From NCBI RefSeq assembly GCF_000304475.1, contig NC_018948.1:543728-607727 (forward strand): a stretch of 64,000 nucleotides of DNA, written 5' to 3'. This document shows positions 1-64,000 of this stretch, piece by piece (positions within the stretch are counted from its first letter, which is position 1; each line of letters starts with the position of its first letter). The translations under genes and the position numbers were made by a program. The stretch is from Kazachstania africana CBS 2517 (Eukaryota > Ascomycota > Saccharomycetes > Saccharomycetales > Saccharomycetaceae). Below the pieces are notes generated by a model. The model saw only the letters and a program-made list of their open reading frames with translations, was not told the DNA's origin and searched no databases.

Positions 1-548
1 TTGAAAACTTCTTTGACATTATAATGTTTCTTCCTCATTTCTTCAAATCTTTTGTGCTTGGCCTCAGCACTCTCTTCTTCGTCCATGGACTCGATTTGGT
101 CGTTGTCATTAGCACGATCCTCATTATTTAATACAGGTTCCCCCAAAGAGAAATTGTTCAAATCGTCATCTTTCCCAATATCATTATTGTTTGCCTCGTC
201 GTCCTCGTCATCATCCTCTCTGTAGTATTCCCCCGTAGGATCCACTGCACCTTGATAAGGCGTCTTTGGCTCATCGACATGGATATCCTGATACTGCAAT
301 TTTGTCACTTCATTTTCATCCAAGTTTTCCTGATTCCATTGCAATCTTTCCAAATCGTGTTCATGCTTCAACAGCAGCGAATCTTTCGGTAACAACTTGC
401 CATGCTCTTGACTATCTTTCTTCTTCGAAGTAAGTTTCGCATTCAATTGCGTATTCTTATACACTTGTTTCCTGAACTCCGTTATTGACTCCGGATCATC
501 TCTATTTCTCTCCTCATTGGATACTGCATTCTTTAATATACCACCCAT
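1..548 (-). CDS. GLC8: Glc8-like protein phosphatase 1 regulator (partial, C-terminus off window)
   Basis: The minus-strand frame is open from an ATG at 546-548 to the window edge, giving about 182 residues of an acidic, hydrophilic protein. It starts MGGILKN, the inhibitor-2 signature (GILKN). It also has a DEPKTPYQGAV segment near residue 92, matching the phosphorylatable Thr-Pro motif of inhibitor-2/Glc8, and a KKHYNVKEVF segment at the truncated end, matching the C-terminal HYN motif. Glc8 family members bind and modulate the Glc7 type 1 phosphatase; in S. cerevisiae the Thr is a Pho85 target. A DDDEDDE acidic run lies between the motifs. Only the last residues are missing. The neighbour ERV29 and the later ELP6-TGL3-PRE5 run fit the GLC8 locus. 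Confidence 0.85.
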   Translation of the reverse strand, partial: MGGILKNAVSNEERNRDDPESITEFRKQVYKNTQLNAKLTSKKKDSQEHGKLLPKDSLLLKHEHDLERLQWNQENLDENEVTKLQYQDIHVDEPKTPYQGAVDPTGEYYREDDDEDDEANNNDIGKDDDLNNFSLGEPVLNNEDRANDNDQIESMDEEESAEAKHKRFEEMRKKHYNVKEVF

Positions 549-781
549 TGTACCAGACTTGTTTCGTTACACTTTGGCTTGCTTGCGTAATCAATCAAAT
601 GTGTGTGTGTGTAGTACTTCTTCTAACTATAAAATTTAAGGTTAGGGCCCAATTTTTGGAATTAAATATAGTCAGGCTTCGTCACGTGTGATTAACTAAC
701 GATATAGTATAAAGACAGTTTGAATACATAAATATATGAAAGAATGTGTATAGAATGGGGTGGATGATACTGTCCATTTGC

Positions 782-1714
782 TCAGTAGATCTTCTTCTTT
801 TCATCGATGGATAACTTCCCAGCACCTGTGTTTGTGACCAGTAATAAGGCACCGATGATGCTTAAATTCTGGTAAAATTCGTACTTCAAATAGTCTCTCT
901 CTGTTAGAGTGCGGAACCAGTAGTGGTTCAGATACATGTTGTAGAAGGCCAGAATAAATCCCAATACCAAGGATGAGAGTTTCGTCTTGTATCCAATAGC
1001 GAAAAACACTGTGAAGACCATAGTCAAAAACAGTGTAATGTACGATTTATTGAAGGTAAATCCAATAAACATCAGCACTATGAGGATTCTACCGGCTAAA
1101 AGCAGGTAACTCTTCCTTTGACTGTTCTTATTCCCTAATTCTGGTAACATACCTGATGTGACCTTATTTTCTGCAAAGGTGTCACTCAATTCAATGAGCA
1201 AGCCACCAATGACACTGAAATTCCTTAGTAAGAATGGGGCACCTGTAACTAAACCGTAAACCAATGCCTGGAGCACAATACAGGCGCATAGTACCCCCGT
1301 AGTGTAAAATTTGTATTTGTTTAATATCAACAGTGTAGACCCCACAAACATCGAACAGGATACTACAGCAAGAAATAAATAAACGAAGAGTACTGGATAA
1401 TGCTTCCATGCATGTAAATAAAATACTTGATCCTTCCACTGTGTGACAATTCTGATGGAATCCTCATAGAATGTTGCCACAATGAAAAATTTCGCAATTG
1501 TAGGGATGTATGGTTTCAATCTTATCACTATCGGGTAATCTGTCAATTCTTCTATCTTATCTGTGTAATGTTCAAATTTGTCCTTAAATTGTTTAAATTT
1601 ATGTTGTAAATTAGCCTTATCAGAGACAGCGTTTTGTGAGGGGAAGTTTCTATTCCCTGTACCAAATGACGATGCAGATGGCTGAAAACTGTTTACGGGA
1701 CCTCTATAAGACAT
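782..1714 (-). CDS. ERV29: ER-Golgi cargo receptor Erv29 (SURF4 family)
   Basis: This 310-residue polytopic protein has the length of S. cerevisiae Erv29. The N-terminal ~90 residues are soluble. At least six hydrophobic segments follow (about 107-132, 138-160, 204-222, 224-242, 246-264 and 283-298). The C-terminus reads DEKKKIY, a dilysine-type ER retrieval signal. Erv29 selects soluble secretory cargo such as glycosylated pro-alpha-factor and pro-CPY for COPII vesicles. The ATG at 1712-1714 is the first in frame and gives full family length. Its neighbour ZUO1 matches the S. cerevisiae chromosome VII order (YGR284C-YGR285C), with the same orientation. Confidence 0.93.
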   Translation of the reverse strand: MSYRGPVNSFQPSASSFGTGNRNFPSQNAVSDKANLQHKFKQFKDKFEHYTDKIEELTDYPIVIRLKPYIPTIAKFFIVATFYEDSIRIVTQWKDQVFYLHAWKHYPVLFVYLFLAVVSCSMFVGSTLLILNKYKFYTTGVLCACIVLQALVYGLVTGAPFLLRNFSVIGGLLIELSDTFAENKVTSGMLPELGNKNSQRKSYLLLAGRILIVLMFIGFTFNKSYITLFLTMVFTVFFAIGYKTKLSSLVLGFILAFYNMYLNHYWFRTLTERDYLKYEFYQNLSIIGALLLVTNTGAGKLSIDEKKKIY

Positions 1715-1910
1715 GATGCGCCTATTCCAATCAAATCATCCTTGTTAACTACTCCCACACACTATTAATTTGAACACTTCATCGATATTTTAAACTGAAA
1801 AAATGTCCGGTGTTGTTACCCGCAAGTACCTATCACAAGGCCAAATATGCATCCTATAGTTAAGTATATTCATATATATCTGTATGTATTCAGGTTTAGC
1901 ACCGTTCTAT

Positions 1911-3212
1911 CTAAGCAAAGTAGGACAATAAACTGGCTGGTAACTTACCGGAATCGATCATGGCCTTGGCAGACTCTTGTAAAATGGCCTTGGATTCAGA
2001 AGCATTGGCCTTGATCTTGGCAGCAACATCGACTAATTGTTCGTCATCAAAGGAGTCGACAATTAAACCTAATTGTTCATCAATTGTGGCAGCTTGGTCA
2101 GCATCACCGAAGTAATCGTTGTCCTTACCAGCGTTACGGACGGCTCTCTTGTTCTTCTTCTTAGCAGCCTTGGCAGCTTCCTTGGACTTCTTCTTGTCAG
2201 CCTTAGCAGATGCAGCAGCAGCAGCTTCAGTTTCGGCCTTAGCCTTGGCTTCAGCTTCAGCCTTAGCTTTAGCTTCAGCTTCAGCTCTGGCACCAGCTTC
2301 TCTTTCCCATTTCTTTCTTTCTTTTTCCTTCTTTTCTTCTTCCTTGAACATCTTGATACGTGGATCTTCGTTCATGGCCCTTTCGACAAGCTTGACTAAT
2401 CTGGAGTTGTCAGCAGTCTTCTTCTTATCTCTGGCAGCCTTGTTTTTTCTTTCAATGTAACGTTTGTGGTCTCTGTTAGAGGAATCATCTGGGACATCTT
2501 CATCTAGGAATTCAAAGGTTCTCCAGGAGTCGAATCTGTGCCAGAAGGAATAGAAACTTTCAACGTCCTTCTTTTCGGTTTCCATGTCACCTAATTGTGG
2601 AGCTGGAGTTTTCTTAGAGAATCTAGCTTCGGATTCGAAAACTGGGCCCCAGGCTTCGAAGAAATCGTATTCAGAACCCTTCTTTGGTGGTTCAACATCA
2701 GCGACGAAATCACAGGAATCGTATTGCATTCTCTTCGTCTTATCAGTTAAAGTTTCAAAAGCCTTTTGGATAATCTTGAAGAAAGCATCTTGTTCTAAAC
2801 CGACACCAGCAGCAGATTGCTTGTCTGGATGGTACTTGACAACTTGTTTTCTGTGAGCCTTGATAATTTGGTTTTCAGTGGCGTTGTAACGTAATTTAGA
2901 AAGACCCATAGCGGCGTATAAATCAGCAGTCTTCCAGTCTCTAGCATCGTGATGTAACAAAGTTTCATCGGCTAATTCAATATCGAATAGTAATTCGTCT
3001 GGGTCAACGTTAGATTCTTCAACGTTCTTGACGTTTTCTTCAGCTTGAATCTTTTCGAATTCAGACCAGGTATGGTTTCTTAAAGTTCTGGTAGCATGTT
3101 GTAAGAAAAATTTACCAACTGGTTCTAATGGGCGACGAGAGGTGCCAGTTAATTTGGCAGAGGTGTTGACATTGACACCAACGTCAGAGGTTAATGCTGG
3201 TAAAGTAAACAT
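1911..3212 (-). CDS. ZUO1: Zuotin, ribosome-associated J-protein
   Basis: The product is 433 residues, the same length as S. cerevisiae Zuo1. A J domain spans about residues 98-167 with the HPD tripeptide at 128-130, preceded by the basic helix RKQVVKY. A zuotin homology region follows, then a long Lys/Glu/Ala-rich charged segment (about 285-365) that corresponds to the ribosome/rRNA-binding region, then a C-terminal helical bundle. Zuo1 pairs with Ssz1 in the ribosome-associated complex and stimulates Ssb Hsp70 at the tunnel exit. Codon use is strongly biased, as expected for an abundant translation factor. Confidence 0.96.
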   Translation of the reverse strand: MFTLPALTSDVGVNVNTSAKLTGTSRRPLEPVGKFFLQHATRTLRNHTWSEFEKIQAEENVKNVEESNVDPDELLFDIELADETLLHHDARDWKTADLYAAMGLSKLRYNATENQIIKAHRKQVVKYHPDKQSAAGVGLEQDAFFKIIQKAFETLTDKTKRMQYDSCDFVADVEPPKKGSEYDFFEAWGPVFESEARFSKKTPAPQLGDMETEKKDVESFYSFWHRFDSWRTFEFLDEDVPDDSSNRDHKRYIERKNKAARDKKKTADNSRLVKLVERAMNEDPRIKMFKEEEKKEKERKKWEREAGARAEAEAKAKAEAEAKAKAETEAAAAASAKADKKKSKEAAKAAKKKNKRAVRNAGKDNDYFGDADQAATIDEQLGLIVDSFDDEQLVDVAAKIKANASESKAILQESAKAMIDSGKLPASLLSYFA

Positions 3213-3430
3213 TATTTTGGATGGTTTATTGATATCTGTCTAATGGTTTGCAAGTTCTAATTAGAAAATTTTTCTTCTCAACAATAAAATTTTCATGCTC
3301 ATCGCAAAATGAAAAATTTACGAATACTTCATTTCGAAACCTGGAAGGGTCATTCTTAAATTAATCATAAATATTTATATATATTACATGTGAAGGTATT
3401 TGATTAGAGATGGCTCCTTGCTCATGTCTT

Positions 3431-4294
3431 CTAAGAAAGTCTTTCGTTCACTCCCATTCTTAGAAGCGCCTTGCCTTCTCTTTTAATACTTTTTGGTCTT
3501 TGTTTCTGCAATTCCAATTGATGAATGAGTAGCCCTTGACATACGATCAATTTTGTCATGTGGGAGACGTCATATATACCAAAAGATCCATTCGAATCAT
3601 CACCCACAATAATGTCAGCAGTCTTAGTGACAGTACTTATAATGGAAAGAAGATCCGAGTTTTCAGAGGTATAATGGGCAGCCACGAACTTAGATTCACG
3701 GTCGTCCTGTAGAAGCAACTTGTAATGATCGCTTCGTAAGACTGGATTGAAAGTGACATGCCATGTGAAGTCACTACCCAAGATTTTGGTATCTAGGTCT
3801 CTAAATTTCTTCATGTGGGACATGACAAAAGGTTCATTATCACCATGGAACTCATAATCCATGGTACCCAACTTTATATTGAGAGAAATTGTACCATATA
3901 GTGATCTATAGATCTTGAATTCACTTGTGCTGTGAAACAACTGATGAGCTGCATATGGAGGAGCATCATCCACAGATCTTAGCTCGTAGACATAGATATC
4001 GTACGATAAATCGAGTCCCAGTTTTCTGACAAAGTGGAATAGAGGTATACCAACACCGTTTGAGTCGAGTTCTATTCGATTCAAATCACCATCATTTGCC
4101 TTGAATACGTCGAATGACTGAACAGAGGGAAACACAAAGAAACCGGGAGATGAGTCTACCCTTGCTATGGGCATTTTCCTCTCATTCTTGAAATGTAAAA
4201 ATTCTGGTACGGTTTTATCATCGGTAATGGTTACATGCAGTCTCTCATCGTCCAAGAGACTTCTAACCACTTTTCTCATAAAATGCCTGACCAT
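3431..4294 (-). CDS. Unrecognised 287-residue protein, possibly tubby/LURP-like fold
   Basis: An intact ATG-initiated frame of 287 residues lies between ZUO1 and ELP6. I do not recognise a S. cerevisiae counterpart. There is no signal peptide or clear membrane segment. The sequence alternates short hydrophobic strands with polar turns, and contains a Trp-His-Val-Thr-Phe stretch near residue 179 and a basic C-terminal tail after about residue 260. That pattern loosely recalls the tubby/LURP/scramblase beta-barrel seen in fungal proteins of unknown function, but I cannot align specific residues. Clean coding over 864 bp between two conserved genes supports a real gene. Confidence 0.7.
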   Translation of the reverse strand: MVRHFMRKVVRSLLDDERLHVTITDDKTVPEFLHFKNERKMPIARVDSSPGFFVFPSVQSFDVFKANDGDLNRIELDSNGVGIPLFHFVRKLGLDLSYDIYVYELRSVDDAPPYAAHQLFHSTSEFKIYRSLYGTISLNIKLGTMDYEFHGDNEPFVMSHMKKFRDLDTKILGSDFTWHVTFNPVLRSDHYKLLLQDDRESKFVAAHYTSENSDLLSIISTVTKTADIIVGDDSNGSFGIYDVSHMTKLIVCQGLLIHQLELQKQRPKSIKREGKALLRMGVNERLS

Positions 4295-4854
4295 GGCACA
4301 CGTTTGATCGTACTACTGATTCTGCTCGATAAACCAGGATCCTGTTAACATATAAGATATACGAAAAGGTTCTGGAGAAGAAGTCAGAGGCGCAGTGATG
4401 CTGCAAAAGAGGCTAAAATTTTCTCGAAAGAATCCGCCATCCTGTTTGCACAGCATCTTCCATCTTCAAATATCGGCAGCTACAATGAGAATGAGGTAAG
4501 CGGATTGACTCATGTAAAGAGTGGCTTGTCTACCGAGTGGATTGCCAAAGTTTCGTAGTCATGGCGAAATACGTCCAAGATTCAAGCGTCTGACTGTTTG
4601 CTGCTCCGAAAAGACAGAGGCTAAACACAGCCAACCATCACTACTTGCCAGTGTTGATTTCAACATCTTGAGATGCAATGAACAGCCCTGACCACAGCTG
4701 GGCTGAGTATAGCCCAGCTTCACTTCATGAGTCTCTTAATATATCAAGTTTTCCGACACCCATAATATGAGGATTAGTATTAGAAAAAAAAATTACATAA
4801 AAATCGATGAGCTTCTTGGCTTACAAAATGGGATACACTCACTAATCCAGCGCA
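4295..4854. other. Intergenic region, divergent promoters
   Basis: There is no convincing ORF in these 560 bp. They separate the divergent unknown gene (minus) and ELP6 (plus). A TCGATGAGCT at 4804-4813 is one base from the PAC motif GCGATGAGCT and lies about 40 bp upstream of the ELP6 ATG; its function is not established. Confidence 0.5.
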
Positions 4855-5652
4855 ATGTCCACAGTTCAGAGACAAGATCTTACTATATTTAACGACCAGA
4901 CGGTTCTGAGCAGGGCCCTCTTGTCTGGAACTAGTCATGATATGATGCTAGTAAGTTCTACAATGTCTACACAGCCGGTGTGGCTACTTAATGCCTTAGC
5001 TGAAAGTTTCCTCTTTGGTAAGACAACCTCAATAAATAGCTCTTCTGATAATTCTAGACATTCCCATGAGAACAGTAGTCGCCATGTCGTCATAGGTTCC
5101 TTTATTAATGACTCAAAGTTCTATACTAATTCACTACAGAGATTAAAGATACATTCAACACTATATACTGTGGTTGATCTAATGACGGATTTTGTCGTTA
5201 AAAACCATGATAAACCAAGATCAAAGCTGCTAGGATTGTTGGTCGAACGGTTTACGTCGCCAGAGATGAATAGTATGATTATTATTGATCAACCTGAAAT
5301 TTTACTATCATTAATTGAAGGATTGACTTGTGATGAATTATTCAAATATTTTATTTCACCTTTATCGAAACGTTGTAATATCTTTGTAGTATCCACATCT
5401 ACCGAGCAGTTCCAGGACCACGATTTCGAACCTGAATCAACCGAATTTGTCAGATTTATTACTAAATGTTTATATAAGAGCATAGTACAACTAAGTTTGA
5501 ATCCATTAGAGACCGGTAGGGCAAAGGATGTGACTGGTTCATTAAGAATAGCTAGAGGTGGTCAATTGACTAACCATTTGTCTGTGCACGTTGTGGAAAA
5601 CGAATATTTATATTTGAATGAAAGAGAATCAATTAAATTATTTTATAGATAA
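4855..5652 (+). CDS. ELP6: Elongator subunit Elp6
   Basis: The product is 265 residues, close to S. cerevisiae Elp6 (273). It has the RecA-like ATPase fold typical of the Elp4-Elp5-Elp6 hexamer without an obvious Walker A: a core strand region around residues 78-105, an IIIDQPE segment near 142-148 in the Walker B position, and a DLMTDF segment near 108. The Elp456 ring binds tRNA and assists wobble-uridine modification by Elongator. The next gene, TGL3, converges on it with only 9 bp between the stop codons, as expected for the YMR312W-YMR313C pair. The first ATG (4855) is used. Confidence 0.88.
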   Translation: MSTVQRQDLTIFNDQTVLSRALLSGTSHDMMLVSSTMSTQPVWLLNALAESFLFGKTTSINSSSDNSRHSHENSSRHVVIGSFINDSKFYTNSLQRLKIHSTLYTVVDLMTDFVVKNHDKPRSKLLGLLVERFTSPEMNSMIIIDQPEILLSLIEGLTCDELFKYFISPLSKRCNIFVVSTSTEQFQDHDFEPESTEFVRFITKCLYKSIVQLSLNPLETGRAKDVTGSLRIARGGQLTNHLSVHVVENEYLYLNERESIKLFYR

Positions 5653-5661
5653 ATTAAACAT

Positions 5662-7455
5662 TTAAGTATTATTATTTTCTTGGACTTCATTTTTATTTTT
5701 AATGATTTCATCTAATTTAAATTCGACAATACATCTTGTCTTAATTAGAGCCAATACTGGCCACGTACTTCTCTCTCCACAGTTTATCCAATAGGGAATA
5801 TTATCTAATTGACCTTCTATAATTCTTGTTATTGATAATGATTTAATTTTTGGTACAATAGAAATTTCCATTGCACTTCTTGGTATTTTTTCGTCAATAG
5901 TTAATCTTTTAATCCATGAACTTAATAATCCTAATCTATCTAAGACTTGCATTCTATGATGGAACTCCATTGTAATGATATTTTTCAATTTTCTTTCTAA
6001 ATGATATTTAAATTTGAATGCCAATGGTTCCATTTCAGTAAAATTTAATTGTGGTATTCCCAGTTCAGGTAAGTTCATATAATATTTTTGATCTGTCTCT
6101 GGATAACGTTTGTAATAATAATATTTTGATGTCTTAATTTCATGCTTCAGATCGGTGACAACCAGTGGTGCCAAATAAGGTCTTGCTAATGAGACAATAA
6201 AATTATTGACATTGAATAATTCAGTCAATCTTGTATATGGAGAATTTAAATTATTTGATAACGATGTTGTTACTGCAGTGTCAGTAGAATGTTCTGGAGC
6301 TAAAAATTTTATTGTCTTTGTCTTTTCCTTTGATAAAAATGGTACAACTTTATTATCTAAATTTTTACAAAGTAGTATTGTATCATTTGACAATACTCCA
6401 GAACCCAAACTACACTTAATGGCAGAACTTATAAGGACATTTGGTGTGGTAACATAATTTAATAGGTTTGGGCATGAACTGTCAGTTGGATGAATGACAA
6501 CGTTGAAAACTTTCTTTGTAGTCTGATAAGCTTCTTCAAAAGTGGTATCTTTAACAATATATTTCAAAACAAATTGAATAAATAGATAAACATCTTGTGA
6601 ATAACCATGATGAATTAAGTTTTGAATTAAAGTACCCAAATTTAAATGTTGTTCGACATTTCCGTAACCACATGATTTTAACAATTCTACGTCATTTTTA
6701 ATAATTTGAAGAAAGCCGTTGTCCAGCAACTGAATTAATTCATCGTTACTACAACAACCATAGCATGCAGCGATACATGCACCCATTGATGAACCACTAA
6801 TAATATTTGGCATTAAATTTTGTGACAAAAGACCCTTGATGACACCAAGATGGAATAATCCGAAAAGAGAGCCACCTTGTAAGATTAAAGCCGTAGTACC
6901 TAGTGAAAGTTTGCATCTTTGGAAAAATGACGTTGATGTTGTGTCTGATTGTGACAGAAGTTCTAAGCTTTCGACAATTTTTCTAAGATACTGTTCAATC
7001 AACAATTTTGTACCGATCAATGACTTGGTAAAGAGTTTCTTATCTACAATACCTGCAAAATTCCTTAACATACACGGTCCCGTAGTGGAGAATTTTTCTC
7101 TAATGGTATCAAAATCTTGTAATTCCATACATTTAATTAGAATGGAGTATTGTTCCATTACAGAATTGAAATCGTAACGTCTTGAGAAGAAATTTCGTCT
7201 CCAAAGATTTGCACCTGTGATTTCATCTACCGTTGAAGCAGTCGATAGCCATCGTTTGTACGAAGTTTCTGAATCTAAATCTTTTATTGCCTCGTAGTAA
7301 ATCACCCTTGAGTGGGGTCTCAAATAGGTAATTAACTTATGGAACCAAAATGAATAAATATCGGTAATTACATGCAATAGGTTCCATAGAAACGGTGGGA
7401 TATTGTCCAAGGTTGCGTAGATTATATTTAGCAGCCAAATTTTAACTGTCAACAT
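5662..7455 (-). CDS. TGL3: Triacylglycerol lipase Tgl3 (patatin-domain)
   Basis: The product is 597 residues when started at the first ATG (7453-7455); the frame stays open upstream to a TTG at 7533 but yeast initiation needs ATG. An N-terminal hydrophobic segment precedes a patatin domain with the oxyanion-hole motif GGSLFG (about 194-199) and the nucleophile elbow GSSMG (about 221-225, catalytic Ser 223). S. cerevisiae Tgl3 is the main lipid-droplet triacylglycerol lipase and also acylates lysophospholipids. The protein is somewhat shorter than the S. cerevisiae one (642). Order and orientation match YMR312W-YMR313C-YMR314W. Confidence 0.93.
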   Translation of the reverse strand: MLTVKIWLLNIIYATLDNIPPFLWNLLHVITDIYSFWFHKLITYLRPHSRVIYYEAIKDLDSETSYKRWLSTASTVDEITGANLWRRNFFSRRYDFNSVMEQYSILIKCMELQDFDTIREKFSTTGPCMLRNFAGIVDKKLFTKSLIGTKLLIEQYLRKIVESLELLSQSDTTSTSFFQRCKLSLGTTALILQGGSLFGLFHLGVIKGLLSQNLMPNIISGSSMGACIAACYGCCSNDELIQLLDNGFLQIIKNDVELLKSCGYGNVEQHLNLGTLIQNLIHHGYSQDVYLFIQFVLKYIVKDTTFEEAYQTTKKVFNVVIHPTDSSCPNLLNYVTTPNVLISSAIKCSLGSGVLSNDTILLCKNLDNKVVPFLSKEKTKTIKFLAPEHSTDTAVTTSLSNNLNSPYTRLTELFNVNNFIVSLARPYLAPLVVTDLKHEIKTSKYYYYKRYPETDQKYYMNLPELGIPQLNFTEMEPLAFKFKYHLERKLKNIITMEFHHRMQVLDRLGLLSSWIKRLTIDEKIPRSAMEISIVPKIKSLSITRIIEGQLDNIPYWINCGERSTWPVLALIKTRCIVEFKLDEIIKNKNEVQENNNT

Positions 7456-8118
7456 CTTGAACTTTTGTGTAATTTTTTTCGATATTAAAGGATCCTCACT
7501 TGTTTTTCTTATATACCAAAACGTCGAAACCAACGTTGAACCCCAGAAGTGTTGTGATTACTTGATAGATCAGAATGCAGGCAGCGGAGCTGCATGCAGT
7601 CGATACTGACAACAGCTATGGACAGCCAATAGGGATAGTATATGATGCCAGATGCTGCTGTGGCTGTGATTTTGTACACAATCTGCGAATGCTTGTCAGA
7701 AGACCTATTACAGCCCTGACACAGTCCTACTGGGACCCTACTAAAACCATCGCTTACCAATCGTCCTGCCATACAGCATTGTTCCACATACACTTGCCTA
7801 TCTTAACGCCCTTACCATCCTCAAGCTCACCACACATAACACCGTCTCTTGCGTCTCCTAACCTCGAACCAGCATGCGTTTCCACTCACATCCAGTTAGC
7901 ACACCTCGTATAACCAGCAGCAGCGTCCCCATCCAGCGTTAATTAAAGTGTTAAAAGTGTTAAAACTAACCGCCGAATGCCTTTAATTTAATACTTGTCA
8001 CCCGGGCTTTGATTTTTTCGAGAGGGAAATTGGATATATATACTAGCGAAAATTTAGAAATTGCATAGAGTGGCAAAATGTTACTAAGGTCAGTAGACAG
8101 GTTACAAGGTGAAGCAGG
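7456..8118. other. Divergent promoter region TGL3/PRE5
   Basis: These 663 bp hold no supported gene; short open frames on both strands lack similarity. A TATATATA box lies near 8034-8041. AGTGGCAAA at 8069-8077 resembles the proteasome-associated control element bound by Rpn4 (GGTGGCAAA), but it sits unusually close to the PRE5 ATG. An out-of-frame ATG at 8078 suggests that transcription starts downstream of it. Confidence 0.5.
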
Positions 8119-8826
8119 ATGTTTAGAAACAATTACGACGGTGATACGGTCACGTTCTCTCCTACAGGTAGATTATTCCAGCTGGAATACGCAATTGAAG
8201 CGATTAAACAAGGTAGTGTGACCGTGGGTTTACGTTCAAAAAATTATGCATGTGTAGTAGCTTTAAAGAGAAATGCTGATGAATTGTCCTCGTATCAGAA
8301 GAAAATTATAAAATGTGATGATCATATGGGCCTCTCTCTAGCAGGATTGGCGCCAGATGCTAGAGTATTGAGTAATTTCTTAAGACAACAATGTAATTAT
8401 TCAAAATTGGTATTTAATAGAGACTTATCGGTGGAAAAAGCTGGTTTTTTATTATCCGATAAGGCACAGAAGAACACTCAATCGTATGGTGGTAGACCAT
8501 ATGGTGTGGGTCTTCTGGTAGTCGGTTACGATAAAACGGGACCTCATCTTTTGGAATTCCAGCCTTCTGGGAACGTAATGGAATTGTACGGTACCGCCAT
8601 CGGTGCACGTTCACAAGGTTCAAAGACTTATCTAGAAAGAGTCCTTGACGAATTCAAGGAATTGGAAGATGAAGATCCTGAGAGTATAATCAAAGTGGGT
8701 GTTCAAGCCATTCAACAGTCTTTGAAAGATGAGGTCTTAAACACAGACAATTTATCAATTGGTATCGTCGGTAAAGATCTTCCTTTCACAGTTTACGATG
8801 GTGAACGTGTCGCAAAATACTTATAG
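8119..8826 (+). CDS. PRE5: 20S proteasome alpha-6 subunit Pre5
   Basis: The product is 235 residues, against 234 in S. cerevisiae. The N-terminus has the proteasome alpha-subunit signature YDGDTVTFSPTGRLFQLEYA (residues 5-24), followed by the typical core. The subunit is non-catalytic and sits in the outer heptameric ring of the 20S core. ATG 8119 is the first in-frame start and places the signature where expected. The upstream gene TGL3 is divergent, as in S. cerevisiae. Confidence 0.97.
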   Translation: MFRNNYDGDTVTFSPTGRLFQLEYAIEAIKQGSVTVGLRSKNYACVVALKRNADELSSYQKKIIKCDDHMGLSLAGLAPDARVLSNFLRQQCNYSKLVFNRDLSVEKAGFLLSDKAQKNTQSYGGRPYGVGLLVVGYDKTGPHLLEFQPSGNVMELYGTAIGARSQGSKTYLERVLDEFKELEDEDPESIIKVGVQAIQQSLKDEVLNTDNLSIGIVGKDLPFTVYDGERVAKYL

Positions 8827-9375
8827 TCAAATGTCTTTTTAATGTATATACTTTAATATTGGGAAATCGAATAGTGTTTCTTTATGATAGGGTTGTATAG
8901 ACGGCAAGGGTCATTACAGGTGTGAATATGCACGAGAATCAAGAAGGTAAGTACTCTTATTGGCGTGCTTGCATTCTTTCGTATTTTAATATTTTGTCCG
9001 TGAGAGAAGTGTCAACTGAATAATTCAATCAGGTAACAAACAAGAAATTGACAGAAAAGCAAATTAAGTTCAATCTCAATACGTGTAAACAAGGGCACAT
9101 TTAGCCACCATCTTGTTGTGTGTTGCCACGTATACCCTGGAATACATTTCCATTTGAATATGCAGCTTAATATTTCAAAGAACCTACAGAGATGGTTTAC
9201 AAATTACAAACGCTAGTGTGCTGTCTATGTTGCTGGATTTATTCAACTTTGTAGAACTAATATAAGGAAACGGTTCATCTACGCTATTTAGGGGTTCATT
9301 TGCTCATTATTAGGTGGCCCTCTCAATTTAAACAGAAAAGCTATCCCTCCAAAATTGAAAGAACACAAATTAATA
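8827..9375. other. Intergenic region between PRE5 and tRNA-Pro
   Basis: No supported gene is present in these 549 bp. This is the junction between synteny blocks 1 and 2. A short ATG frame at 8929 followed by GTAAGT was considered as a spliced small gene and rejected. Confidence 0.4.
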
Positions 9376-9485
9376 GGGCGTGTGGTCTAGTGGTATGATT
9401 CTCGCTTTGGGCGATTCTTAAGAAAAACTTAGGAAATAAATCACAAACATGCGAGAGGCCCTGGGTTCAATTCCCAGCTCGCCCC
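9376..9485 (+). tRNA. tRNA-Pro(UGG) with intron
   Basis: A complete cloverleaf is visible. The acceptor pairs GGGCGTG with CTCGCCC, the D-arm contains TGGTCTAGTGGTATGA, and the anticodon stem CTCGC (9401-9405) pairs with GCGAG. The anticodon TGG is at 9408-9410 and the T-arm is CTGGGTTCAATTCCCAG. The intron is 9412-9449 (38 bp), inserted one base 3' of the anticodon as in other yeast tRNA-Pro(UGG) genes. The mature length is 72 nt before CCA. The gene sits at the junction between two synteny blocks. Confidence 0.98.
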
Positions 9486-9905
9486 GATTAATATTTTTTT
9501 TGGCTATTTTTACATCAATTCAATTGTCAATTCAGGAAACTTACTGATACCAGCAAATTAACACTTCAAATATATTTATTTCATAGTATCATACTAATAT
9601 CATATACCTTGTTCCATATGACCCTTCTATCTATGTACTAAACCATCGTCGATTTCTCACAACATAAGATATAACTCCCCACGTTGGCAAATTACAGAGT
9701 GTATACTTTCTTTATTTATATATGAGAGACATTCTGCAGACACCTTCTATACACAGCAACTCTGGTACATCACGCTATGAACATCATATTATTTTTGGGT
9801 AGATAAATAATTATTTACATATATATGGTAAAAAGTTACAATCACCACCATGACTATAACCTTGCTAATCATGTGAGAGTAAAATGCCATTACTCAAATT
9901 CTTTC
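9486..9905. other. Intergenic region tRNA-Pro to VPS55
   Basis: This is AT-rich sequence with no supported gene. It carries the tRNA terminator on the left and the VPS55 3' flank on the right. Confidence 0.4.
9494..9501 (+). terminator. Pol III T-run terminator of tRNA-Pro
   Basis: A run of eight T residues begins nine bases after the tRNA-Pro 3' end, as expected for RNA polymerase III termination. Confidence 0.85.
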
Positions 9906-10331
9906 TTAATTGAATAGGGCATCTTCATCACCATCCCAATTGCTGTTGAAAAACCAAGAAAATATAACGATGCTTGAATAAATGATCAGACCACCTAGTA
10001 TGCTCATGGCACAACTGACGGATGTAATATATTGACAGTGGTATAAGATTAATGGTAATGTGATACCGCTAGTGACGAAAGTACCAGTTAAGAAATGTGC
10101 GAAATCTTGACCAGCATGTGTAGAATCCGTCATAAAATCAGAAGTACTGTAAGCGGTAGATCCTGATCCAAACAGTGAGTTTGGTAAAGGTGCCACTAGA
10201 AAAAGTAAGATATCGAATAGTGGATAGTAATTATGAAATAGTGCACAACTTAAAATCACCAGTAGAAAACCAAGGGCTAAGAAACCCGACAACGATATAA
10301 TTTTAGTCAATGGAGACACTTTGAACTTCAT
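9906..10331 (-). CDS. VPS55: Late endosomal protein Vps55 (OB-RGRP family)
   Basis: This 141-residue protein (S. cerevisiae 140) has four hydrophobic segments, at about 10-30, 34-47, 78-98 and 104-126. It belongs to the Vps55/leptin-receptor-overlapping-transcript family, which acts with Vps68 in traffic from late endosome to vacuole. The central loop is polar, with a SDFMTDS segment near 64-70. ATG at 10329-10331. Its position next to SSC1 on the same strand matches YJR044C-YJR045C. Confidence 0.93.
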   Translation of the reverse strand: MKFKVSPLTKIISLSGFLALGFLLVILSCALFHNYYPLFDILLFLVAPLPNSLFGSGSTAYSTSDFMTDSTHAGQDFAHFLTGTFVTSGITLPLILYHCQYITSVSCAMSILGGLIIYSSIVIFSWFFNSNWDGDEDALFN

Positions 10332-10591
10332 TTTTATAAACTGTAACTCAGTACTGATACCTGTTCCCTTGTTGGATATTCCACTCTTATATAGGGGGAA
10401 TCCTTACAAAGTGAACAGTTTTCAATGGTGCAATTCTAAATCCTGTTTTAAATTGTGCGCGAAGTAATAAGAAAACGAGATTTTTATAATCTTAACAGTA
10501 ACTTACATATATATAGAGATATTTTCAAATAAAAAAACGACTAAATACAGGATGGGATTATATATATATACGGATGTCAGTGTGACGGTAT

Positions 10592-12553
10592 TTATTGTTT
10601 GGTTTCGCCACCTTCATTTGATTGGGTGTTGGAAGAAGAAGAATCTTGGTTCTTGTACATTTGTTCGAACAATTTCATGGAAGCAGTTTGTAAATCGTCA
10701 GTCTTGGTCTTCAATTCTTCAGCGTTTACTTCTTCACCGGCTTGAACCTTGGCAACAATTTCTCTCAATGAGGCAATTTGGTCCTTGACCTTTTGTGCTT
10801 CGGCCTTGTCTAATTTACCTTCGAATTCTTTCAAGGAGTTTTCGGTGTCATTTGCTAGTTGATCAGCCTTGTTTGCGGTTTCAATGGACTTCTTTCTAGC
10901 TTCATCTTGAGTCTTGAATTTTTCAGCATCGTTAACCATCTGTTCAATTTCAGCATCAGATAAACCAGAGGAACCGGCAACTGTGATGGAGGAATCCTTG
11001 TTTGTGGCTTTGTCTCTTGCAGAAACGTTGATGATACCATCAGCATCGATATCAAAAGTGACTTCAATTTGTGGAACGCCCTTTGGAGCTGGAGGAATAC
11101 CGGATAAGTTGAAGTTACCAATCAACTTGTTGTCTCTGACTAATTCCCTTTCACCTTGGAAGACTCTAATTTCGACAGAAGTTTGACCTGCTGCAGCGGT
11201 GGAGAAAATTTGAGATTTCTTAGTTGGGATTGTAGTGTTTCTTGGAATCAATCTAGTGAAAACACCACCTAAAGTTTCAATACCAAGGGATAATGGGGTA
11301 ACATCCAATAGAAGGACATCAGTGACTTCACCAGATAAAACAGCACCTTGAATTGCAGCACCAATGGCAACAGCTTCATCTGGGTTAACAGCCTTTGATG
11401 GTTCTTTGTTGAATAATTGTTTGACGGTTTCAATCACCTTTGGCATTCTGGACATACCACCAACCAAAATGACGTCAGAAATATCGGAAGTGGATAAGTT
11501 AGCATCCTTTAATGCTTTCTTCACTGGATCGACAGTCCTCTTGACTAAAGGTTCGGTCAAAGTTTCGAACTGAGCTCTGCTGAACTTCATGTTGATATGT
11601 TTTGGACCAGAAGCATCTGCTGTGATAAAAGGTAAGTTAATTTCCGTTGAGACGGTTGAAGATAATTCAATCTTGGCCTTTTCTGCTGCCTCTCTTATTC
11701 TTTGAATGGCCATACGATCATTTTCTAAATCGATACCAGTTTCAGTCTTGAAACGAGAAACAATTTCTCTTAGTAAGTAAATATCGAAATCTTCACCACC
11801 TAAATGGGTATCACCATTAGTGGATTTGACTTCGAAGACACCATTATCAATATCTAAGATGGAGATATCAAAGGTACCACCACCTAAATCGAAAACTGCG
11901 ACGACTTTTGAATCTGATTTTTCCAGACCGTAAGCTAAAGCAGCGGCAGTTGGTTCGTTGACCACACGTAAAACGTTCAAACCGACAATTTGACCGGCGT
12001 CCTTTGTAGCCTGTCTTTGAGAGTCATTGAAATAAGCTGGCACGGTGACGACTGCGTTTTTAACAGTCATACCCAAGTATGCTTCAGCGGTTTCCTTCAT
12101 CTTATTTAGAACGAAACCCCCAATTTGAGATGGTGAATAAGATTGACCTCTTGCCTCGACCCACGCATCACCGTTGGTGTGCTTGACGATCTTGTAAGGA
12201 ACCTGCTTGATATCTCTTTGAACTTCCTTATCTTCGAATCTTCTACCAATCAAACGCTTTGTAGCAAATAAAGTATTTTCAGGATTAACAACAGCTTGAC
12301 GTTTAGCTGGAATACCAACCAATCTCTCACCTTCCTTCGTGAAGGCCACGACGGAAGGCGTGGTCCTTGAACCTTCCGAATTCTCAATGATCTTAGGAAT
12401 CTTACCTTCCATCAAGGCCACAGCAGAGTTCGTGGTACCCAAATCAATACCGATAACTTGACCTTGAACCTTGGTGGATTGTAGACGCGTTGAAATCGAA
12501 ACAACGGACTTCGATAGACTAGACCTACTTAGTATACTCTTGGCAGATAGCAT
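10592..12553 (-). CDS. SSC1: Mitochondrial Hsp70 (Ssc1)
   Basis: The product is 653 residues (S. cerevisiae Ssc1 654). A Ser/Arg-rich mitochondrial presequence covers roughly the first 28 residues. The actin-like ATPase domain follows, with the phosphate-1 motif IDLGTTNS near 35-42 and the phosphate-2 motif FDLGGGTFD. Next come the hydrophobic linker [13 protein letters not shown] near 414-426, the substrate-binding domain and an acidic helical lid ending in GGETKQ. Ssc1 is the matrix motor of the TIM23 import complex and a general matrix chaperone. Codon use is highly biased. Its divergent partner TAH11 matches the chromosome X order. Confidence 0.97.
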
Positions 12554-12842
12554 TCTATAACTTGTGAGACTTCTTCTCCTACTTCAAATGTAAAAGCGTT
12601 CTCCTACTATAACCTGTTTTCTTAATCTTTTATAGCATCCACCACCACCACGGTTTCGCCCACCGCAAATTTTGATGGACGAATTCCGTAGAAATCGATG
12701 GAAAAATAGCCTGGCTGCCTATACTGGTCATCGCTCGTTGGGCGTGACTCACAGACGGCTACTTTGAGCTTGAAGAAGTGCTTTGAGTGTATCTTTGGTT
12801 GTGGTGTTGGGTAACGGTAGTGTTGGGGTGCGAGTGGGAGCA

Positions 12843-14504
12843 ATGAGTAGGTTGCCAGTGATAGATTTGGATGCTGTATCTTCCGAGGATGACATTTTGC
12901 CTGTTTTGAAGGCTATTTTGGTGAATTACGATACTTTCCTGCTGAAGAACTATGCCAACACGTTAGATACTGGGTCTTTGGGTGAGATCGATTTGGAACA
13001 AGGCTTCGATGCGAATTTCACCGGGACAGTGCAGATTGAAGAGCATACGTATCTGGAACAGTACATTGCTACTACGGACACGAGTCTGCAATTCGACAGA
13101 GCATGCACTGATCAGGGTTTGAACAAGATTTCTGCCAAATTGCTGAAATTGGCCATTTTTTTTGGTCAATTGGCATTGAATGCCATGGATGGGACCAACG
13201 ATATCGATTTGGAGAAGCATTATTCTACGAAATTGACTCGTTACTATTCTGCACAGGCTGGTAACATGACGTTGTTTGACGGTGAATCCATCGAGTACCT
13301 CTCACCAAAGAATTATACGACACACGTAAGCACAGGTATCTTAACGATTTTCCCACAGGCATGCGGAATCAGATACAAACCTATCACGACGTCCAATGAC
13401 GATAATGTATGGACCGTAGTGGATGAACCGGATTGTCTTTTGTTCCATACGGGCACATATTTACAGACTATTTCTCATGGGTTGCATTCGACATCACCGA
13501 TTCAAATTGACATCAATAGACATAACATCTTGCATTTGACTGTGTACCCTGAAATGGGACTCCAAGTAGGGGCCGAAGAGACCATTGCTTCGTTACTATT
13601 GAAACAACAGATAGTGGAATTACCGAGTGTTGGTGGCACGTATTACCAGGATGAACTATCGAGATTGAACTTGAAGAAAAAGATAAAATTTTATGGGAAA
13701 TTGTTCGCCACTGTGGAGACTATTGTGTCGTTGAATTACATAAGTAAGCCTCGTGATATGGCCATGGAGGTGGACAAGATCTTGGTCCAATGTACGAATT
13801 TGATGCAAAATAAGATCACAGAGGATGATTTTCTGAAAATGCTATCGATATGGCCAGGTGTTTACAACGTGGAGGTGAATTTTAATGGAGAATTGACTGT
13901 TAGATTACCTTTCTCCAATAATCTTCTGAAATTGACGAACAATTCAAGAAAGTTACAGTACGTTCAACTGATCGAAGCATGGTATGAAAAACAGTTGCAA
14001 AGGCGTCATGGTGCACCAGCGGAAGATCTTGACCCTGTAAAGTTTCAAAAGAGACATTACCATCGTGATGGACTGGTCAAAGCCAACAAGACGACCACAA
14101 GGAGAACGTACATTTCCAACTCAAAAGACAAATTCATTTTCCAAGAGAAAAGAGATGATTCACAAGTAAATCTACTGAACAGAATCAAAGCAAAAGAGAG
14201 AACTGCCATGGAGGAACTACAATTGAGAGAATCCCAATACGATAAATTTTTAAAAGTCAAGATGCAAAAGATAATGAGTATATTACAAACTCTTGTCGAG
14301 AATGAGCCGTACACAATGACGTATCTCAATTCCCTGGTGGTAGATTCATTGAGAGATGGTAATAACCCAATAAGTGAAGAAGAATCTGAGCAATGTCTCT
14401 TGAAGATCCAGCAATGGCTAGGTGAGGACACGATGAGATTGATCACTGTGAAGAACGGGTTGAAAGTTTTAAAATGGCGGGGATTAAATGGTGTGACGTT
14501 ATGA
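12843..14504 (+). CDS. TAH11: Replication licensing factor Tah11/Cdt1
   Basis: The product is 553 residues from the first ATG (12843); the frame continues upstream only to a TTG. It starts MSRLPVIDLDAVSSEDD. The N-terminal half resembles an isopenicillin-N-synthase/2-oxoglutarate dioxygenase fold (for example the DCLLFHTGTYLQTISHG stretch), which yeast Cdt1 carries as a degenerate, probably inactive domain. The C-terminal half contains winged-helix-type segments and the Mcm-binding region (MRLITVKNGLKVLKWRG near the end). Cdt1 loads Mcm2-7 onto origins with ORC and Cdc6. S. cerevisiae Tah11 is 604 residues. Its position between SSC1 and eIF5A matches YJR045C-YJR046W-YJR047C. Confidence 0.88.
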   Translation: MSRLPVIDLDAVSSEDDILPVLKAILVNYDTFLLKNYANTLDTGSLGEIDLEQGFDANFTGTVQIEEHTYLEQYIATTDTSLQFDRACTDQGLNKISAKLLKLAIFFGQLALNAMDGTNDIDLEKHYSTKLTRYYSAQAGNMTLFDGESIEYLSPKNYTTHVSTGILTIFPQACGIRYKPITTSNDDNVWTVVDEPDCLLFHTGTYLQTISHGLHSTSPIQIDINRHNILHLTVYPEMGLQVGAEETIASLLLKQQIVELPSVGGTYYQDELSRLNLKKKIKFYGKLFATVETIVSLNYISKPRDMAMEVDKILVQCTNLMQNKITEDDFLKMLSIWPGVYNVEVNFNGELTVRLPFSNNLLKLTNNSRKLQYVQLIEAWYEKQLQRRHGAPAEDLDPVKFQKRHYHRDGLVKANKTTTRRTYISNSKDKFIFQEKRDDSQVNLLNRIKAKERTAMEELQLRESQYDKFLKVKMQKIMSILQTLVENEPYTMTYLNSLVVDSLRDGNNPISEEESEQCLLKIQQWLGEDTMRLITVKNGLKVLKWRGLNGVTL

Positions 14505-14687
14505 AACAAGGGATTGAAAAAAAAAAATAATAATGAGAATAAAGTACAAATCGAAGGTTCTTTACTATATAGGATAAATAGGATGATACATATATAAAAT
14601 AAAAAGAAGATTCGAAGGGTTTGGAGAATGCATAAAAATTGTTTTAAAAACCCTTGAAATCATCATCGTAAGAAAGAAGTGATATAA

Positions 14688-15161
14688 TCAATCAGATCTT
14701 GGAGCTTCCTTGAAAGAAATAGCAGCTTCTTCGTTCATGGCAGCGATGATAGTGACCATTAAGTCCTTACCTTCGTCGAAAGCAGCTTGCATAGTTTCAC
14801 CTAATTCACCTTCTGGGGCTTTGACATCATCCTTAGTTTCACCATCTGGGGTCATTAAGGATAAGAAACCGTCATCAATGTCTAATAATTGGAATTCAGT
14901 TCTCTTAACGAATGGACATTCCATGTTGTGAGTGGATGGAGATAAATCTTCTAACTTCTTACCAGTAAAGATATCTAAAGCAACTAAATGGACTTTAGCG
15001 TGACCGTGCTTACCGGTCTTGGAAGTGGACATATCAACAATCTTACATGGTCTACCCTTGATAACAACGAAACCGTTCTTTCTTAAAGCGGAACATTGCA
15101 TTGGGTAAGTAGCGGAGGAACCAGCGTCAGCAACTTCGAAATTGTGTTCTTCTTCAGCCAT
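14688..15161 (-). CDS. HYP2: Translation factor eIF5A (HYP2/ANB1)
   Basis: The product is 157 residues, the family length. It contains the hypusination loop [10 protein letters not shown] (around residues 47-56, modified Lys near 51) and the conserved [20 protein letters not shown] region. eIF5A promotes peptide-bond formation at stalling motifs and aids termination. S. cerevisiae has two copies, HYP2 (chromosome V, beside ANP1) and ANB1 (chromosome X, beside TAH11). This single locus is flanked by both neighbours, so assignment to one ohnolog is arbitrary. Codon bias is very strong. Confidence 0.97.
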
Positions 15162-15489
15162 TTTTTCTATTATTTGATTTATTTATCTTATTACTCTTTC
15201 AATTGGAAACTACTAACAACAGGCACGTTTTCTATTCTTCTCCCCCATCGGTGCCTTAAATAAAACTTTTCTCGAGGCGAAAATTTCTACTTTTTTTTTT
15301 TTTTTTTTTTTGCCTGAAAATTTTTTTTGGTGGAAAAAAAAAATTTTTTTTGAAATTGGGACTGTCGAAACCCGTACACCGCGACGGGAAAGCCTGCCTG
15401 AGATATCAGAAATTGCAAGACAGACAGAGTTATATATGGAAGGCCTGAGAGTTGTTGTTTGGCGTTATATGGTGAAAAGTAGAACAAAT
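15162..15489. promoter_or_regulatory. Divergent eIF5A/ANP1 promoter with poly(dA:dT) tracts
   Basis: The region contains T21 at 15291-15311, T8 at 15321-15328, A10 at 15334-15343 and T8 at 15344-15351. Such tracts exclude nucleosomes in yeast promoters. TGAAAATTTTT at 15315-15325 resembles the RRPE ribosome-biogenesis element. The tracts lie between two divergently transcribed genes, one of them very highly expressed. Confidence 0.65.
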
Positions 15490-16836
15490 ATGCAGTGGAA
15501 GCCATCGTCAACGTCTTCATCGGTGGTCAGTATAGCAGGGACTGTAGTGACTACGCTGCTGTTGCTCAGACTGTTGTTGTCCTCATCAGTCGTGCCTCTC
15601 GGTCTATCTCTGTTTGGACCTTACGTACCGGATTTTAAGAATGTACCTGGTGTGGAGTATTATGATCTACGTAACTACCAGGGGAATAGTGATGGATGGC
15701 AGCGTAACGACAGGATCCTGTTCTGTGTGCCACTAAGAGACGCTGCTGAACATCTCCCGATGTTCTTTGAACATCTCAATTTGATGACTTATCCACACAA
15801 TTTCATCGATTTATCCTTCCTAGTGAGTGACTCTTCAGATGACACCATGGGTGTCTTACTGTCCCACTTACAATCTGCTCAATCTCAGATGGATAAGTCT
15901 AAAAGATTCGGTAATATAGAGATCTATGAAAAGGATTTTGGTCAGATCATTGGTCAATCTTTCTCTGATAGACATGGTTTCGCGGCTCAGGGTCCTAGAA
16001 GAAAACTTATGGCAAGAGCAAGAAACTGGCTGGGCTCCGTGGCATTGAAACCGTACCATTCCTGGGTCTATTGGAGAGACGTGGACGTCGAAACTGTACC
16101 TCGCACAATCATGGAAGATCTAATGCATCACGATAAAGACGTCATCGTACCAAACGTATGGAGACCTCTTCCAGATTGGTTAGGGAACATCCAGCCTTAT
16201 GATCTTAATTCGTGGCAAGAATCCGAAGGTGGGTTACAGTTGGCAGAAGCGCTGGAGGAAGACGCGGTCATCGTGGAGGGGTACCCTGAATACGCTACAT
16301 GGAGGCCTCATCTAGCGTACATGAGAGATCCTAATGGCGATCCAGAAGAAGAAATGGAATTGGATGGTATCGGTGGTGTCTCAATTTTGTCTAAGGCTAA
16401 GGTGTTTCGTACGGGTTCTCACTTCCCTGCTTTCTCCTTTGAAAAACATGCTGAAACTGAAGCATTCGGAAGATTATCAAGAAGAATGAATTACAACGTC
16501 GTTGGGCTGCCTCATTACGTGATTTGGCACATTTACGAACCTTCCACCGAAGATTTAAAACATATGGCTTGGATGGCTGAAGAAGAAAAACGTAGATTGG
16601 AAGAATCAAGAATCAAAGATTTTTATGACAAGATTTGGAGAACAGGGTTTGAAGACGTTAGAGACGATTGGGCCGATGAAAGAGATGCCATCCTATTAAA
16701 TATCGATTACTCTGCAACTTCCGAAAGAAAAATTGCAGTGGATTGGTCTGAAAATGGAGACGGTTCAGAATTAGTCGAAAATAACGTTCAAGAACCAAAT
16801 AGGGAAGTCCCAGCAGATTTCGATCCTTCTCTATAA
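15490..16836 (+). CDS. ANP1: Golgi mannan polymerase II subunit Anp1
   Basis: The frame is open from 15310 but has no ATG before 15436. ATGs at 15436, 15469 and 15490 are possible. I choose 15490 because the resulting start (MQWKPSS, 448 residues) puts the signal-anchor (about 12-34) where Anp1 has it. The lumenal domain is the Anp1/Mnn9/Van1 type: FCVPLRDAAEHLPMFF, FLVSDSSDDTMGVLL, the RDVDVE metal-binding region and GIGGVSILSKAKVFRTG. It is an alpha-1,6-mannosyltransferase complex subunit. The Gln-rich C-terminal tail seen in S. cerevisiae is absent. Tandem arrangement with the RAD23-like gene matches YEL036C-YEL037C. Confidence 0.95.
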   Translation: MQWKPSSTSSSVVSIAGTVVTTLLLLRLLLSSSVVPLGLSLFGPYVPDFKNVPGVEYYDLRNYQGNSDGWQRNDRILFCVPLRDAAEHLPMFFEHLNLMTYPHNFIDLSFLVSDSSDDTMGVLLSHLQSAQSQMDKSKRFGNIEIYEKDFGQIIGQSFSDRHGFAAQGPRRKLMARARNWLGSVALKPYHSWVYWRDVDVETVPRTIMEDLMHHDKDVIVPNVWRPLPDWLGNIQPYDLNSWQESEGGLQLAEALEEDAVIVEGYPEYATWRPHLAYMRDPNGDPEEEMELDGIGGVSILSKAKVFRTGSHFPAFSFEKHAETEAFGRLSRRMNYNVVGLPHYVIWHIYEPSTEDLKHMAWMAEEEKRRLEESRIKDFYDKIWRTGFEDVRDDWADERDAILLNIDYSATSERKIAVDWSENGDGSELVENNVQEPNREVPADFDPSL

Positions 16837-16906
16837 TTAAGTTTGTCATGTAAATTTTCAAAGTATATATATATAAAGTAATAATTGCAATATTTAACAT
16901 CTATAA

Positions 16907-16927
16907 ATGAAGAACCTCACCCGCTGA
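16907..16927 (+). promoter_or_regulatory. Short upstream ORF before the RAD23-like gene
   Basis: ATG at 16907 opens a six-codon frame ending in TGA at 16925-16927, 32 bp before the main ATG at 16960. If it is in the transcript it would lower translation of the RAD23-like protein. Transcript ends are unknown. Confidence 0.4.
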
Positions 16928-16959
16928 AAAAAAACTACTGGTCCACTAAAGGTGAATTA

Positions 16960-17604
16960 ATGAAACTGTACATCAAAGATCCCAGAACAAGGTCCAAATT
17001 TCAACTGAATGGAACCGTCAATGATACCGTCCGGGATTTGAAACACCATATCGTTAAAAGTCACAAGTTAGTGTGTCATACGGATGAAATAAGTCTCATA
17101 TATTCAGGGAAGCTTTTGCAGGATGATGCAACATTGAACTCGTTGCACTTAAAGGACAACGCACAAATTGTAATGCTCATACGACGTAGGCCATCACCGA
17201 TTTCAGATAATGATAAAAAGATTAGACGACTAGTCGAACTAGGGTTTCAAAGGGATAGCGTCATCGATGCGTTGGAGGCTCATAATTACAATACAGAAGA
17301 TGCATTAACAGAGTTAACCACTGTTACTGAATCGCATACGATAGAGAGTGACCCGACAAGACTCTTTGTAGAGGTCACACTAGAAGATCTCATTGCATTG
17401 AGACAAATCAAAGATGGAGATACCGAAGCAATACGACCATTAATTACTAGCCTCACCGAGAGGTACCCTCATTTGGCAAATGATCTACAAAGTGATCCCG
17501 ATAAGTACGTCAATATCATGTTGAATCTTATGAACGATACTGTAAGTAGCAATGCCAAGGAATTTGAAGCCAGCGAAAGTGAGAGTGAGCAAGATTCTGC
17601 ATAA
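16960..17604 (+). CDS. RAD23: Shortened Rad23-like ubiquitin receptor (UBL-UBA-Rad4-binding, no second UBA)
   Basis: The product is 214 residues from ATG 16960, about half the length of S. cerevisiae Rad23 (398). A ubiquitin-like domain occupies about 1-75 (LIYSGKLLQDDATLN is typical). A first UBA domain follows near 85-125 (IRRLVELGFQRDSVIDALEA). A Rad4/XPC-binding domain follows at about 142-195 (VTLEDLIALRQI, then ITSLTERYPHLANDL). It ends in a Glu/Ser-rich acidic tail, SESESEQDSA. The second UBA, which protects Rad23 from degradation, is absent, and so are the long linkers. Synteny with ANP1 supports the RAD23 locus. It is probably a diverged ohnolog with a full-length copy elsewhere, but that cannot be seen here. 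Confidence 0.82.
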   Translation: MKLYIKDPRTRSKFQLNGTVNDTVRDLKHHIVKSHKLVCHTDEISLIYSGKLLQDDATLNSLHLKDNAQIVMLIRRRPSPISDNDKKIRRLVELGFQRDSVIDALEAHNYNTEDALTELTTVTESHTIESDPTRLFVEVTLEDLIALRQIKDGDTEAIRPLITSLTERYPHLANDLQSDPDKYVNIMLNLMNDTVSSNAKEFEASESESEQDSA

Positions 17605-17796
17605 CTTCACAAATTTTGATTCATATCATCCTTCTAATGTCAAAACAAGCTGCCATTCATTACATCTTGGAGTTTCCAAGCTTTCACTGAATCTGCCATC
17701 TTCACAGTAGCAATATAAGATCAACGTCTACCCATCCATAATTTCTTTATTGATCATCATATAAACAATTATATAAACATTAAAATACCGTTGAAT

Positions 17797-19281
17797 TCAT
17801 ATGGTAAATTTTACGTTTGGTTTAAAGTTTGGCTGTTCAACACAAACCTCTTCAGGTTCTTTATCTTCAGCATTTTCATCAGAAATATCTGACTCACTTA
17901 AGCTACTTCCATTCGTATTTTTACCCCTCTCATCGAAAATTTTAGGTTCTTCAATCTCTTCTTCAGACGATGAACTCAATTTTTCAATGTTCTTAGATTC
18001 AATAGCATATTTTTCCTTATTCTTAGGAGATAACATATGCGTTAACGATTTTTGTTGTTCTCTGACATTCCAATTCAATGTCCTACTTATACTGTTAATG
18101 AATTCCATAGGTGACGATTCCACCGTAGGGAAGCTATATGGACTTGCTGAAATAGTTATAAAATCTCCCTTTTGTAACTCAGTCCTATCTTTACCATCAA
18201 ACGAAGCCCATGCAGTACTTCTTGATTTCGCGGATACTTTCACTTTCAAATTGATATTATCTGGTAAAATAATAGGTCGGAAACTTAAAGTATGTGGACA
18301 TATTGGCGTCACTGCTATAGCATTCACTGTGGGACATACAAGAGAGCCACCTGCACTTAATGAGTATGCTGTAGACCCCGTCGGCGTAGCAATGATTAGG
18401 CCATCTGCCTGTGCCACTGTCATCAAGGAACCGTCTCCATATAACTCTAACATTGAGATGAATGGACTTGGACCACGATCTATTGTCAGTTCATTCAGTA
18501 TATGGTGAGTAGAGACTAATTCTACGACGCAAATGTTTTTACCCGTCCTTGGATCTCGTTCTGGTTTATGTCTTCTATAAAGTTTACATTCTAGCCGAAG
18601 TCTTAAATAAGTTCTAATCTTCTTATTCAAGATATCTGGAAGATCCTTTCTGAAATTCTCAAACTTAAAATTGGTTAGAAATCCCAGAGATCCCAATGAA
18701 AAGGACATAATCGGTGGCACATGTTTCTTGAAAATGGAACTGACGTATAAAACCGTACCATCACCACCCATAGTGACGACCAGATCAAAGAAAACGTCAT
18801 TGCTATCAATGAAATCCGTAGTCCAGTATTTGATCCTACTAGCGACACACTTAGAATCTTTGCAAATCTCTATTGCACTGAATTTACTGTCATTTTTCAA
18901 TACTGAATCCACGTAGACGTTAATATGCGGGAAAGTGCACAACACCCATTCAACGAGTTCTCTGGTCAGATAGTACAGAGAAACATCGTTTAATTTCGTC
19001 ACGATCATCAAGTTTTCCACTTGAAGATCAACCTTCGTATTGATAATATCCTTGGAAAGCATCCGGACCCCATACGCAGTCGTAGCATACTGAAAATGTG
19101 TATTTGCAGAACTCCTGTTGCGAGAATGAGGAGTCACAAGACTTGAAACGCTTCCATTACTCAAATTACTCAACGATTCTCTAGATTCATTCTCCTTATT
19201 GCTCAGCGATCTTAATGCTGGATCGCCTGCAACCATCAAACGACCCGACATCTTAGCCTTTGGTAAATTCTCTTCCATCAT
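17797..19281 (-). CDS. UTR1: ATP-NAD(H) kinase, Utr1/Yef1 type
   Basis: The product is 494 residues from the ATG at 19279-19281 (the frame reaches only GTG upstream); a second ATG follows directly. The NAD-kinase motif MGGDGTVLYVSSIF lies near residues 176-189, followed by SLGSLGFLTNF and the second conserved region ADGLIIATPTGSTAYSLSAGGS. The N- and C-terminal extensions are low-complexity and acidic, as in Utr1 (530) and Yef1 (495). It makes NADP(H) in the cytosol. The neighbour ISY1 matches YJR049C-YJR050W, which favours UTR1, though a single ancestral-type locus cannot be told apart from YEF1. Confidence 0.93.
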   Translation of the reverse strand: MMEENLPKAKMSGRLMVAGDPALRSLSNKENESRESLSNLSNGSVSSLVTPHSRNRSSANTHFQYATTAYGVRMLSKDIINTKVDLQVENLMIVTKLNDVSLYYLTRELVEWVLCTFPHINVYVDSVLKNDSKFSAIEICKDSKCVASRIKYWTTDFIDSNDVFFDLVVTMGGDGTVLYVSSIFKKHVPPIMSFSLGSLGFLTNFKFENFRKDLPDILNKKIRTYLRLRLECKLYRRHKPERDPRTGKNICVVELVSTHHILNELTIDRGPSPFISMLELYGDGSLMTVAQADGLIIATPTGSTAYSLSAGGSLVCPTVNAIAVTPICPHTLSFRPIILPDNINLKVKVSAKSRSTAWASFDGKDRTELQKGDFITISASPYSFPTVESSPMEFINSISRTLNWNVREQQKSLTHMLSPKNKEKYAIESKNIEKLSSSSEEEIEEPKIFDERGKNTNGSSLSESDISDENAEDKEPEEVCVEQPNFKPNVKFTI

Positions 19282-19505
19282 GCGACACACACACAGACTC
19301 TAATGTTGAGCAACCTATCAACAACTCCTTTATATACCTTTTGCTTATCAAACGTATAGTGTAATTCCATGCAATATTGCAAATTATTTCCCTTGAAATA
19401 AGATATTCCCGATGCCAACGGAATCAAAATTTTGCAAACACTTAATATTAACAAGTTGAACAAAATAATTGGCTGATATCAGGCAGAAAGAGGTATCGAG
19501 ACGTG

Positions 19506-20183
19506 ATGAGTAGGAACATAGACAAGGCCAACTCTGTGCTGGTGAGGTACCAGGAACAACAAGCTAGCGAAACGGGTGGGTATAAGGATTATTCGCGGTA
19601 TAAGAGACCCAAGAGTGTGAATTCTGTTAAGACGTTGAAAGAGTGTCTCTCTTGGAGATCGCAGATTATCAGTGAGATCAAGTCTAATACCACCAGAATA
19701 TACGATCCATCGCTGGACGAAGTGACAACAAGAGATTTGAACGATACTATTAATGACGGCGTGGCAGAATTACAGAAGTGGGACCATCAGATCCTGAAGA
19801 AGTTCAACCATAGACCAGCAAAAGTGCATATTGGGGGTAAGATGATTTTGGGGAAACGCTATTTTGGCAGAAGTGTAGAGCTTCCCGAGATTAAGGAAGT
19901 AGTAGAGCAGGAACGCAATAGGAAGTTACAGGTCGATGAAGTTATTGATACTAAAAAGATTCCAGATAAGAAGAAGAACAAGCGGTACTATTCATGGGAC
20001 AACGCAGATGTGGACTTTGAGCAGGAATGGACCCATAAATTGAGAGAGTACTATAAGGATGAAATCGAACCAATGGAGGAAGATTCAGAAGATGCTGACT
20101 TCCAAGTACCCACATTGTCACAAATGGAGGTGTGGCTTGTCGAAAGACGGAAACAAAAGCTGCTTCAAGAGTTGCAACTTTAA
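19506..20183 (+). CDS. ISY1: Splicing factor Isy1
   Basis: The product is 225 residues from the ATG at 19506 (S. cerevisiae 235). It contains the Isy1 signature near the N-terminus: MMSRNIDKANSVLVRYQEQQ, then KRPKSVNSVKTLKECLSWR. The middle is a helical region, and the C-terminus (LSQMEVWLVERRKQKLLQEL) is a conserved helix. Isy1 is a Prp19-associated (NTC) spliceosome component at the catalytic stage. It is divergent from the NAD kinase gene. Confidence 0.93.
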   Translation: MSRNIDKANSVLVRYQEQQASETGGYKDYSRYKRPKSVNSVKTLKECLSWRSQIISEIKSNTTRIYDPSLDEVTTRDLNDTINDGVAELQKWDHQILKKFNHRPAKVHIGGKMILGKRYFGRSVELPEIKEVVEQERNRKLQVDEVIDTKKIPDKKKNKRYYSWDNADVDFEQEWTHKLREYYKDEIEPMEEDSEDADFQVPTLSQMEVWLVERRKQKLLQELQL

Positions 20184-22162
<1,979 letters not shown>

Positions 22163-22763
22163 AAGGATGCCAATATATTTTTACTTTGATTTATCATTAA
22201 GATACTCGGCTCTAATCATACATTTCAACAACCATTGAGGTGTATGTGCCTGGCCATGAACGTACACATCTTTTTCTCTATCTCTACATGATATAGACTT
22301 GAATAGATACTAAAAATGTCCATATATATTCGATTATTTCATTTAGAGACAGTTCTATAGAAACTTATAATTTTATAACTTGAACTAGCTGCTTCAGCTT
22401 AACAAACCCGTTGATGGTACAGACCGGTTATTCGATTAAGCTTTTTCAAGCTCATTGTGGCAAAGACTGCAAGAGTATAAATGAATGACGTAAAGGAAGA
22501 TCAGAGGATGTCTCTTGTATATTATTATCGTTAATATTGTTCACGTTGTGGATGTCAGTCAAATAATTAAAATAATTCTTATTAATCAGTGGTTATACCA
22601 AATAATGCACTGGTTATATATAAAATATAACCATAATATAAAGTAATATAAAGTGATACAAACTTTGATCAAACTTCAGTGTTCACCTGAGTATTTATAC
22701 CTTTTCCAACATATTTTGAATTATGCCAATTATCATGTTATAGATTTATGAGTTAATACATTA
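22163..22763. other. AT-rich region upstream of a tandem repeat and tRNA-Gly
   Basis: There is no coding sequence. It is an AT-rich stretch between OSM1 and the tRNA-Gly gene, a position where Ty-type LTRs often insert. A 4-bp TGTT/AACA terminal match was seen at about 22538-22711, but without a target-site duplication, so no LTR is claimed. Confidence 0.4.
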
Positions 22764-22870
22764 TCGTGTTTATCACACCATAAATATTTCGTGTCAACAA
22801 ATGATCGTGTTTATCACACCATAATTATTTCTTGTCAATATATGGTCGTGTTTATCACACCATAATTATT
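22764..22870. repeat. Tandem repeat, 41-bp unit, about 2.6 copies
   Basis: The core TCGTGTTTATCACACCATAA recurs at 22764, 22805 and 22846 with an exact period of 41 bp. The units are AT-rich and carry the near-palindromic GTGTTTATCACAC. The array ends about 175 bp upstream of the tRNA-Gly gene. Confidence 0.9.
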
Positions 22871-23045
22871 GTTCATATCTTCTATAACATTCTAAATTAG
22901 TCATGCTAACTATCAAAACATTGAAATGTCGGTATGTTGCCATTTCCAGCAGATGTCGCATTTTTGACAAAGTTGACATGACATAAGGAAATATTTAATA
23001 CATACGGTAGGGGGACTGAAAAGTATCAAAAATAAAAAAATATAA

Positions 23046-23116
23046 GCGCAAGTGGTTTAGTGGTAAAATCCAACGTTGCCATCGTTGGGCCCCCGGTTCG
23101 ATTCCGGGCTTGCGCA
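23046..23116 (+). tRNA. tRNA-Gly(GCC)
   Basis: This is a 71-nt intronless cloverleaf. The acceptor GCGCAAG pairs with CTTGCGC, with discriminator A. The anticodon stem CAACG/CGTTG encloses the loop TTGCCAT with anticodon GCC. The T-arm is CCCGGTTCGATTCCGGG. It lies between OSM1 and RAD7. Confidence 0.98.
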
Positions 23117-23123
23117 GCTTTAA

Positions 23124-23128
23124 TTTTT
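23124..23128 (+). terminator. Pol III T-run after tRNA-Gly
   Basis: Five T residues start eight bases after the tRNA 3' end. Further T-runs follow at 23134-23142. Confidence 0.7.
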
Positions 23129-23280
23129 CAAATTTTATTTTTGGCAAAAATCCGAATTTGCATCTCGATGGAATCAAATTGAATTTCTGAGAAGTTTCTG
23201 TATTACAAATGCCATGATTAAAGGCTAATAGTGATAAATCAACACATAGTTGTCTATCTTATCCAGGCAGTACGTGCATA

Positions 23281-24993
23281 ATGTACAGAGGAAGGAATAG
23301 ATCAAGAAGGAATGATGTTAAAGGGCCAAATTCAGCCCTTACTCAGTTCTTGAAAGAAGAAGGTATTAGTGCTGAGCATATCAAAAAAAGATGGGAAAAA
23401 TCTCAAAAGAAATCAAAAGATGGTAGTGTAGAAGGCGAGGACACCGAAGCTAGCTTTACAAAATCTGAAGTAAGTGATGTGAATAGCAACACAGATATTA
23501 GTATTATTGAAAATGACGAGTTGGATCTTGACAAACCCGATGGATTCACGTCAGTTCAAAGGTCATATGTTGATAGATTCAAGTCAGTTGGCCATGACAG
23601 TGATGAGGAAGAGTATGAAAGCAGCAAAGCATCTTCAGGGCGGCTAAGTACACCTAATGATGAAGATAATGACGCCGTCGTATCATCAAGAAGAAAGAGA
23701 ACAAAGGAGTTGCTGCAATCTCGTAAAAGAAAGAAGAAGAGAGCTGCTAATCTTTTAAATAGACAAGAGAATGTTTTACCCACTTTACAAAATCTGTGTG
23801 TTTTGAAAATTACAGAAAACATTTCTACGTGGAGAAGTGACAGTTACAATAAAAAAAATCTAGTTTTTAACCACCTAAGAGATGTTCTTGGTGGTATTTC
23901 CACTGCGAATCTAAATAATTTAGCTAACGCACTTTCCAGAAATCGGGCTCTCGATGATGAGACGCTGCAACTGTTTTTGAAAACTGATTTGACACATTTA
24001 ACTTTCCACGACTGTTCTAAGATTTCGTTTGATGGGTATAAAACACTGGCAATTTTTTCTCCCCATTTAACAAGCTTATCGTTACAGATGTGTGGCCAAT
24101 TAAATAATGAAGCATTGCTATACCTAGCGGAAAAGTTACCAAATTTAAACAGTTTATATCTGGATGGCCCATTTTTAGTTAATGAAGCAACGTGGGATGA
24201 ATTCTTTGCTAGTATGAGGGGAAGGTTGAAGGAGTTTTACGTTTCCAATACCCATCGTTTCGTAGATAAGTCATTGACAAGTCTGCTAGTAAATTGTCAT
24301 GAAAGTCTGCAATCTCTGGGCTTATCTAGGCTAGACTCCGTTTTTAACTATTCATTACTACCACAATATTTGATAAATGAAAACTTCCATACTCTGGCAA
24401 TAGAATACCCGTCTAATGAAGAAGACGTGCAGGATGAAGTGATTATTAATATACTGGGACAAGTCGGTAGGAGTCTCAAAAATCTTACTCTGAGAGGATG
24501 TATTGAACTAACGGACTCAATGATCATCAACGGTATGGTTGCCTTTTTATCTGGAGAAAATTCTAAAAACACTACATTAAAGACACTGATACTAGACGAT
24601 TTGGACCAAGTTACCGCTGATTCTTTGGTTTACTTCTTTAGTCAAGTATCTTTACCCTGTCTGGAGATATGTAGTTTGAGAAGGTGTGAGAAAGTAGGTG
24701 ACATGGCCATAGTGGAGCTGTTTTTAAACGCTGCCAAGGATTCGCTGAAATCTTTACATCTAAATTCAATGAAAGAACTCACAAAGGAGGCATTCAACGT
24801 CTTGAACTGCCCAAACTTGGAGTATATTGACCTGGGCTTCGTACGTTGTGTAGACAACCACGTGGTGGAATTGTTGGGCAATAATAACCCCAAATTAAAG
24901 TTGATGGATGTCTTTGGTGATAACTTAGTTACAGAAAAGGCTAAAATTAGAGACAGACTCACAGTCATTGGTAGACAGAGTGATAGTATATAG
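23281..24993 (+). CDS. RAD7: Nucleotide excision repair protein Rad7
   Basis: The product is 570 residues (S. cerevisiae 565). The N-terminus (MYRGRNRSRRNDVKGPNSAL, then TQFLKEEGISAEHIKKRW) is the Rad7 signature. An acidic, Ser-rich segment and a basic stretch (RRKRTKELLQSRKRKKKR, about 139-156) follow. Leucine-rich repeats fill roughly residues 220-560, with recurrent LTSLSLQMCGQL-type and LKNLTLRGCIELTD-type units. Rad7 with Rad16 and Abf1 forms the global-genome NER factor and a Cul3-type ubiquitin ligase. Following OSM1 in the same orientation matches YJR051W-YJR052W. Confidence 0.95.
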   Translation: MYRGRNRSRRNDVKGPNSALTQFLKEEGISAEHIKKRWEKSQKKSKDGSVEGEDTEASFTKSEVSDVNSNTDISIIENDELDLDKPDGFTSVQRSYVDRFKSVGHDSDEEEYESSKASSGRLSTPNDEDNDAVVSSRRKRTKELLQSRKRKKKRAANLLNRQENVLPTLQNLCVLKITENISTWRSDSYNKKNLVFNHLRDVLGGISTANLNNLANALSRNRALDDETLQLFLKTDLTHLTFHDCSKISFDGYKTLAIFSPHLTSLSLQMCGQLNNEALLYLAEKLPNLNSLYLDGPFLVNEATWDEFFASMRGRLKEFYVSNTHRFVDKSLTSLLVNCHESLQSLGLSRLDSVFNYSLLPQYLINENFHTLAIEYPSNEEDVQDEVIINILGQVGRSLKNLTLRGCIELTDSMIINGMVAFLSGENSKNTTLKTLILDDLDQVTADSLVYFFSQVSLPCLEICSLRRCEKVGDMAIVELFLNAAKDSLKSLHLNSMKELTKEAFNVLNCPNLEYIDLGFVRCVDNHVVELLGNNNPKLKLMDVFGDNLVTEKAKIRDRLTVIGRQSDSI

Positions 24994-25233
24994 ATCGTTA
25001 ATATTCTTTAAATAGGGCTAATAAAATACCTTTATGATAGTTCATGGGAACTCTTCCTGAGTCGCTCTTAAATTGCGATGAGCTTTATATATTATGAATT
25101 TTATAGTGCAATATCCGAATCTTCACATTGAGCGAAGAAATATTTCAAAAGTATAGAATGTAACAACAAATCTTTAAAACACAGGTTTCAGTGGATAAGT
25201 ATATCAACAAGCAGCCAACCACATCAATTAACA

Positions 25234-25866
25234 ATGAGTGAGAATACGGCAAATGATATTAGTTCATTATATCCATCACCACCCCCATACATAAGGTTCT
25301 TCACTGAAAAGAATCTTGCTAAATTGGCAGAGTACAAGGAGCAGAAAGAAACTGAAAAGAACGATAATGATCACGATGGAGAGATTGAAGAAGAGGAGGT
25401 TACAAACTCAGAATTAGATTTCCTTATCCCACCACCGATGCCACGAGGTCATCAATATAGAGCTTTTGGTAGCGTATGGCAGGTTAAAGATCAATTACCA
25501 GACTTAGAAGTGATGGGTATCAAACAGCTGTATAAGAAATCGAGCAGTGATGAGCCAACAAATTATCAGTATAAAATCTCGGAATTGAAGAAGCTATTGA
25601 AGTCATTGCTTTTGAACTATCTAGGACTAGCTGGTGTGCTCAGCATCAACCCAGAAGGATATGAGGAAAAAGTTAACAATATAAGGACTATTTTGGTAAA
25701 TATTCATCATTTATTAAATGAGTACAGGCCCCACCAATCCAGAGAATCCCTTATTATGCTTTTAGAAGAGCAATTAGAGTATAAAAAGAATGAAATAAAG
25801 AAAATTGAACAAGTTTGTCAAGAAGTTCAAAAGAGATTGGATAAAATACAGAGTAATATGCTCTGA
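25234..25866 (+). CDS. MED7: Mediator subunit Med7
   Basis: The product is 210 residues (S. cerevisiae 222). The N-terminus contains the conserved LYPSPPPYIRFFTEKNLAKL (about 10-29), and a second proline motif, FLIPPPMPRGHQYRAFG, lies near 65-81. The C-terminal half is helical and coiled-coil-like (QLEYKKNEIKKIEQVCQEVQ), where Med7 pairs with Med21 and Med31. It is a middle-module subunit of the RNA polymerase II Mediator. This gene opens the third synteny block (chromosome XV/XIV type). Confidence 0.94.
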   Translation: MSENTANDISSLYPSPPPYIRFFTEKNLAKLAEYKEQKETEKNDNDHDGEIEEEEVTNSELDFLIPPPMPRGHQYRAFGSVWQVKDQLPDLEVMGIKQLYKKSSSDEPTNYQYKISELKKLLKSLLLNYLGLAGVLSINPEGYEEKVNNIRTILVNIHHLLNEYRPHQSRESLIMLLEEQLEYKKNEIKKIEQVCQEVQKRLDKIQSNML

Positions 25867-26311
25867 TATTTGAATTCACGCAACCCTTTTACTCCTTAGC
25901 ATTTGGATACAATTTGAATTTTTGTACCGCCGTTCAATTTGGATCACATGAAGTAACGCAATTGCTGCCTACATATCAGTATGATCTCGATTAGGAGGAA
26001 ACTGCATTCGCTTTTTGCTCTATCAGGAAAGCATGACCCCAGTCCAATCTTATCACATAGTCTCCGTTTTTGGCATAACAATTGTATACTCCTCAGGAAT
26101 GCATCGATTTCACTTTGCATCCACAAACCGCATTTGCAAACCCTGTGATCAATATTGCTGTAAACTAAATTTCTCCACCTACGAAGGAATATATATTAAT
26201 GTACAACTATTTCCAATACATAGCATGCTGTAAACTCATCAAGCGATAAAAAAATGCAATGATTATATTTATTCCATATATGCTAAAATATCTACTCTTA
26301 TATATATATAT
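25867..26311. other. Convergent intergenic region MED7/PFS2
   Basis: These 445 bp between two convergent 3' ends hold no supported gene. TATATA-rich sequence at 26295-26312 may serve as a 3'-end efficiency element for PFS2. Confidence 0.4.
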
Positions 26312-27682
26312 TTAACCTAACCCAGGAAGTGTAGTTTTAGTACTTTTATTGTCCAACCCAGGTAAAATTGACTCTGGAGTATTGTTAAAATTCGTAACAG
26401 GCTTAGAATAACTTCTATTTACAACTGGACCATCTGTTGCTACAGCTGTAGGAGGAGCGGCACCAAATTCCGATTTTTCTCTGATTGCATTAATGTCATT
26501 ATTGATACCGAAAAACCATCCATTAATTTTTTGATTATTATAAGTTGGATCGTCATATGCATTTGGATCAAAAGGTCTAGCTCTAGTCCAAAACCTCACG
26601 GTTCTATCCTTTGATGCACTTGCTAATACAGTTCCCATAGCATTGTATGACATTGATGTAATGCATTTATCATGCGCAAATGGGATCGAATGTGTGGGGT
26701 TACTTAGATCCTGTAATATATCAAAATGTTTCAAAGACCCGTCGTAATTTCCTACTGTGAATACTGATTCATTTATTGGATGCCATAGTAAAGTCATATA
26801 ATCAACTTCGTCCCTCACGACCATAAGCTCTTTCATACTGTGTCTGATATCAAAAACACGACATGATTTATCTTTAGAAATTGCCACTAATAAATTACCC
26901 TTTGTTGGTTGAAACCTTGTCTTCAAAACTGTATGTTTAAATTTCAAAATCGTGGAGACACAATTTCCTGATCTTGGATCCCATAATTTGATTAAATTAT
27001 CCTTAGAAGCAGATGCAATAAGACCCATGGTTGGATGCCAGTCACAACTCTTAACGTCCCAATGATGACCCGATAATACTCTTTCTTGTTGACCATTACT
27101 GAAGTTCCATATTTTCAAAATATTATCATCTGAACAAGTGACAAATTTTGAATCTGCATTGTTGAAAGATATATCTCGTATACACTCAGTATGAGCATTT
27201 TCTAATTCTTTAACCATATTAAAGTTTGGCTGCCATATTTTTATATTACCATCAGTATCACCGCTAACCATCCAATCGCCAGCATTGGAATACTTCATGG
27301 TAGTCACAGCGGAATCGTGGGCTTGCATTAAACTCTCAAAATTGAAAGACGATCCATTCCACAAAGAGAATTCCCCATTATACGTCGCCACCACGAGTCT
27401 TCTCCCTTCTGGTGTCCATGTGATTGCGGGTATGACATGCTTTACTTTATTTGAACTCAAATGTGTGAACTTATCCACAGTGTTTATTGTTCTCGTTGCA
27501 TTATTTACATAGGCATCTGGCGGCATCATATTAGATGTAAAAGAAGATTCAGGCTCAATAACAGGTAGTGGCAAACCATGCCTTTTATAGAAATATAGTT
27601 TGTTATAAGGCGAACTCAAATCGATCGTCCTTCTGTGAGTAACGTACTTCTTCTGTGAATTTGTTTCGACACTATTCTCCAT
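26312..27682 (-). CDS. PFS2: Polyadenylation factor I subunit Pfs2 (WD40)
   Basis: The product is 456 residues from the ATG at 27680-27682 (upstream the frame has only a TTG). S. cerevisiae Pfs2 is 465. After an N-terminal segment with RRTIDLSSPYNKLYFYKR there are about seven WD40 repeats (for example DGNIKIWQPNF, DNILKIWNFSNG, DNLIKLWDPRSG, DRTVRFWTRARPF). Pfs2 scaffolds the polymerase module of the cleavage and polyadenylation factor. The gene is of the YNL317W type, lying among chromosome XV-type genes. Confidence 0.94.
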   Translation of the reverse strand: MENSVETNSQKKYVTHRRTIDLSSPYNKLYFYKRHGLPLPVIEPESSFTSNMMPPDAYVNNATRTINTVDKFTHLSSNKVKHVIPAITWTPEGRRLVVATYNGEFSLWNGSSFNFESLMQAHDSAVTTMKYSNAGDWMVSGDTDGNIKIWQPNFNMVKELENAHTECIRDISFNNADSKFVTCSDDNILKIWNFSNGQQERVLSGHHWDVKSCDWHPTMGLIASASKDNLIKLWDPRSGNCVSTILKFKHTVLKTRFQPTKGNLLVAISKDKSCRVFDIRHSMKELMVVRDEVDYMTLLWHPINESVFTVGNYDGSLKHFDILQDLSNPTHSIPFAHDKCITSMSYNAMGTVLASASKDRTVRFWTRARPFDPNAYDDPTYNNQKINGWFFGINNDINAIREKSEFGAAPPTAVATDGPVVNRSYSKPVTNFNNTPESILPGLDNKSTKTTLPGLG

Positions 27683-27926
27683 AATCGACGGTACCAATGA
27701 AACAGGATCTATTAGCTTCTTAGATACAATTGCTATACCAAGTCTACGTTCCTAATCTAGTATGTTTTCTTTATCCACTTTCGCTGTATTAATTAATTTT
27801 CAAGAAATCGAGCTTAATTAGAAAAGTAATATATGGTAAAACCAGCTTAATATACAGCGATAGTAGAAGATATGTAGATTAGTAGTATAAAATATGTAGA
27901 ATATGCTGTATAGTGGGTATATAATT

Positions 27927-29348
27927 TCATAAGAACTCTGGATGATCTGCGATGTATTTTGGGTAGAGCCACCAAATGAGATTAAACATTCCGACCATGA
28001 TCCAACAGAGGAATGGGATACATTGAACACCGAGCAGATGTGTCAGTAATCCTGCAAGGTACGGTAGTGCAGCTCCACCACAGCCTCCTACGGCAACGGC
28101 TATACCGACTCCACTAATGTGTAATCTTTTTGGCAGGACTTGCAATGCGACAATGCTTGCTGATGGGAACAGAGGCCCGATGAAGAATCCGCAGAAGAAG
28201 ACAATGACGAATAGGATAGTTAAGTATAAGTTAGAGTTGGTGTCAATGAGTCCGACACCAAAGAATAATGCGTAGAAGGCAAATGTTAATGCTCCGTAGA
28301 CTTTGCTTGCTCGATATTCATTTGAAAATGCACGTTTAGTGACAAATCCTAGCAGAAGCCTACCACTTGTCAATCCCAACCAATAAGATGATGCAATATA
28401 GGACATCTTGATTTTATCAGCAGACTTGGTAGTCAATAGGTATGTGAAGAACCATGCACCTGTGGTAATCTCCGCACCCAAGTAGACGAACAAGTATAAT
28501 GCGTATAAGAGGATGGATGGATTTCTTAGTAACTGTACAAAGGATTCCTTTGATTCCGTACCATCGGTGGAAACATCAGCACCATGATTACAAGTATAAT
28601 CATATTTTGCAGCAGTCTCATATCTGAAAGATGGTATAATAAATATCAACCCTATAATGGCCAAAGACAATGGAATAATGAAGAAGAATGACCAATGACC
28701 CCATTCTGCAAAATAATTTACGATAGGTGGTGTTAACATGGCTGCAACTCCATAAATGGCGTGTAAAATACCCATCCATTCATTTTTATGGACCACCAAG
28801 TTCCCCATTAGTACATTTCCCGAAGCGTCTAGTATACCTATACCCAAGCCTAGTGGAAGACAACATGCCATATAAAGATAGAAACTAGTTGGTTTTGATA
28901 CTAGGATGGAGAAAAATACTAAACATAACATTGCAGCAATTAGCATGCCACCTCTCATACCAAGATGATGATGTATGGTCTCATTACACAATGATGCAAA
29001 TGTGTAACCAAATAATTGCACCAGAAAGATATTAGCGACCTTCACCTCTGAAATATTGTATTCGTCGACCAAAGTAGGAATCAAAGCCCCAGTAGATTGG
29101 TCATTGAAGCCAAATACGAGAAACATGATAAGACAGCAAAAGATCTGGTTCCTGACCAGGGGAATCTCCTGGTAATTCAATGGATACACCTTCACCACCT
29201 GCTCCTTCCATTTTATCTCCCGGACCACATTATCATTTCTTTCTAAATTTTCAGTGGACTGGCCTGCATTCTTGACCTGCTGTGGCTCATCCAAAAGATT
29301 CTGCATCTCGATGGGTTTCTGATCCATATTGCTCTCATTGCCACTCAT
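27927..29348 (-). CDS. BSC6: Major facilitator superfamily transporter, Bsc6-like
   Basis: The product is 473 residues from the ATG at 29346-29348. A hydrophilic N-terminal tail (about 70 residues) is followed by about 12 membrane segments, with the central cytoplasmic loop near residues 245-280. The layout resembles the fucose-permease-like MFS branch. S. cerevisiae YOL137W (BSC6, 497 residues) is the best match by memory and position, because the next gene is RTC1 (YOL138C) and the gene before the previous one is MED7 (YOL135C). Its substrate is unknown. Confidence 0.82.
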   Translation of the reverse strand: MSGNESNMDQKPIEMQNLLDEPQQVKNAGQSTENLERNDNVVREIKWKEQVVKVYPLNYQEIPLVRNQIFCCLIMFLVFGFNDQSTGALIPTLVDEYNISEVKVANIFLVQLFGYTFASLCNETIHHHLGMRGGMLIAAMLCLVFFSILVSKPTSFYLYMACCLPLGLGIGILDASGNVLMGNLVVHKNEWMGILHAIYGVAAMLTPPIVNYFAEWGHWSFFFIIPLSLAIIGLIFIIPSFRYETAAKYDYTCNHGADVSTDGTESKESFVQLLRNPSILLYALYLFVYLGAEITTGAWFFTYLLTTKSADKIKMSYIASSYWLGLTSGRLLLGFVTKRAFSNEYRASKVYGALTFAFYALFFGVGLIDTNSNLYLTILFVIVFFCGFFIGPLFPSASIVALQVLPKRLHISGVGIAVAVGGCGGAALPYLAGLLTHLLGVQCIPFLCWIMVGMFNLIWWLYPKYIADHPEFL

Positions 29349-29678
29349 TCTAATTGTTAGCAAAAATTGTTCTGGAAATTCGAACTAATATTCAAAAAAG
29401 AGTATTTCTACTGTCGAATAGTTAGCAGACTTCAACGAATTGGTAGCTCTAGTTTGCCTAACTGTCAAGCTGAAATTTGATGATATTCTTCGATATCGAT
29501 GGCATTTTTTCCAATATAGTTTAAGGTCCGGGATATTGAAAAATCATTGAAAGACTCGAAACTACATTGAACAACACTGGAGGTATAGAAACTGGAGAAC
29601 TCGACTGCTGTTTATTGGGCCAAGTGCATAGTTTAGTAACAGCGTTATCAAAGTTTTGAGAAGTTACGAAAGCCTTCG
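29349..29678. other. Divergent promoter region BSC6/RTC1
   Basis: These 330 bp between divergent ATGs show no gene and no binding motif I can support. Confidence 0.4.
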
Positions 29679-32600
29679 ATGAATTCCTCTCCTGGGAAGA
29701 ATATATACTATTCTTCTAATCCAAATTCACTGCCCCAGGGCAGTCACAGGATGTCTGGTTCATTAGGAAAGAATGAAGCCACACAAGGAGCGTCCTTTGG
29801 TGCAAGTAATCAGAAAAAATCGTTCAGAATACAACATTACGGTAAACAGGGTAGTCCATCGCCCTTTTCAGAACAATCTACCACTAGACCTAAATTATTT
29901 CCTAGACACTCGTATGCTGGGAACAACGGGATCGGTTTGTATGAGAACAGTACAAGATCGTTGGCTTCAGCGGATTTCAGCCCTAAAAGCATCCCCATAG
30001 CTGGAGATAGGCCCGCTCAAAATAACATACTTCGACACAAGAGAAGAGGAAGCAAAAGAAATATTTCTATACCGTCACAAAATCCTAGTAACACGATAGA
30101 AAATGACGGACTAATATATACTTTGAGGACTAATAAGGAGGTGGCAAGTATTGACCGAATAAATGACCCAAGTCTCCATGGTCTGATATGTGCAGGAAAA
30201 TCTCATCTAGGTTACTACAAGTTCAATCCTGAAGACAACACTATAAAGTTACATCACGACCTATTAAATATCTGTACAAAGACGACAAAAGTGCCTACAA
30301 ATCCGTTAATTTCTAGGAGAAACTCGAGACAGTTAAAATTAAGTACCATAGCAGATGTTAAATGTGGCTTCCAGAATTATAGAAATTATGCCGCGATCTG
30401 CACAAACTCCACTACCATTTCGATCTTTGATATCGTTAAGCCTCCCAGCAGCTCTGAATTCAACCCCGTAGTTACTTCTTTCAATGGTCATACAAGATCA
30501 GTAAATGGATTTGATTTCAATATGATACAAACTAATTTGATCATAAGTGGGGGGCAGGATGCTTGTGTTAAGATTTGGGATATAAGAACAAACACCCGTA
30601 AGGACTCTTCCCGTTCTGATATAAATATTACAACATCATACGATTCAATTAGAGATATAAAATGGATGCCAGGAAGCAACATTCTTGCAAATAATTCCGA
30701 CCCTTCCAGCTATGGCAGTTACGGTGTTAGAAGCCACTCAGGTTACAAATTCGCCTCCATACACGATTCTGGTACGGTATTAAAATTTGACCTTCGTCAA
30801 CCCAACCAATTTGAAAAGAAAATCAATGCTCATACTGGTCCTGGCTTGTGTCTGAACTGGCATCCGAACCAGGACTATATAGCTACCGGTGGTCGTGATG
30901 GAAAATGTTGCCTATGGTACGTTGGGGATAAAACTTCAATCGACAGCGGCAATACTTATGGTAGCAATACTTTTACCAGTTTATCCTCAGCAGCGATACC
31001 TCCAAATAATCCATTAGCATTTCCTGAAACTACGATTAACATAGGATCTCCTATAACTAAGTTGAAGTTTCGTCCTGCATTTGAACAAAATGTTCAAAAT
31101 TCAATCTTGGCAATTTCCTCAATGGGTGAAGAAGCCCAAGTTTCGATTTTTTCTCTATCAAGAAAATATATTCCAAGACATGTTTTTGAAACTTTTGCTC
31201 CATCTTTAGGACTCGTATGGTGGAACGATGATTCCATTTTTAATATTGATAAAGACAACTTTATAAATGGATGGGATATAACTAAGGCACCTACTCTTTT
31301 AGATAATTTACCCAAAAACATTACAACTTGGAGAGACATGGATGGTGATGGCCTTCTTTTCGTTAACCAAGAGCAAGGATCATACTCAGCGACAGATCGT
31401 CATCCGGAGGAAAGTGATGTACCTCGTAGAGAAAGTTTAACAGGCTCCTTAGAAAACCAAAATAGCCATGTAACTTCGACATTGATGACAGGTTTCAAAA
31501 AAGGCATAAGTCAGACGGGGTTATCGTCATTTTCCACTGAACGGCCATCTCTTTCTAAGCATAATACTTCATTCAGCTCAAAACACTTCATACCATCACC
31601 ACTGGGATCCTCATACAACACTTCTTCGACGCCATCAGTGAAATCATTAATTCCATTGAATGAGGGTCTTGGCACTGAAAGAGGTCGATCACCCTTATTA
31701 ATTACTTTAGACATGCCACACATCTTTAACAGCATGAGAGCCTCTCGATTGAGTGGGTATGATGAAAATACTATAGGTAAACTTATTAATAATGAGTCAC
31801 CTGTTGAAGTATTCAAATATCTTGCACGTGAATTAGAGTTTTCAATTGAAAACGAGAAAGAGGCTGATGATAATGACAGTATAGCTGGGAGAAGCTCACA
31901 CGAAGAAAATGAAACCCAAATAGATTTGATGAAGAAATTTGGATTTTCAGAAAATGCTACTTGGGCCAACTTTATGACCAAAAAAGACGAAAATGAACTC
32001 AAAAAGACATCTACGTCGAACGAAAACTCTAGTGAAGTTTCTTCATTTAGTGTAGAAAGAGGCAGAAGCTCTTCAAATAATGAACATAAGAATGATGCCG
32101 AATATATATACAAGGACCCTCCTAGATCTATATCTCGACCTCCGGCCAGAAAGAGTGAAATTGAAGATAATGACAATAAATTAACGAGAAACGTCATTTC
32201 GAAAAGTGACCCGGATGCTGTAGAAAAGAGCAAACTCTCTGAAGTCTTCAAGAGTAAAGACAATGATTTAGAACCTAGGATAGAGGTGCTTTTGGAACTA
32301 GTGAGAATATCAGGACATAATGCAACCGTGTATTCTACTATAAGTGATACTCCAGCATTTAAAACATGGCTCTTAATTCGTGATTCTTTATTATGGGATT
32401 TGAAGAAAATAACGGAAGTTGTAGAGGGATCTTCAATCAAGGACAACAATGCTAACACTATAAGTGCTGAAAACACTGATCCCTATATTGGCCAATCTGA
32501 TAAGAGAAACAGAACGCAATTGCCAAATCCATCTACAAGTTCAGAATATAGTATGTCCGAACATGACTATTCTTTTGGAGATGAGCACCCCCAACCATTC

Positions 32601-33776
32601 CTGTCACCATTGAAAAATTCGCAGAAAAGCCCAAGCTATGAATCATCAACTATAAATGTCTCACCTAGAGTTAGAAAGGATACAGAAGGCAGTATGTCTA
32701 TTGAAAAATTAAAATCATCTATCGAAACATATAAAACCATCGAGCAATTACGCGAGCAACATAAGAGTCATCAAGAAGATTCTAATACCAGTGCAATAGA
32801 GGATGATGATATAGCAAGGCAAAATGGCACATCCCCTGAACTAAAAGATCATGATAAAGCAGTGCCAATCAAACCTACAAGCATACCAATAACTAAGAAA
32901 AGGGAGCTAAGACCGTCTTTCATAGACGCTTTCCTGGGAAATATAAGTTCGCCAAGTGAAAGGCTAGAAGCTGAATTCTTGCCAAGTGTTAAACTATCAC
33001 CATCTTTTATTCATAGTAGTCCAAGAAGCAGGAATTCAATAGGAAGCCTAAGTTCCAACGTTTCCCATTTACTATTCAACAATAGACCGGATACAGCAAA
33101 ATCAGATGCTGGCTCCAAAAATGTGCTATTTCAACAGCTGCTAGGGCTCAAAAATAAAGGTATATCTAACAGTCATGAAAACAAGGATTATTCTACAACT
33201 TTTACAACGAGTGCATTACCCCCATGGAGTACCAAGCGGCTCTTACGCCAAACTTATGAACACTCTGTTCAGACAGGAAATATTTTATTATCTATTACTA
33301 TTTTACTTTTATTCCAAAACCTGTATGAAATCACCACAATTGAAGTCGTCAAAGATAGTCTTTCAGAATTTATAAGCCTTTTACACCGCTATGAACTATT
33401 TGAAATTGCTACTGCTCTTTTAAAGTACTGTCCATGGGAGGATGTTATGGGACCTGAAGGGGGACAATCCACGATTCAAATATACTGTGAAAAATGTGGT
33501 GTACTCATAACCAACGAACAGTCTAAAGACAAATTCACAGTTGGAGTACAAGGAAATTTGGAAAGTAATCCGTTTGAAAGATTTGGTTATTGGTATTGCG
33601 ATTCATGCAAGAAGCCAAATAGCCTCTGTGTTCTTTGTGAAGAACCCATGAAAAAAATGACCATCAGTTTACTAGCTTGTGGCCATGAGGGACATTTTGA
33701 TTGTTTCAAGAAATGGTTTATACAAGAAGCTATGGATAGTTGCCCAGGAGGTTGTACACATCCTATAAATCTTTAA
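29679..33776 (+). CDS. RTC1: SEA complex subunit Rtc1/Sea2 (WDR24 family)
   Basis: The product is 1365 residues (S. cerevisiae 1341). An N-terminal Ser/Asn-rich tail precedes a WD40 beta-propeller (about 140-520, with units such as DACVKIWDIRTN and DGKCCLWYVGD). A very long low-complexity Ser/Asn/Glu-rich region follows. A C-terminal zinc-binding RING-type domain lies at about 1275-1365 (YCEKCG, YWYCDSCKKPN, LCVLCEEPMKK, ACGHEGHFDCFKKWF). Rtc1/Sea2 belongs to the SEACAT/GATOR2 module on the vacuole, which counteracts SEACIT and supports TORC1. It is divergent from BSC6, as YOL138C is from YOL137W. Confidence 0.95.
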   Translation: MNSSPGKNIYYSSNPNSLPQGSHRMSGSLGKNEATQGASFGASNQKKSFRIQHYGKQGSPSPFSEQSTTRPKLFPRHSYAGNNGIGLYENSTRSLASADFSPKSIPIAGDRPAQNNILRHKRRGSKRNISIPSQNPSNTIENDGLIYTLRTNKEVASIDRINDPSLHGLICAGKSHLGYYKFNPEDNTIKLHHDLLNICTKTTKVPTNPLISRRNSRQLKLSTIADVKCGFQNYRNYAAICTNSTTISIFDIVKPPSSSEFNPVVTSFNGHTRSVNGFDFNMIQTNLIISGGQDACVKIWDIRTNTRKDSSRSDINITTSYDSIRDIKWMPGSNILANNSDPSSYGSYGVRSHSGYKFASIHDSGTVLKFDLRQPNQFEKKINAHTGPGLCLNWHPNQDYIATGGRDGKCCLWYVGDKTSIDSGNTYGSNTFTSLSSAAIPPNNPLAFPETTINIGSPITKLKFRPAFEQNVQNSILAISSMGEEAQVSIFSLSRKYIPRHVFETFAPSLGLVWWNDDSIFNIDKDNFINGWDITKAPTLLDNLPKNITTWRDMDGDGLLFVNQEQGSYSATDRHPEESDVPRRESLTGSLENQNSHVTSTLMTGFKKGISQTGLSSFSTERPSLSKHNTSFSSKHFIPSPLGSSYNTSSTPSVKSLIPLNEGLGTERGRSPLLITLDMPHIFNSMRASRLSGYDENTIGKLINNESPVEVFKYLARELEFSIENEKEADDNDSIAGRSSHEENETQIDLMKKFGFSENATWANFMTKKDENELKKTSTSNENSSEVSSFSVERGRSSSNNEHKNDAEYIYKDPPRSISRPPARKSEIEDNDNKLTRNVISKSDPDAVEKSKLSEVFKSKDNDLEPRIEVLLELVRISGHNATVYSTISDTPAFKTWLLIRDSLLWDLKKITEVVEGSSIKDNNANTISAENTDPYIGQSDKRNRTQLPNPSTSSEYSMSEHDYSFGDEHPQPFLSPLKNSQKSPSYESSTINVSPRVRKDTEGSMSIEKLKSSIETYKTIEQLREQHKSHQEDSNTSAIEDDDIARQNGTSPELKDHDKAVPIKPTSIPITKKRELRPSFIDAFLGNISSPSERLEAEFLPSVKLSPSFIHSSPRSRNSIGSLSSNVSHLLFNNRPDTAKSDAGSKNVLFQQLLGLKNKGISNSHENKDYSTTFTTSALPPWSTKRLLRQTYEHSVQTGNILLSITILLLFQNLYEITTIEVVKDSLSEFISLLHRYELFEIATALLKYCPWEDVMGPEGGQSTIQIYCEKCGVLITNEQSKDKFTVGVQGNLESNPFERFGYWYCDSCKKPNSLCVLCEEPMKKMTISLLACGHEGHFDCFKKWFIQEAMDSCPGGCTHPINL

Positions 33777-33887
33777 AGAAACATACCAATTATGCATGCA
33801 AATATCTGCGTCCCATTTGTAACTACGTATATATACAGAAGGTACGGAAGAATATAGAAAAAAAACAACGTCAAAAATCGAATTAAA

Positions 33888-34820
33888 TTAATGCATTATC
33901 TTTGTGAATGGATTTACGAATGGTTCAATGGCTTCGTCGTCGTCACCATGTTCCTCTTCGCTGATTGGATCTTGTACAATTATCAGCTGTCGATCTTCAA
34001 GAAACTCTTGAATGATATCCCAATAGCCCTCTTCGGATATGGTATCGTTATGATATCCCGTAGGAAACGTTTTAAATTGTTTATCGCGACTGGGGCAAAT
34101 GCGATATAATTGTTCCATGTGTTCTGGAGGCACTATTTCATCTTTCAACCCACTTAAGAACAAGAAGCTTGCCGTGACAGAACAACGCAGGATTTCCTGT
34201 TCTGAATTCCATATGTCACGACAGAATCGTGACAGTACGGAACCTAGATACGGTAGAAAGTATGGTATGACTTTCCTTATATTAAGGAAGGTGTTTTCGA
34301 GTATAACTGCCGAACATAGATCAGAGTGCTTCGATGCGATATAAACAGCAACAGCTCCGCCCAGAGACCTCCCATACAGAACCAGTTTCTTGTTCTTGTG
34401 GAATGAATCATTTTGCAGATATTCGATAACGCAATCTGCGTCTAATTTCAGCCCATCCTCCGTTGGATAGCCCTGAGACTTACCGTAACCCCTATACGAG
34501 AATATAAATACGCTCATATTCATGTCATGGTAGAACCTCGCCATAATAGAGATGAAATACCCTATATTACCTGCATTGGGACACAATATCAGACATGTAG
34601 CCTCTGAATTTTCGTCCTTATTTCTCACGTCGTAGCCTTCAATGTCGACCCCATCCTTCGAGGTCAACAGAACATGCTTGTAGGGCAGGTCCATAGATGC
34701 AGGGGTCTCAATGTTGGCCCTAGCACCTTGGGCCCACGACGGATACAACAGTAAGTTCTGACAATAGTAAAGAACCCCTACGGAAGTAAAGGTAGCTAGA
34801 GCCATCGCTCCAATAAGCAT
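33888..34820 (-). CDS. Alpha/beta hydrolase of the Bem46 family (YNL320W-type)
   Basis: The product is 310 residues (YNL320W is 284). An N-terminal membrane anchor (about 3-22) precedes an alpha/beta-hydrolase domain. The nucleophile elbow is GRSLGG (about 149-154, Ser 151), the acid region is SGLKDEIVPPEHM, and the catalytic His is in GYHNDT (near 252). The family (ABHD13/Bem46) is membrane-anchored and its substrate is unknown. The gene is of chromosome XIV type, lying among chromosome XV-type genes. The acidic C-terminal extension ends in FTKIMH. Confidence 0.88.
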   Translation of the reverse strand: MLIGAMALATFTSVGVLYYCQNLLLYPSWAQGARANIETPASMDLPYKHVLLTSKDGVDIEGYDVRNKDENSEATCLILCPNAGNIGYFISIMARFYHDMNMSVFIFSYRGYGKSQGYPTEDGLKLDADCVIEYLQNDSFHKNKKLVLYGRSLGGAVAVYIASKHSDLCSAVILENTFLNIRKVIPYFLPYLGSVLSRFCRDIWNSEQEILRCSVTASFLFLSGLKDEIVPPEHMEQLYRICPSRDKQFKTFPTGYHNDTISEEGYWDIIQEFLEDRQLIIVQDPISEEEHGDDDEAIEPFVNPFTKIMH

Positions 34821-35180
34821 AAATCAAAGGATTCAAAAAGAAACAGCAGAGAAGTAGACTAGCACACACCGTACCAATCCATACAGCCTTGATACCACCA
34901 CTGTTTAAGCTGACTTTTTGAGTGCATCTAATATTAAATTGGCTTTATTCGATTTAAATATATATAAACATACGTACATAATGATATTTATGCGTCCGGG
35001 TAGCTTTGAAAATTTTTTCGAGAAGCTTTGGGACGCCGTTAGGCTAGTGAGAGTAGCAGTGAGAGAGCATGTGTGGGCATGACAACGAGAGATGGATTGG
35101 ATGATTAAATAAGCAATGGTAGTGTTAGAAGAGGTAGTCAAAGAAGCTAGAAAGTGTAAGTAAAGAGGAATATATTCACA
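34821..35180. other. Divergent promoter region YNL320W-type gene/CDC33
   Basis: These 360 bp contain TATATATAAA at 34959-34968. A TGAAAATTTTTT at 35007-35018 resembles the RRPE element. No coding frame is supported. Confidence 0.45.
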
Positions 35181-35813
35181 ATGTCTGTTGAAGAAGTTAC
35201 TCAAAAGTTTGAAGAAGCAGTTTCCGTTAGCGATGCACCAAAGACTGTTCTTTCTGATAACGCTAATTTTGAAGTCAAACATCCATTGAATTCCAAATGG
35301 ACTTTATGGTATACTAAGCCTGCTGTCGAAAAGTCAGAATCGTGGTCTGATTTGTTACGTCCAGTTACCACTTTTGAATCTGTGGAAGAATTCTGGGCTA
35401 TTTTCCAAAACATTCCTGAACCACATGAATTGCCATTAAAATCTGATTACCACGTCTTCCGTAACGATATTAGACCAGAATGGGAAGATGAAGCCAATTC
35501 CAAGGGTGGTAAGTGGTCTTTCCAAGTTAAAGGTAAGGGTGCTGACATTGACGAATTATGGTTAAGAACTTTACTTGCCGTTATTGGTGAAACCATCGAC
35601 GAAGAAGATTCTCAAATTAATGGTGTCGTCTTAAGTATCAGAAAAGGTGGTAACAAGTTTGCCTTATGGACCAAATCTGAAGATAAGGAGCCTTTAACTA
35701 AGATCGGTGCTAAATTCAAGCAAGTTTTAAAATTAACTGAAGACGGTTTATTAGAATTTTACCCACATTCTACTGCCAATGATAGACACGCACAACCATC
35801 AATTAGTTTGTAA
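35181..35813 (+). CDS. CDC33: Translation initiation factor eIF4E (Cdc33)
   Basis: The product is 210 residues (S. cerevisiae 213). The eIF4E core begins at about residue 34 with HPLNSKWTLWYTKP. The cap-stacking Trps are present in KSESWSDLL and RPEWEDEANSKGGKW, and the eIF4G-binding surface is represented by VEEFWAIFQNI. The protein binds the mRNA 5' cap. Codon use is strongly biased. The gene is YOL139C by position, between RTC1 and ARG8 types. Confidence 0.97.
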   Translation: MSVEEVTQKFEEAVSVSDAPKTVLSDNANFEVKHPLNSKWTLWYTKPAVEKSESWSDLLRPVTTFESVEEFWAIFQNIPEPHELPLKSDYHVFRNDIRPEWEDEANSKGGKWSFQVKGKGADIDELWLRTLLAVIGETIDEEDSQINGVVLSIRKGGNKFALWTKSEDKEPLTKIGAKFKQVLKLTEDGLLEFYPHSTANDRHAQPSISL

Positions 35814-36049
35814 GCTATAGTATATTACAATGAATGTACCCCAAATCTGCTCCCTCCCATTCCCTTAGTTACAAATTTTCATCTTTAAATCCCCAAAAAA
35901 TAAGTTAGTTACATTTTAAATTTGTGTCTAACTTTATATATAAATAATTTGGTTCAGATTAGCTATTTGAATAAACAAAATAATTATATAGTCTAAATGT
36001 AGTATGTTTATTTTTTATCAATAGAAAATAAGAAAATATATCAATCTAT

Positions 36050-37330
36050 CTACGTAAATGTCTTGGCAATGGCTTGTTCGAAAATGTCTAAACCTTTTTC
36101 TATATTTTCTAATTCAATAGTCAATGCTGGTACAAACCTAACAGTGCTCTTACCCGCGGTAATCACTAATAATCCCAAGTCTCTTGCATTCTTTACAATC
36201 TCAGCAGGGGAGTCGATAAATTCAGCGCCTAAAATCAAACCTTTACCTCTAACTTCCTTTATTTGCCCTGGATATTTTGCTGCAATTTGAGTCAATCGGT
36301 TCGTAAGAAACTCACCTTTCTTAGTTACGCTCTTTAAAAATGCTTCATCAGCAATAGTGTCAATGACGTATGCACCAATTGCACAACCTAATGGATTACC
36401 TCCAAATGTTGTCCCGTGATCACCAATCTGTAAAGCATTATTCACTTTCTCATTGACAATAGTGGCACCAATTGGATAACCATTACCTAAAGCCTTGGCA
36501 GATGTAAAGATATCAGGATGCGCTTCTTTGGGCAAATGAGAATGTGCCCATAGTTTACCTGTTCTACCTAAACCACATTGAATCTCATCGTAAATAACAA
36601 TAATGTCATTCTCTTGACAAGCTCTCTTCAACCCAACTAATTTTTCTGCAGGAATTGGGAAGATACCACCCTCCCCTTGGATTGGCTCAATAATCAAACC
36701 AGCAATGGTGTCCTTGTTACTAGATATAAATTCCTGTAATTTGGCCAAATCATCGTGAATATTCAAGAAGGTCACATTTGGCATCAAATCACCAAATGGT
36801 TCTCTATATTTAGCATTCCATGTAACTGATAACGCGCCCATTGTACGACCATGGAATGAGTTTTGGAAGGCAATAATACCTTGCTTCGTAGGATTTATAG
36901 AAATACCGTGTTTCTTAGCAAACTTCAATGCCGCCTCATTAGCTTCAGTACCAGAACTACATAGAAATACTCTAGAAGCATCAAATTGACCTTCATATTT
37001 TTTAGTATTCTCGACTAGCTTCTTACTCAATTCAAGGGTTTCCGGAGTATAGTATAGATTGGATGCATGAACTAAAGAGTTTGCTTGCTTGAACATAATC
37101 TCAGCAACTTTCTTGTTAGAGTGGCCTAACCCTGTGACAGCAATACCAGAAGTGAAGTCAATGTATTCTTTATTATTGATGTCATCGTATAACTTGGCGT
37201 TAGAGCCTCTAGTTATAATCAAATCCTGTGGTTTAGCATACGTAGTGACTTGTAATTGCTCTTCCACGATGCTTCCCCTAGAGTCGCTACTGCAAAAAGT
37301 TTCTTTAAATGTTTGGTTTATCTGAGACAT
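36050..37330 (-). CDS. ARG8: Acetylornithine aminotransferase (mitochondrial)
   Basis: The product is 426 residues (S. cerevisiae 423). It is a class III PLP-dependent aminotransferase: the cofactor region [14 protein letters not shown], the [18 protein letters not shown] aspartate motif, and the PLP lysine in [14 protein letters not shown]. It carries out the fourth step of ornithine and arginine synthesis. The N-terminus is Ser/Thr-rich but weakly basic, so a mitochondrial leader is probable but not clear-cut. Two perfect Gcn4-type sites lie upstream. Its position matches YOL140W between CDC33 and PPM2. Confidence 0.96.
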
Positions 37331-37467
37331 GTGTTAATTAAGTTTCAAGCGATGCAGCTGTTAGCATCTAAAATTCTCTAGATCTAATGCCTGTTCGGTA
37401 GGTCTTGCACTTAACGGTACGGTTAAATACAACTTTTTTTCCACCGAGTAAAAAAATGACTGTTAAG

Positions 37468-37474
37468 TGACTCA
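37468..37474. promoter_or_regulatory. Gcn4-type site (TGACTCA) upstream of ARG8
   Basis: A perfect TGACTCA lies about 140 bp upstream of the ARG8 ATG. Gcn4 activates arginine biosynthesis genes through this 7-mer in S. cerevisiae. A second copy lies 28 bp further upstream. Confidence 0.75.
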
Positions 37475-37501
37475 CATAGCGAAGCGATGAGTTTCCTACT
37501 A

Positions 37502-37508
37502 TGAGTCA
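37502..37508. promoter_or_regulatory. Second Gcn4-type site (TGAGTCA) upstream of ARG8
   Basis: TGAGTCA is the reverse complement of TGACTCA, about 172 bp upstream of the ARG8 ATG. The pair lies in the short gap before the LEM3 3' end, so it must serve ARG8. Confidence 0.75.
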
Positions 37509-37580
37509 ATAAGATGAATGGCCTGATTGTTACCTAAGAATAATGTTTTTCTATTGGAATTTATAGTATATACTTGTTAC

Positions 37581-38822
37581 TTAATGAGTTCTATTCCATG
37601 AGAGTGCACTTGGGTCAGCAACTTTTCTACCACTGAACAACCATGCTCCGAGTAAGACAAGACCCATGGCGACACTAATACAACCACCGATCAGGTATAC
37701 AACTCCTAAGAAACTATTTCTACCACCGAGAGTGGACCCATGGGTCACATAAATACCCTTCTTACCGTTAAACTGGGTCACTGGCCAATGTAGGCCGATG
37801 TTGATTTGATATTCACCAGCGGCCAAAGTATCATTTTCATTACGACGAATCAACTTGGTAATCTTGTGGAATGCACCTGGTCTCATCCAGTTCTGGAATT
37901 CTTCCCATTCCTGAATATTAGGTAAATTAGATTCATTGTAACCGTTAGGGAATTGTTTTTCCCAGAATGGAGGTGGTACAATATCTGCGATAGGGTAGTT
38001 GGTCTTCTTGTATCTCTTCTTATCCGAAGCCCAGTTGATACCTTTATTTGTCAAAGAATAATTTTGGCTTGTATCCGAAAGATTAATCAACTCCATTGGG
38101 AAACTATCGTTAAACATAGAGTTTGCAATCAAACCACATGGGTAATACAGTTTTCCCTCACTATTCCGTGATAAAGGTTTACAATTTATACCAGCGGCTT
38201 CATGGACATCACTATAAGATGCTTTTTTGCCTCTAATTTGGTCCTCACTAAATGAAAGAACATAACGTCTGTGGTTTGCTGCAAAATTTTCTAACATGTA
38301 ATTGATGTATACTGTCTTCTTAATGTCTGTAGGAATTGTAAATTTGATCTCGCATGTTCCCCTTTCAGTAGAATCATCACTGGTATCGTCTACGAACCTC
38401 CATTGTGGGGCCACGTCAAATGTCTTATTTTTATGGAAGTAAAATTCATAATGTGACTCAGGCATATCTGAAAATGTCCCATCACTGGGTGCTGCTGTCA
38501 TACAATCCTGATAAAATATGGTAAATTGATCCACTCTTGAATTTATTGCTAATAGACAACCACCAACAATGACAAATACTATACCTATTAGCAGATACAC
38601 GGGTAATACTGTCTTAGGAGTCAAGACAGGATTAATGGATGCTAACCGCTGCTGAGTAAACGCATCTTCTCTAGGTCTTCTACTTTTTGTCTTCTTTGGA
38701 ATAATTTCATCCTCTTCAAATTCGGAAGCATCAAGCTCTTCTTCTTCAGGAGTAACAAACGGATTCTCCTTGTCTTTTTTACGGAAGGTAATACCTATCT
38801 TATTCAAATCAAAATCAACCAT
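37581..38822 (-). CDS. LEM3: Flippase beta subunit Lem3 (Cdc50 family)
   Basis: The product is 413 residues from the ATG at 38820-38822 (S. cerevisiae Lem3 414); only a TTG lies upstream in frame. An acidic cytosolic N-terminus precedes the first membrane helix (about 75-95). A large lumenal domain carries four or more Cys and several N-glycosylation sequons. A second helix lies near 370-392, with a short tail. The conserved CDC50 sequence around PYGLIANSMFND appears here as CGLIANSMFND. It forms the Dnf1/Dnf2 P4-ATPase flippase complex. The gene is of chromosome XIV (YNL323W) type. Confidence 0.93.
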   Translation of the reverse strand: MVDFDLNKIGITFRKKDKENPFVTPEEEELDASEFEEDEIIPKKTKSRRPREDAFTQQRLASINPVLTPKTVLPVYLLIGIVFVIVGGCLLAINSRVDQFTIFYQDCMTAAPSDGTFSDMPESHYEFYFHKNKTFDVAPQWRFVDDTSDDSTERGTCEIKFTIPTDIKKTVYINYMLENFAANHRRYVLSFSEDQIRGKKASYSDVHEAAGINCKPLSRNSEGKLYYPCGLIANSMFNDSFPMELINLSDTSQNYSLTNKGINWASDKKRYKKTNYPIADIVPPPFWEKQFPNGYNESNLPNIQEWEEFQNWMRPGAFHKITKLIRRNENDTLAAGEYQINIGLHWPVTQFNGKKGIYVTHGSTLGGRNSFLGVVYLIGGCISVAMGLVLLGAWLFSGRKVADPSALSWNRTH

Positions 38823-38998
38823 AGCTGCACTCGCGAACAACTATCTAGTTACCTTTATTGAGTTCTCAACTACTATAATGAAAATCCTTTTATTCGATAC
38901 TTTTTCTACCTCTTCGAATTTTAATAATCCGAGCCTAAATAATGGCAATTTCAATATGCGACCTCTTACAATGACTATTAATATATAGGTATAATGAA

Positions 38999-41074
38999 TT
39001 ATATGGCGAGTTTGAAGGATGCATTGGTAACTGCTCCGAACCCATAGCAAGTAGCGCCTCCTGCTAATACAATGACTTCATTACTGCTTGTTCTCTGTAC
39101 TTCGTGACCTACCAGTAATAAGGATTGATCGGAGGCCCAAATACTCTCTGGAATTTCAATTAACTTAATCTCTGCGCTGTCTATATTCACAATTATTACA
39201 CTAGTTCTGCTATCAAATAATCTGTCTGAAGAAGTGCCACCTACGACCAAAATTTCGGAATCTTGTATGAAGACTGCCTTGCTACCATACCTTTTTAGTA
39301 GAGGATCGGTAATTTGCTTCAGTATTTCTATTTCACCTTTACAATATGTAAATACGAAAAGACTGTCAGAAATCATTCCCGTTTCAGAATTATAACCTCC
39401 CATAATAATACCCCTGTTGTTCTTTTCATCAAAAGCTACAGCTGCCGAGATTAATGGGATTTTGAGGGAGGGATGGTCTACCGGACAAGGTTTGAATGTC
39501 TCAGAAATGTTATCGTACAGTAAAAATGCTTGTCCATCAGTTTTCCCACCGCATACGAGTAATGTGTTCTTATCTGTCGCAACACAAGAATGCCTGAATC
39601 TTGGTTCCGGTAATTCAGGGCCCTTCTGCCACTCATTTGTATTCAAATTATAAAACCAACAATCATTCACAGCACGATGAGGAGCATTTCTACCTCCAAT
39701 AACCATTGCTGTTTCACCATCACCAAGTCTAGTGAATGTATGACATGCACGAGCAGGTGGGAGAACGGAATGATTCTGTAATTGAATAAAAGTATTCTTC
39801 TGTGTATCAATCTTGAGCGTGTCACTGATTCTATTGGGATTGCAACCACCTGTGTACATTATATTTCCTTCATCATGTTTAATTGAGGAACCAAAATTAC
39901 GTTTCAGATCATATTCCAGGCTTGTAAATTCTATGTTCTTGATTACCTCGTAATCTGTTATATTTATCGCGGTAGGTCCTACAAACTTGTATTTGGGAGA
40001 AAATTCAAACTTATCGTTATTTGTTGCGTGACTCAATAGATAATGATGACAGAATAAATTAAATTCTTCCAGTTCATCAAATGGTTGAACTGCCTCCACT
40101 TGCTTTCTCATCGATAAATCGACAGTACCCCAAAGTTGTGAAATATCACCTGCATTAACATTAGTGAAACCTAGTTTCTGGAATCTCATTTCTTGAGAAG
40201 CTATTGTTGGATAAGTTTCAACAGACTGGAGTGGAGAGTCATTTTTCTTGAAATGTTTCAACATCTGTTTGCCAAAGGGCTCGTTTGGACCTTCTGGAAG
40301 CAATTGCTCAAGCATAATAAAATGTGAGTTTGGGAAAGATGAGCAAATAGAGATGATTTCATCTGCTAATTCAGATTTCATATAGGCAAGAGAAACTTCT
40401 GCAATGATTATTTTAATTATGGAACTGTCACGAAGATCAGCTAAGATAGCGTTTGTAGTGACGTTCTTAAAAGTTGCAGCATCGTTCAAATCGCATGGCA
40501 TGGCAATATAATGTTCTGATAAGAAAGTATCAGTTCTGCCGCTCGACTTTTCATTCTCAATACCGAGAATATTGGTGAGATCTTCTGTGGATCTTATAAT
40601 CTGCAACTTATTGGCCAGTACATCCGTGTAATCAATATCAATAAAAGTCATTCTTTCAGAATATGTTGGACGCTCAGGGTTTTCATTATCTAAATATTGG
40701 AATGGCAAAGGATCAAACCCACAACCGAGATTCAAGACCATTATTTTTTGATTGGTACTTTCTGCAATCGAGTCTATTCTTGATCTAATTGCATGCAGCC
40801 TGAGCCAGTAACCCCTGTTAATACAAGGTGATCTATTAACAGATTTGGGGACAAAGTATTTGAAATATTCCTTGAAAGACATTTCCGTACTCTTTCTCAA
40901 CTTGGGTAGGTATATAGATTCGACAGATCTTTTTGAAGCAATCGATGAGTTATTAGTACCTTGAATTGCGAGATCTGCATACTTTAGAGCCCTCTCTTTC
41001 TTCTTTGATAGACTCTTATCCTTGGCTGAGGAAAGCACTGGATTGATTAATACATCAGACAGAGCTGGATTCAT
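38999..41074 (-). CDS. PPM2: tRNA wybutosine carboxymethyltransferase Ppm2/Tyw4
   Basis: The product is 691 residues (S. cerevisiae Ppm2 695). The N-terminal half is a class I SAM methyltransferase of the leucine-carboxyl-methyltransferase type, with VLNLGCGFDPLPFQY (about 92-106) and the acidic loop FIDIDYTDV. The C-terminal half is a Kelch-type beta-propeller (for example MVIGGRNAPHRAVNDCWFY, LVCGGKTDGQAF, GIIMGGYN). It finishes wybutosine in tRNA-Phe. Its order next to RRP40 and ARG8 matches YOL140W-YOL141W-YOL142W. Confidence 0.95.
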   Translation of the reverse strand: MNPALSDVLINPVLSSAKDKSLSKKKERALKYADLAIQGTNNSSIASKRSVESIYLPKLRKSTEMSFKEYFKYFVPKSVNRSPCINRGYWLRLHAIRSRIDSIAESTNQKIMVLNLGCGFDPLPFQYLDNENPERPTYSERMTFIDIDYTDVLANKLQIIRSTEDLTNILGIENEKSSGRTDTFLSEHYIAMPCDLNDAATFKNVTTNAILADLRDSSIIKIIIAEVSLAYMKSELADEIISICSSFPNSHFIMLEQLLPEGPNEPFGKQMLKHFKKNDSPLQSVETYPTIASQEMRFQKLGFTNVNAGDISQLWGTVDLSMRKQVEAVQPFDELEEFNLFCHHYLLSHATNNDKFEFSPKYKFVGPTAINITDYEVIKNIEFTSLEYDLKRNFGSSIKHDEGNIMYTGGCNPNRISDTLKIDTQKNTFIQLQNHSVLPPARACHTFTRLGDGETAMVIGGRNAPHRAVNDCWFYNLNTNEWQKGPELPEPRFRHSCVATDKNTLLVCGGKTDGQAFLLYDNISETFKPCPVDHPSLKIPLISAAVAFDEKNNRGIIMGGYNSETGMISDSLFVFTYCKGEIEILKQITDPLLKRYGSKAVFIQDSEILVVGGTSSDRLFDSRTSVIIVNIDSAEIKLIEIPESIWASDQSLLLVGHEVQRTSSNEVIVLAGGATCYGFGAVTNASFKLAI

Positions 41075-41093
41075 TGTAACGGATTGGTTCTAT

Positions 41094-41210
41094 ATGCAGG
41101 TGATCTGTATTTCATTGGGCGTAGTGAGTATCATTTTTCAAGTCATCGCTGAAAAAATTGATTCACATCACAGCACCATAGTGAAGGATATCATAGAGTC
41201 CAGTAGTTAA
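41094..41210 (+). CDS. Possible 38-residue membrane peptide (low confidence)
   Basis: An ATG frame of 38 codons starts 20 bp beyond the divergent PPM2 ATG and ends in TAA at 41208-41210. The first ~18 residues are hydrophobic (MQVICISLGVVSIIF) and the rest is polar. I know of no yeast microprotein that matches. With so short a gap to the PPM2 start the two genes would need overlapping 5' regions, so this may be chance. Confidence 0.2.
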   Translation: MQVICISLGVVSIIFQVIAEKIDSHHSTIVKDIIESSS

Positions 41211-41342
41211 ATGATATCTGATAACTTTCGAATAAATAAAGGCTGTATCGATTCCATCAAATGTGCGTTCTTTTTCTATTACAGTGTTATATATGATGCT
41301 GCTCAAATTTATATAATATTTCTTGGTTATATTAGGCCAATT

Positions 41343-42122
41343 TTACTCAATGGCATTTAGCAATGCCTTGAAATTTCTTTTTAAAATGGATGCATGTTCA
41401 TTGACTGGGTGCTTGGCGCAATCAAGGATAGATTTGTAGCACGCTAGGGTATCTTTTGTGTCTTCTGTCTTGATCCATATCTTACCATTAACACCAATGG
41501 CAATTTCAAACTTACAATGCTGCGAAAGGAGTCTCAGAAGAGGAAACTTTTCATCGAACAAAAGGTTACGAGCAAATTTTAACGATACATCCATGACCAT
41601 GCCGCCTTCTAAGAGGCCAAATCCAGAACTTTGGCCTGTAGTGGAGTCTACACACTCGATTTCTGCTTCTAACTCCTTCTCAGCTGTGCAGACACGTGCG
41701 TATACGAGGTCACCAATCTTCAAAGTGGGTCTATTCTTCTTAGATGCATTGGGAAAGGCCATATATGAAAGTGATACAGGCGAGGAAAAGCTTGCCAGAG
41801 AAACTCTATAACTATCGGCAAAGGCGCCAGTAATAATACCTACTACGAAATCGCCGACTGCAGGGACATAGCGTTTGGAATCGTAGTCAATATGTACAAT
41901 CTGACCACGTTTGCCTACTTGTATATTTTCGATACCAGCGTTTACAGGTTGTATTATTTGAGTGCGTGGATCACAATAGACACCGGGCCCTAACGACACG
42001 TTTTTCGTGAGATCTATATCCAGTTTATCCCCTGGAACAATCAGTCTTAACATTATATGTGGTACACTTGAGTTATCTTGATTCTTTTCAATGAATGTGC
42101 TTCTCTTAGAAGAGCTCATCAT
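41343..42122 (-). CDS. RRP40: Exosome cap subunit Rrp40
   Basis: The product is 259 residues (S. cerevisiae 240). An N-terminal domain with LGPGVYCDPRTQIIQPVNAG precedes an S1-like RNA-binding domain (about 80-160, VPAVGDFVVGIITGAFADSY) and a KH domain (about 160-240, including IAIGVNGKIWIKTED). Rrp40 is one of the three S1/KH cap proteins of the RNA exosome. Two adjacent ATGs begin the frame (42122 and 42119). The orientation relative to PPM2 and PEX11 fits the chromosome XV order, but several S. cerevisiae neighbours between RRP40 and PEX11 are missing here. Confidence 0.93.
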   Translation of the reverse strand: MMSSSKRSTFIEKNQDNSSVPHIMLRLIVPGDKLDIDLTKNVSLGPGVYCDPRTQIIQPVNAGIENIQVGKRGQIVHIDYDSKRYVPAVGDFVVGIITGAFADSYRVSLASFSSPVSLSYMAFPNASKKNRPTLKIGDLVYARVCTAEKELEAEIECVDSTTGQSSGFGLLEGGMVMDVSLKFARNLLFDEKFPLLRLLSQHCKFEIAIGVNGKIWIKTEDTKDTLACYKSILDCAKHPVNEHASILKRNFKALLNAIE

Positions 42123-42794
42123 TTAAATTTTAGTCAATTTTTCAGTCTCGAAATTTCCGTTCGGTATGATATCCATCGAATCGATGCCCCCATTTAAACT
42201 GAATATGCCATGATTATCTGGCAGTACTGGCGGATGTGGGACTCCAACCTGTTCATCTTAGAAATGGATTGTTCGGTACAGACCTGTGGAGTGTTTTATA
42301 TGCGGATCTGATTGGGAAGCTATCTTGGAGAGAAGCACTGTTGACCGAGGGCTGAGGAGTAACATATGCAAGTTTATGTAGAGATGAATTGATCCAGTTT
42401 CAAGAAAACACCTGTGTCTACATTATTGCATTATTTCATTATATCGAGGGCCACTGTTTGAATTAAAATGTGAAACTACGAAGTTATGCTACTTGAACTC
42501 GGGGATGCAACAAAGGAAAAGGTAACGTAGTATGGCAATTAAATTATAAGTTATCCTCCCCGGTATGGCCTTGCAGAACTCTTTTGGATCTTCTTATTTC
42601 TCCCTCCTGAGAACGACGATAAGGGGCTATTGATATTATAGCCAAGAATCGATCTGTTTCTTACATATGCAATTAGTAAGTGCAATATCGAGGGTTCTAG
42701 AGCGAAAAGTTTTTAGAAAACAAAATTTCAATTCTCCTGGAGGAAATTCATACTACGGTATCACCATTTACATCAATTTCCTGTTTACTCGAGA
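42123..42794. other. Divergent promoter region RRP40/PEX11
   Basis: There is no coding sequence in these 672 bp. I looked for an oleate response element for PEX11; only a half-match (CGGATCTGA near 42304) was seen, without the paired CCG. Confidence 0.45.
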
Positions 42795-43526
42795 ATGATT
42801 GACCTAACATGCTATGCATTTGCTCACAATAAGTACGTTTCGACTACTGTGAGGTTTTTGGAAACAGTCAACGGAAGGGAAAAAGTGCTCAGATTATTAC
42901 AGTTTTCATTAAGGTTCATCAGTTCCATTTCTTTATTCCCCATATTAGCTGATTTACAGGCAGAGATTAATATTGTGAGAAAGTTTCTAAGATTTTTGAA
43001 ACCAATCCAGAATTTACAAATTGCTGCCAAGTTTTACTCTAATGATTCATTGGCTGACGGTGCTACAATAAGATGTCTTAATATTATCAGAAATTTGCTC
43101 TTTGGTGTCTACTTGGGCTTAGATCAAATTAATCTATTGAGAATTCTGAAAGTTTTACCCACTACCCTGTTCTACTCAAAAACCGTTCCTTTCTACACAA
43201 ATCTCTTTTGGTTACTCTCTCTGTTTTGTGCTATTTCTATTGACGTTTTACATGTGATAATGTGCTGTTCTTCTAGTACTAACAAGCCTGCAAGTGCTAA
43301 GGACATTGACGATGACAAAAATCTCAAAGCAGTCAAAGCTTCAATGGTGAAAAAGAGGAAGGTATATGTGAGAAAGTGGTTATGGGATGTAATGGACACA
43401 ATCATTGTTTTGAATTTCCTTCAATTTGTAAATAATGGTGACCGTTTGGTTGGTCTGCTGGGGATGGTAACCTCCTGGTATGGTATTCAAGATGTGTGGG
43501 GAGATTGCTTTTACTTTTCGAATTGA
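42795..43526 (+). CDS. PEX11: Peroxisomal membrane protein Pex11
   Basis: The product is 243 residues (S. cerevisiae 236). Conserved Pex11 elements include an amphipathic N-terminal region with TTVRFLETVNGREKVLRLLQ (about 17-36) and a following helix with SRNLRKFLRFLK-like composition. Later hydrophobic segments lie at 128-155, with a final NGDRLVGLLGMVTSWYG. Pex11 drives peroxisome elongation and division. It is the last core gene before the subtelomere. Confidence 0.94.
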   Translation: MIDLTCYAFAHNKYVSTTVRFLETVNGREKVLRLLQFSLRFISSISLFPILADLQAEINIVRKFLRFLKPIQNLQIAAKFYSNDSLADGATIRCLNIIRNLLFGVYLGLDQINLLRILKVLPTTLFYSKTVPFYTNLFWLLSLFCAISIDVLHVIMCCSSSTNKPASAKDIDDDKNLKAVKASMVKKRKVYVRKWLWDVMDTIIVLNFLQFVNNGDRLVGLLGMVTSWYGIQDVWGDCFYFSN

Positions 43527-44735
43527 GTCAAGACTCCAATGGCTTAAATATAATAACATTTACTGCTTTTCTATTTAAACCGATGTGGTAACATACATTA
43601 TAAATTGCTGATAATCCTGAATGAGTTCTCAATGTTGTATTGGAAATTAACTTGATCTGATAAGCTCATGAGCACTTTGGTTGGAAATGAGGAAAGATCC
43701 GTGAGGAAAATACCACTTTAAGTCACAATTTAGCTGATTGTAGCCACAAGTAGACTTAATATGGGTCCAGGTAATATAATTGGAACGTAGTCAAATAAGA
43801 TTTACACAATAGCATATTCAAAACGTCTGGAAAAATTAACTGTGGTATGAATAGTTCAAAGCAGAAGCATGGCTCCAATAATGATCGTACAATGCCAACA
43901 TTGAATAGTGGCATGCTTTGGGTTATAAAAAAGTGCTCTTTATGTATATGCTCAATGCAAACAATTACACTTTTACAGCCTACTACTCAAAACTCATGAC
44001 CATATTGTGGTCTTGATAAAATGCAATGTTACTTCAAAAGTGACATAGAAATGTGAAACAAGCAAGTCGAAGTTGATCTATCTTATATACGCTTACGTAC
44101 GTTATGTACAATAACTAATCCAACGCAATAGACTACACCACTTATTTTTGGTTTTTATTCGGTAGCGTGGCTAAGCTGATAGATAGAAACGGGACAAGAC
44201 GATATTCGTTAGTGCCAAAATTCCTAAAACAAGTTTTAGATTCAACGCAAATCTTACTAACAGTACAAGTTTGTTTCTTTATTGGAGAAAAAAATAGTAA
44301 TACTGACGGCTACTAGCCTTCTCCATTGCAATGCATTAGTATTAATAGTCCTACAATCATTGTCAAAAAAGGCAGCAAGATCACAACTCCATCATATATG
44401 ACTTGCCACTACTTTCGCCAATTCATTGGAAGGTAAATATTTATTTATCCCCCCTTTTGATCAGTTGACTATACAACCAGACGTAAATCTAACTTTTGTG
44501 AGACCTAAATTAGTTTAAGGAAAAGAATGCATTCGATTTATTATTTATAGCCTAAAAGTGTTCCAGAATATTTTGGGTTCAGGTACCCGTATCCTTTCTT
44601 CTATGATAAGTTTATAGTTCCATTTATGAAGTGCTTTTATGCGTTTGACTGAATAGCAAGAAAGTGACAATAACATTCTCTTATCAAATAGCCTGATAAG
44701 GATCACGTAAATGGAAATACCAATATTCTAAGTAA
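43527..44735. other. Gene-free transition into the subtelomere
   Basis: These 1.2 kb between PEX11 and the first secreted-family gene contain no open frame with coding character on either strand and no recognisable repeat or RNA gene. It marks the edge of conserved gene order. Confidence 0.5.
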
Positions 44736-45599
44736 TTACCAGCAGCTAGACGTCCACGTCCAATCGTCCCCAATTTCAGCACAGGGCATGGCCCAAGGAT
44801 TATATATACCGCCCGAAGTGTTGGACATAATCCGGATGTCCATATTATACATGTCATCGTGGTCAATATGTAATGAGAAACCTGTTATTCCACTATTATG
44901 CACTGACTCCAATGCAATTCGAACAGCACATTTTATTTTGTCTACCAGGATGTTGTCAATGTGATGATCACTGCCAGTCGACAAAGGAGACACGAAAATA
45001 GTCCAGGATGGAAAGAGGTCTATAAGAATATAGTCAACTGAAAAATACATTCTATTTTGTAGAATTACTAACAATGTCTCAACTATGTTCCTAATGACTG
45101 AGATGGTGTTCGAAATAGCCTGTTTGCAATACTGGGGGAAGAATTTCCAATTCAAACCATACTTCTCATGAGTAAGTTGTAAAAAATCATTCTCCTTATA
45201 ATGTTTTATGTATGTGCTACTAAAGGTCTTACCGGTCATGTTTTTAAAGTAGTTCTGGGTCTTGACTTGATAATTTTTTATAGTTCCATTAATTATATCC
45301 AGCGTAACAAGTTGACAATACCTATAAGCACAAGTATCAACTAAAGTATAATGACTTGAATTCGTACTAAGTTGCTTGGAATATAACGATTCCCAGTAAT
45401 CCATGGCAGTGGGATACGTTGCCGGAATAGCTTCACTTGTTCCATTGAAAGACCAGTAGGTAGTACTTGATTTTTCCAATTGGTCGCCTTTGATAAATAT
45501 GACACCTGGAGATCCTCCAGCTACTGTAGAAAATTGAAGGGCAGTGGCCACCAAATACCATGAAATAATGGTGAAAACGAAGTCATTTTTCTTAATCAT
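44736..45599 (-). CDS. Subtelomeric secreted protein, family A (killer-precursor-like, function unknown)
   Basis: An intact 287-residue frame starts at an ATG (45597-45599). The N-terminus has a signal peptide (MIKKNDFVFTIISWYLVATA, about 1-28). Six or so Asn-X-Ser/Thr sequons follow. The C-terminal region aligns with the protein at 46386-47189: a conserved His followed after exactly 26 residues by MPC (Cys near 273). It lacks three of the four module cysteines present in the best-preserved members but has others. I do not recognise it in S. cerevisiae. A secreted toxin-precursor-like role is inference from the family pattern only. Confidence 0.6.
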   Translation of the reverse strand: MIKKNDFVFTIISWYLVATALQFSTVAGGSPGVIFIKGDQLEKSSTTYWSFNGTSEAIPATYPTAMDYWESLYSKQLSTNSSHYTLVDTCAYRYCQLVTLDIINGTIKNYQVKTQNYFKNMTGKTFSSTYIKHYKENDFLQLTHEKYGLNWKFFPQYCKQAISNTISVIRNIVETLLVILQNRMYFSVDYILIDLFPSWTIFVSPLSTGSDHHIDNILVDKIKCAVRIALESVHNSGITGFSLHIDHDDMYNMDIRIMSNTSGGIYNPWAMPCAEIGDDWTWTSSCW

Positions 45600-46320
45600 A
45601 CTACTACGATATGTTTATTCAGTGGCTGGTTGTTATGTGCTGGGAAAAGTGATTGTTGCCTCAGAGGCATGACGATCTTTAAATTTAGCAACTAACTCAG
45701 TCAAAAGGTTTGCTCTCTTTCAGCTTAGCAAAAAATTTTCTTTCCTTTTTACACTTCAGTAGTGATTACCCGAAGAAATGAACCTACAATGGGTACTCAA
45801 GTAGTTCGACTTCAGATTAGACTACCAGATATGCTGTCCATATTGGGATATGATATTTACTTTTTGAAGAAGTTTTGATAAAGAAAATTGGCAACTTTCT
45901 CTCAGACCCTGAAAATCAATGGAAAAATGCGTAATATTCCGTTTACGAGACACCGTTTGCAACCATCTACAAAGAAATGCTGTTGCTTCCAGGGTTTGTT
46001 GCCAGAAGACAAATGATGAACAATTCGTGATACGATGCGGGGTTTACCTAATGACTGGCATGCAACAGCTAGAAAAGCCGGGAGAAAGTGAAGTAATCCC
46101 GTTTTGATTCATATTTATTCCAGAAATCTGCCAAATACTGGTAACCGAAAGGTACAGGGAACGAGAAGGAGATTGGAAACCGTCCCACATACTTAAAAAA
46201 AGCAGCCAAAGTTTTGCCCTGAGCTGCTCATATCAAAAACTGTATAAAGTTCTCTTTTAGGTAATGAAGCATGTCTCTTCTTTGGCTTCTTATAGAGGAG
46301 ACTAGAGCCACAATTAGAAC
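45600..46320. other. Intergenic sequence upstream of two divergent family members
   Basis: No supported gene is present. Short ATG frames at 45919, 46265 and 46271 do not resemble any family. Confidence 0.4.
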
Positions 46321-46385
46321 ATGCTACCATTTCTTCTTTTTTACCCTTCGCTACTGCGAATAGGCTAGTGTATGACATTTCTGAC

Positions 46386-47189
46386 ATGGAACTTACACTC
46401 CAAGGGGGAGCAGTGTTTGATGGTCAAGCGCCTAAATTAACGGACCATAGGGACACTTCCAATGTAAGTAACGTGATTGGAACTAATATGTCCTGGTCTG
46501 CTTTTGACCCTGCTAAAGGGCATATCGAGCAGTCCATCTTAAGTTATGATTTAGGAGATGGTTACAATTTGGTTCATGCAAAAAATGTCATTCTCACTGA
46601 TAACGATACTACCGATGCATGGTTGGCAGCTGATCAAAACAGTACTATAAGCAATACTGGTATCAAGAAACGAGACGATGGGGATACTTGGTATACCACC
46701 TATTGTAAGTATGCCTGGGATACAATCAGGGTTGAAGTCACTACTTTTTTTTACAATATCAAAGATAATCCAGTCAGTTTTATTGCAAATCTGACCACTG
46801 CAGCTACAAATATTGCAACTATGATCAAAAATGGTTCTCAAAAGAACAGTTGTGGAAGTTCCGATGTGTATCTTCTAACCAAAGATGATGGAGGGAAGTG
46901 GGAAGTCGCTTGGTCTAGTTGGACAACAGGACAGAACTGCGATACCACTGCCCAATGGAATGAAATTTCATTTGCACTACGTAATTGCATTAATGACTCT
47001 GAATATGAGCATAAAATGGCCCTGTGCGTCAGAATGAACCATGGAGGTACATGGCATGCTGATGTAAGGGTCCAACGGAATTGGGAAAAAGCGTACTCAA
47101 ATATTTGGGATATGCCATGCGGTAAAGCACAACAGTCAATCGTAGTAGATGATGGTACGTGCAAAACTGATTATGCGAAAGATTTATGA
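46386..47189 (+). pseudogene. Subtelomeric secreted protein, family A, probable 5' frameshift
   Basis: The frame is open from 46296 to the TGA at 47187-47189, but its first ATG is 46386, giving 267 residues without a signal peptide. A hydrophobic signal-like start exists just upstream in another frame (ATG 46321), so a frameshift near the T-run at 46335-46341 probably broke the gene; an intron cannot be excluded. The mature part has a Kex2-type KKR at residues 94-96. It also has the complete cysteine module (C156, C185, C214, C245, about 29-31 apart), and a conserved His219 five residues after C214. It is one of the best-preserved copies of the module in the window. Confidence 0.6.
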
Positions 47190-47338
47190 AAATGGCGGCA
47201 CGAAACTCTACACTGTTCATTCATTTTATAAAATTACAAAATTATAGAAGGTGTTGCGGCTATTCAAGGTCAAACATTTTGTTAGTGCCTTTAAAAATTA
47301 TATCATATAGAATTGTACATCAAAGTAAAATTAGCAAC

Positions 47339-48345
47339 TTAACAATTTATCACTATAAGTACGAGTAGTATAAACTTATAATCCTTTGTAATCAATAAAA
47401 AATATTTATTCCATGTAAAAAAGTTGTACGTCAGATCCAGTATCTCATTGAGTCCAATAACACTTACATAGTAAATTCTTAACGAGACTTCCGGAGCTTG
47501 TATATCATTAGTGTCTCCACATGTGTACACCTTATAATAAGCAGCTTTCCACGTACCATTAACATCATTTGCCAAAATCTCATTTAGCTGATTTTTATGT
47601 CCTCGACTAGTATCGAGGCTCTGAGTTCTTCTGGTTGGCACAAAAATCGAGTGCAAGAAGTCCAGTGCATCATAGAGAGTACACTGGAAAGTCCTGATGT
47701 TTTGTAACTATCGAATTTATCGTATTGACTGCGGGCATTATTGATAATGTTCCTATAAATTCAGAAAAGGAGTCATATATTGAATGATACACCTAGGAAG
47801 TCCTCTCGTTCTGTAAGTAAATTGGGGCTTGGTCAAATTTATCTTGGCTAATGGGTTGTCAATTTGGTACTATTTTCCGGACTCTGATTGAGAATGGTGA
47901 TCAAATAATAAATCAGCAACATAAGATAGGTCATACAGACCATTAGTGCTTTCCAATGCTTAAACTGCCTTCTTCTAACTGCAGTGGATTTGACACCTTT
48001 TAACGTTCCATTTGGTATTCCTTCAAAATACCAGTGAATGTATATTGATATTAAATTAAGAACGAGACTTGTCGCCAAATTACTTACCGAACTTGCACAA
48101 TCTAGAGATGCAGAATCCTCATGGTTATTCTTACAGATACTACGTGTGTCTATCGCAGCTTCAATAGTTGTACTGGATGATGCGACAAAAGAAGCCCACC
48201 ACGCTGCTTTTATTACAACAAGTTTATCGTCCGGAAAATAGGCATAAGCCGTCGTGACAATTAAATGAATGTAATCATAATCGGGAACTGTTGCAAGGGC
48301 AACAACAATAAAAGAAGCAAAGCAAAATAAAGAAAAAAAACGCAT
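47339..48345 (-). pseudogene. Broken secreted-family gene (N- and C-terminal parts separated)
   Basis: The N-terminal part is an ATG frame (48343-48345) of 165 residues with a clear signal peptide (MRFFSLFCFASFIVVALAT). It contains a Cys/Ala/Ser-rich amphipathic stretch (CASSVSNLATSLVLN) and ends at a stop at 47848. A second frame, open from about 47706 to 47339 without an ATG of its own, carries a degenerate copy of the cysteine module (GTWKAAYYKVYTCGD). About 140 bp with stops in all frames separates them. I see no yeast branchpoint or GTATGT donor that would make this an intron. Confidence 0.55.
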
Positions 48346-49497
48346 TGTTATTTTTCGCTCAGGCTAATAGTTCTTGCTATAGTGGGTCACACTGTTAAAA
48401 TTACTTCAACAATCTTTTCAACCACTGAAGACTCTAAAGACGGTCATCTACTAGATTGACTTGGTTCTTTAACACTCATTCAAAACTAAAGAACTGTTGT
48501 AAAAACTACTCTTGCAATGTTGTGAGGCGATAATTACCATTCAAAAATCTAAAGAAGCCTAGTCTTTTTTCACATTATGTAAGTATAATTAGTAGAGATA
48601 CCAAAAAATTTCCGGATACAGAAAGAAAAGTTTCAAGGAACGACGAGATGTCTCTCGAGCGTATAAAAAGCTGTTCTTGATGATTTGAGCCATTTAATGT
48701 GACCAAAAATGGATATAATAACAGATTGGCTTTCTTCGCATTGTTCTCAGAGAGGAATCATAGTGATACATCCCTCGAGATGACTTTTCCAATTTCTAGA
48801 AAGAAAGAAAAGCGCGCACAAAAGAGACTACGTCATTTCGCAGAGATAGGCAAATGAATGTTGCGCGATCCGTGCTGCAGATTCTGAGAAAAGAAATTTT
48901 TGGTATGCCGACCTTTTTTGGAGTTTCTTTTTTTGACGTTTTTCATTTGCCTAAAAGTTGATGAGCTGTCAGCATCGCCTGTTTGGGACAATACTTATTG
49001 TCATGCGGATATTATTACAACGAAACCCTCCGGAGGAACAACAGAGCCTTGTGTGCTCACTCAACTACATGAAGCTCACTATAGTTTAAGAAAGTGTGAT
49101 AGTTATAGTCGCCTAACATTCAATACTTTCAGTGAAATGTCATGTGGCATGTTAGATTCATGCCGTTTGGAATTTCCATAGCAAGTATAGTTGTCAGTGA
49201 TATGAAGTATTTTAAGTGACCTATTCAAACAGAGAGACTATGTGCTCCAACTACATCAGAACTGCTAAACTCGATATGTTGCCACATACAATTGTGACAT
49301 ACTCGAATTATTCTCATATTCAAAAGATTACATATCTTAATCTTCTCGTCATCAGGGCACGATATTCGAAACCTCATATAACTTGAAGTATAATCTCCCA
49401 TTTCATATTTTATGTCTACACTTTTATGTGACCTTTCCTTACCAATGAATCCTGGATCACAGTCATTTGACGAATTCTGGCGCCATTTTACTTAGCA
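48346..49497. other. Degenerate subtelomeric sequence
   Basis: There is no intact gene. A 93-codon frame at 48900-49181 lacks an ATG but begins with a hydrophobic, signal-like segment (FLEFLFLTFFICLKV) followed by several cysteines. It may be the remnant of another secreted protein. Confidence 0.35.
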
Positions 49498-49803
49498 ATG
49501 TCACATTCAAAAATTACATACTTCAGAGAAAACTTCAATAGTAAAGTATCAACCTTAAACAGCATAAGCAAACAATCTACAGCGTCAAATTCTCGACGGC
49601 GTCCCGCCACATACCAAAACAAACACCTAATACTATCACACAGACAGGACATTGCTCTCTATTACGTCACCAACTCTATGATGTTCTTAAAAAAACAAAA
49701 AATAATGTGTGGGAGAACTAACATCCCCCGCTTCTGTAACCTCATTACCAAGGCCCAAATCCGACTCTGCTACAAAAACGGTGTAGAACATCAACAACTA
49801 TGA
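49498..49803 (+). CDS. Hypothetical 101-residue ORF (doubtful)
   Basis: This is an ATG-initiated frame with no recognisable domain, signal peptide or membrane segment. It is basic and Ser/Asn-rich. A frame of this length can arise by chance in this region. Confidence 0.15.
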   Translation: MSHSKITYFRENFNSKVSTLNSISKQSTASNSRRRPATYQNKHLILSHRQDIALYYVTNSMMFLKKQKIMCGRTNIPRFCNLITKAQIRLCYKNGVEHQQL

Positions 49804-49940
49804 CCAGTTTGAAACAACAAAGGACCAACAAAATAGCTCGGGGCCTACTGCTCTTTGCATGTTGGACCAGCAGGTAACCACAAGCAAGAGGCAACGTTTT
49901 TTGAACAACGAAGAGAGACTGTGATTGCTGCCCGTGGAGA

Positions 49941-50237
49941 TTATACTATATGTATCGTAACTATCGGCCATTGCATCAATAAAATTACCAAATCCGTGGC
50001 ACAGAGATGAATTACCAAGATTGTTCTACCAAATACCAGCTCGAAAATCGCGACTTTCATGTTAATCGTTTTGCCCCATCCAACTTCGAATTGGTCTACA
50101 CTATCGCCATTCAAACTTTGCAAATATGGGGCACCGATGGTTAATAAATTGCATTTACCATTCATGATATTAAAGCCACCTTTCAAGTCCGTCAATCCAG
50201 TCGTCACTTTTGGGAACTCCATTACCTGCGTCTTCAT
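49941..50237 (-). pseudogene. Coding relic of unknown family
   Basis: The minus-strand frame of 98 residues from the ATG at 50235-50237 (open further upstream to 50288) shows gene-like composition: a Gly-rich, beta-type stretch (GGFNIMNGKCNLLTIGAPYL), then a hydrophobic end. No complete gene surrounds it. The frame closes at 49941 and nearby sequence in other frames also looks partly coding, so I read it as a decayed fragment. I do not recognise the family. Confidence 0.3.
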
Positions 50238-50288
50238 GAGGACTCCATAATAAAACCAGCGAGGAGCTTGCAAGACCAAGTTCGTCAA

Positions 50289-51147
50289 TAGAGCAAAGTC
50301 AACAATTAGTACCCCTACAACTTTTCTTACTTTTACCTCGCAAGCACAGCTCCTCTGAAAAAGAAAAATCCATGACAGGAACTGTCACCTAGTTCATAAT
50401 CTCAGATAAAATTGTCGTTGGTGGAGTTTCCCATAAGCAGTGCACTCATATCAAGATTATTGGCCAGATCGAGAATCAAGTTAAACGAATTTTTCAAAGT
50501 TTTATTAGACTCATCCAGAAGAGTAATGTCAAGCTTACTACAATTCAGCACAAAATTACAGGTAGAGTGCATGCCCCAATAACCTAACCTGACACTACTT
50601 AGAATTTATATTAAGCAACCAAGGTCCTCTCAAAGAAAAATTCGGAAAATTATACTGGTCAAATGAAGAAGGTTATATCATTTGACCAGATAATGCTTGT
50701 ACGTTGGAACGTCTATGACGCTTCAAAAATTGATTATCTCTGCCTTGAAGCCTAAATGACATTAAATTTTATGGTCTCTTCTTCAATAAGCAATATTGGG
50801 AATTGAATTGCCATATGTCAATTGCTGAATTTGCTCTTGTATGTGGCAGCTATCAAGTTAACTGGAGAATCCCATTGATTGGACTCGCGGTTGGTCTCTG
50901 AGTGTGGTTTTTGTAAGATGTTTTACGGACACTACTGTGATAGCATGACAGCGACTGGTGTGAAGAGTAAGCAACTGTCAGCCCTCGTTCAAAATAATTC
51001 ATAATTTCACGACGACAAAGCTTATATAATCCTCCATAATATGACGTCTCTGTAGTATGCGATTTTCTCGAGAAAAAGTACTATATAAGGAGAGTTCCTA
51101 GGCACCGCAAATTCTCTGGCAAAATAAAGTCATCAAGTAAAAGTTGG
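50289..51147. other. Subtelomeric sequence without a gene
   Basis: No coding frame is supported on either strand. Promoter-like TATATAAGG at 51082-51090 precedes the membrane protein gene at 51148. Confidence 0.4.
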
Positions 51148-51980
51148 ATGGAGATGGAGATGGAAAGTCATAAAATGCAAAATGATTTAGATAGCGGTAC
51201 TATTTCAAACGGTGGAAAACATTCCGGTGATACTAATTTTTTAGTAAGCTTCCACCAAAGAATTTATTCTATATTGTCTGCTCAAGCGTTCTTTCTTCTT
51301 GTCACAGAAAACCTAATTTACCGCTGGAAACCTGCATTGACTTTTGCCATTCAGTATTTCTGGCCATATATCGTAAGTGTAACGATTGCGTATGCATATA
51401 TGTTCATCATAAACGGTCCTGCGAGAAATGCAAATTGCCAAAAGGAAACAGCTGATAAGGGGTTATTACTAAAGAAGAAGTCCTTTCTAAGGGTTGAATA
51501 CTTTAAGAGAGTAGGACAATTTGTCTTTGTCTTCTTTACTGGACTGGTACATACGTGCCACTTCGCATGGATCTCTTTATGCTATGAAAACTTCAATGCA
51601 CAATTTAAGTCTTTAACGATTTCTTTGATACTTATATGTAGCCTGTATTATGTGCTATAGATACAAGCAGCATACTCTTTTTTCAAATATGCTTATAATT
51701 AACATAGGGAACTTCAACATGTTCTTGTCCAATAATACCTAATAAAATCGTCATGTGCTGCTATAGCGAGCAATGTGGTTTTGTTATTTTACTCTCGTAC
51801 GGTAGGTGTTCCCCTCTCATGGCTAAAGTATGGTGTACAGTAACCATGATAGTGTATAGTATTTTGATCAGTACTATAGTCTCACAAAAACCGCCTCCTG
51901 GTAGTGACAGTACAATCGAGATAATGCTTTTCACTATAATTCCCATTCAGCAAGTTGGAACAATGCTTTTTCAAGCATAG
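51148..51980 (+). pseudogene. Multi-pass membrane protein, apparently split by a frameshift or stop
   Basis: An ATG frame of 170 residues (51148-51660) encodes a polar N-terminus and about four hydrophobic segments (about 46-58, 70-91, 124-140 and 150-168). It ends abruptly inside the last hydrophobic segment. A second frame (51753-51980) adds two more hydrophobic segments with a Pro-rich loop between them (SQKPPPGSDSTIE). Together they look like one six-segment membrane protein that is broken, although the first part alone could be expressed. There is no signal peptide. It lies between secreted-family genes. The family is not recognised. Confidence 0.45.
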
Positions 51981-52841
51981 GCGATACTACATTCACTACA
52001 AAGATATATAGGACATTAATATCTCAAAATTTCTCCATTCCTCTTCATTTTACTTTTGGATGAATCCCCTTTGAAGCACCGCAAATATCTCCATTTCATA
52101 CAACTTCAACTAGTTTTGTTACTCAGTACTTTGCACTGCATTAACATGAAAATTTGTCGACTGTAGAGGTAAATAAAACTAAGTAATTACTTAAAGTTAT
52201 AGGAATTTCGAGAAGAGATGTGTAAAAATATTTCTATTGCTTACATAAATGGATGTATTAACAAGGATGAGGTCTTCTAGGATTTGTAGCATTTGAAAAT
52301 TTCCACCAGTGATTATTTTATGAAGACATAGCTTAAATTAACACTTCTAAATGTAGCTTGCACGAATACCGAATAGTTTAGTAATGTCTAATAATTACAG
52401 TTACTGAATGCTTAGTACAGTTTTTCTGGTATATGCAGTTTGATACTACAGCTCCTGTTTAAGTGCGTTTTGGAACCTAATCAGCATGCGCAATAGTCGC
52501 ACTGGTAACGTTACTGATTAAAATCATCATCCATCTAATTTTTTATAAAGGGAGACATATCTTTCTTTAGTGGATCTAACCTATAATGGATATTTAACTC
52601 TTCTGTCAAACAGATATTTAATTTCATTTGATCCTAATCAATGGACTTATAGAAGCTTAATTTTTGAGCTACAAGTTTTGCATTATATATCCACTCCATA
52701 TGTAAGAAAATTCACCAAATATAAAACGAATCTCTTAAAAGTTTATACCCAAGTTTCACTAGGAAACAAATTATTGAAAAGGTACCCTTCACTTATATTT
52801 ACTTATATGTACTTTATAGATTGAAAGATAGCTATACTGCC
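51981..52841. other. AT-rich subtelomeric sequence
   Basis: No gene is supported. An 84-codon frame at 52570-52824 has no ATG and no family features. Confidence 0.4.
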
Positions 52842-53777
52842 CTAGGCACCCCATCCCATCATACCCTCACAAGGTATATCATCAAAAGTCAGGTCACTTT
52901 CAGCCTCAAGAAATTTAATATAAACAGCTGAAGGTCCATTATGAAAGAATGAAAGACATGAACCTATTGTATTGTTTGGGATTTTTGTATGGAGAGCTTC
53001 GATAAGAAGCCTGTTTATTTCAATAGCCTCTGCATTGAAAGCGGAAAACGAACCCAGTTCTCTTTTATTCTTCGAATACCTATAAATTACATAATTGATT
53101 CTCTCTTCCTCCACCATTAGGTAACCTCCAAGACTACCATCTAGAGCAGATAGTGACTCATAGTCACCAGACCAAATATTGCTGATAGACATAGCAATAG
53201 ACGATGTCATGTCTGCCGTTGATACTTTGGATAATGGAGAGTTCGATTGTTTGTCGTTGTCAGCAACATGCATTATGAACACCCTTTGCTTCATGAACCA
53301 GTCATATAAACTTGAAACTTCATACTCATTGATTGGCGGAAGGGTACCATTGATAGCCACAGATCCACCGAACACCGTACTTAAATGATCAAAAAGATCA
53401 CGATCTAAATAAGCATCTGTCACATTAACATCAAAATCAAAATCAAGAAGGTGAGCCCTATTTTTAGCAATAGTACATATTGCCATAATATTTGTATTCT
53501 TGTTTTGATCGGCGGCAGAACGAGCTGCGATTGGATAATCAACAAATAAATTATTCAGCAAAATATAGATAATGTAGAGTCTATAAAGTTCATTCGAAGG
53601 ATCAAAGGGGTTATCAGGAGCTAAGGAAAAGTAATTGATGGAGGCTTCCTTGGTATCATGAAACAAAGATATATGCCTATATGTGGCAGAGACATCGCCC
53701 AAAAAATTCATTATAATAAGAAGGGTTAGAAGTAAATTAACACCAGTATGTTTCAGTGGACTGCAGAGCAGCTTCAT
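52842..53777 (-). CDS. Subtelomeric secreted protein, family B, copy 1
   Basis: The product is 311 residues from the ATG at 53775-53777 (upstream only a TTG). A basic, hydrophobic N-terminus (about 1-34) looks like a signal peptide. It is a clear paralog of the gene at 54738-55685: shared YFSLAPDNPFDPSNELYR-type segment near the N-terminus, RYSKN before the module, and a C-terminal FHNG...PCE...GWGA ending. It keeps module cysteines C274 and C303 (29 apart) and His279 but has lost the first two. It carries a Lys-Arg dibasic site where the paralog has Gly-His. It is intact, tandem and co-oriented with the paralog. The function is unknown. Confidence 0.65.
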   Translation of the reverse strand: MKLLCSPLKHTGVNLLLTLLIIMNFLGDVSATYRHISLFHDTKEASINYFSLAPDNPFDPSNELYRLYIIYILLNNLFVDYPIAARSAADQNKNTNIMAICTIAKNRAHLLDFDFDVNVTDAYLDRDLFDHLSTVFGGSVAINGTLPPINEYEVSSLYDWFMKQRVFIMHVADNDKQSNSPLSKVSTADMTSSIAMSISNIWSGDYESLSALDGSLGGYLMVEEERINYVIYRYSKNKRELGSFSAFNAEAIEINRLLIEALHTKIPNNTIGSCLSFFHNGPSAVYIKFLEAESDLTFDDIPCEGMMGWGA

Positions 53778-54737
53778 TTTTTCTAGTTCAATGGTGGCTA
53801 CTGCGACAAAAAGATATAAAGTGACCAACAAAATTAATTAAAAGACTCTTCATCCATGAAGAACCTCAAATTTTCCGGACCTTAGTGTTTTTTATTGGTA
53901 TATATATTATAAAATATAAACGACAAGAGGATCTGATTTGGTATAAAAATGCGGCATTATATTTCACCGAGACTCAAACAGGACATGAATGAAAAGTTCC
54001 TATGATCATAAAAGGGAAAAGTACATTTTGGTTGCATTGTATAAGACTTTAAATGGTAACTTGAACCGACTCCAAGCACATATCTTAGTTTCTGCTTTCG
54101 TTTTTCTTAATAAGGTAAGCAGCACGAGGGGAGCACATCATGAAACCGTTTGCGAACGCATAATTTTGATGAATACTTGGAAAGTACTTATTTTTGGCAC
54201 TCACTGATATGCATTTATAAGCGATATATTGTGTGTGTCGTCATTGAGCTGGTCAGACCACCTTGTGTAAACTAAAGTGAAGATGGTCATGAAACCGAAG
54301 AAATCAGGTAATTTAACATATTGAACAAAGTGGGTCAGAATAAGCAGACTTTCCTTCAATATCTTGATTTCGTAGTAAATGGTCCAGTCATGCTACACGT
54401 TACTCTTTCTAAAACTTTTTATTGTCATTTGTTTCACCGGTATAGTAGATTTTTCTCAACTATCAACTTTTAAGCAAATAGTTTAATAATTCATGTTGAC
54501 CACAAGAAATATAGCTTTTGCATTGCACGTGGCATTTTGTGGTATGACAATCTTTGATTCAATGAAGTTAATGACTCCTATTCAGTGCGAAAAGAACCTG
54601 GGTTAAAAATTAATTACTTAAGACAAAAAATCAAGGCGCATGCTATAACTATATATACCAAAGATCATAAATCTTAAATAAGCTGATATCATTAACAAAA
54701 TTCCTTTTAAAAATCTTTTCCGGTAGAAGGAAACAAA
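53778..54737. other. Spacer between the two family B genes
   Basis: These 960 bp have no supported gene. The upstream 350 bp probably hold the promoter of the 52842-53777 gene (TATATATAT at 53899-53907). Confidence 0.4.
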
Positions 54738-55685
54738 TTAGGCAGATACAGTACCAGCTACAGAGCCTGGTGCACCCCAACCGGAAATAGCTTCGCAAGC
54801 AACGTCATTGAAAGCTATTTTACTATTATGTCTAATGAATTTGGCATAAGCAACTGTAGATCCATCATGGTATAAAGTGACACACGCTGATGTTGTACCT
54901 CTTGGAAACTTGGTATCAATAGCTTCTATCAAAACAACTTCCAAGTCAGTACCTTTTGCAAAGTTACAACCATGACCATTTTTTGAATACTTGTAAACTA
55001 TGTAATCAACTTCTTTGCCATCAACTTTAACGGTGTTAGAATAGGAGCCACATATTTGAGTTGAAGAGTGCTTTTTATTTGACGAACCATCGGTCACAAA
55101 GCCGTAAATATTACTTACAATGGTCGAAAGGCTATCAGCTAAAGAAATAGCAGACAGCCAAAAACTAGAATCACTTCCTTTGTCGATGGTGCTGACTATA
55201 TAAGACTTAGCCTTCTTATAAGAATCAACAGCCATTTCCCTGTAATATCTTTTCTCAAAATTTTCGAAAGTCATATTAGAAATATTTGTACCCGTGAACA
55301 GAGCATTCAACTCACTAAAAAGTTCCATATCAATGTAACTGTACACCTCGTCAGACCCTTCCTCGTATAATTCGGAATAATTTGTGACGTCAATGTTACG
55401 AATAGCTACAATGCCTGTTTCATTGTTTGGAGTCATTAAAGATATGTCTTTTGTTGGATGATTGTCATACAATTGACTTAATAACTGAAAAGTGATATAG
55501 GGCCTGTATAAGTCATCAGCAGTGAGGTAAGGGTTTCCGGGAGCTGGTGAGAAGTATTGTGCGGCTGCCTCATCGGTATCGTTTAATAGTGTTGTGCTAT
55601 TATCCACAACAGATGCTGTAGCATAGGTTAGAAGGCACATTGAAGCGATCAAGGTTAAAAAGGAATTGATATTGAAAAAAATCAT
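54738..55685 (-). CDS. Subtelomeric secreted protein, family B, copy 2
   Basis: The product is 315 residues from the ATG at 55683-55685. A signal peptide covers about 1-24 (ILSMCLLTYATA-type hydrophobic core). Several N-glycosylation sequons follow. An amphipathic Ser/Ala/Ile stretch (LADSLSTIVSNIYGFV) precedes the complete cysteine module: C212, C240, C268 and C297 (28, 28 and 29 apart), with His273 five residues after C268. It ends SGWGAPGSVAGTVSA. It is the best preserved intact family member in the window. Secretion is supported; a toxin-like role is inferred from overall architecture only. Confidence 0.7.
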   Translation of the reverse strand: MIFFNINSFLTLIASMCLLTYATASVVDNSTTLLNDTDEAAAQYFSPAPGNPYLTADDLYRPYITFQLLSQLYDNHPTKDISLMTPNNETGIVAIRNIDVTNYSELYEEGSDEVYSYIDMELFSELNALFTGTNISNMTFENFEKRYYREMAVDSYKKAKSYIVSTIDKGSDSSFWLSAISLADSLSTIVSNIYGFVTDGSSNKKHSSTQICGSYSNTVKVDGKEVDYIVYKYSKNGHGCNFAKGTDLEVVLIEAIDTKFPRGTTSACVTLYHDGSTVAYAKFIRHNSKIAFNDVACEAISGWGAPGSVAGTVSA

Positions 55686-58600
55686 TGAAGTGGCTACCGA
55701 CAAATATTTCTATTGACTTCTACTCTCTTTAGGTTGAGGAAAAGAAAATAGAGAAATGAAAACTAAATGACATTGAGGAACCTGCCTTAAATAGAAACTT
55801 TTGATCGTACTAGAAAGTCTGCTTCGAGTATAGATAAAAATCACAATCAATAAAGCAGATACTAAAATTGATGGGAACGCACAACTTCAGATACCACAAG
55901 TGACATGCCACACGTGTGTCTCAGTGACTAGTACACTAATAGTAAAAAGTTAGCGGTACCAAAGCAAACCTACAATGACCTATGTCTACTAACTGATAGC
56001 TGAATATGTAACCTGCAGCAGCGTACTCCAAAAATTCCTTTCTTGTGTGCATCTCGTTTATATCTCGACTAAGAGCAAAATCTTGTGGTGTCTGCACAGA
56101 ATTTTCAATGCTACCTGTAGTTCCAGAAGCAAATGTCTGCCAGCATCGTCGTTTGAAGGGCGATATTTTTCGGTTGCAAAACTGAAGTTTTAGAGATTGG
56201 GACCCTAAGCAATAGCTTAATAAACGGCGGAGAAAATATTTGACGTCAAAAAAAACTTCGCTTGTTGGCACGCGCATTCTCAGGATGCAGCCATTTATTG
56301 TGAATCAAACAACTTAAAATTTGTGAAAGATCAATGACTTATGCCCTCTTTTAGTATCAAAACATACTAAACTGAGAAGGCATTGACACGCGAGAACTTC
56401 AAAGTAATGAAATCGTGATCGTCCAGGTGCTAATACCCTCAGGACAATGTACATAACTACCTCACTTCCTCTGAATCCAGTCGAGTAATGGCACCAAAGA
56501 GCAGACAGTAAAATATTCGGTTCTAGTTTCTAAAGGTCTTAGACTAGCACATTAGCGACTGATACATTAATACATAGTTTTTAATCCCGTTGTCTTGGTC
56601 TATATCCAGTTGCTAAGGGCACATAACACATTATGCATCGATATGATATATCTTGAAGTTTTATACTTACTTCAACATACCTGCTTATCTAATATGCTGA
56701 AAATGTAAACTGCCTGAAAGAAGTAAGCTACTTGGAAATATTACTTAACATTGGAACTTTAGTTTATTTTGGTTTGAAGGATGCCGCTGCAAGATGCGTT
56801 CAATGCATATCTTGCTTTTTTGATTGCAAAGTAAAACTGTCTCTCTTCCGTTGCAATTGCAAGAACAGCTACAATTTCAGTAACATTGAATCAAAATCAA
56901 GCCAATTCGCACTGTAATCTTCATACGTCAGCACTATGGATCGGAACTCCTAACTCGAGCCAAAAAAACTGAACTTGAAAATAGATTTCTGCGACTAGCT
57001 TTTGTTGGCGTACGTTAGATACCGGACAGGGACCTTTTGTAGCCATAGTAGGACTATTGTTTATTTGGGTCATAATTACAGCAACAAACACTGGACAGTA
57101 AAGTAGTTATTATATACTCCAATCATCTATGGTATAAAATATATACGGGAGAAAGAAAGTCTAATAGATAAAAAAAGATAGAAGATATAAGGCCTTATAT
57201 ATGTTGGCTTTGGCGCGATTGTACACATACATTGAATATGTGTCACGGAAGGGCCACTAGTTTCAAGATGAAGGCAATTGGATTCTTTGGGAGATGAAAG
57301 AAAAAATTATTAAATTTGAGATTAATTGAGGGTTTCTCCAAAGTATGTGCAATCTCTTTCATAAAGTTAGCATTGAATTTCAATGGTATAGAAGAAAAAC
57401 ACTAGTTTTATTTGGGATCATAACTCATGTCCCCTTTCTGGTAACCTGTTGACCCTCCAATAGCGAGACAATAATGAATACACCCAGTAGTTTTGCATTA
57501 GTGTTAACTGATATGCTATGATTACTAAAATCACTTTTGTCACATAAAACACCTACTAATCAACGTTCTTATTACATTGCGACTAAGCAGACTGTTGTAT
57601 AATTGAAGGAAATGACCAACTAAATTTCTTATAACCTTAGTAAATCAGTAGTTTCTAGATTCATCGTTAAAATAGTTGGTAATTGTATTTGGTTAGTTTC
57701 TTGATGCCAATGCCTTTAATCACTCCGTCATAAACAGTGAACTTGTAAACTATTGCCGTCACACCGGACACTGTAACAACACATATTCTTACGACCTTTT
57801 TACCCAAATATCTATAACCTCTTCATAGCAGCAGGAAAGCAATCAGAGTATGCTACCAATACTAATATCATTTAAAGCTGTTTTAACAATTACTACGGTT
57901 TCCCATAGAAACATGACCCATCTGTCTGGTGGCACCAGAACTATACTAAGGTCGCATTTATTACCGTAGAATTGCCCAAGGCTTTTTCAAGATATTCGCA
58001 TCCTTCGCAAAGGACTGACAACATTGACGAGGTTGCCGGGGCACCGCCAAAATGATCAAAATATATATACGAAATCTGGTATCATCTGCACAAGTTACCT
58101 TACCGTCCCAAGAACACTGACTTACTCTATTACATTGGGTTCCGTTGGAGCTGGAGTTTACAAACCATATATTCAATGTATACATAACAAGTGTGGTTTC
58201 AGAATAGTGTCACCAACTGTGCCTTCCTGGGTTTAAAATAAAAAGAGTAGTTAATATCGGTAAAGACTTTCCTTTGGTAGAGAAATGCTATTGTACCATA
58301 TGAAATGAAGGGAAAGAGTAACTCGAAGAATATTTAGAGTGTTACTAATATCTCAACGTTACCAGTTATTCTATCGATGGGAAATGCTTCTTCCATATGT
58401 GGATAGTACATAGAGAGGGACCACTAAGAGTTTTTTCTCAGAATAAAGGAGAAATATCCAATATCAGCTAGGAGCCATAGAAAGAGAATAGAGAAGTGAG
58501 CAAGACGTACAGTGCTTCCATAGGGCTAGGATGAAGCAGCAAGCCATTGAAGAAAGGAAAACGCTCAGAAGTGCCATTAGGTAATAACAGTGATAGCTGT

Positions 58601-60611
58601 TCAGATATAAAACAGCCACATATTTTCACTCCTATATAAATAAATTAGCATATTAGGAATGCAGACACCAAGAGTAAATGCTGTACCGAGTGCATGAAGT
58701 ACGTGAATTAACATACGTTCCTACGCCACCGCATTTGGTGAAACTTACAACTCGCCAAAACGGTCAGCGACAATTACGCTATTTACATATTCTTGTGGTG
58801 CTGTCACTTTGTAAAACTGCCTAGATAATTGGGTGAATCTGACAAAATGAAAAAAGCAAGTATTCTATCATAGCAAACATGCTGTCACTAAGGTTATTAG
58901 GTGCTATGACACTGGGATATGATATTTCAGAGGAAGATGTGAACTATAGTAACAGATTGATATGTAGTTTGTAGTTCTAACACGACCTATTGCTTCCGGA
59001 GATAAGGAATTTGTGCTTTCTTTTCACAGAAACTGCCTCGAATAACATGGTTTGTAACAGTTTAACCCACATTTGTAAATATTGTATTCAATATCTCGTG
59101 CAAAAATGCGATTTGTTGTGTCTGTTTTTTTAAGTACGAAACTTATACAAGAAGGATACATTTGTAACGCAGAGATTCGCCTCTCATGTTTTTTCCGTTC
59201 AGTCTCAATGACGAAAACATTAACACTAATATTTAACTGTACAATAGTACCTTCTGCTAAAAAACTTTACGGCAGTCGCTATGGATGATACCAATTTATT
59301 CAAATGAATCAAATATGGTAACATGGATCCCAAACAAGGAGCAGCTGTGCCTCCTCCAACCATCTTGAGAACTCGCTATCCTTTTCATGTTCCAAATACA
59401 GATTATACAGGTGCACTAATGACTCTCATAATTAAAGGACAGCGAAATATATTCTTGGGTGGGTGGTAAAACACAGCTAATTATCATTCCACAATCATAT
59501 CTACAGTAAAAATAACAAATCTTGACGTATGAAAAAAAATGGAATGAGTTCATCACAAGAGTATCTTGATATCTACTTGCTACACATAATATTATAGGCC
59601 TAATGCAAGAAACAGTTATCTATTCGAAACCTGACTGCGGAAATCTGTTCCATTCCTCGGGCTTGTATTTGCGGACTTGGCGAATGGTAAAAAAACACTG
59701 ATTATCCTATTCGGAAAACATTTACTAAAGAAGATACTAGCTTCCGGAAATGAAATAGAACTTCTTAATTTACTGAAATCAGTCTTCACGTTTGGACGGA
59801 TTTTATATCTCGTATAGGTTTCTTACCGAGTAACTTAGATGGCTTTTGAGAGTCTGTAAAATTTGCTATTTTTCACATTCTACAGTTATGGATAGTGCTT
59901 ATATTTGATAGGAGGTCTCTTTTTAATCTAAATATGTGTATATTTGTGCTGTTTCATGAAAATCCGGTGATAATATCGGGACAATTGTGGCAAAAGTGAG
60001 GTAGAAACTCGATAGAGTACGTGTTTCATTACTGCTGTACGGGTGAAATCCGTGGCAGATAATGTGGGTTGAAATATTTGCTTTGCAAGCATGTATATCA
60101 GACCGCATTACAACCTACATGAGTTCTTAAATATGCAGATAACATCTCTTACTTTTTTCGGCCAGATAGAAGTATTGCCGTTTGAAAACGGTGTACTCTC
60201 TCAAATTACTAGACGTATGCTTGTCTATTTTCCGTTGATGTATACCGGATCACCATGAAACACCAGGAACTTAGTTTACCAAAGTGTCTGACGTAGGCAC
60301 TATAATCAATTTCTTTTGTAAAGCCGCTGAGTGGAGTCTTTCAGCAAAAGAAAAAAAACTTTTGTCGCATCTTAATTTTCGAAGCATTTGGATCTCTATT
60401 CGTGTAATCGCATTGGGTTACAGTATAGCGAAATATAATATATATATATATTTATCGTCATTCTTCTCATTCAAACAGAAAATATCTATCAACGGCAAAC
60501 CAATGATATATCGCTATTGGTAGAGTGAATATTCTGAGGAATGCTCTATTAGTAATTTAAGCAAGCGCAGTATGGGGTTCCAACGGCTGGCAAAGGTATG
60601 CGGTCAATAGC
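55686..60611. other. Decayed subtelomeric region, no intact gene
   Basis: Nearly 5 kb carries only short open frames without family features. Possible relics of the secreted family are at 55936-56277 (N-terminus only) and 58024-58236 (a Cys-containing, signal-less piece). I see no tRNA, LTR or helicase-type Y' sequence. Confidence 0.45.
55936..56277 (-). pseudogene. Possible N-terminal relic of a third family B copy
   Basis: The ATG frame begins MRVPTSEVFFDVKYFLRRLL, which matches in spacing the start of the 54738-55685 frame read from its upstream TTG (SVATSMIFFNINSFLTLI). Similarity fades after about 25 residues and no cysteine module follows. Confidence 0.25.
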
Positions 60612-60857
60612 GTGATCACATTTTCTAGCCTATCAAGTTTGAGTATAGCCTGTTATGTGGCAACTAACTGCGGTTTCTCTTTCATAAGTACTAGGCACTT
60701 AGTTACTGGTAGTACCACACTTCAACAAGCTGGCTCATGCATTAATGCAGCCGCATCAATTGTTACTATGGTGGCAGCAATTTCATGGCTGTCAAAGTGT
60801 GAGGGCCAGAAAGAAAAGTATAAATGGAGAAGAGTGTGTTATGGTGCATTAGAATGA
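60612..60857 (+). pseudogene. Relic of the secreted family (amphipathic Cys/Ala segment)
   Basis: This is an 81-codon frame without an ATG. Its GSCINAAASIVTMVAAISWL stretch resembles the CASSVSNLATSLVLN segment in the broken gene at 47339-48345 and the LADSLSTIVSNI segment of 54738-55685. No signal peptide or complete module remains, so I read it as a fragment. Confidence 0.35.
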
Positions 60858-61275
60858 GATAGGATGATATTGATATTGATAGAGGATTTGCGGTATGTAT
60901 AAGTCGGATACAAGTAAGAAAAATATAGATAGTGCATAGACACAGGAAAGGAGCATTATGATAATCAAAGAATGTGATGAGATGGTTTAGAATAACAGTA
61001 AGATAGATATAAGTAAGGAATGCGATGTTGAGGTAAGATTGATATAGTGCGGATGATAGGATGTTAAGATAAAATATAGTTATGAAGAATAAGAAGTTGA
61101 GAATAGGATTAAAAAATATGGGTGAAGGTTAAGAAATATTAGAATAAAATATAGTTGTTAAAGTTTTATATATATGATTGGAACAGTATTTGATTAGAGA
61201 CGGATATAGACGATAAGGATAATAATGTTTGTTGAATTAAAATGAAGATAGGGAGTATTGTAATTACAGAGCTGG
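60858..61275 (+). repeat. Purine-strand-biased degenerate repeat region
   Basis: The plus strand is almost entirely A/G with interspersed T, and is built of loosely repeated words such as AAAATATAG, GATAGGAT and GATATAG. TAAAATATAGTT occurs at about 61070 and 61145. There is no coding frame. It resembles low-complexity subtelomeric spacer. Confidence 0.5.
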
Positions 61276-61455
61276 TAATCTAAGGATGTAAATGTTCTTT
61301 ATGGAATTTTTGCAAATTATTCTCATCCATTGTCTCAAGTGCTATGCCTTTGGAAGAGTCTTTTTTACTGTTAATTTTTCATGTTATTGCATTAAATTTA
61401 TTGTTTACGGCAGATAATTTGTCTCAATTTGGCCCGTTTGATCTTCTAATTAGAT

Positions 61456-61928
61456 TTATCATTATCTCTTGATCCATTTTCGTTAAATCCTGACATTGCA
61501 TACTTACATTTTCACTGCATATTTCCAATCTGCTCATTAAATTCACCTTCAGCTTTACAAGTTCATTCCATGCATTCACTACAAATCGACAATATGTTTT
61601 ATCCTCCCTCGTCGAAGTTAACAACACTTGCTGAAATTTCTGAATTGATTCATCAAATATTTAGTAGGTATACTTAGTGCCTATAAAATTTAAGTAAATC
61701 ATAAGTTTTAAAAAGGCACTAAGATTCAAACATAGTGTGCTTCGGCAATGTTCTTCATTTTCTATAATATGATGATAATAGCTAATAATGCTCATGTCTG
61801 AAGCTTTCAGAAGGACGATTGCGGTAGCTCTTTTTAGTATATGCAATGCTGTCTCATCGCTTTTTGTACATAGGAAGGAAAGAAGTCATAAATAACTATT
61901 ATCACTGGTATGACACTTTTCAAGCAGT
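61456..61928. repeat. Subtelomeric duplicated segment, copy 1
   Basis: This ~465-bp segment is nearly identical to 61951-62417. The copies differ by a few substitutions (for example CCTGACATT against CTTGACATT) and small indels near their right ends. On the minus strand both copies encode the same ATG-less helical frame (about 61424-61654 for copy 1; MSRLEICSENVSMQCQDL), whose origin I cannot name. Confidence 0.9.
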
Positions 61929-61930
61929 TT

Positions 61931-61950
61931 NNNNNNNNNNNNNNNNNNNN
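61931..61950. other. Assembly gap, 20 N
   Basis: This is a run of exactly 20 N between the two near-identical copies. A fixed short N-run usually marks a join of unknown size. Confidence 1.
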
Positions 61951-62417
61951 TTATCATTATCTCTTGATCCATTTTCGTTAAATCTTGACATTGCATACTT
62001 ACATTTTCACTGCATACTTCCAATCTGCTCATTAAATTCACCTTCAGCTTTACAAGTTCATTCCATGCATTCACTACAAATCGACAATATGTTTTATCCT
62101 CCCTCGTCGAAGTTAACAACACTTGCTGAAATTTCTGAATTGATTCATCAAATATTTAGTAGGTATACTTAGTGCCTATAAAATTTAAGTAAATCATAAG
62201 TTTTAAAAAGGCACTAAGATTCAAACATAGTGTGCTTCGGCAATGTTCTTCATTTTCTATAATATGATGATAATAGCTAATAATGCTCATGTCTGAAGCT
62301 TTCAGAAGGACGATTGCGGTAGCTCTTTTTAGATATGCAATGCTGTCTCATCGCTTTTTGACATAGGAAGGAAAGAGTACGTAAATAACATTATCACTGG
62401 TATGACACTTTTCAAGT
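61951..62417. repeat. Subtelomeric duplicated segment, copy 2
   Basis: Near-identical to 61456-61928 in the same orientation. Unlike copy 1 its left end abuts the N-gap, so the true left boundary is unknown. Confidence 0.9.
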
Positions 62418-62463
62418 CATTTTGTTCTCTCAATTGAAATAGAATATGACGTGGCACAAAAGA

Positions 62464-62780
62464 NNNNNNNNNNNNNNNNNNNNNNNNNNNNNNNNNNNNN
62501 NNNNNNNNNNNNNNNNNNNNNNNNNNNNNNNNNNNNNNNNNNNNNNNNNNNNNNNNNNNNNNNNNNNNNNNNNNNNNNNNNNNNNNNNNNNNNNNNNNNN
62601 NNNNNNNNNNNNNNNNNNNNNNNNNNNNNNNNNNNNNNNNNNNNNNNNNNNNNNNNNNNNNNNNNNNNNNNNNNNNNNNNNNNNNNNNNNNNNNNNNNNN
62701 NNNNNNNNNNNNNNNNNNNNNNNNNNNNNNNNNNNNNNNNNNNNNNNNNNNNNNNNNNNNNNNNNNNNNNNNNNNNNNNN
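62464..62780. other. Assembly gap, 317 N
   Basis: A run of 317 undetermined bases. Sequence on either side is subtelomeric. Confidence 1.
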
Positions 62781-62956
62781 GGGAGTGAGCAGTCAATTAT
62801 ATTTGCTATGAGATAATGTTATGAGACAGTGATTAGATCCATTATACGACAGGATCATGTCTCTGACGTTGTATTTCGAGTGAGATATCTCGCCTGAAAA
62901 TAGTGGAAATTTGAGATATTATTTCAAGAAGGAGAGGGGCTATGAAGTTGGTAGAA

Positions 62957-63085
62957 AGATATGTTGATCTCCTGAGTTGTCTGATTTGAAATATATAAGA
63001 GTCAAGTTCAGAAGAGACCAGAAGGTGTGTTTCGGGTGGGGTTAAATAGGTAGGTCCGTGTCAGGTGAATTTCACGGGGTCAATT
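62957..63085. repeat. Subtelomeric direct repeat, copy 1
   Basis: The copy starts AGATATGTTGATCTCCTGAG and includes a GTGGGGTTAA-type segment about 80 bp on. An imperfect second copy lies 621 bp downstream in the same orientation. Confidence 0.75.
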
Positions 63086-63577
63086 TGATCGGGTTTTTCT
63101 CGAGTCCCGGGGTCAGAAAAAAGATTGTATTCGTTAGATTTCGGCAGGATCCGAGAAAGAAAAAAAGATAATTTTTCATGAATGTTTGGTAGTTAGTTAG
63201 TTGAGCGTGTGACGGCGACAGTAATGGAAAGGTCATGAGGTGAAAAAGTGAGCAAGAGAAGTGGGATAAAGTGGTTTTATAATCAATTGAGTGTGGTGAG
63301 TTCAATAAATTGTATTAGAAAGTATGAAAGGTTCTGGAAGGCAGAGTAATTGAGATAAGTGGGGGATGGGGTTGGTCTGGGGAGGGTGTGATGTGATGGA
63401 TTGATTTAAGTAGGGTTCCATATGAAGAAGTATGTCCTCTAGTATTAATATAGATATCAATATATATATATAAAAGAAAGTCATGTCAAGAGAATATAGG
63501 CCAAATATGTCAGTCGAATTATGACGGTGACAGTGACAGGAATTTCTGGAAGTAGAAAAGTTGGGTATTTCATAGAG

Positions 63578-63710
63578 AGATATGTTGATCTCCTGAGTTC
63601 CCAGATTCAGAAAATATAGGTCATAAAACGTAAAAGTGTCAAAAAGTGAGTTTCGCGTGGGGTTAATTAGGTGAGGTAAGGGCCGTATGAAGTGAGTGTT
63701 TAGAGTCGGG
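63578..63710. repeat. Subtelomeric direct repeat, copy 2
   Basis: The first 22 bases match copy 1 exactly (AGATATGTTGATCTCCTGAG, then TT). The match continues imperfectly through a CGTGGGGTTAATTAGG segment. Diverged copies close to a telomere are comparable in position to X-type core elements, but no other shared feature was seen. Confidence 0.75.
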
Positions 63711-63729
63711 TAAGTGATAGAAATAGGGT

Positions 63730-63765
63730 TGAGTAGGGTTAGAGGATGGTTGTTAGGGTTAGAGA
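63730..63765 (+). promoter_or_regulatory. TTAGGG motifs (Tbf1-type sites)
   Basis: GTAGGGTTAG and GTTAGGGTTAG occur within 63733-63762, with an exact TTAGGG at 63753-63758. Tbf1 binds TTAGGG in S. cerevisiae subtelomeres. These copies lie about 120 bp inside the telomeric array. Confidence 0.6.
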
Positions 63766-63835
63766 AGAGTGGGATGAAAGTGGGGGTGCAGAGAGGTAGG
63801 GTTGGAAAAAGAAAAGAGGGCTGGGTAAGGGGGGC

Positions 63836-63879
63836 AGGGTAAGAGAGAGCAGGGTAAGAGAGAGGAGGGTAAGAGATAG
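63836..63879 (+). repeat. 14-bp tandem repeat beside the telomere
   Basis: AGGGTAAGAGAGAG-type units occur three times in a row, the last slightly degenerate (AGGGTAAGAGATAG), immediately before the telomeric array. Confidence 0.85.

Positions 63880-64000: not shown

Follow-up and report, generated by a model that had tools for sequence, protein, structure and literature searches.

The question raised by this locus is what kind of secreted protein is encoded by a group of related genes close to a chromosome end in Kazachstania africana, and what such proteins might do. The window, by which we mean the whole stretch of 64 000 nucleotides that was analysed, comprises bases 543728–607727 of the 607,727-base contig C9 in a 12-contig, 11.1-Mb genome; TG-rich telomere-like repeats lie at its terminus, and it is taken to be one end of a chromosome. 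An earlier note, made from the sequence, had described four open reading frames (ORFs) in this window, all of which are present at the coordinates that it reported, as secreted proteins with a four-cysteine C-terminal module that resemble killer-toxin precursors. The Klus/KHR family of yeasts is already known and includes toxins: KHR and Klus are treated as one family, and the Klus family was named from overlapping Klus and KHR homologues (PMC13211469). In this study, it is proposed that K. africana probably carries a KHR-like repertoire of secreted toxin precursors, made up of the Klus/KHR family and a divergent sister branch, and that this locus forms part of it. A family is thereby assigned to genes that are now labelled hypothetical, and the Klus/KHR killer group gains a divergent branch that is missed by the Pfam model. 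The additions to existing knowledge are this B branch of K. africana, its pairing with cysteine-poor paralogues and the exchange between chromosome ends.

Gene content of the chromosome end

The features discussed below are as follows, with the four module cysteines numbered C1–C4.

44736–45599, minus strand: A2, 287-residue cysteine-depleted paralogue; C1–C3 absent, C4 and the histidine kept
44781–45047, minus strand: module region of A2
46386–47189, plus strand: A, KHR homologue; PF20521; 48% identical to KHR
46851–47120, plus strand: four-cysteine module of A, C156 to C245, His219
47848–48345, minus strand: putative truncated KKT gene, 165-residue ORF
52842–53777, minus strand: B2, 311-residue cysteine-depleted paralogue of B1; C1 and C2 absent, C3 and C4 kept
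52869–53141, minus strand: module region of B2
54738–55685, minus strand: B1, 315-residue secreted-type precursor; four module cysteines, KR at 145
54795–55052, minus strand: four-cysteine module of B1, C212 to C297, His273
55690–58477, no strand: tract shared with the right chromosome end of C6, about 99–100% identity

The four family ORFs are referred to by their first coordinates. 44736 adjoins 46386 in divergent orientation and is 50% and 47% identical to two four-cysteine genes on contig C11, and 52842 lies downstream of 54738 on the same strand. KAFR_0F00129, KAFR_0F04445 and KAFR_0F04440 are K. africana CBS 2517 database proteins from another contig of the same genome. None of the gene names that were looked up was found in the literature texts, supplementary tables aside.

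Relationship to KHR

Seven ORFs of the window were covered by a Pfam scan, in which 46386–47189 matched PF20521 (DUF6736) with 59.9 bits against a cut-off of 27 bits. No PF20521 match up to E 10 was obtained for 44736, 52842 or 54738; the first two had no Pfam match at all, and 54738 had only two weak matches, both below the cut-off and to other families, so these three are called relatives or a sister branch and not members of the Pfam family. When 46386 was compared with 5.8 billion proteins, four matches including itself were returned, all of which contain PF20521, and one is named Killer toxin KHR of Saccharomyces cerevisiae (48% identity across 96% of the query; 51.5 bits with PF20521).

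The other three frames were connected by profiles. Three A-type hidden Markov models (HMMs), built without any window sequences, were run against 45 targets (44 window ORFs and one protein from the right end of C6) and their 45 reversals. 54738 scored 25.2, 26.7 and 11.5 bits, compared with 2.6, 4.2 and 3.5 bits for the best non-family target, and 46386, 44736 and 54738 all stood above every non-family target in the three models. 52842 was hardly clear of the non-family targets (6.2, 5.1 and 4.2 bits); it joins the family via 54738, to which it is 34% identical (E 3e-42). These searches thus place the frames in or beside the family of a described killer toxin, and the comparison with killer precursors made in the earlier note is supported. 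Homology to KHR is virtually certain for 46386 and scarcely less so for 44736; it is very likely for 54738 and somewhat less strongly so for 52842.

The earlier note had also divided the frames into types A and B according to the distance from the module histidine to the last cysteine. This division is real (24 residues in 54738 and 52842, 26 in 46386 and 44736), and the two types are also homologous. A database search with 54738 returned itself and two K. africana proteins only, and a seven-sequence B alignment brought in, at E values up to 10, just one further K. africana protein, in a search that depends on shared five-residue words and can therefore miss remote relatives. BLASTP of L043, a DUF6736 protein, against 54738 gave E 2e-5 with the four cysteines and the histidine aligned. 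In hhalign, a broad A alignment scored 33.7 against B, with 100 shuffled decoys reaching at most 18.5, and a narrower A alignment scored 24.9, with decoys at most 21.2; the program's own probabilities for A versus B were low (33%, 25% and 2.8%). The short DUF6736 type gave no match to B in the alignment comparison. From these comparisons it is concluded that A and B are homologous and that B is best placed as a sister branch nearest KHR and the long types. It appears to be a divergent branch, seen only in K. africana among the database matches.

KHR (KHR1) of S. cerevisiae is accordingly the closest described system: it shares with 46386 the PF20521 domain, the four module cysteines, the C-x4-H spacing and a KR before the alpha segment. 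Among the differences, no signal peptide stands in frame in 46386, the divergence of 54738 and 52842 puts them beyond the reach of the Pfam model, and module cysteines are missing from 44736 and 52842. From the family description, Klus and CSS2 are comparable in having an alpha segment and a beta module (PMC13211469). Ksino of Candida sinolaborantium, likewise compared by description, is a structural relative of Klus; Ksino-like genes are listed in K. africana (PMC12875307), so part of the present repertoire may already be recorded there.

PF20521 occurs at 15 places in the genome, of which 13 are above the cut-off; seven are no more than 25 kb from a contig end and eight are 58 kb or more away. 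The latter eight are unlike a purely subtelomeric toxin set and would suit CSS2-like genes in or beside DUF6736 that serve the producer, at the cell surface, in the wall or in the colony, and are not toxins. CSS2 of S. cerevisiae is itself an extracellular Klus homologue within the Klus/KHR family and has no known function (PMC13211469), which also counts against a toxin mechanism. However, 46386 resembles KHR more closely than it does the short DUF6736 forms (among its 11 matches, L003 is the only one of the short-type L001–L007), and the B group aligns with KHR and the long types and not with the short type. A CSS2-like role is considered unlikely, and a toxin-precursor repertoire is retained as the preferred reading.

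Two further features of the PF20521 loci were observed. The genes at C7:450756–451109 (minus strand) and 452343–452696 (plus strand), 1.2 kb apart in mid-chromosome, form an inverted duplicate with identical scores. tRNA genes (L004:2555–2629, L043:2425–2496 and L046:1065–1149) lie within about 0.6 kb of a PF20521 gene at three of the 13 loci scanned, all three at 58 kb or more from contig ends, an arrangement that recalls how KKT genes of other yeasts are inserted next to tRNA genes (PMC7888664).

The four-cysteine module and precursor processing

The module positions given in the earlier note are exact: C212, C240, C268 and C297 in 54738, and C156, C185, C214 and C245 in 46386, with a histidine five residues after the third cysteine in both. 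Its statement that every frame carries four cysteines does not hold. The set is complete, with a cysteine in each KHR column, only in 46386 and 54738; 44736 retains one of the four (C4) and 52842 two (C3 and C4). Conservation was assessed in an alignment of 21 sequences, comprising the four window ORFs, KHR, P0005, P0007 and 14 further copies from the same genome; the start-damaged twin of 46386 on C3 and the B1 copies on C2 and at the right end of C6 were read from a Met further downstream, and copies that are broken elsewhere as well were omitted. All four cysteines are present in 16 sequences. The incomplete five are 44736, two B2 proteins without C1 and C2, and two short-type proteins without C3 and C4, in which the alignment of C4 is less sure. 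The module histidine is conserved in 20 of the 21, with N in C5_L044.

In KHR (306 residues) the module cysteines are 194, 224, 253 and 284, and they align with C156, C185, C214 and C245 of 46386. The published model of mature KHR has disulfides 189–219 and 248–279 and two bonds to the alpha domain, and the precursor model retains 248–279 only (PMC13211469). The matched cysteines differ from these published positions by a constant shift of five, which, together with the alignment to 46386, identifies the module as the beta-domain module of KHR. Furthermore, the absence of C1 and C2 from B2 and of C3 and C4 from the short type indicates that two lineages each lost one predicted disulfide as a unit, and this loss in different lineages provides evolutionary support for the modelled pairs C1–C2 and C3–C4. 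The three losses in 44736 fit no pair rule. Low-confidence models of 46386 and 54738 give a helix–strand–strand–helix–strand–strand order over the module region, with KHR-like fold matches from the 46386 model only.

An amphipathic segment before the module had been proposed as a shared feature. For the best 18-mer preceding C1, the hydrophobic moment is 0.44 (46386), 0.56 (44736), 0.45 (54738) and 0.33 (52842); by this measure, none is exceptional against a best-of-42 background with a median of 0.40 and a 95% point of 0.57. Kex2-type dibasic sites occur at KR95 in 46386, in the place of KR133 of KHR, and at KR145 in 54738; 44736 has none, 52842 has only KR238, within the module, and two of the five B1 copies have one.

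Of the signal peptides ascribed to all four frames, putative ones can be made out by eye in 44736, 52842 and 54738, whereas 46386 has none in frame. Homology to KHR begins at 46326 in a frame that is open for 297 codons between stops; this frame contains no ATG before 46386, and the ATG at 46319 is in a different frame. The C3 twin is 94% identical and is broken differently near its start. The cause is either genuine damage to 46386 in this strain or an assembly error at the start. The bodies of the twins (dN 0.025, dS 0.078) are closer than their flanks, most bins of which are 74–86% identical, which suggests a local conversion tract.

Copies, selection and exchange

Copies of B1 are located near the ends of C9 (right), C3 (right), C2 (left) and C6 (left and right), five chromosome ends in all, and a B2 gene or remnant adjoins B1 in every case. 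Four of the five B1 copies are free of internal stops; the C6 right copy has a stop in the signal-peptide region, and the C2 copy can start only at the Met matching Met16. From Met16 onward, dN/dS is 0.14–0.47 in all ten pairwise comparisons, and B1 is under purifying selection. The B2 frame is unbroken at two loci (C9 and C6 right), between which dN is 0.34 and dS 2.0, and broken at three. 44736 gave dN of 0.37 and 0.40 and dS of 2.0 and 1.7 against its two C11 relatives. These dS values are saturated, so only the direction is safe and the ratio is rough; shifted-frame controls showed no comparable gap between dN and dS. Open frames of 286–310 codons are retained in 44736 and both unbroken B2 genes, and 44736 and 52842 are best read as maintained cysteine-poor paralogues.

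These data also bear on whether most of the genes are functionless remnants, now decaying, of an earlier toxin repertoire. Such decay would account for 46386 and its C3 twin, neither of which has an in-frame start with a signal peptide and which are broken at different sites, as well as for the three broken B2 loci and the damaged B1 starts on C6 right and C2. However, the B1 ratios, and the open frames of 44736 and the two unbroken B2 genes with dN far below a saturated dS, argue against it, and general decay is judged improbable. The rapid decay described in the earlier note thus holds for 46386 and several copies elsewhere but is overstated as a general trait. The relics that it mentioned were not recovered: tblastn of family proteins against the window (E ≤ 0.01) matched the four ORFs only, and the frame ending at 60857 matched itself and its C6 right copy only. 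A frame of 94 residues at 60573–60854 has a C6 right copy with 100% identity, compared as protein only.

Outward of a point at about the B1 start codon, the C9 and C6 right ends match at about 99–100% (55690 to at least 58477); inward, identity is about 93% over the first 100 B1 codons and roughly 70% further in. To judge from this profile, a recent chromosome-end exchange, with its inner edge at about the B1 start codon, has set the same upstream DNA before two different B1 bodies. A segment of about 0.9 kb between B2 and B1 (53700–54570), which takes in the 5′ end of B2, is missing from the copies at C3 right, C6 left and C2 left.

The pairing of genes invites the idea that 44736 and 52842 are immunity or decoy proteins against the adjoining four-cysteine relative. 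Each adjoins such a gene and has lost cysteines independently with its frame still open, a B2 gene or remnant accompanies B1 at all five loci, and truncated relatives of KKT, the K1-like, multi-copy killer genes near K. africana chromosome ends, have been discussed as possible immunity genes (PMC7888664). However, B2 is broken beside B1 at three loci, plain tandem duplication also yields adjacent paralogues, and K. africana possesses truncated KKT genes yet shows sensitivity to its own toxin made by S. cerevisiae (PMC7888664); in addition, self-resistance is described for Klus producers, with the mechanism left open (PMC13211469). An immunity role is very doubtful. The same low credence is given to the combined proposal that chromosome ends carry two-gene cassettes of a four-cysteine KHR-type toxin gene and a producer-protecting cysteine-depleted paralogue (one made up of 54738 and 52842, the other, arisen by parallel evolution, of 46386 and 44736). 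This arrangement of toxin and immunity paralogue was not met in those parts of the Klus/KHR family literature that were consulted. If it were true, the B cassette would add to the killer toxins a new branch, so far confined to this species, with a built-in immunity gene, and cysteine-poor paralogues that give immunity would offer a handle on the self-survival of Klus/KHR producers.

Proposed function

Under the preferred toxin-precursor reading, the precursor would enter the secretory pathway and lose its N-terminal pro-region, by Kex2 cleavage at KR95 in 46386-type proteins and possibly at KR145 in 54738. The alpha segment and the four-cysteine module, closed by the C1–C2 and C3–C4 disulfides, would then form a small alpha/beta sandwich, which may damage the membrane or surface of competing yeasts. 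The data themselves show the homology, the aligned cysteines, the selection on B1 and the copies at chromosome ends, whereas we infer this processing, disulfide pattern, toxicity and target by analogy with KHR. 54738 would be the intact candidate toxin gene in this strain, 46386 a true KHR homologue with an out-of-frame start, and 44736 and 52842 maintained paralogues with a changed role, while copies would have spread and been swapped between chromosome ends. By the same analogy, 54738 itself is reasonably likely to encode a toxin. Two further reports count against the toxin mechanism: no killing by KHR was observed among 100-genomes strains free of M satellites (PMC10542562), and KaKKT2 is another tested candidate for killing by K. 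africana (PMC7888664).

Other open reading frames in the window

The ORF at 47848–48345 is homologous to the N-terminal part of the 310-residue L059 gene near the C12 end, the product of which we take to be a K1-like precursor (KKT). It has 14 matching stretches in its own genome including itself, 13 of which lie within 35 kb of a contig end, judged without the length of C8. The motif GAAAAA begins 11 bases before its ATG; GAAAAA near the ATG has been reported for K. africana KKT genes (PMC7888664). This ORF is probably a C-terminally truncated K1-like KKT gene, present in the same species as the four KHR-like genes; however, the three A-type HMMs gave it only −1.0, 4.2 and −1.4 bits, and no link to the four genes was seen. 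A 170-residue membrane-type ORF at 51148–51660 (plus strand) matched no Pfam family above the cut-off. It has seven matches in its own genome including itself, five of them in frames of 263–283 codons, and the window copy may be shortened.
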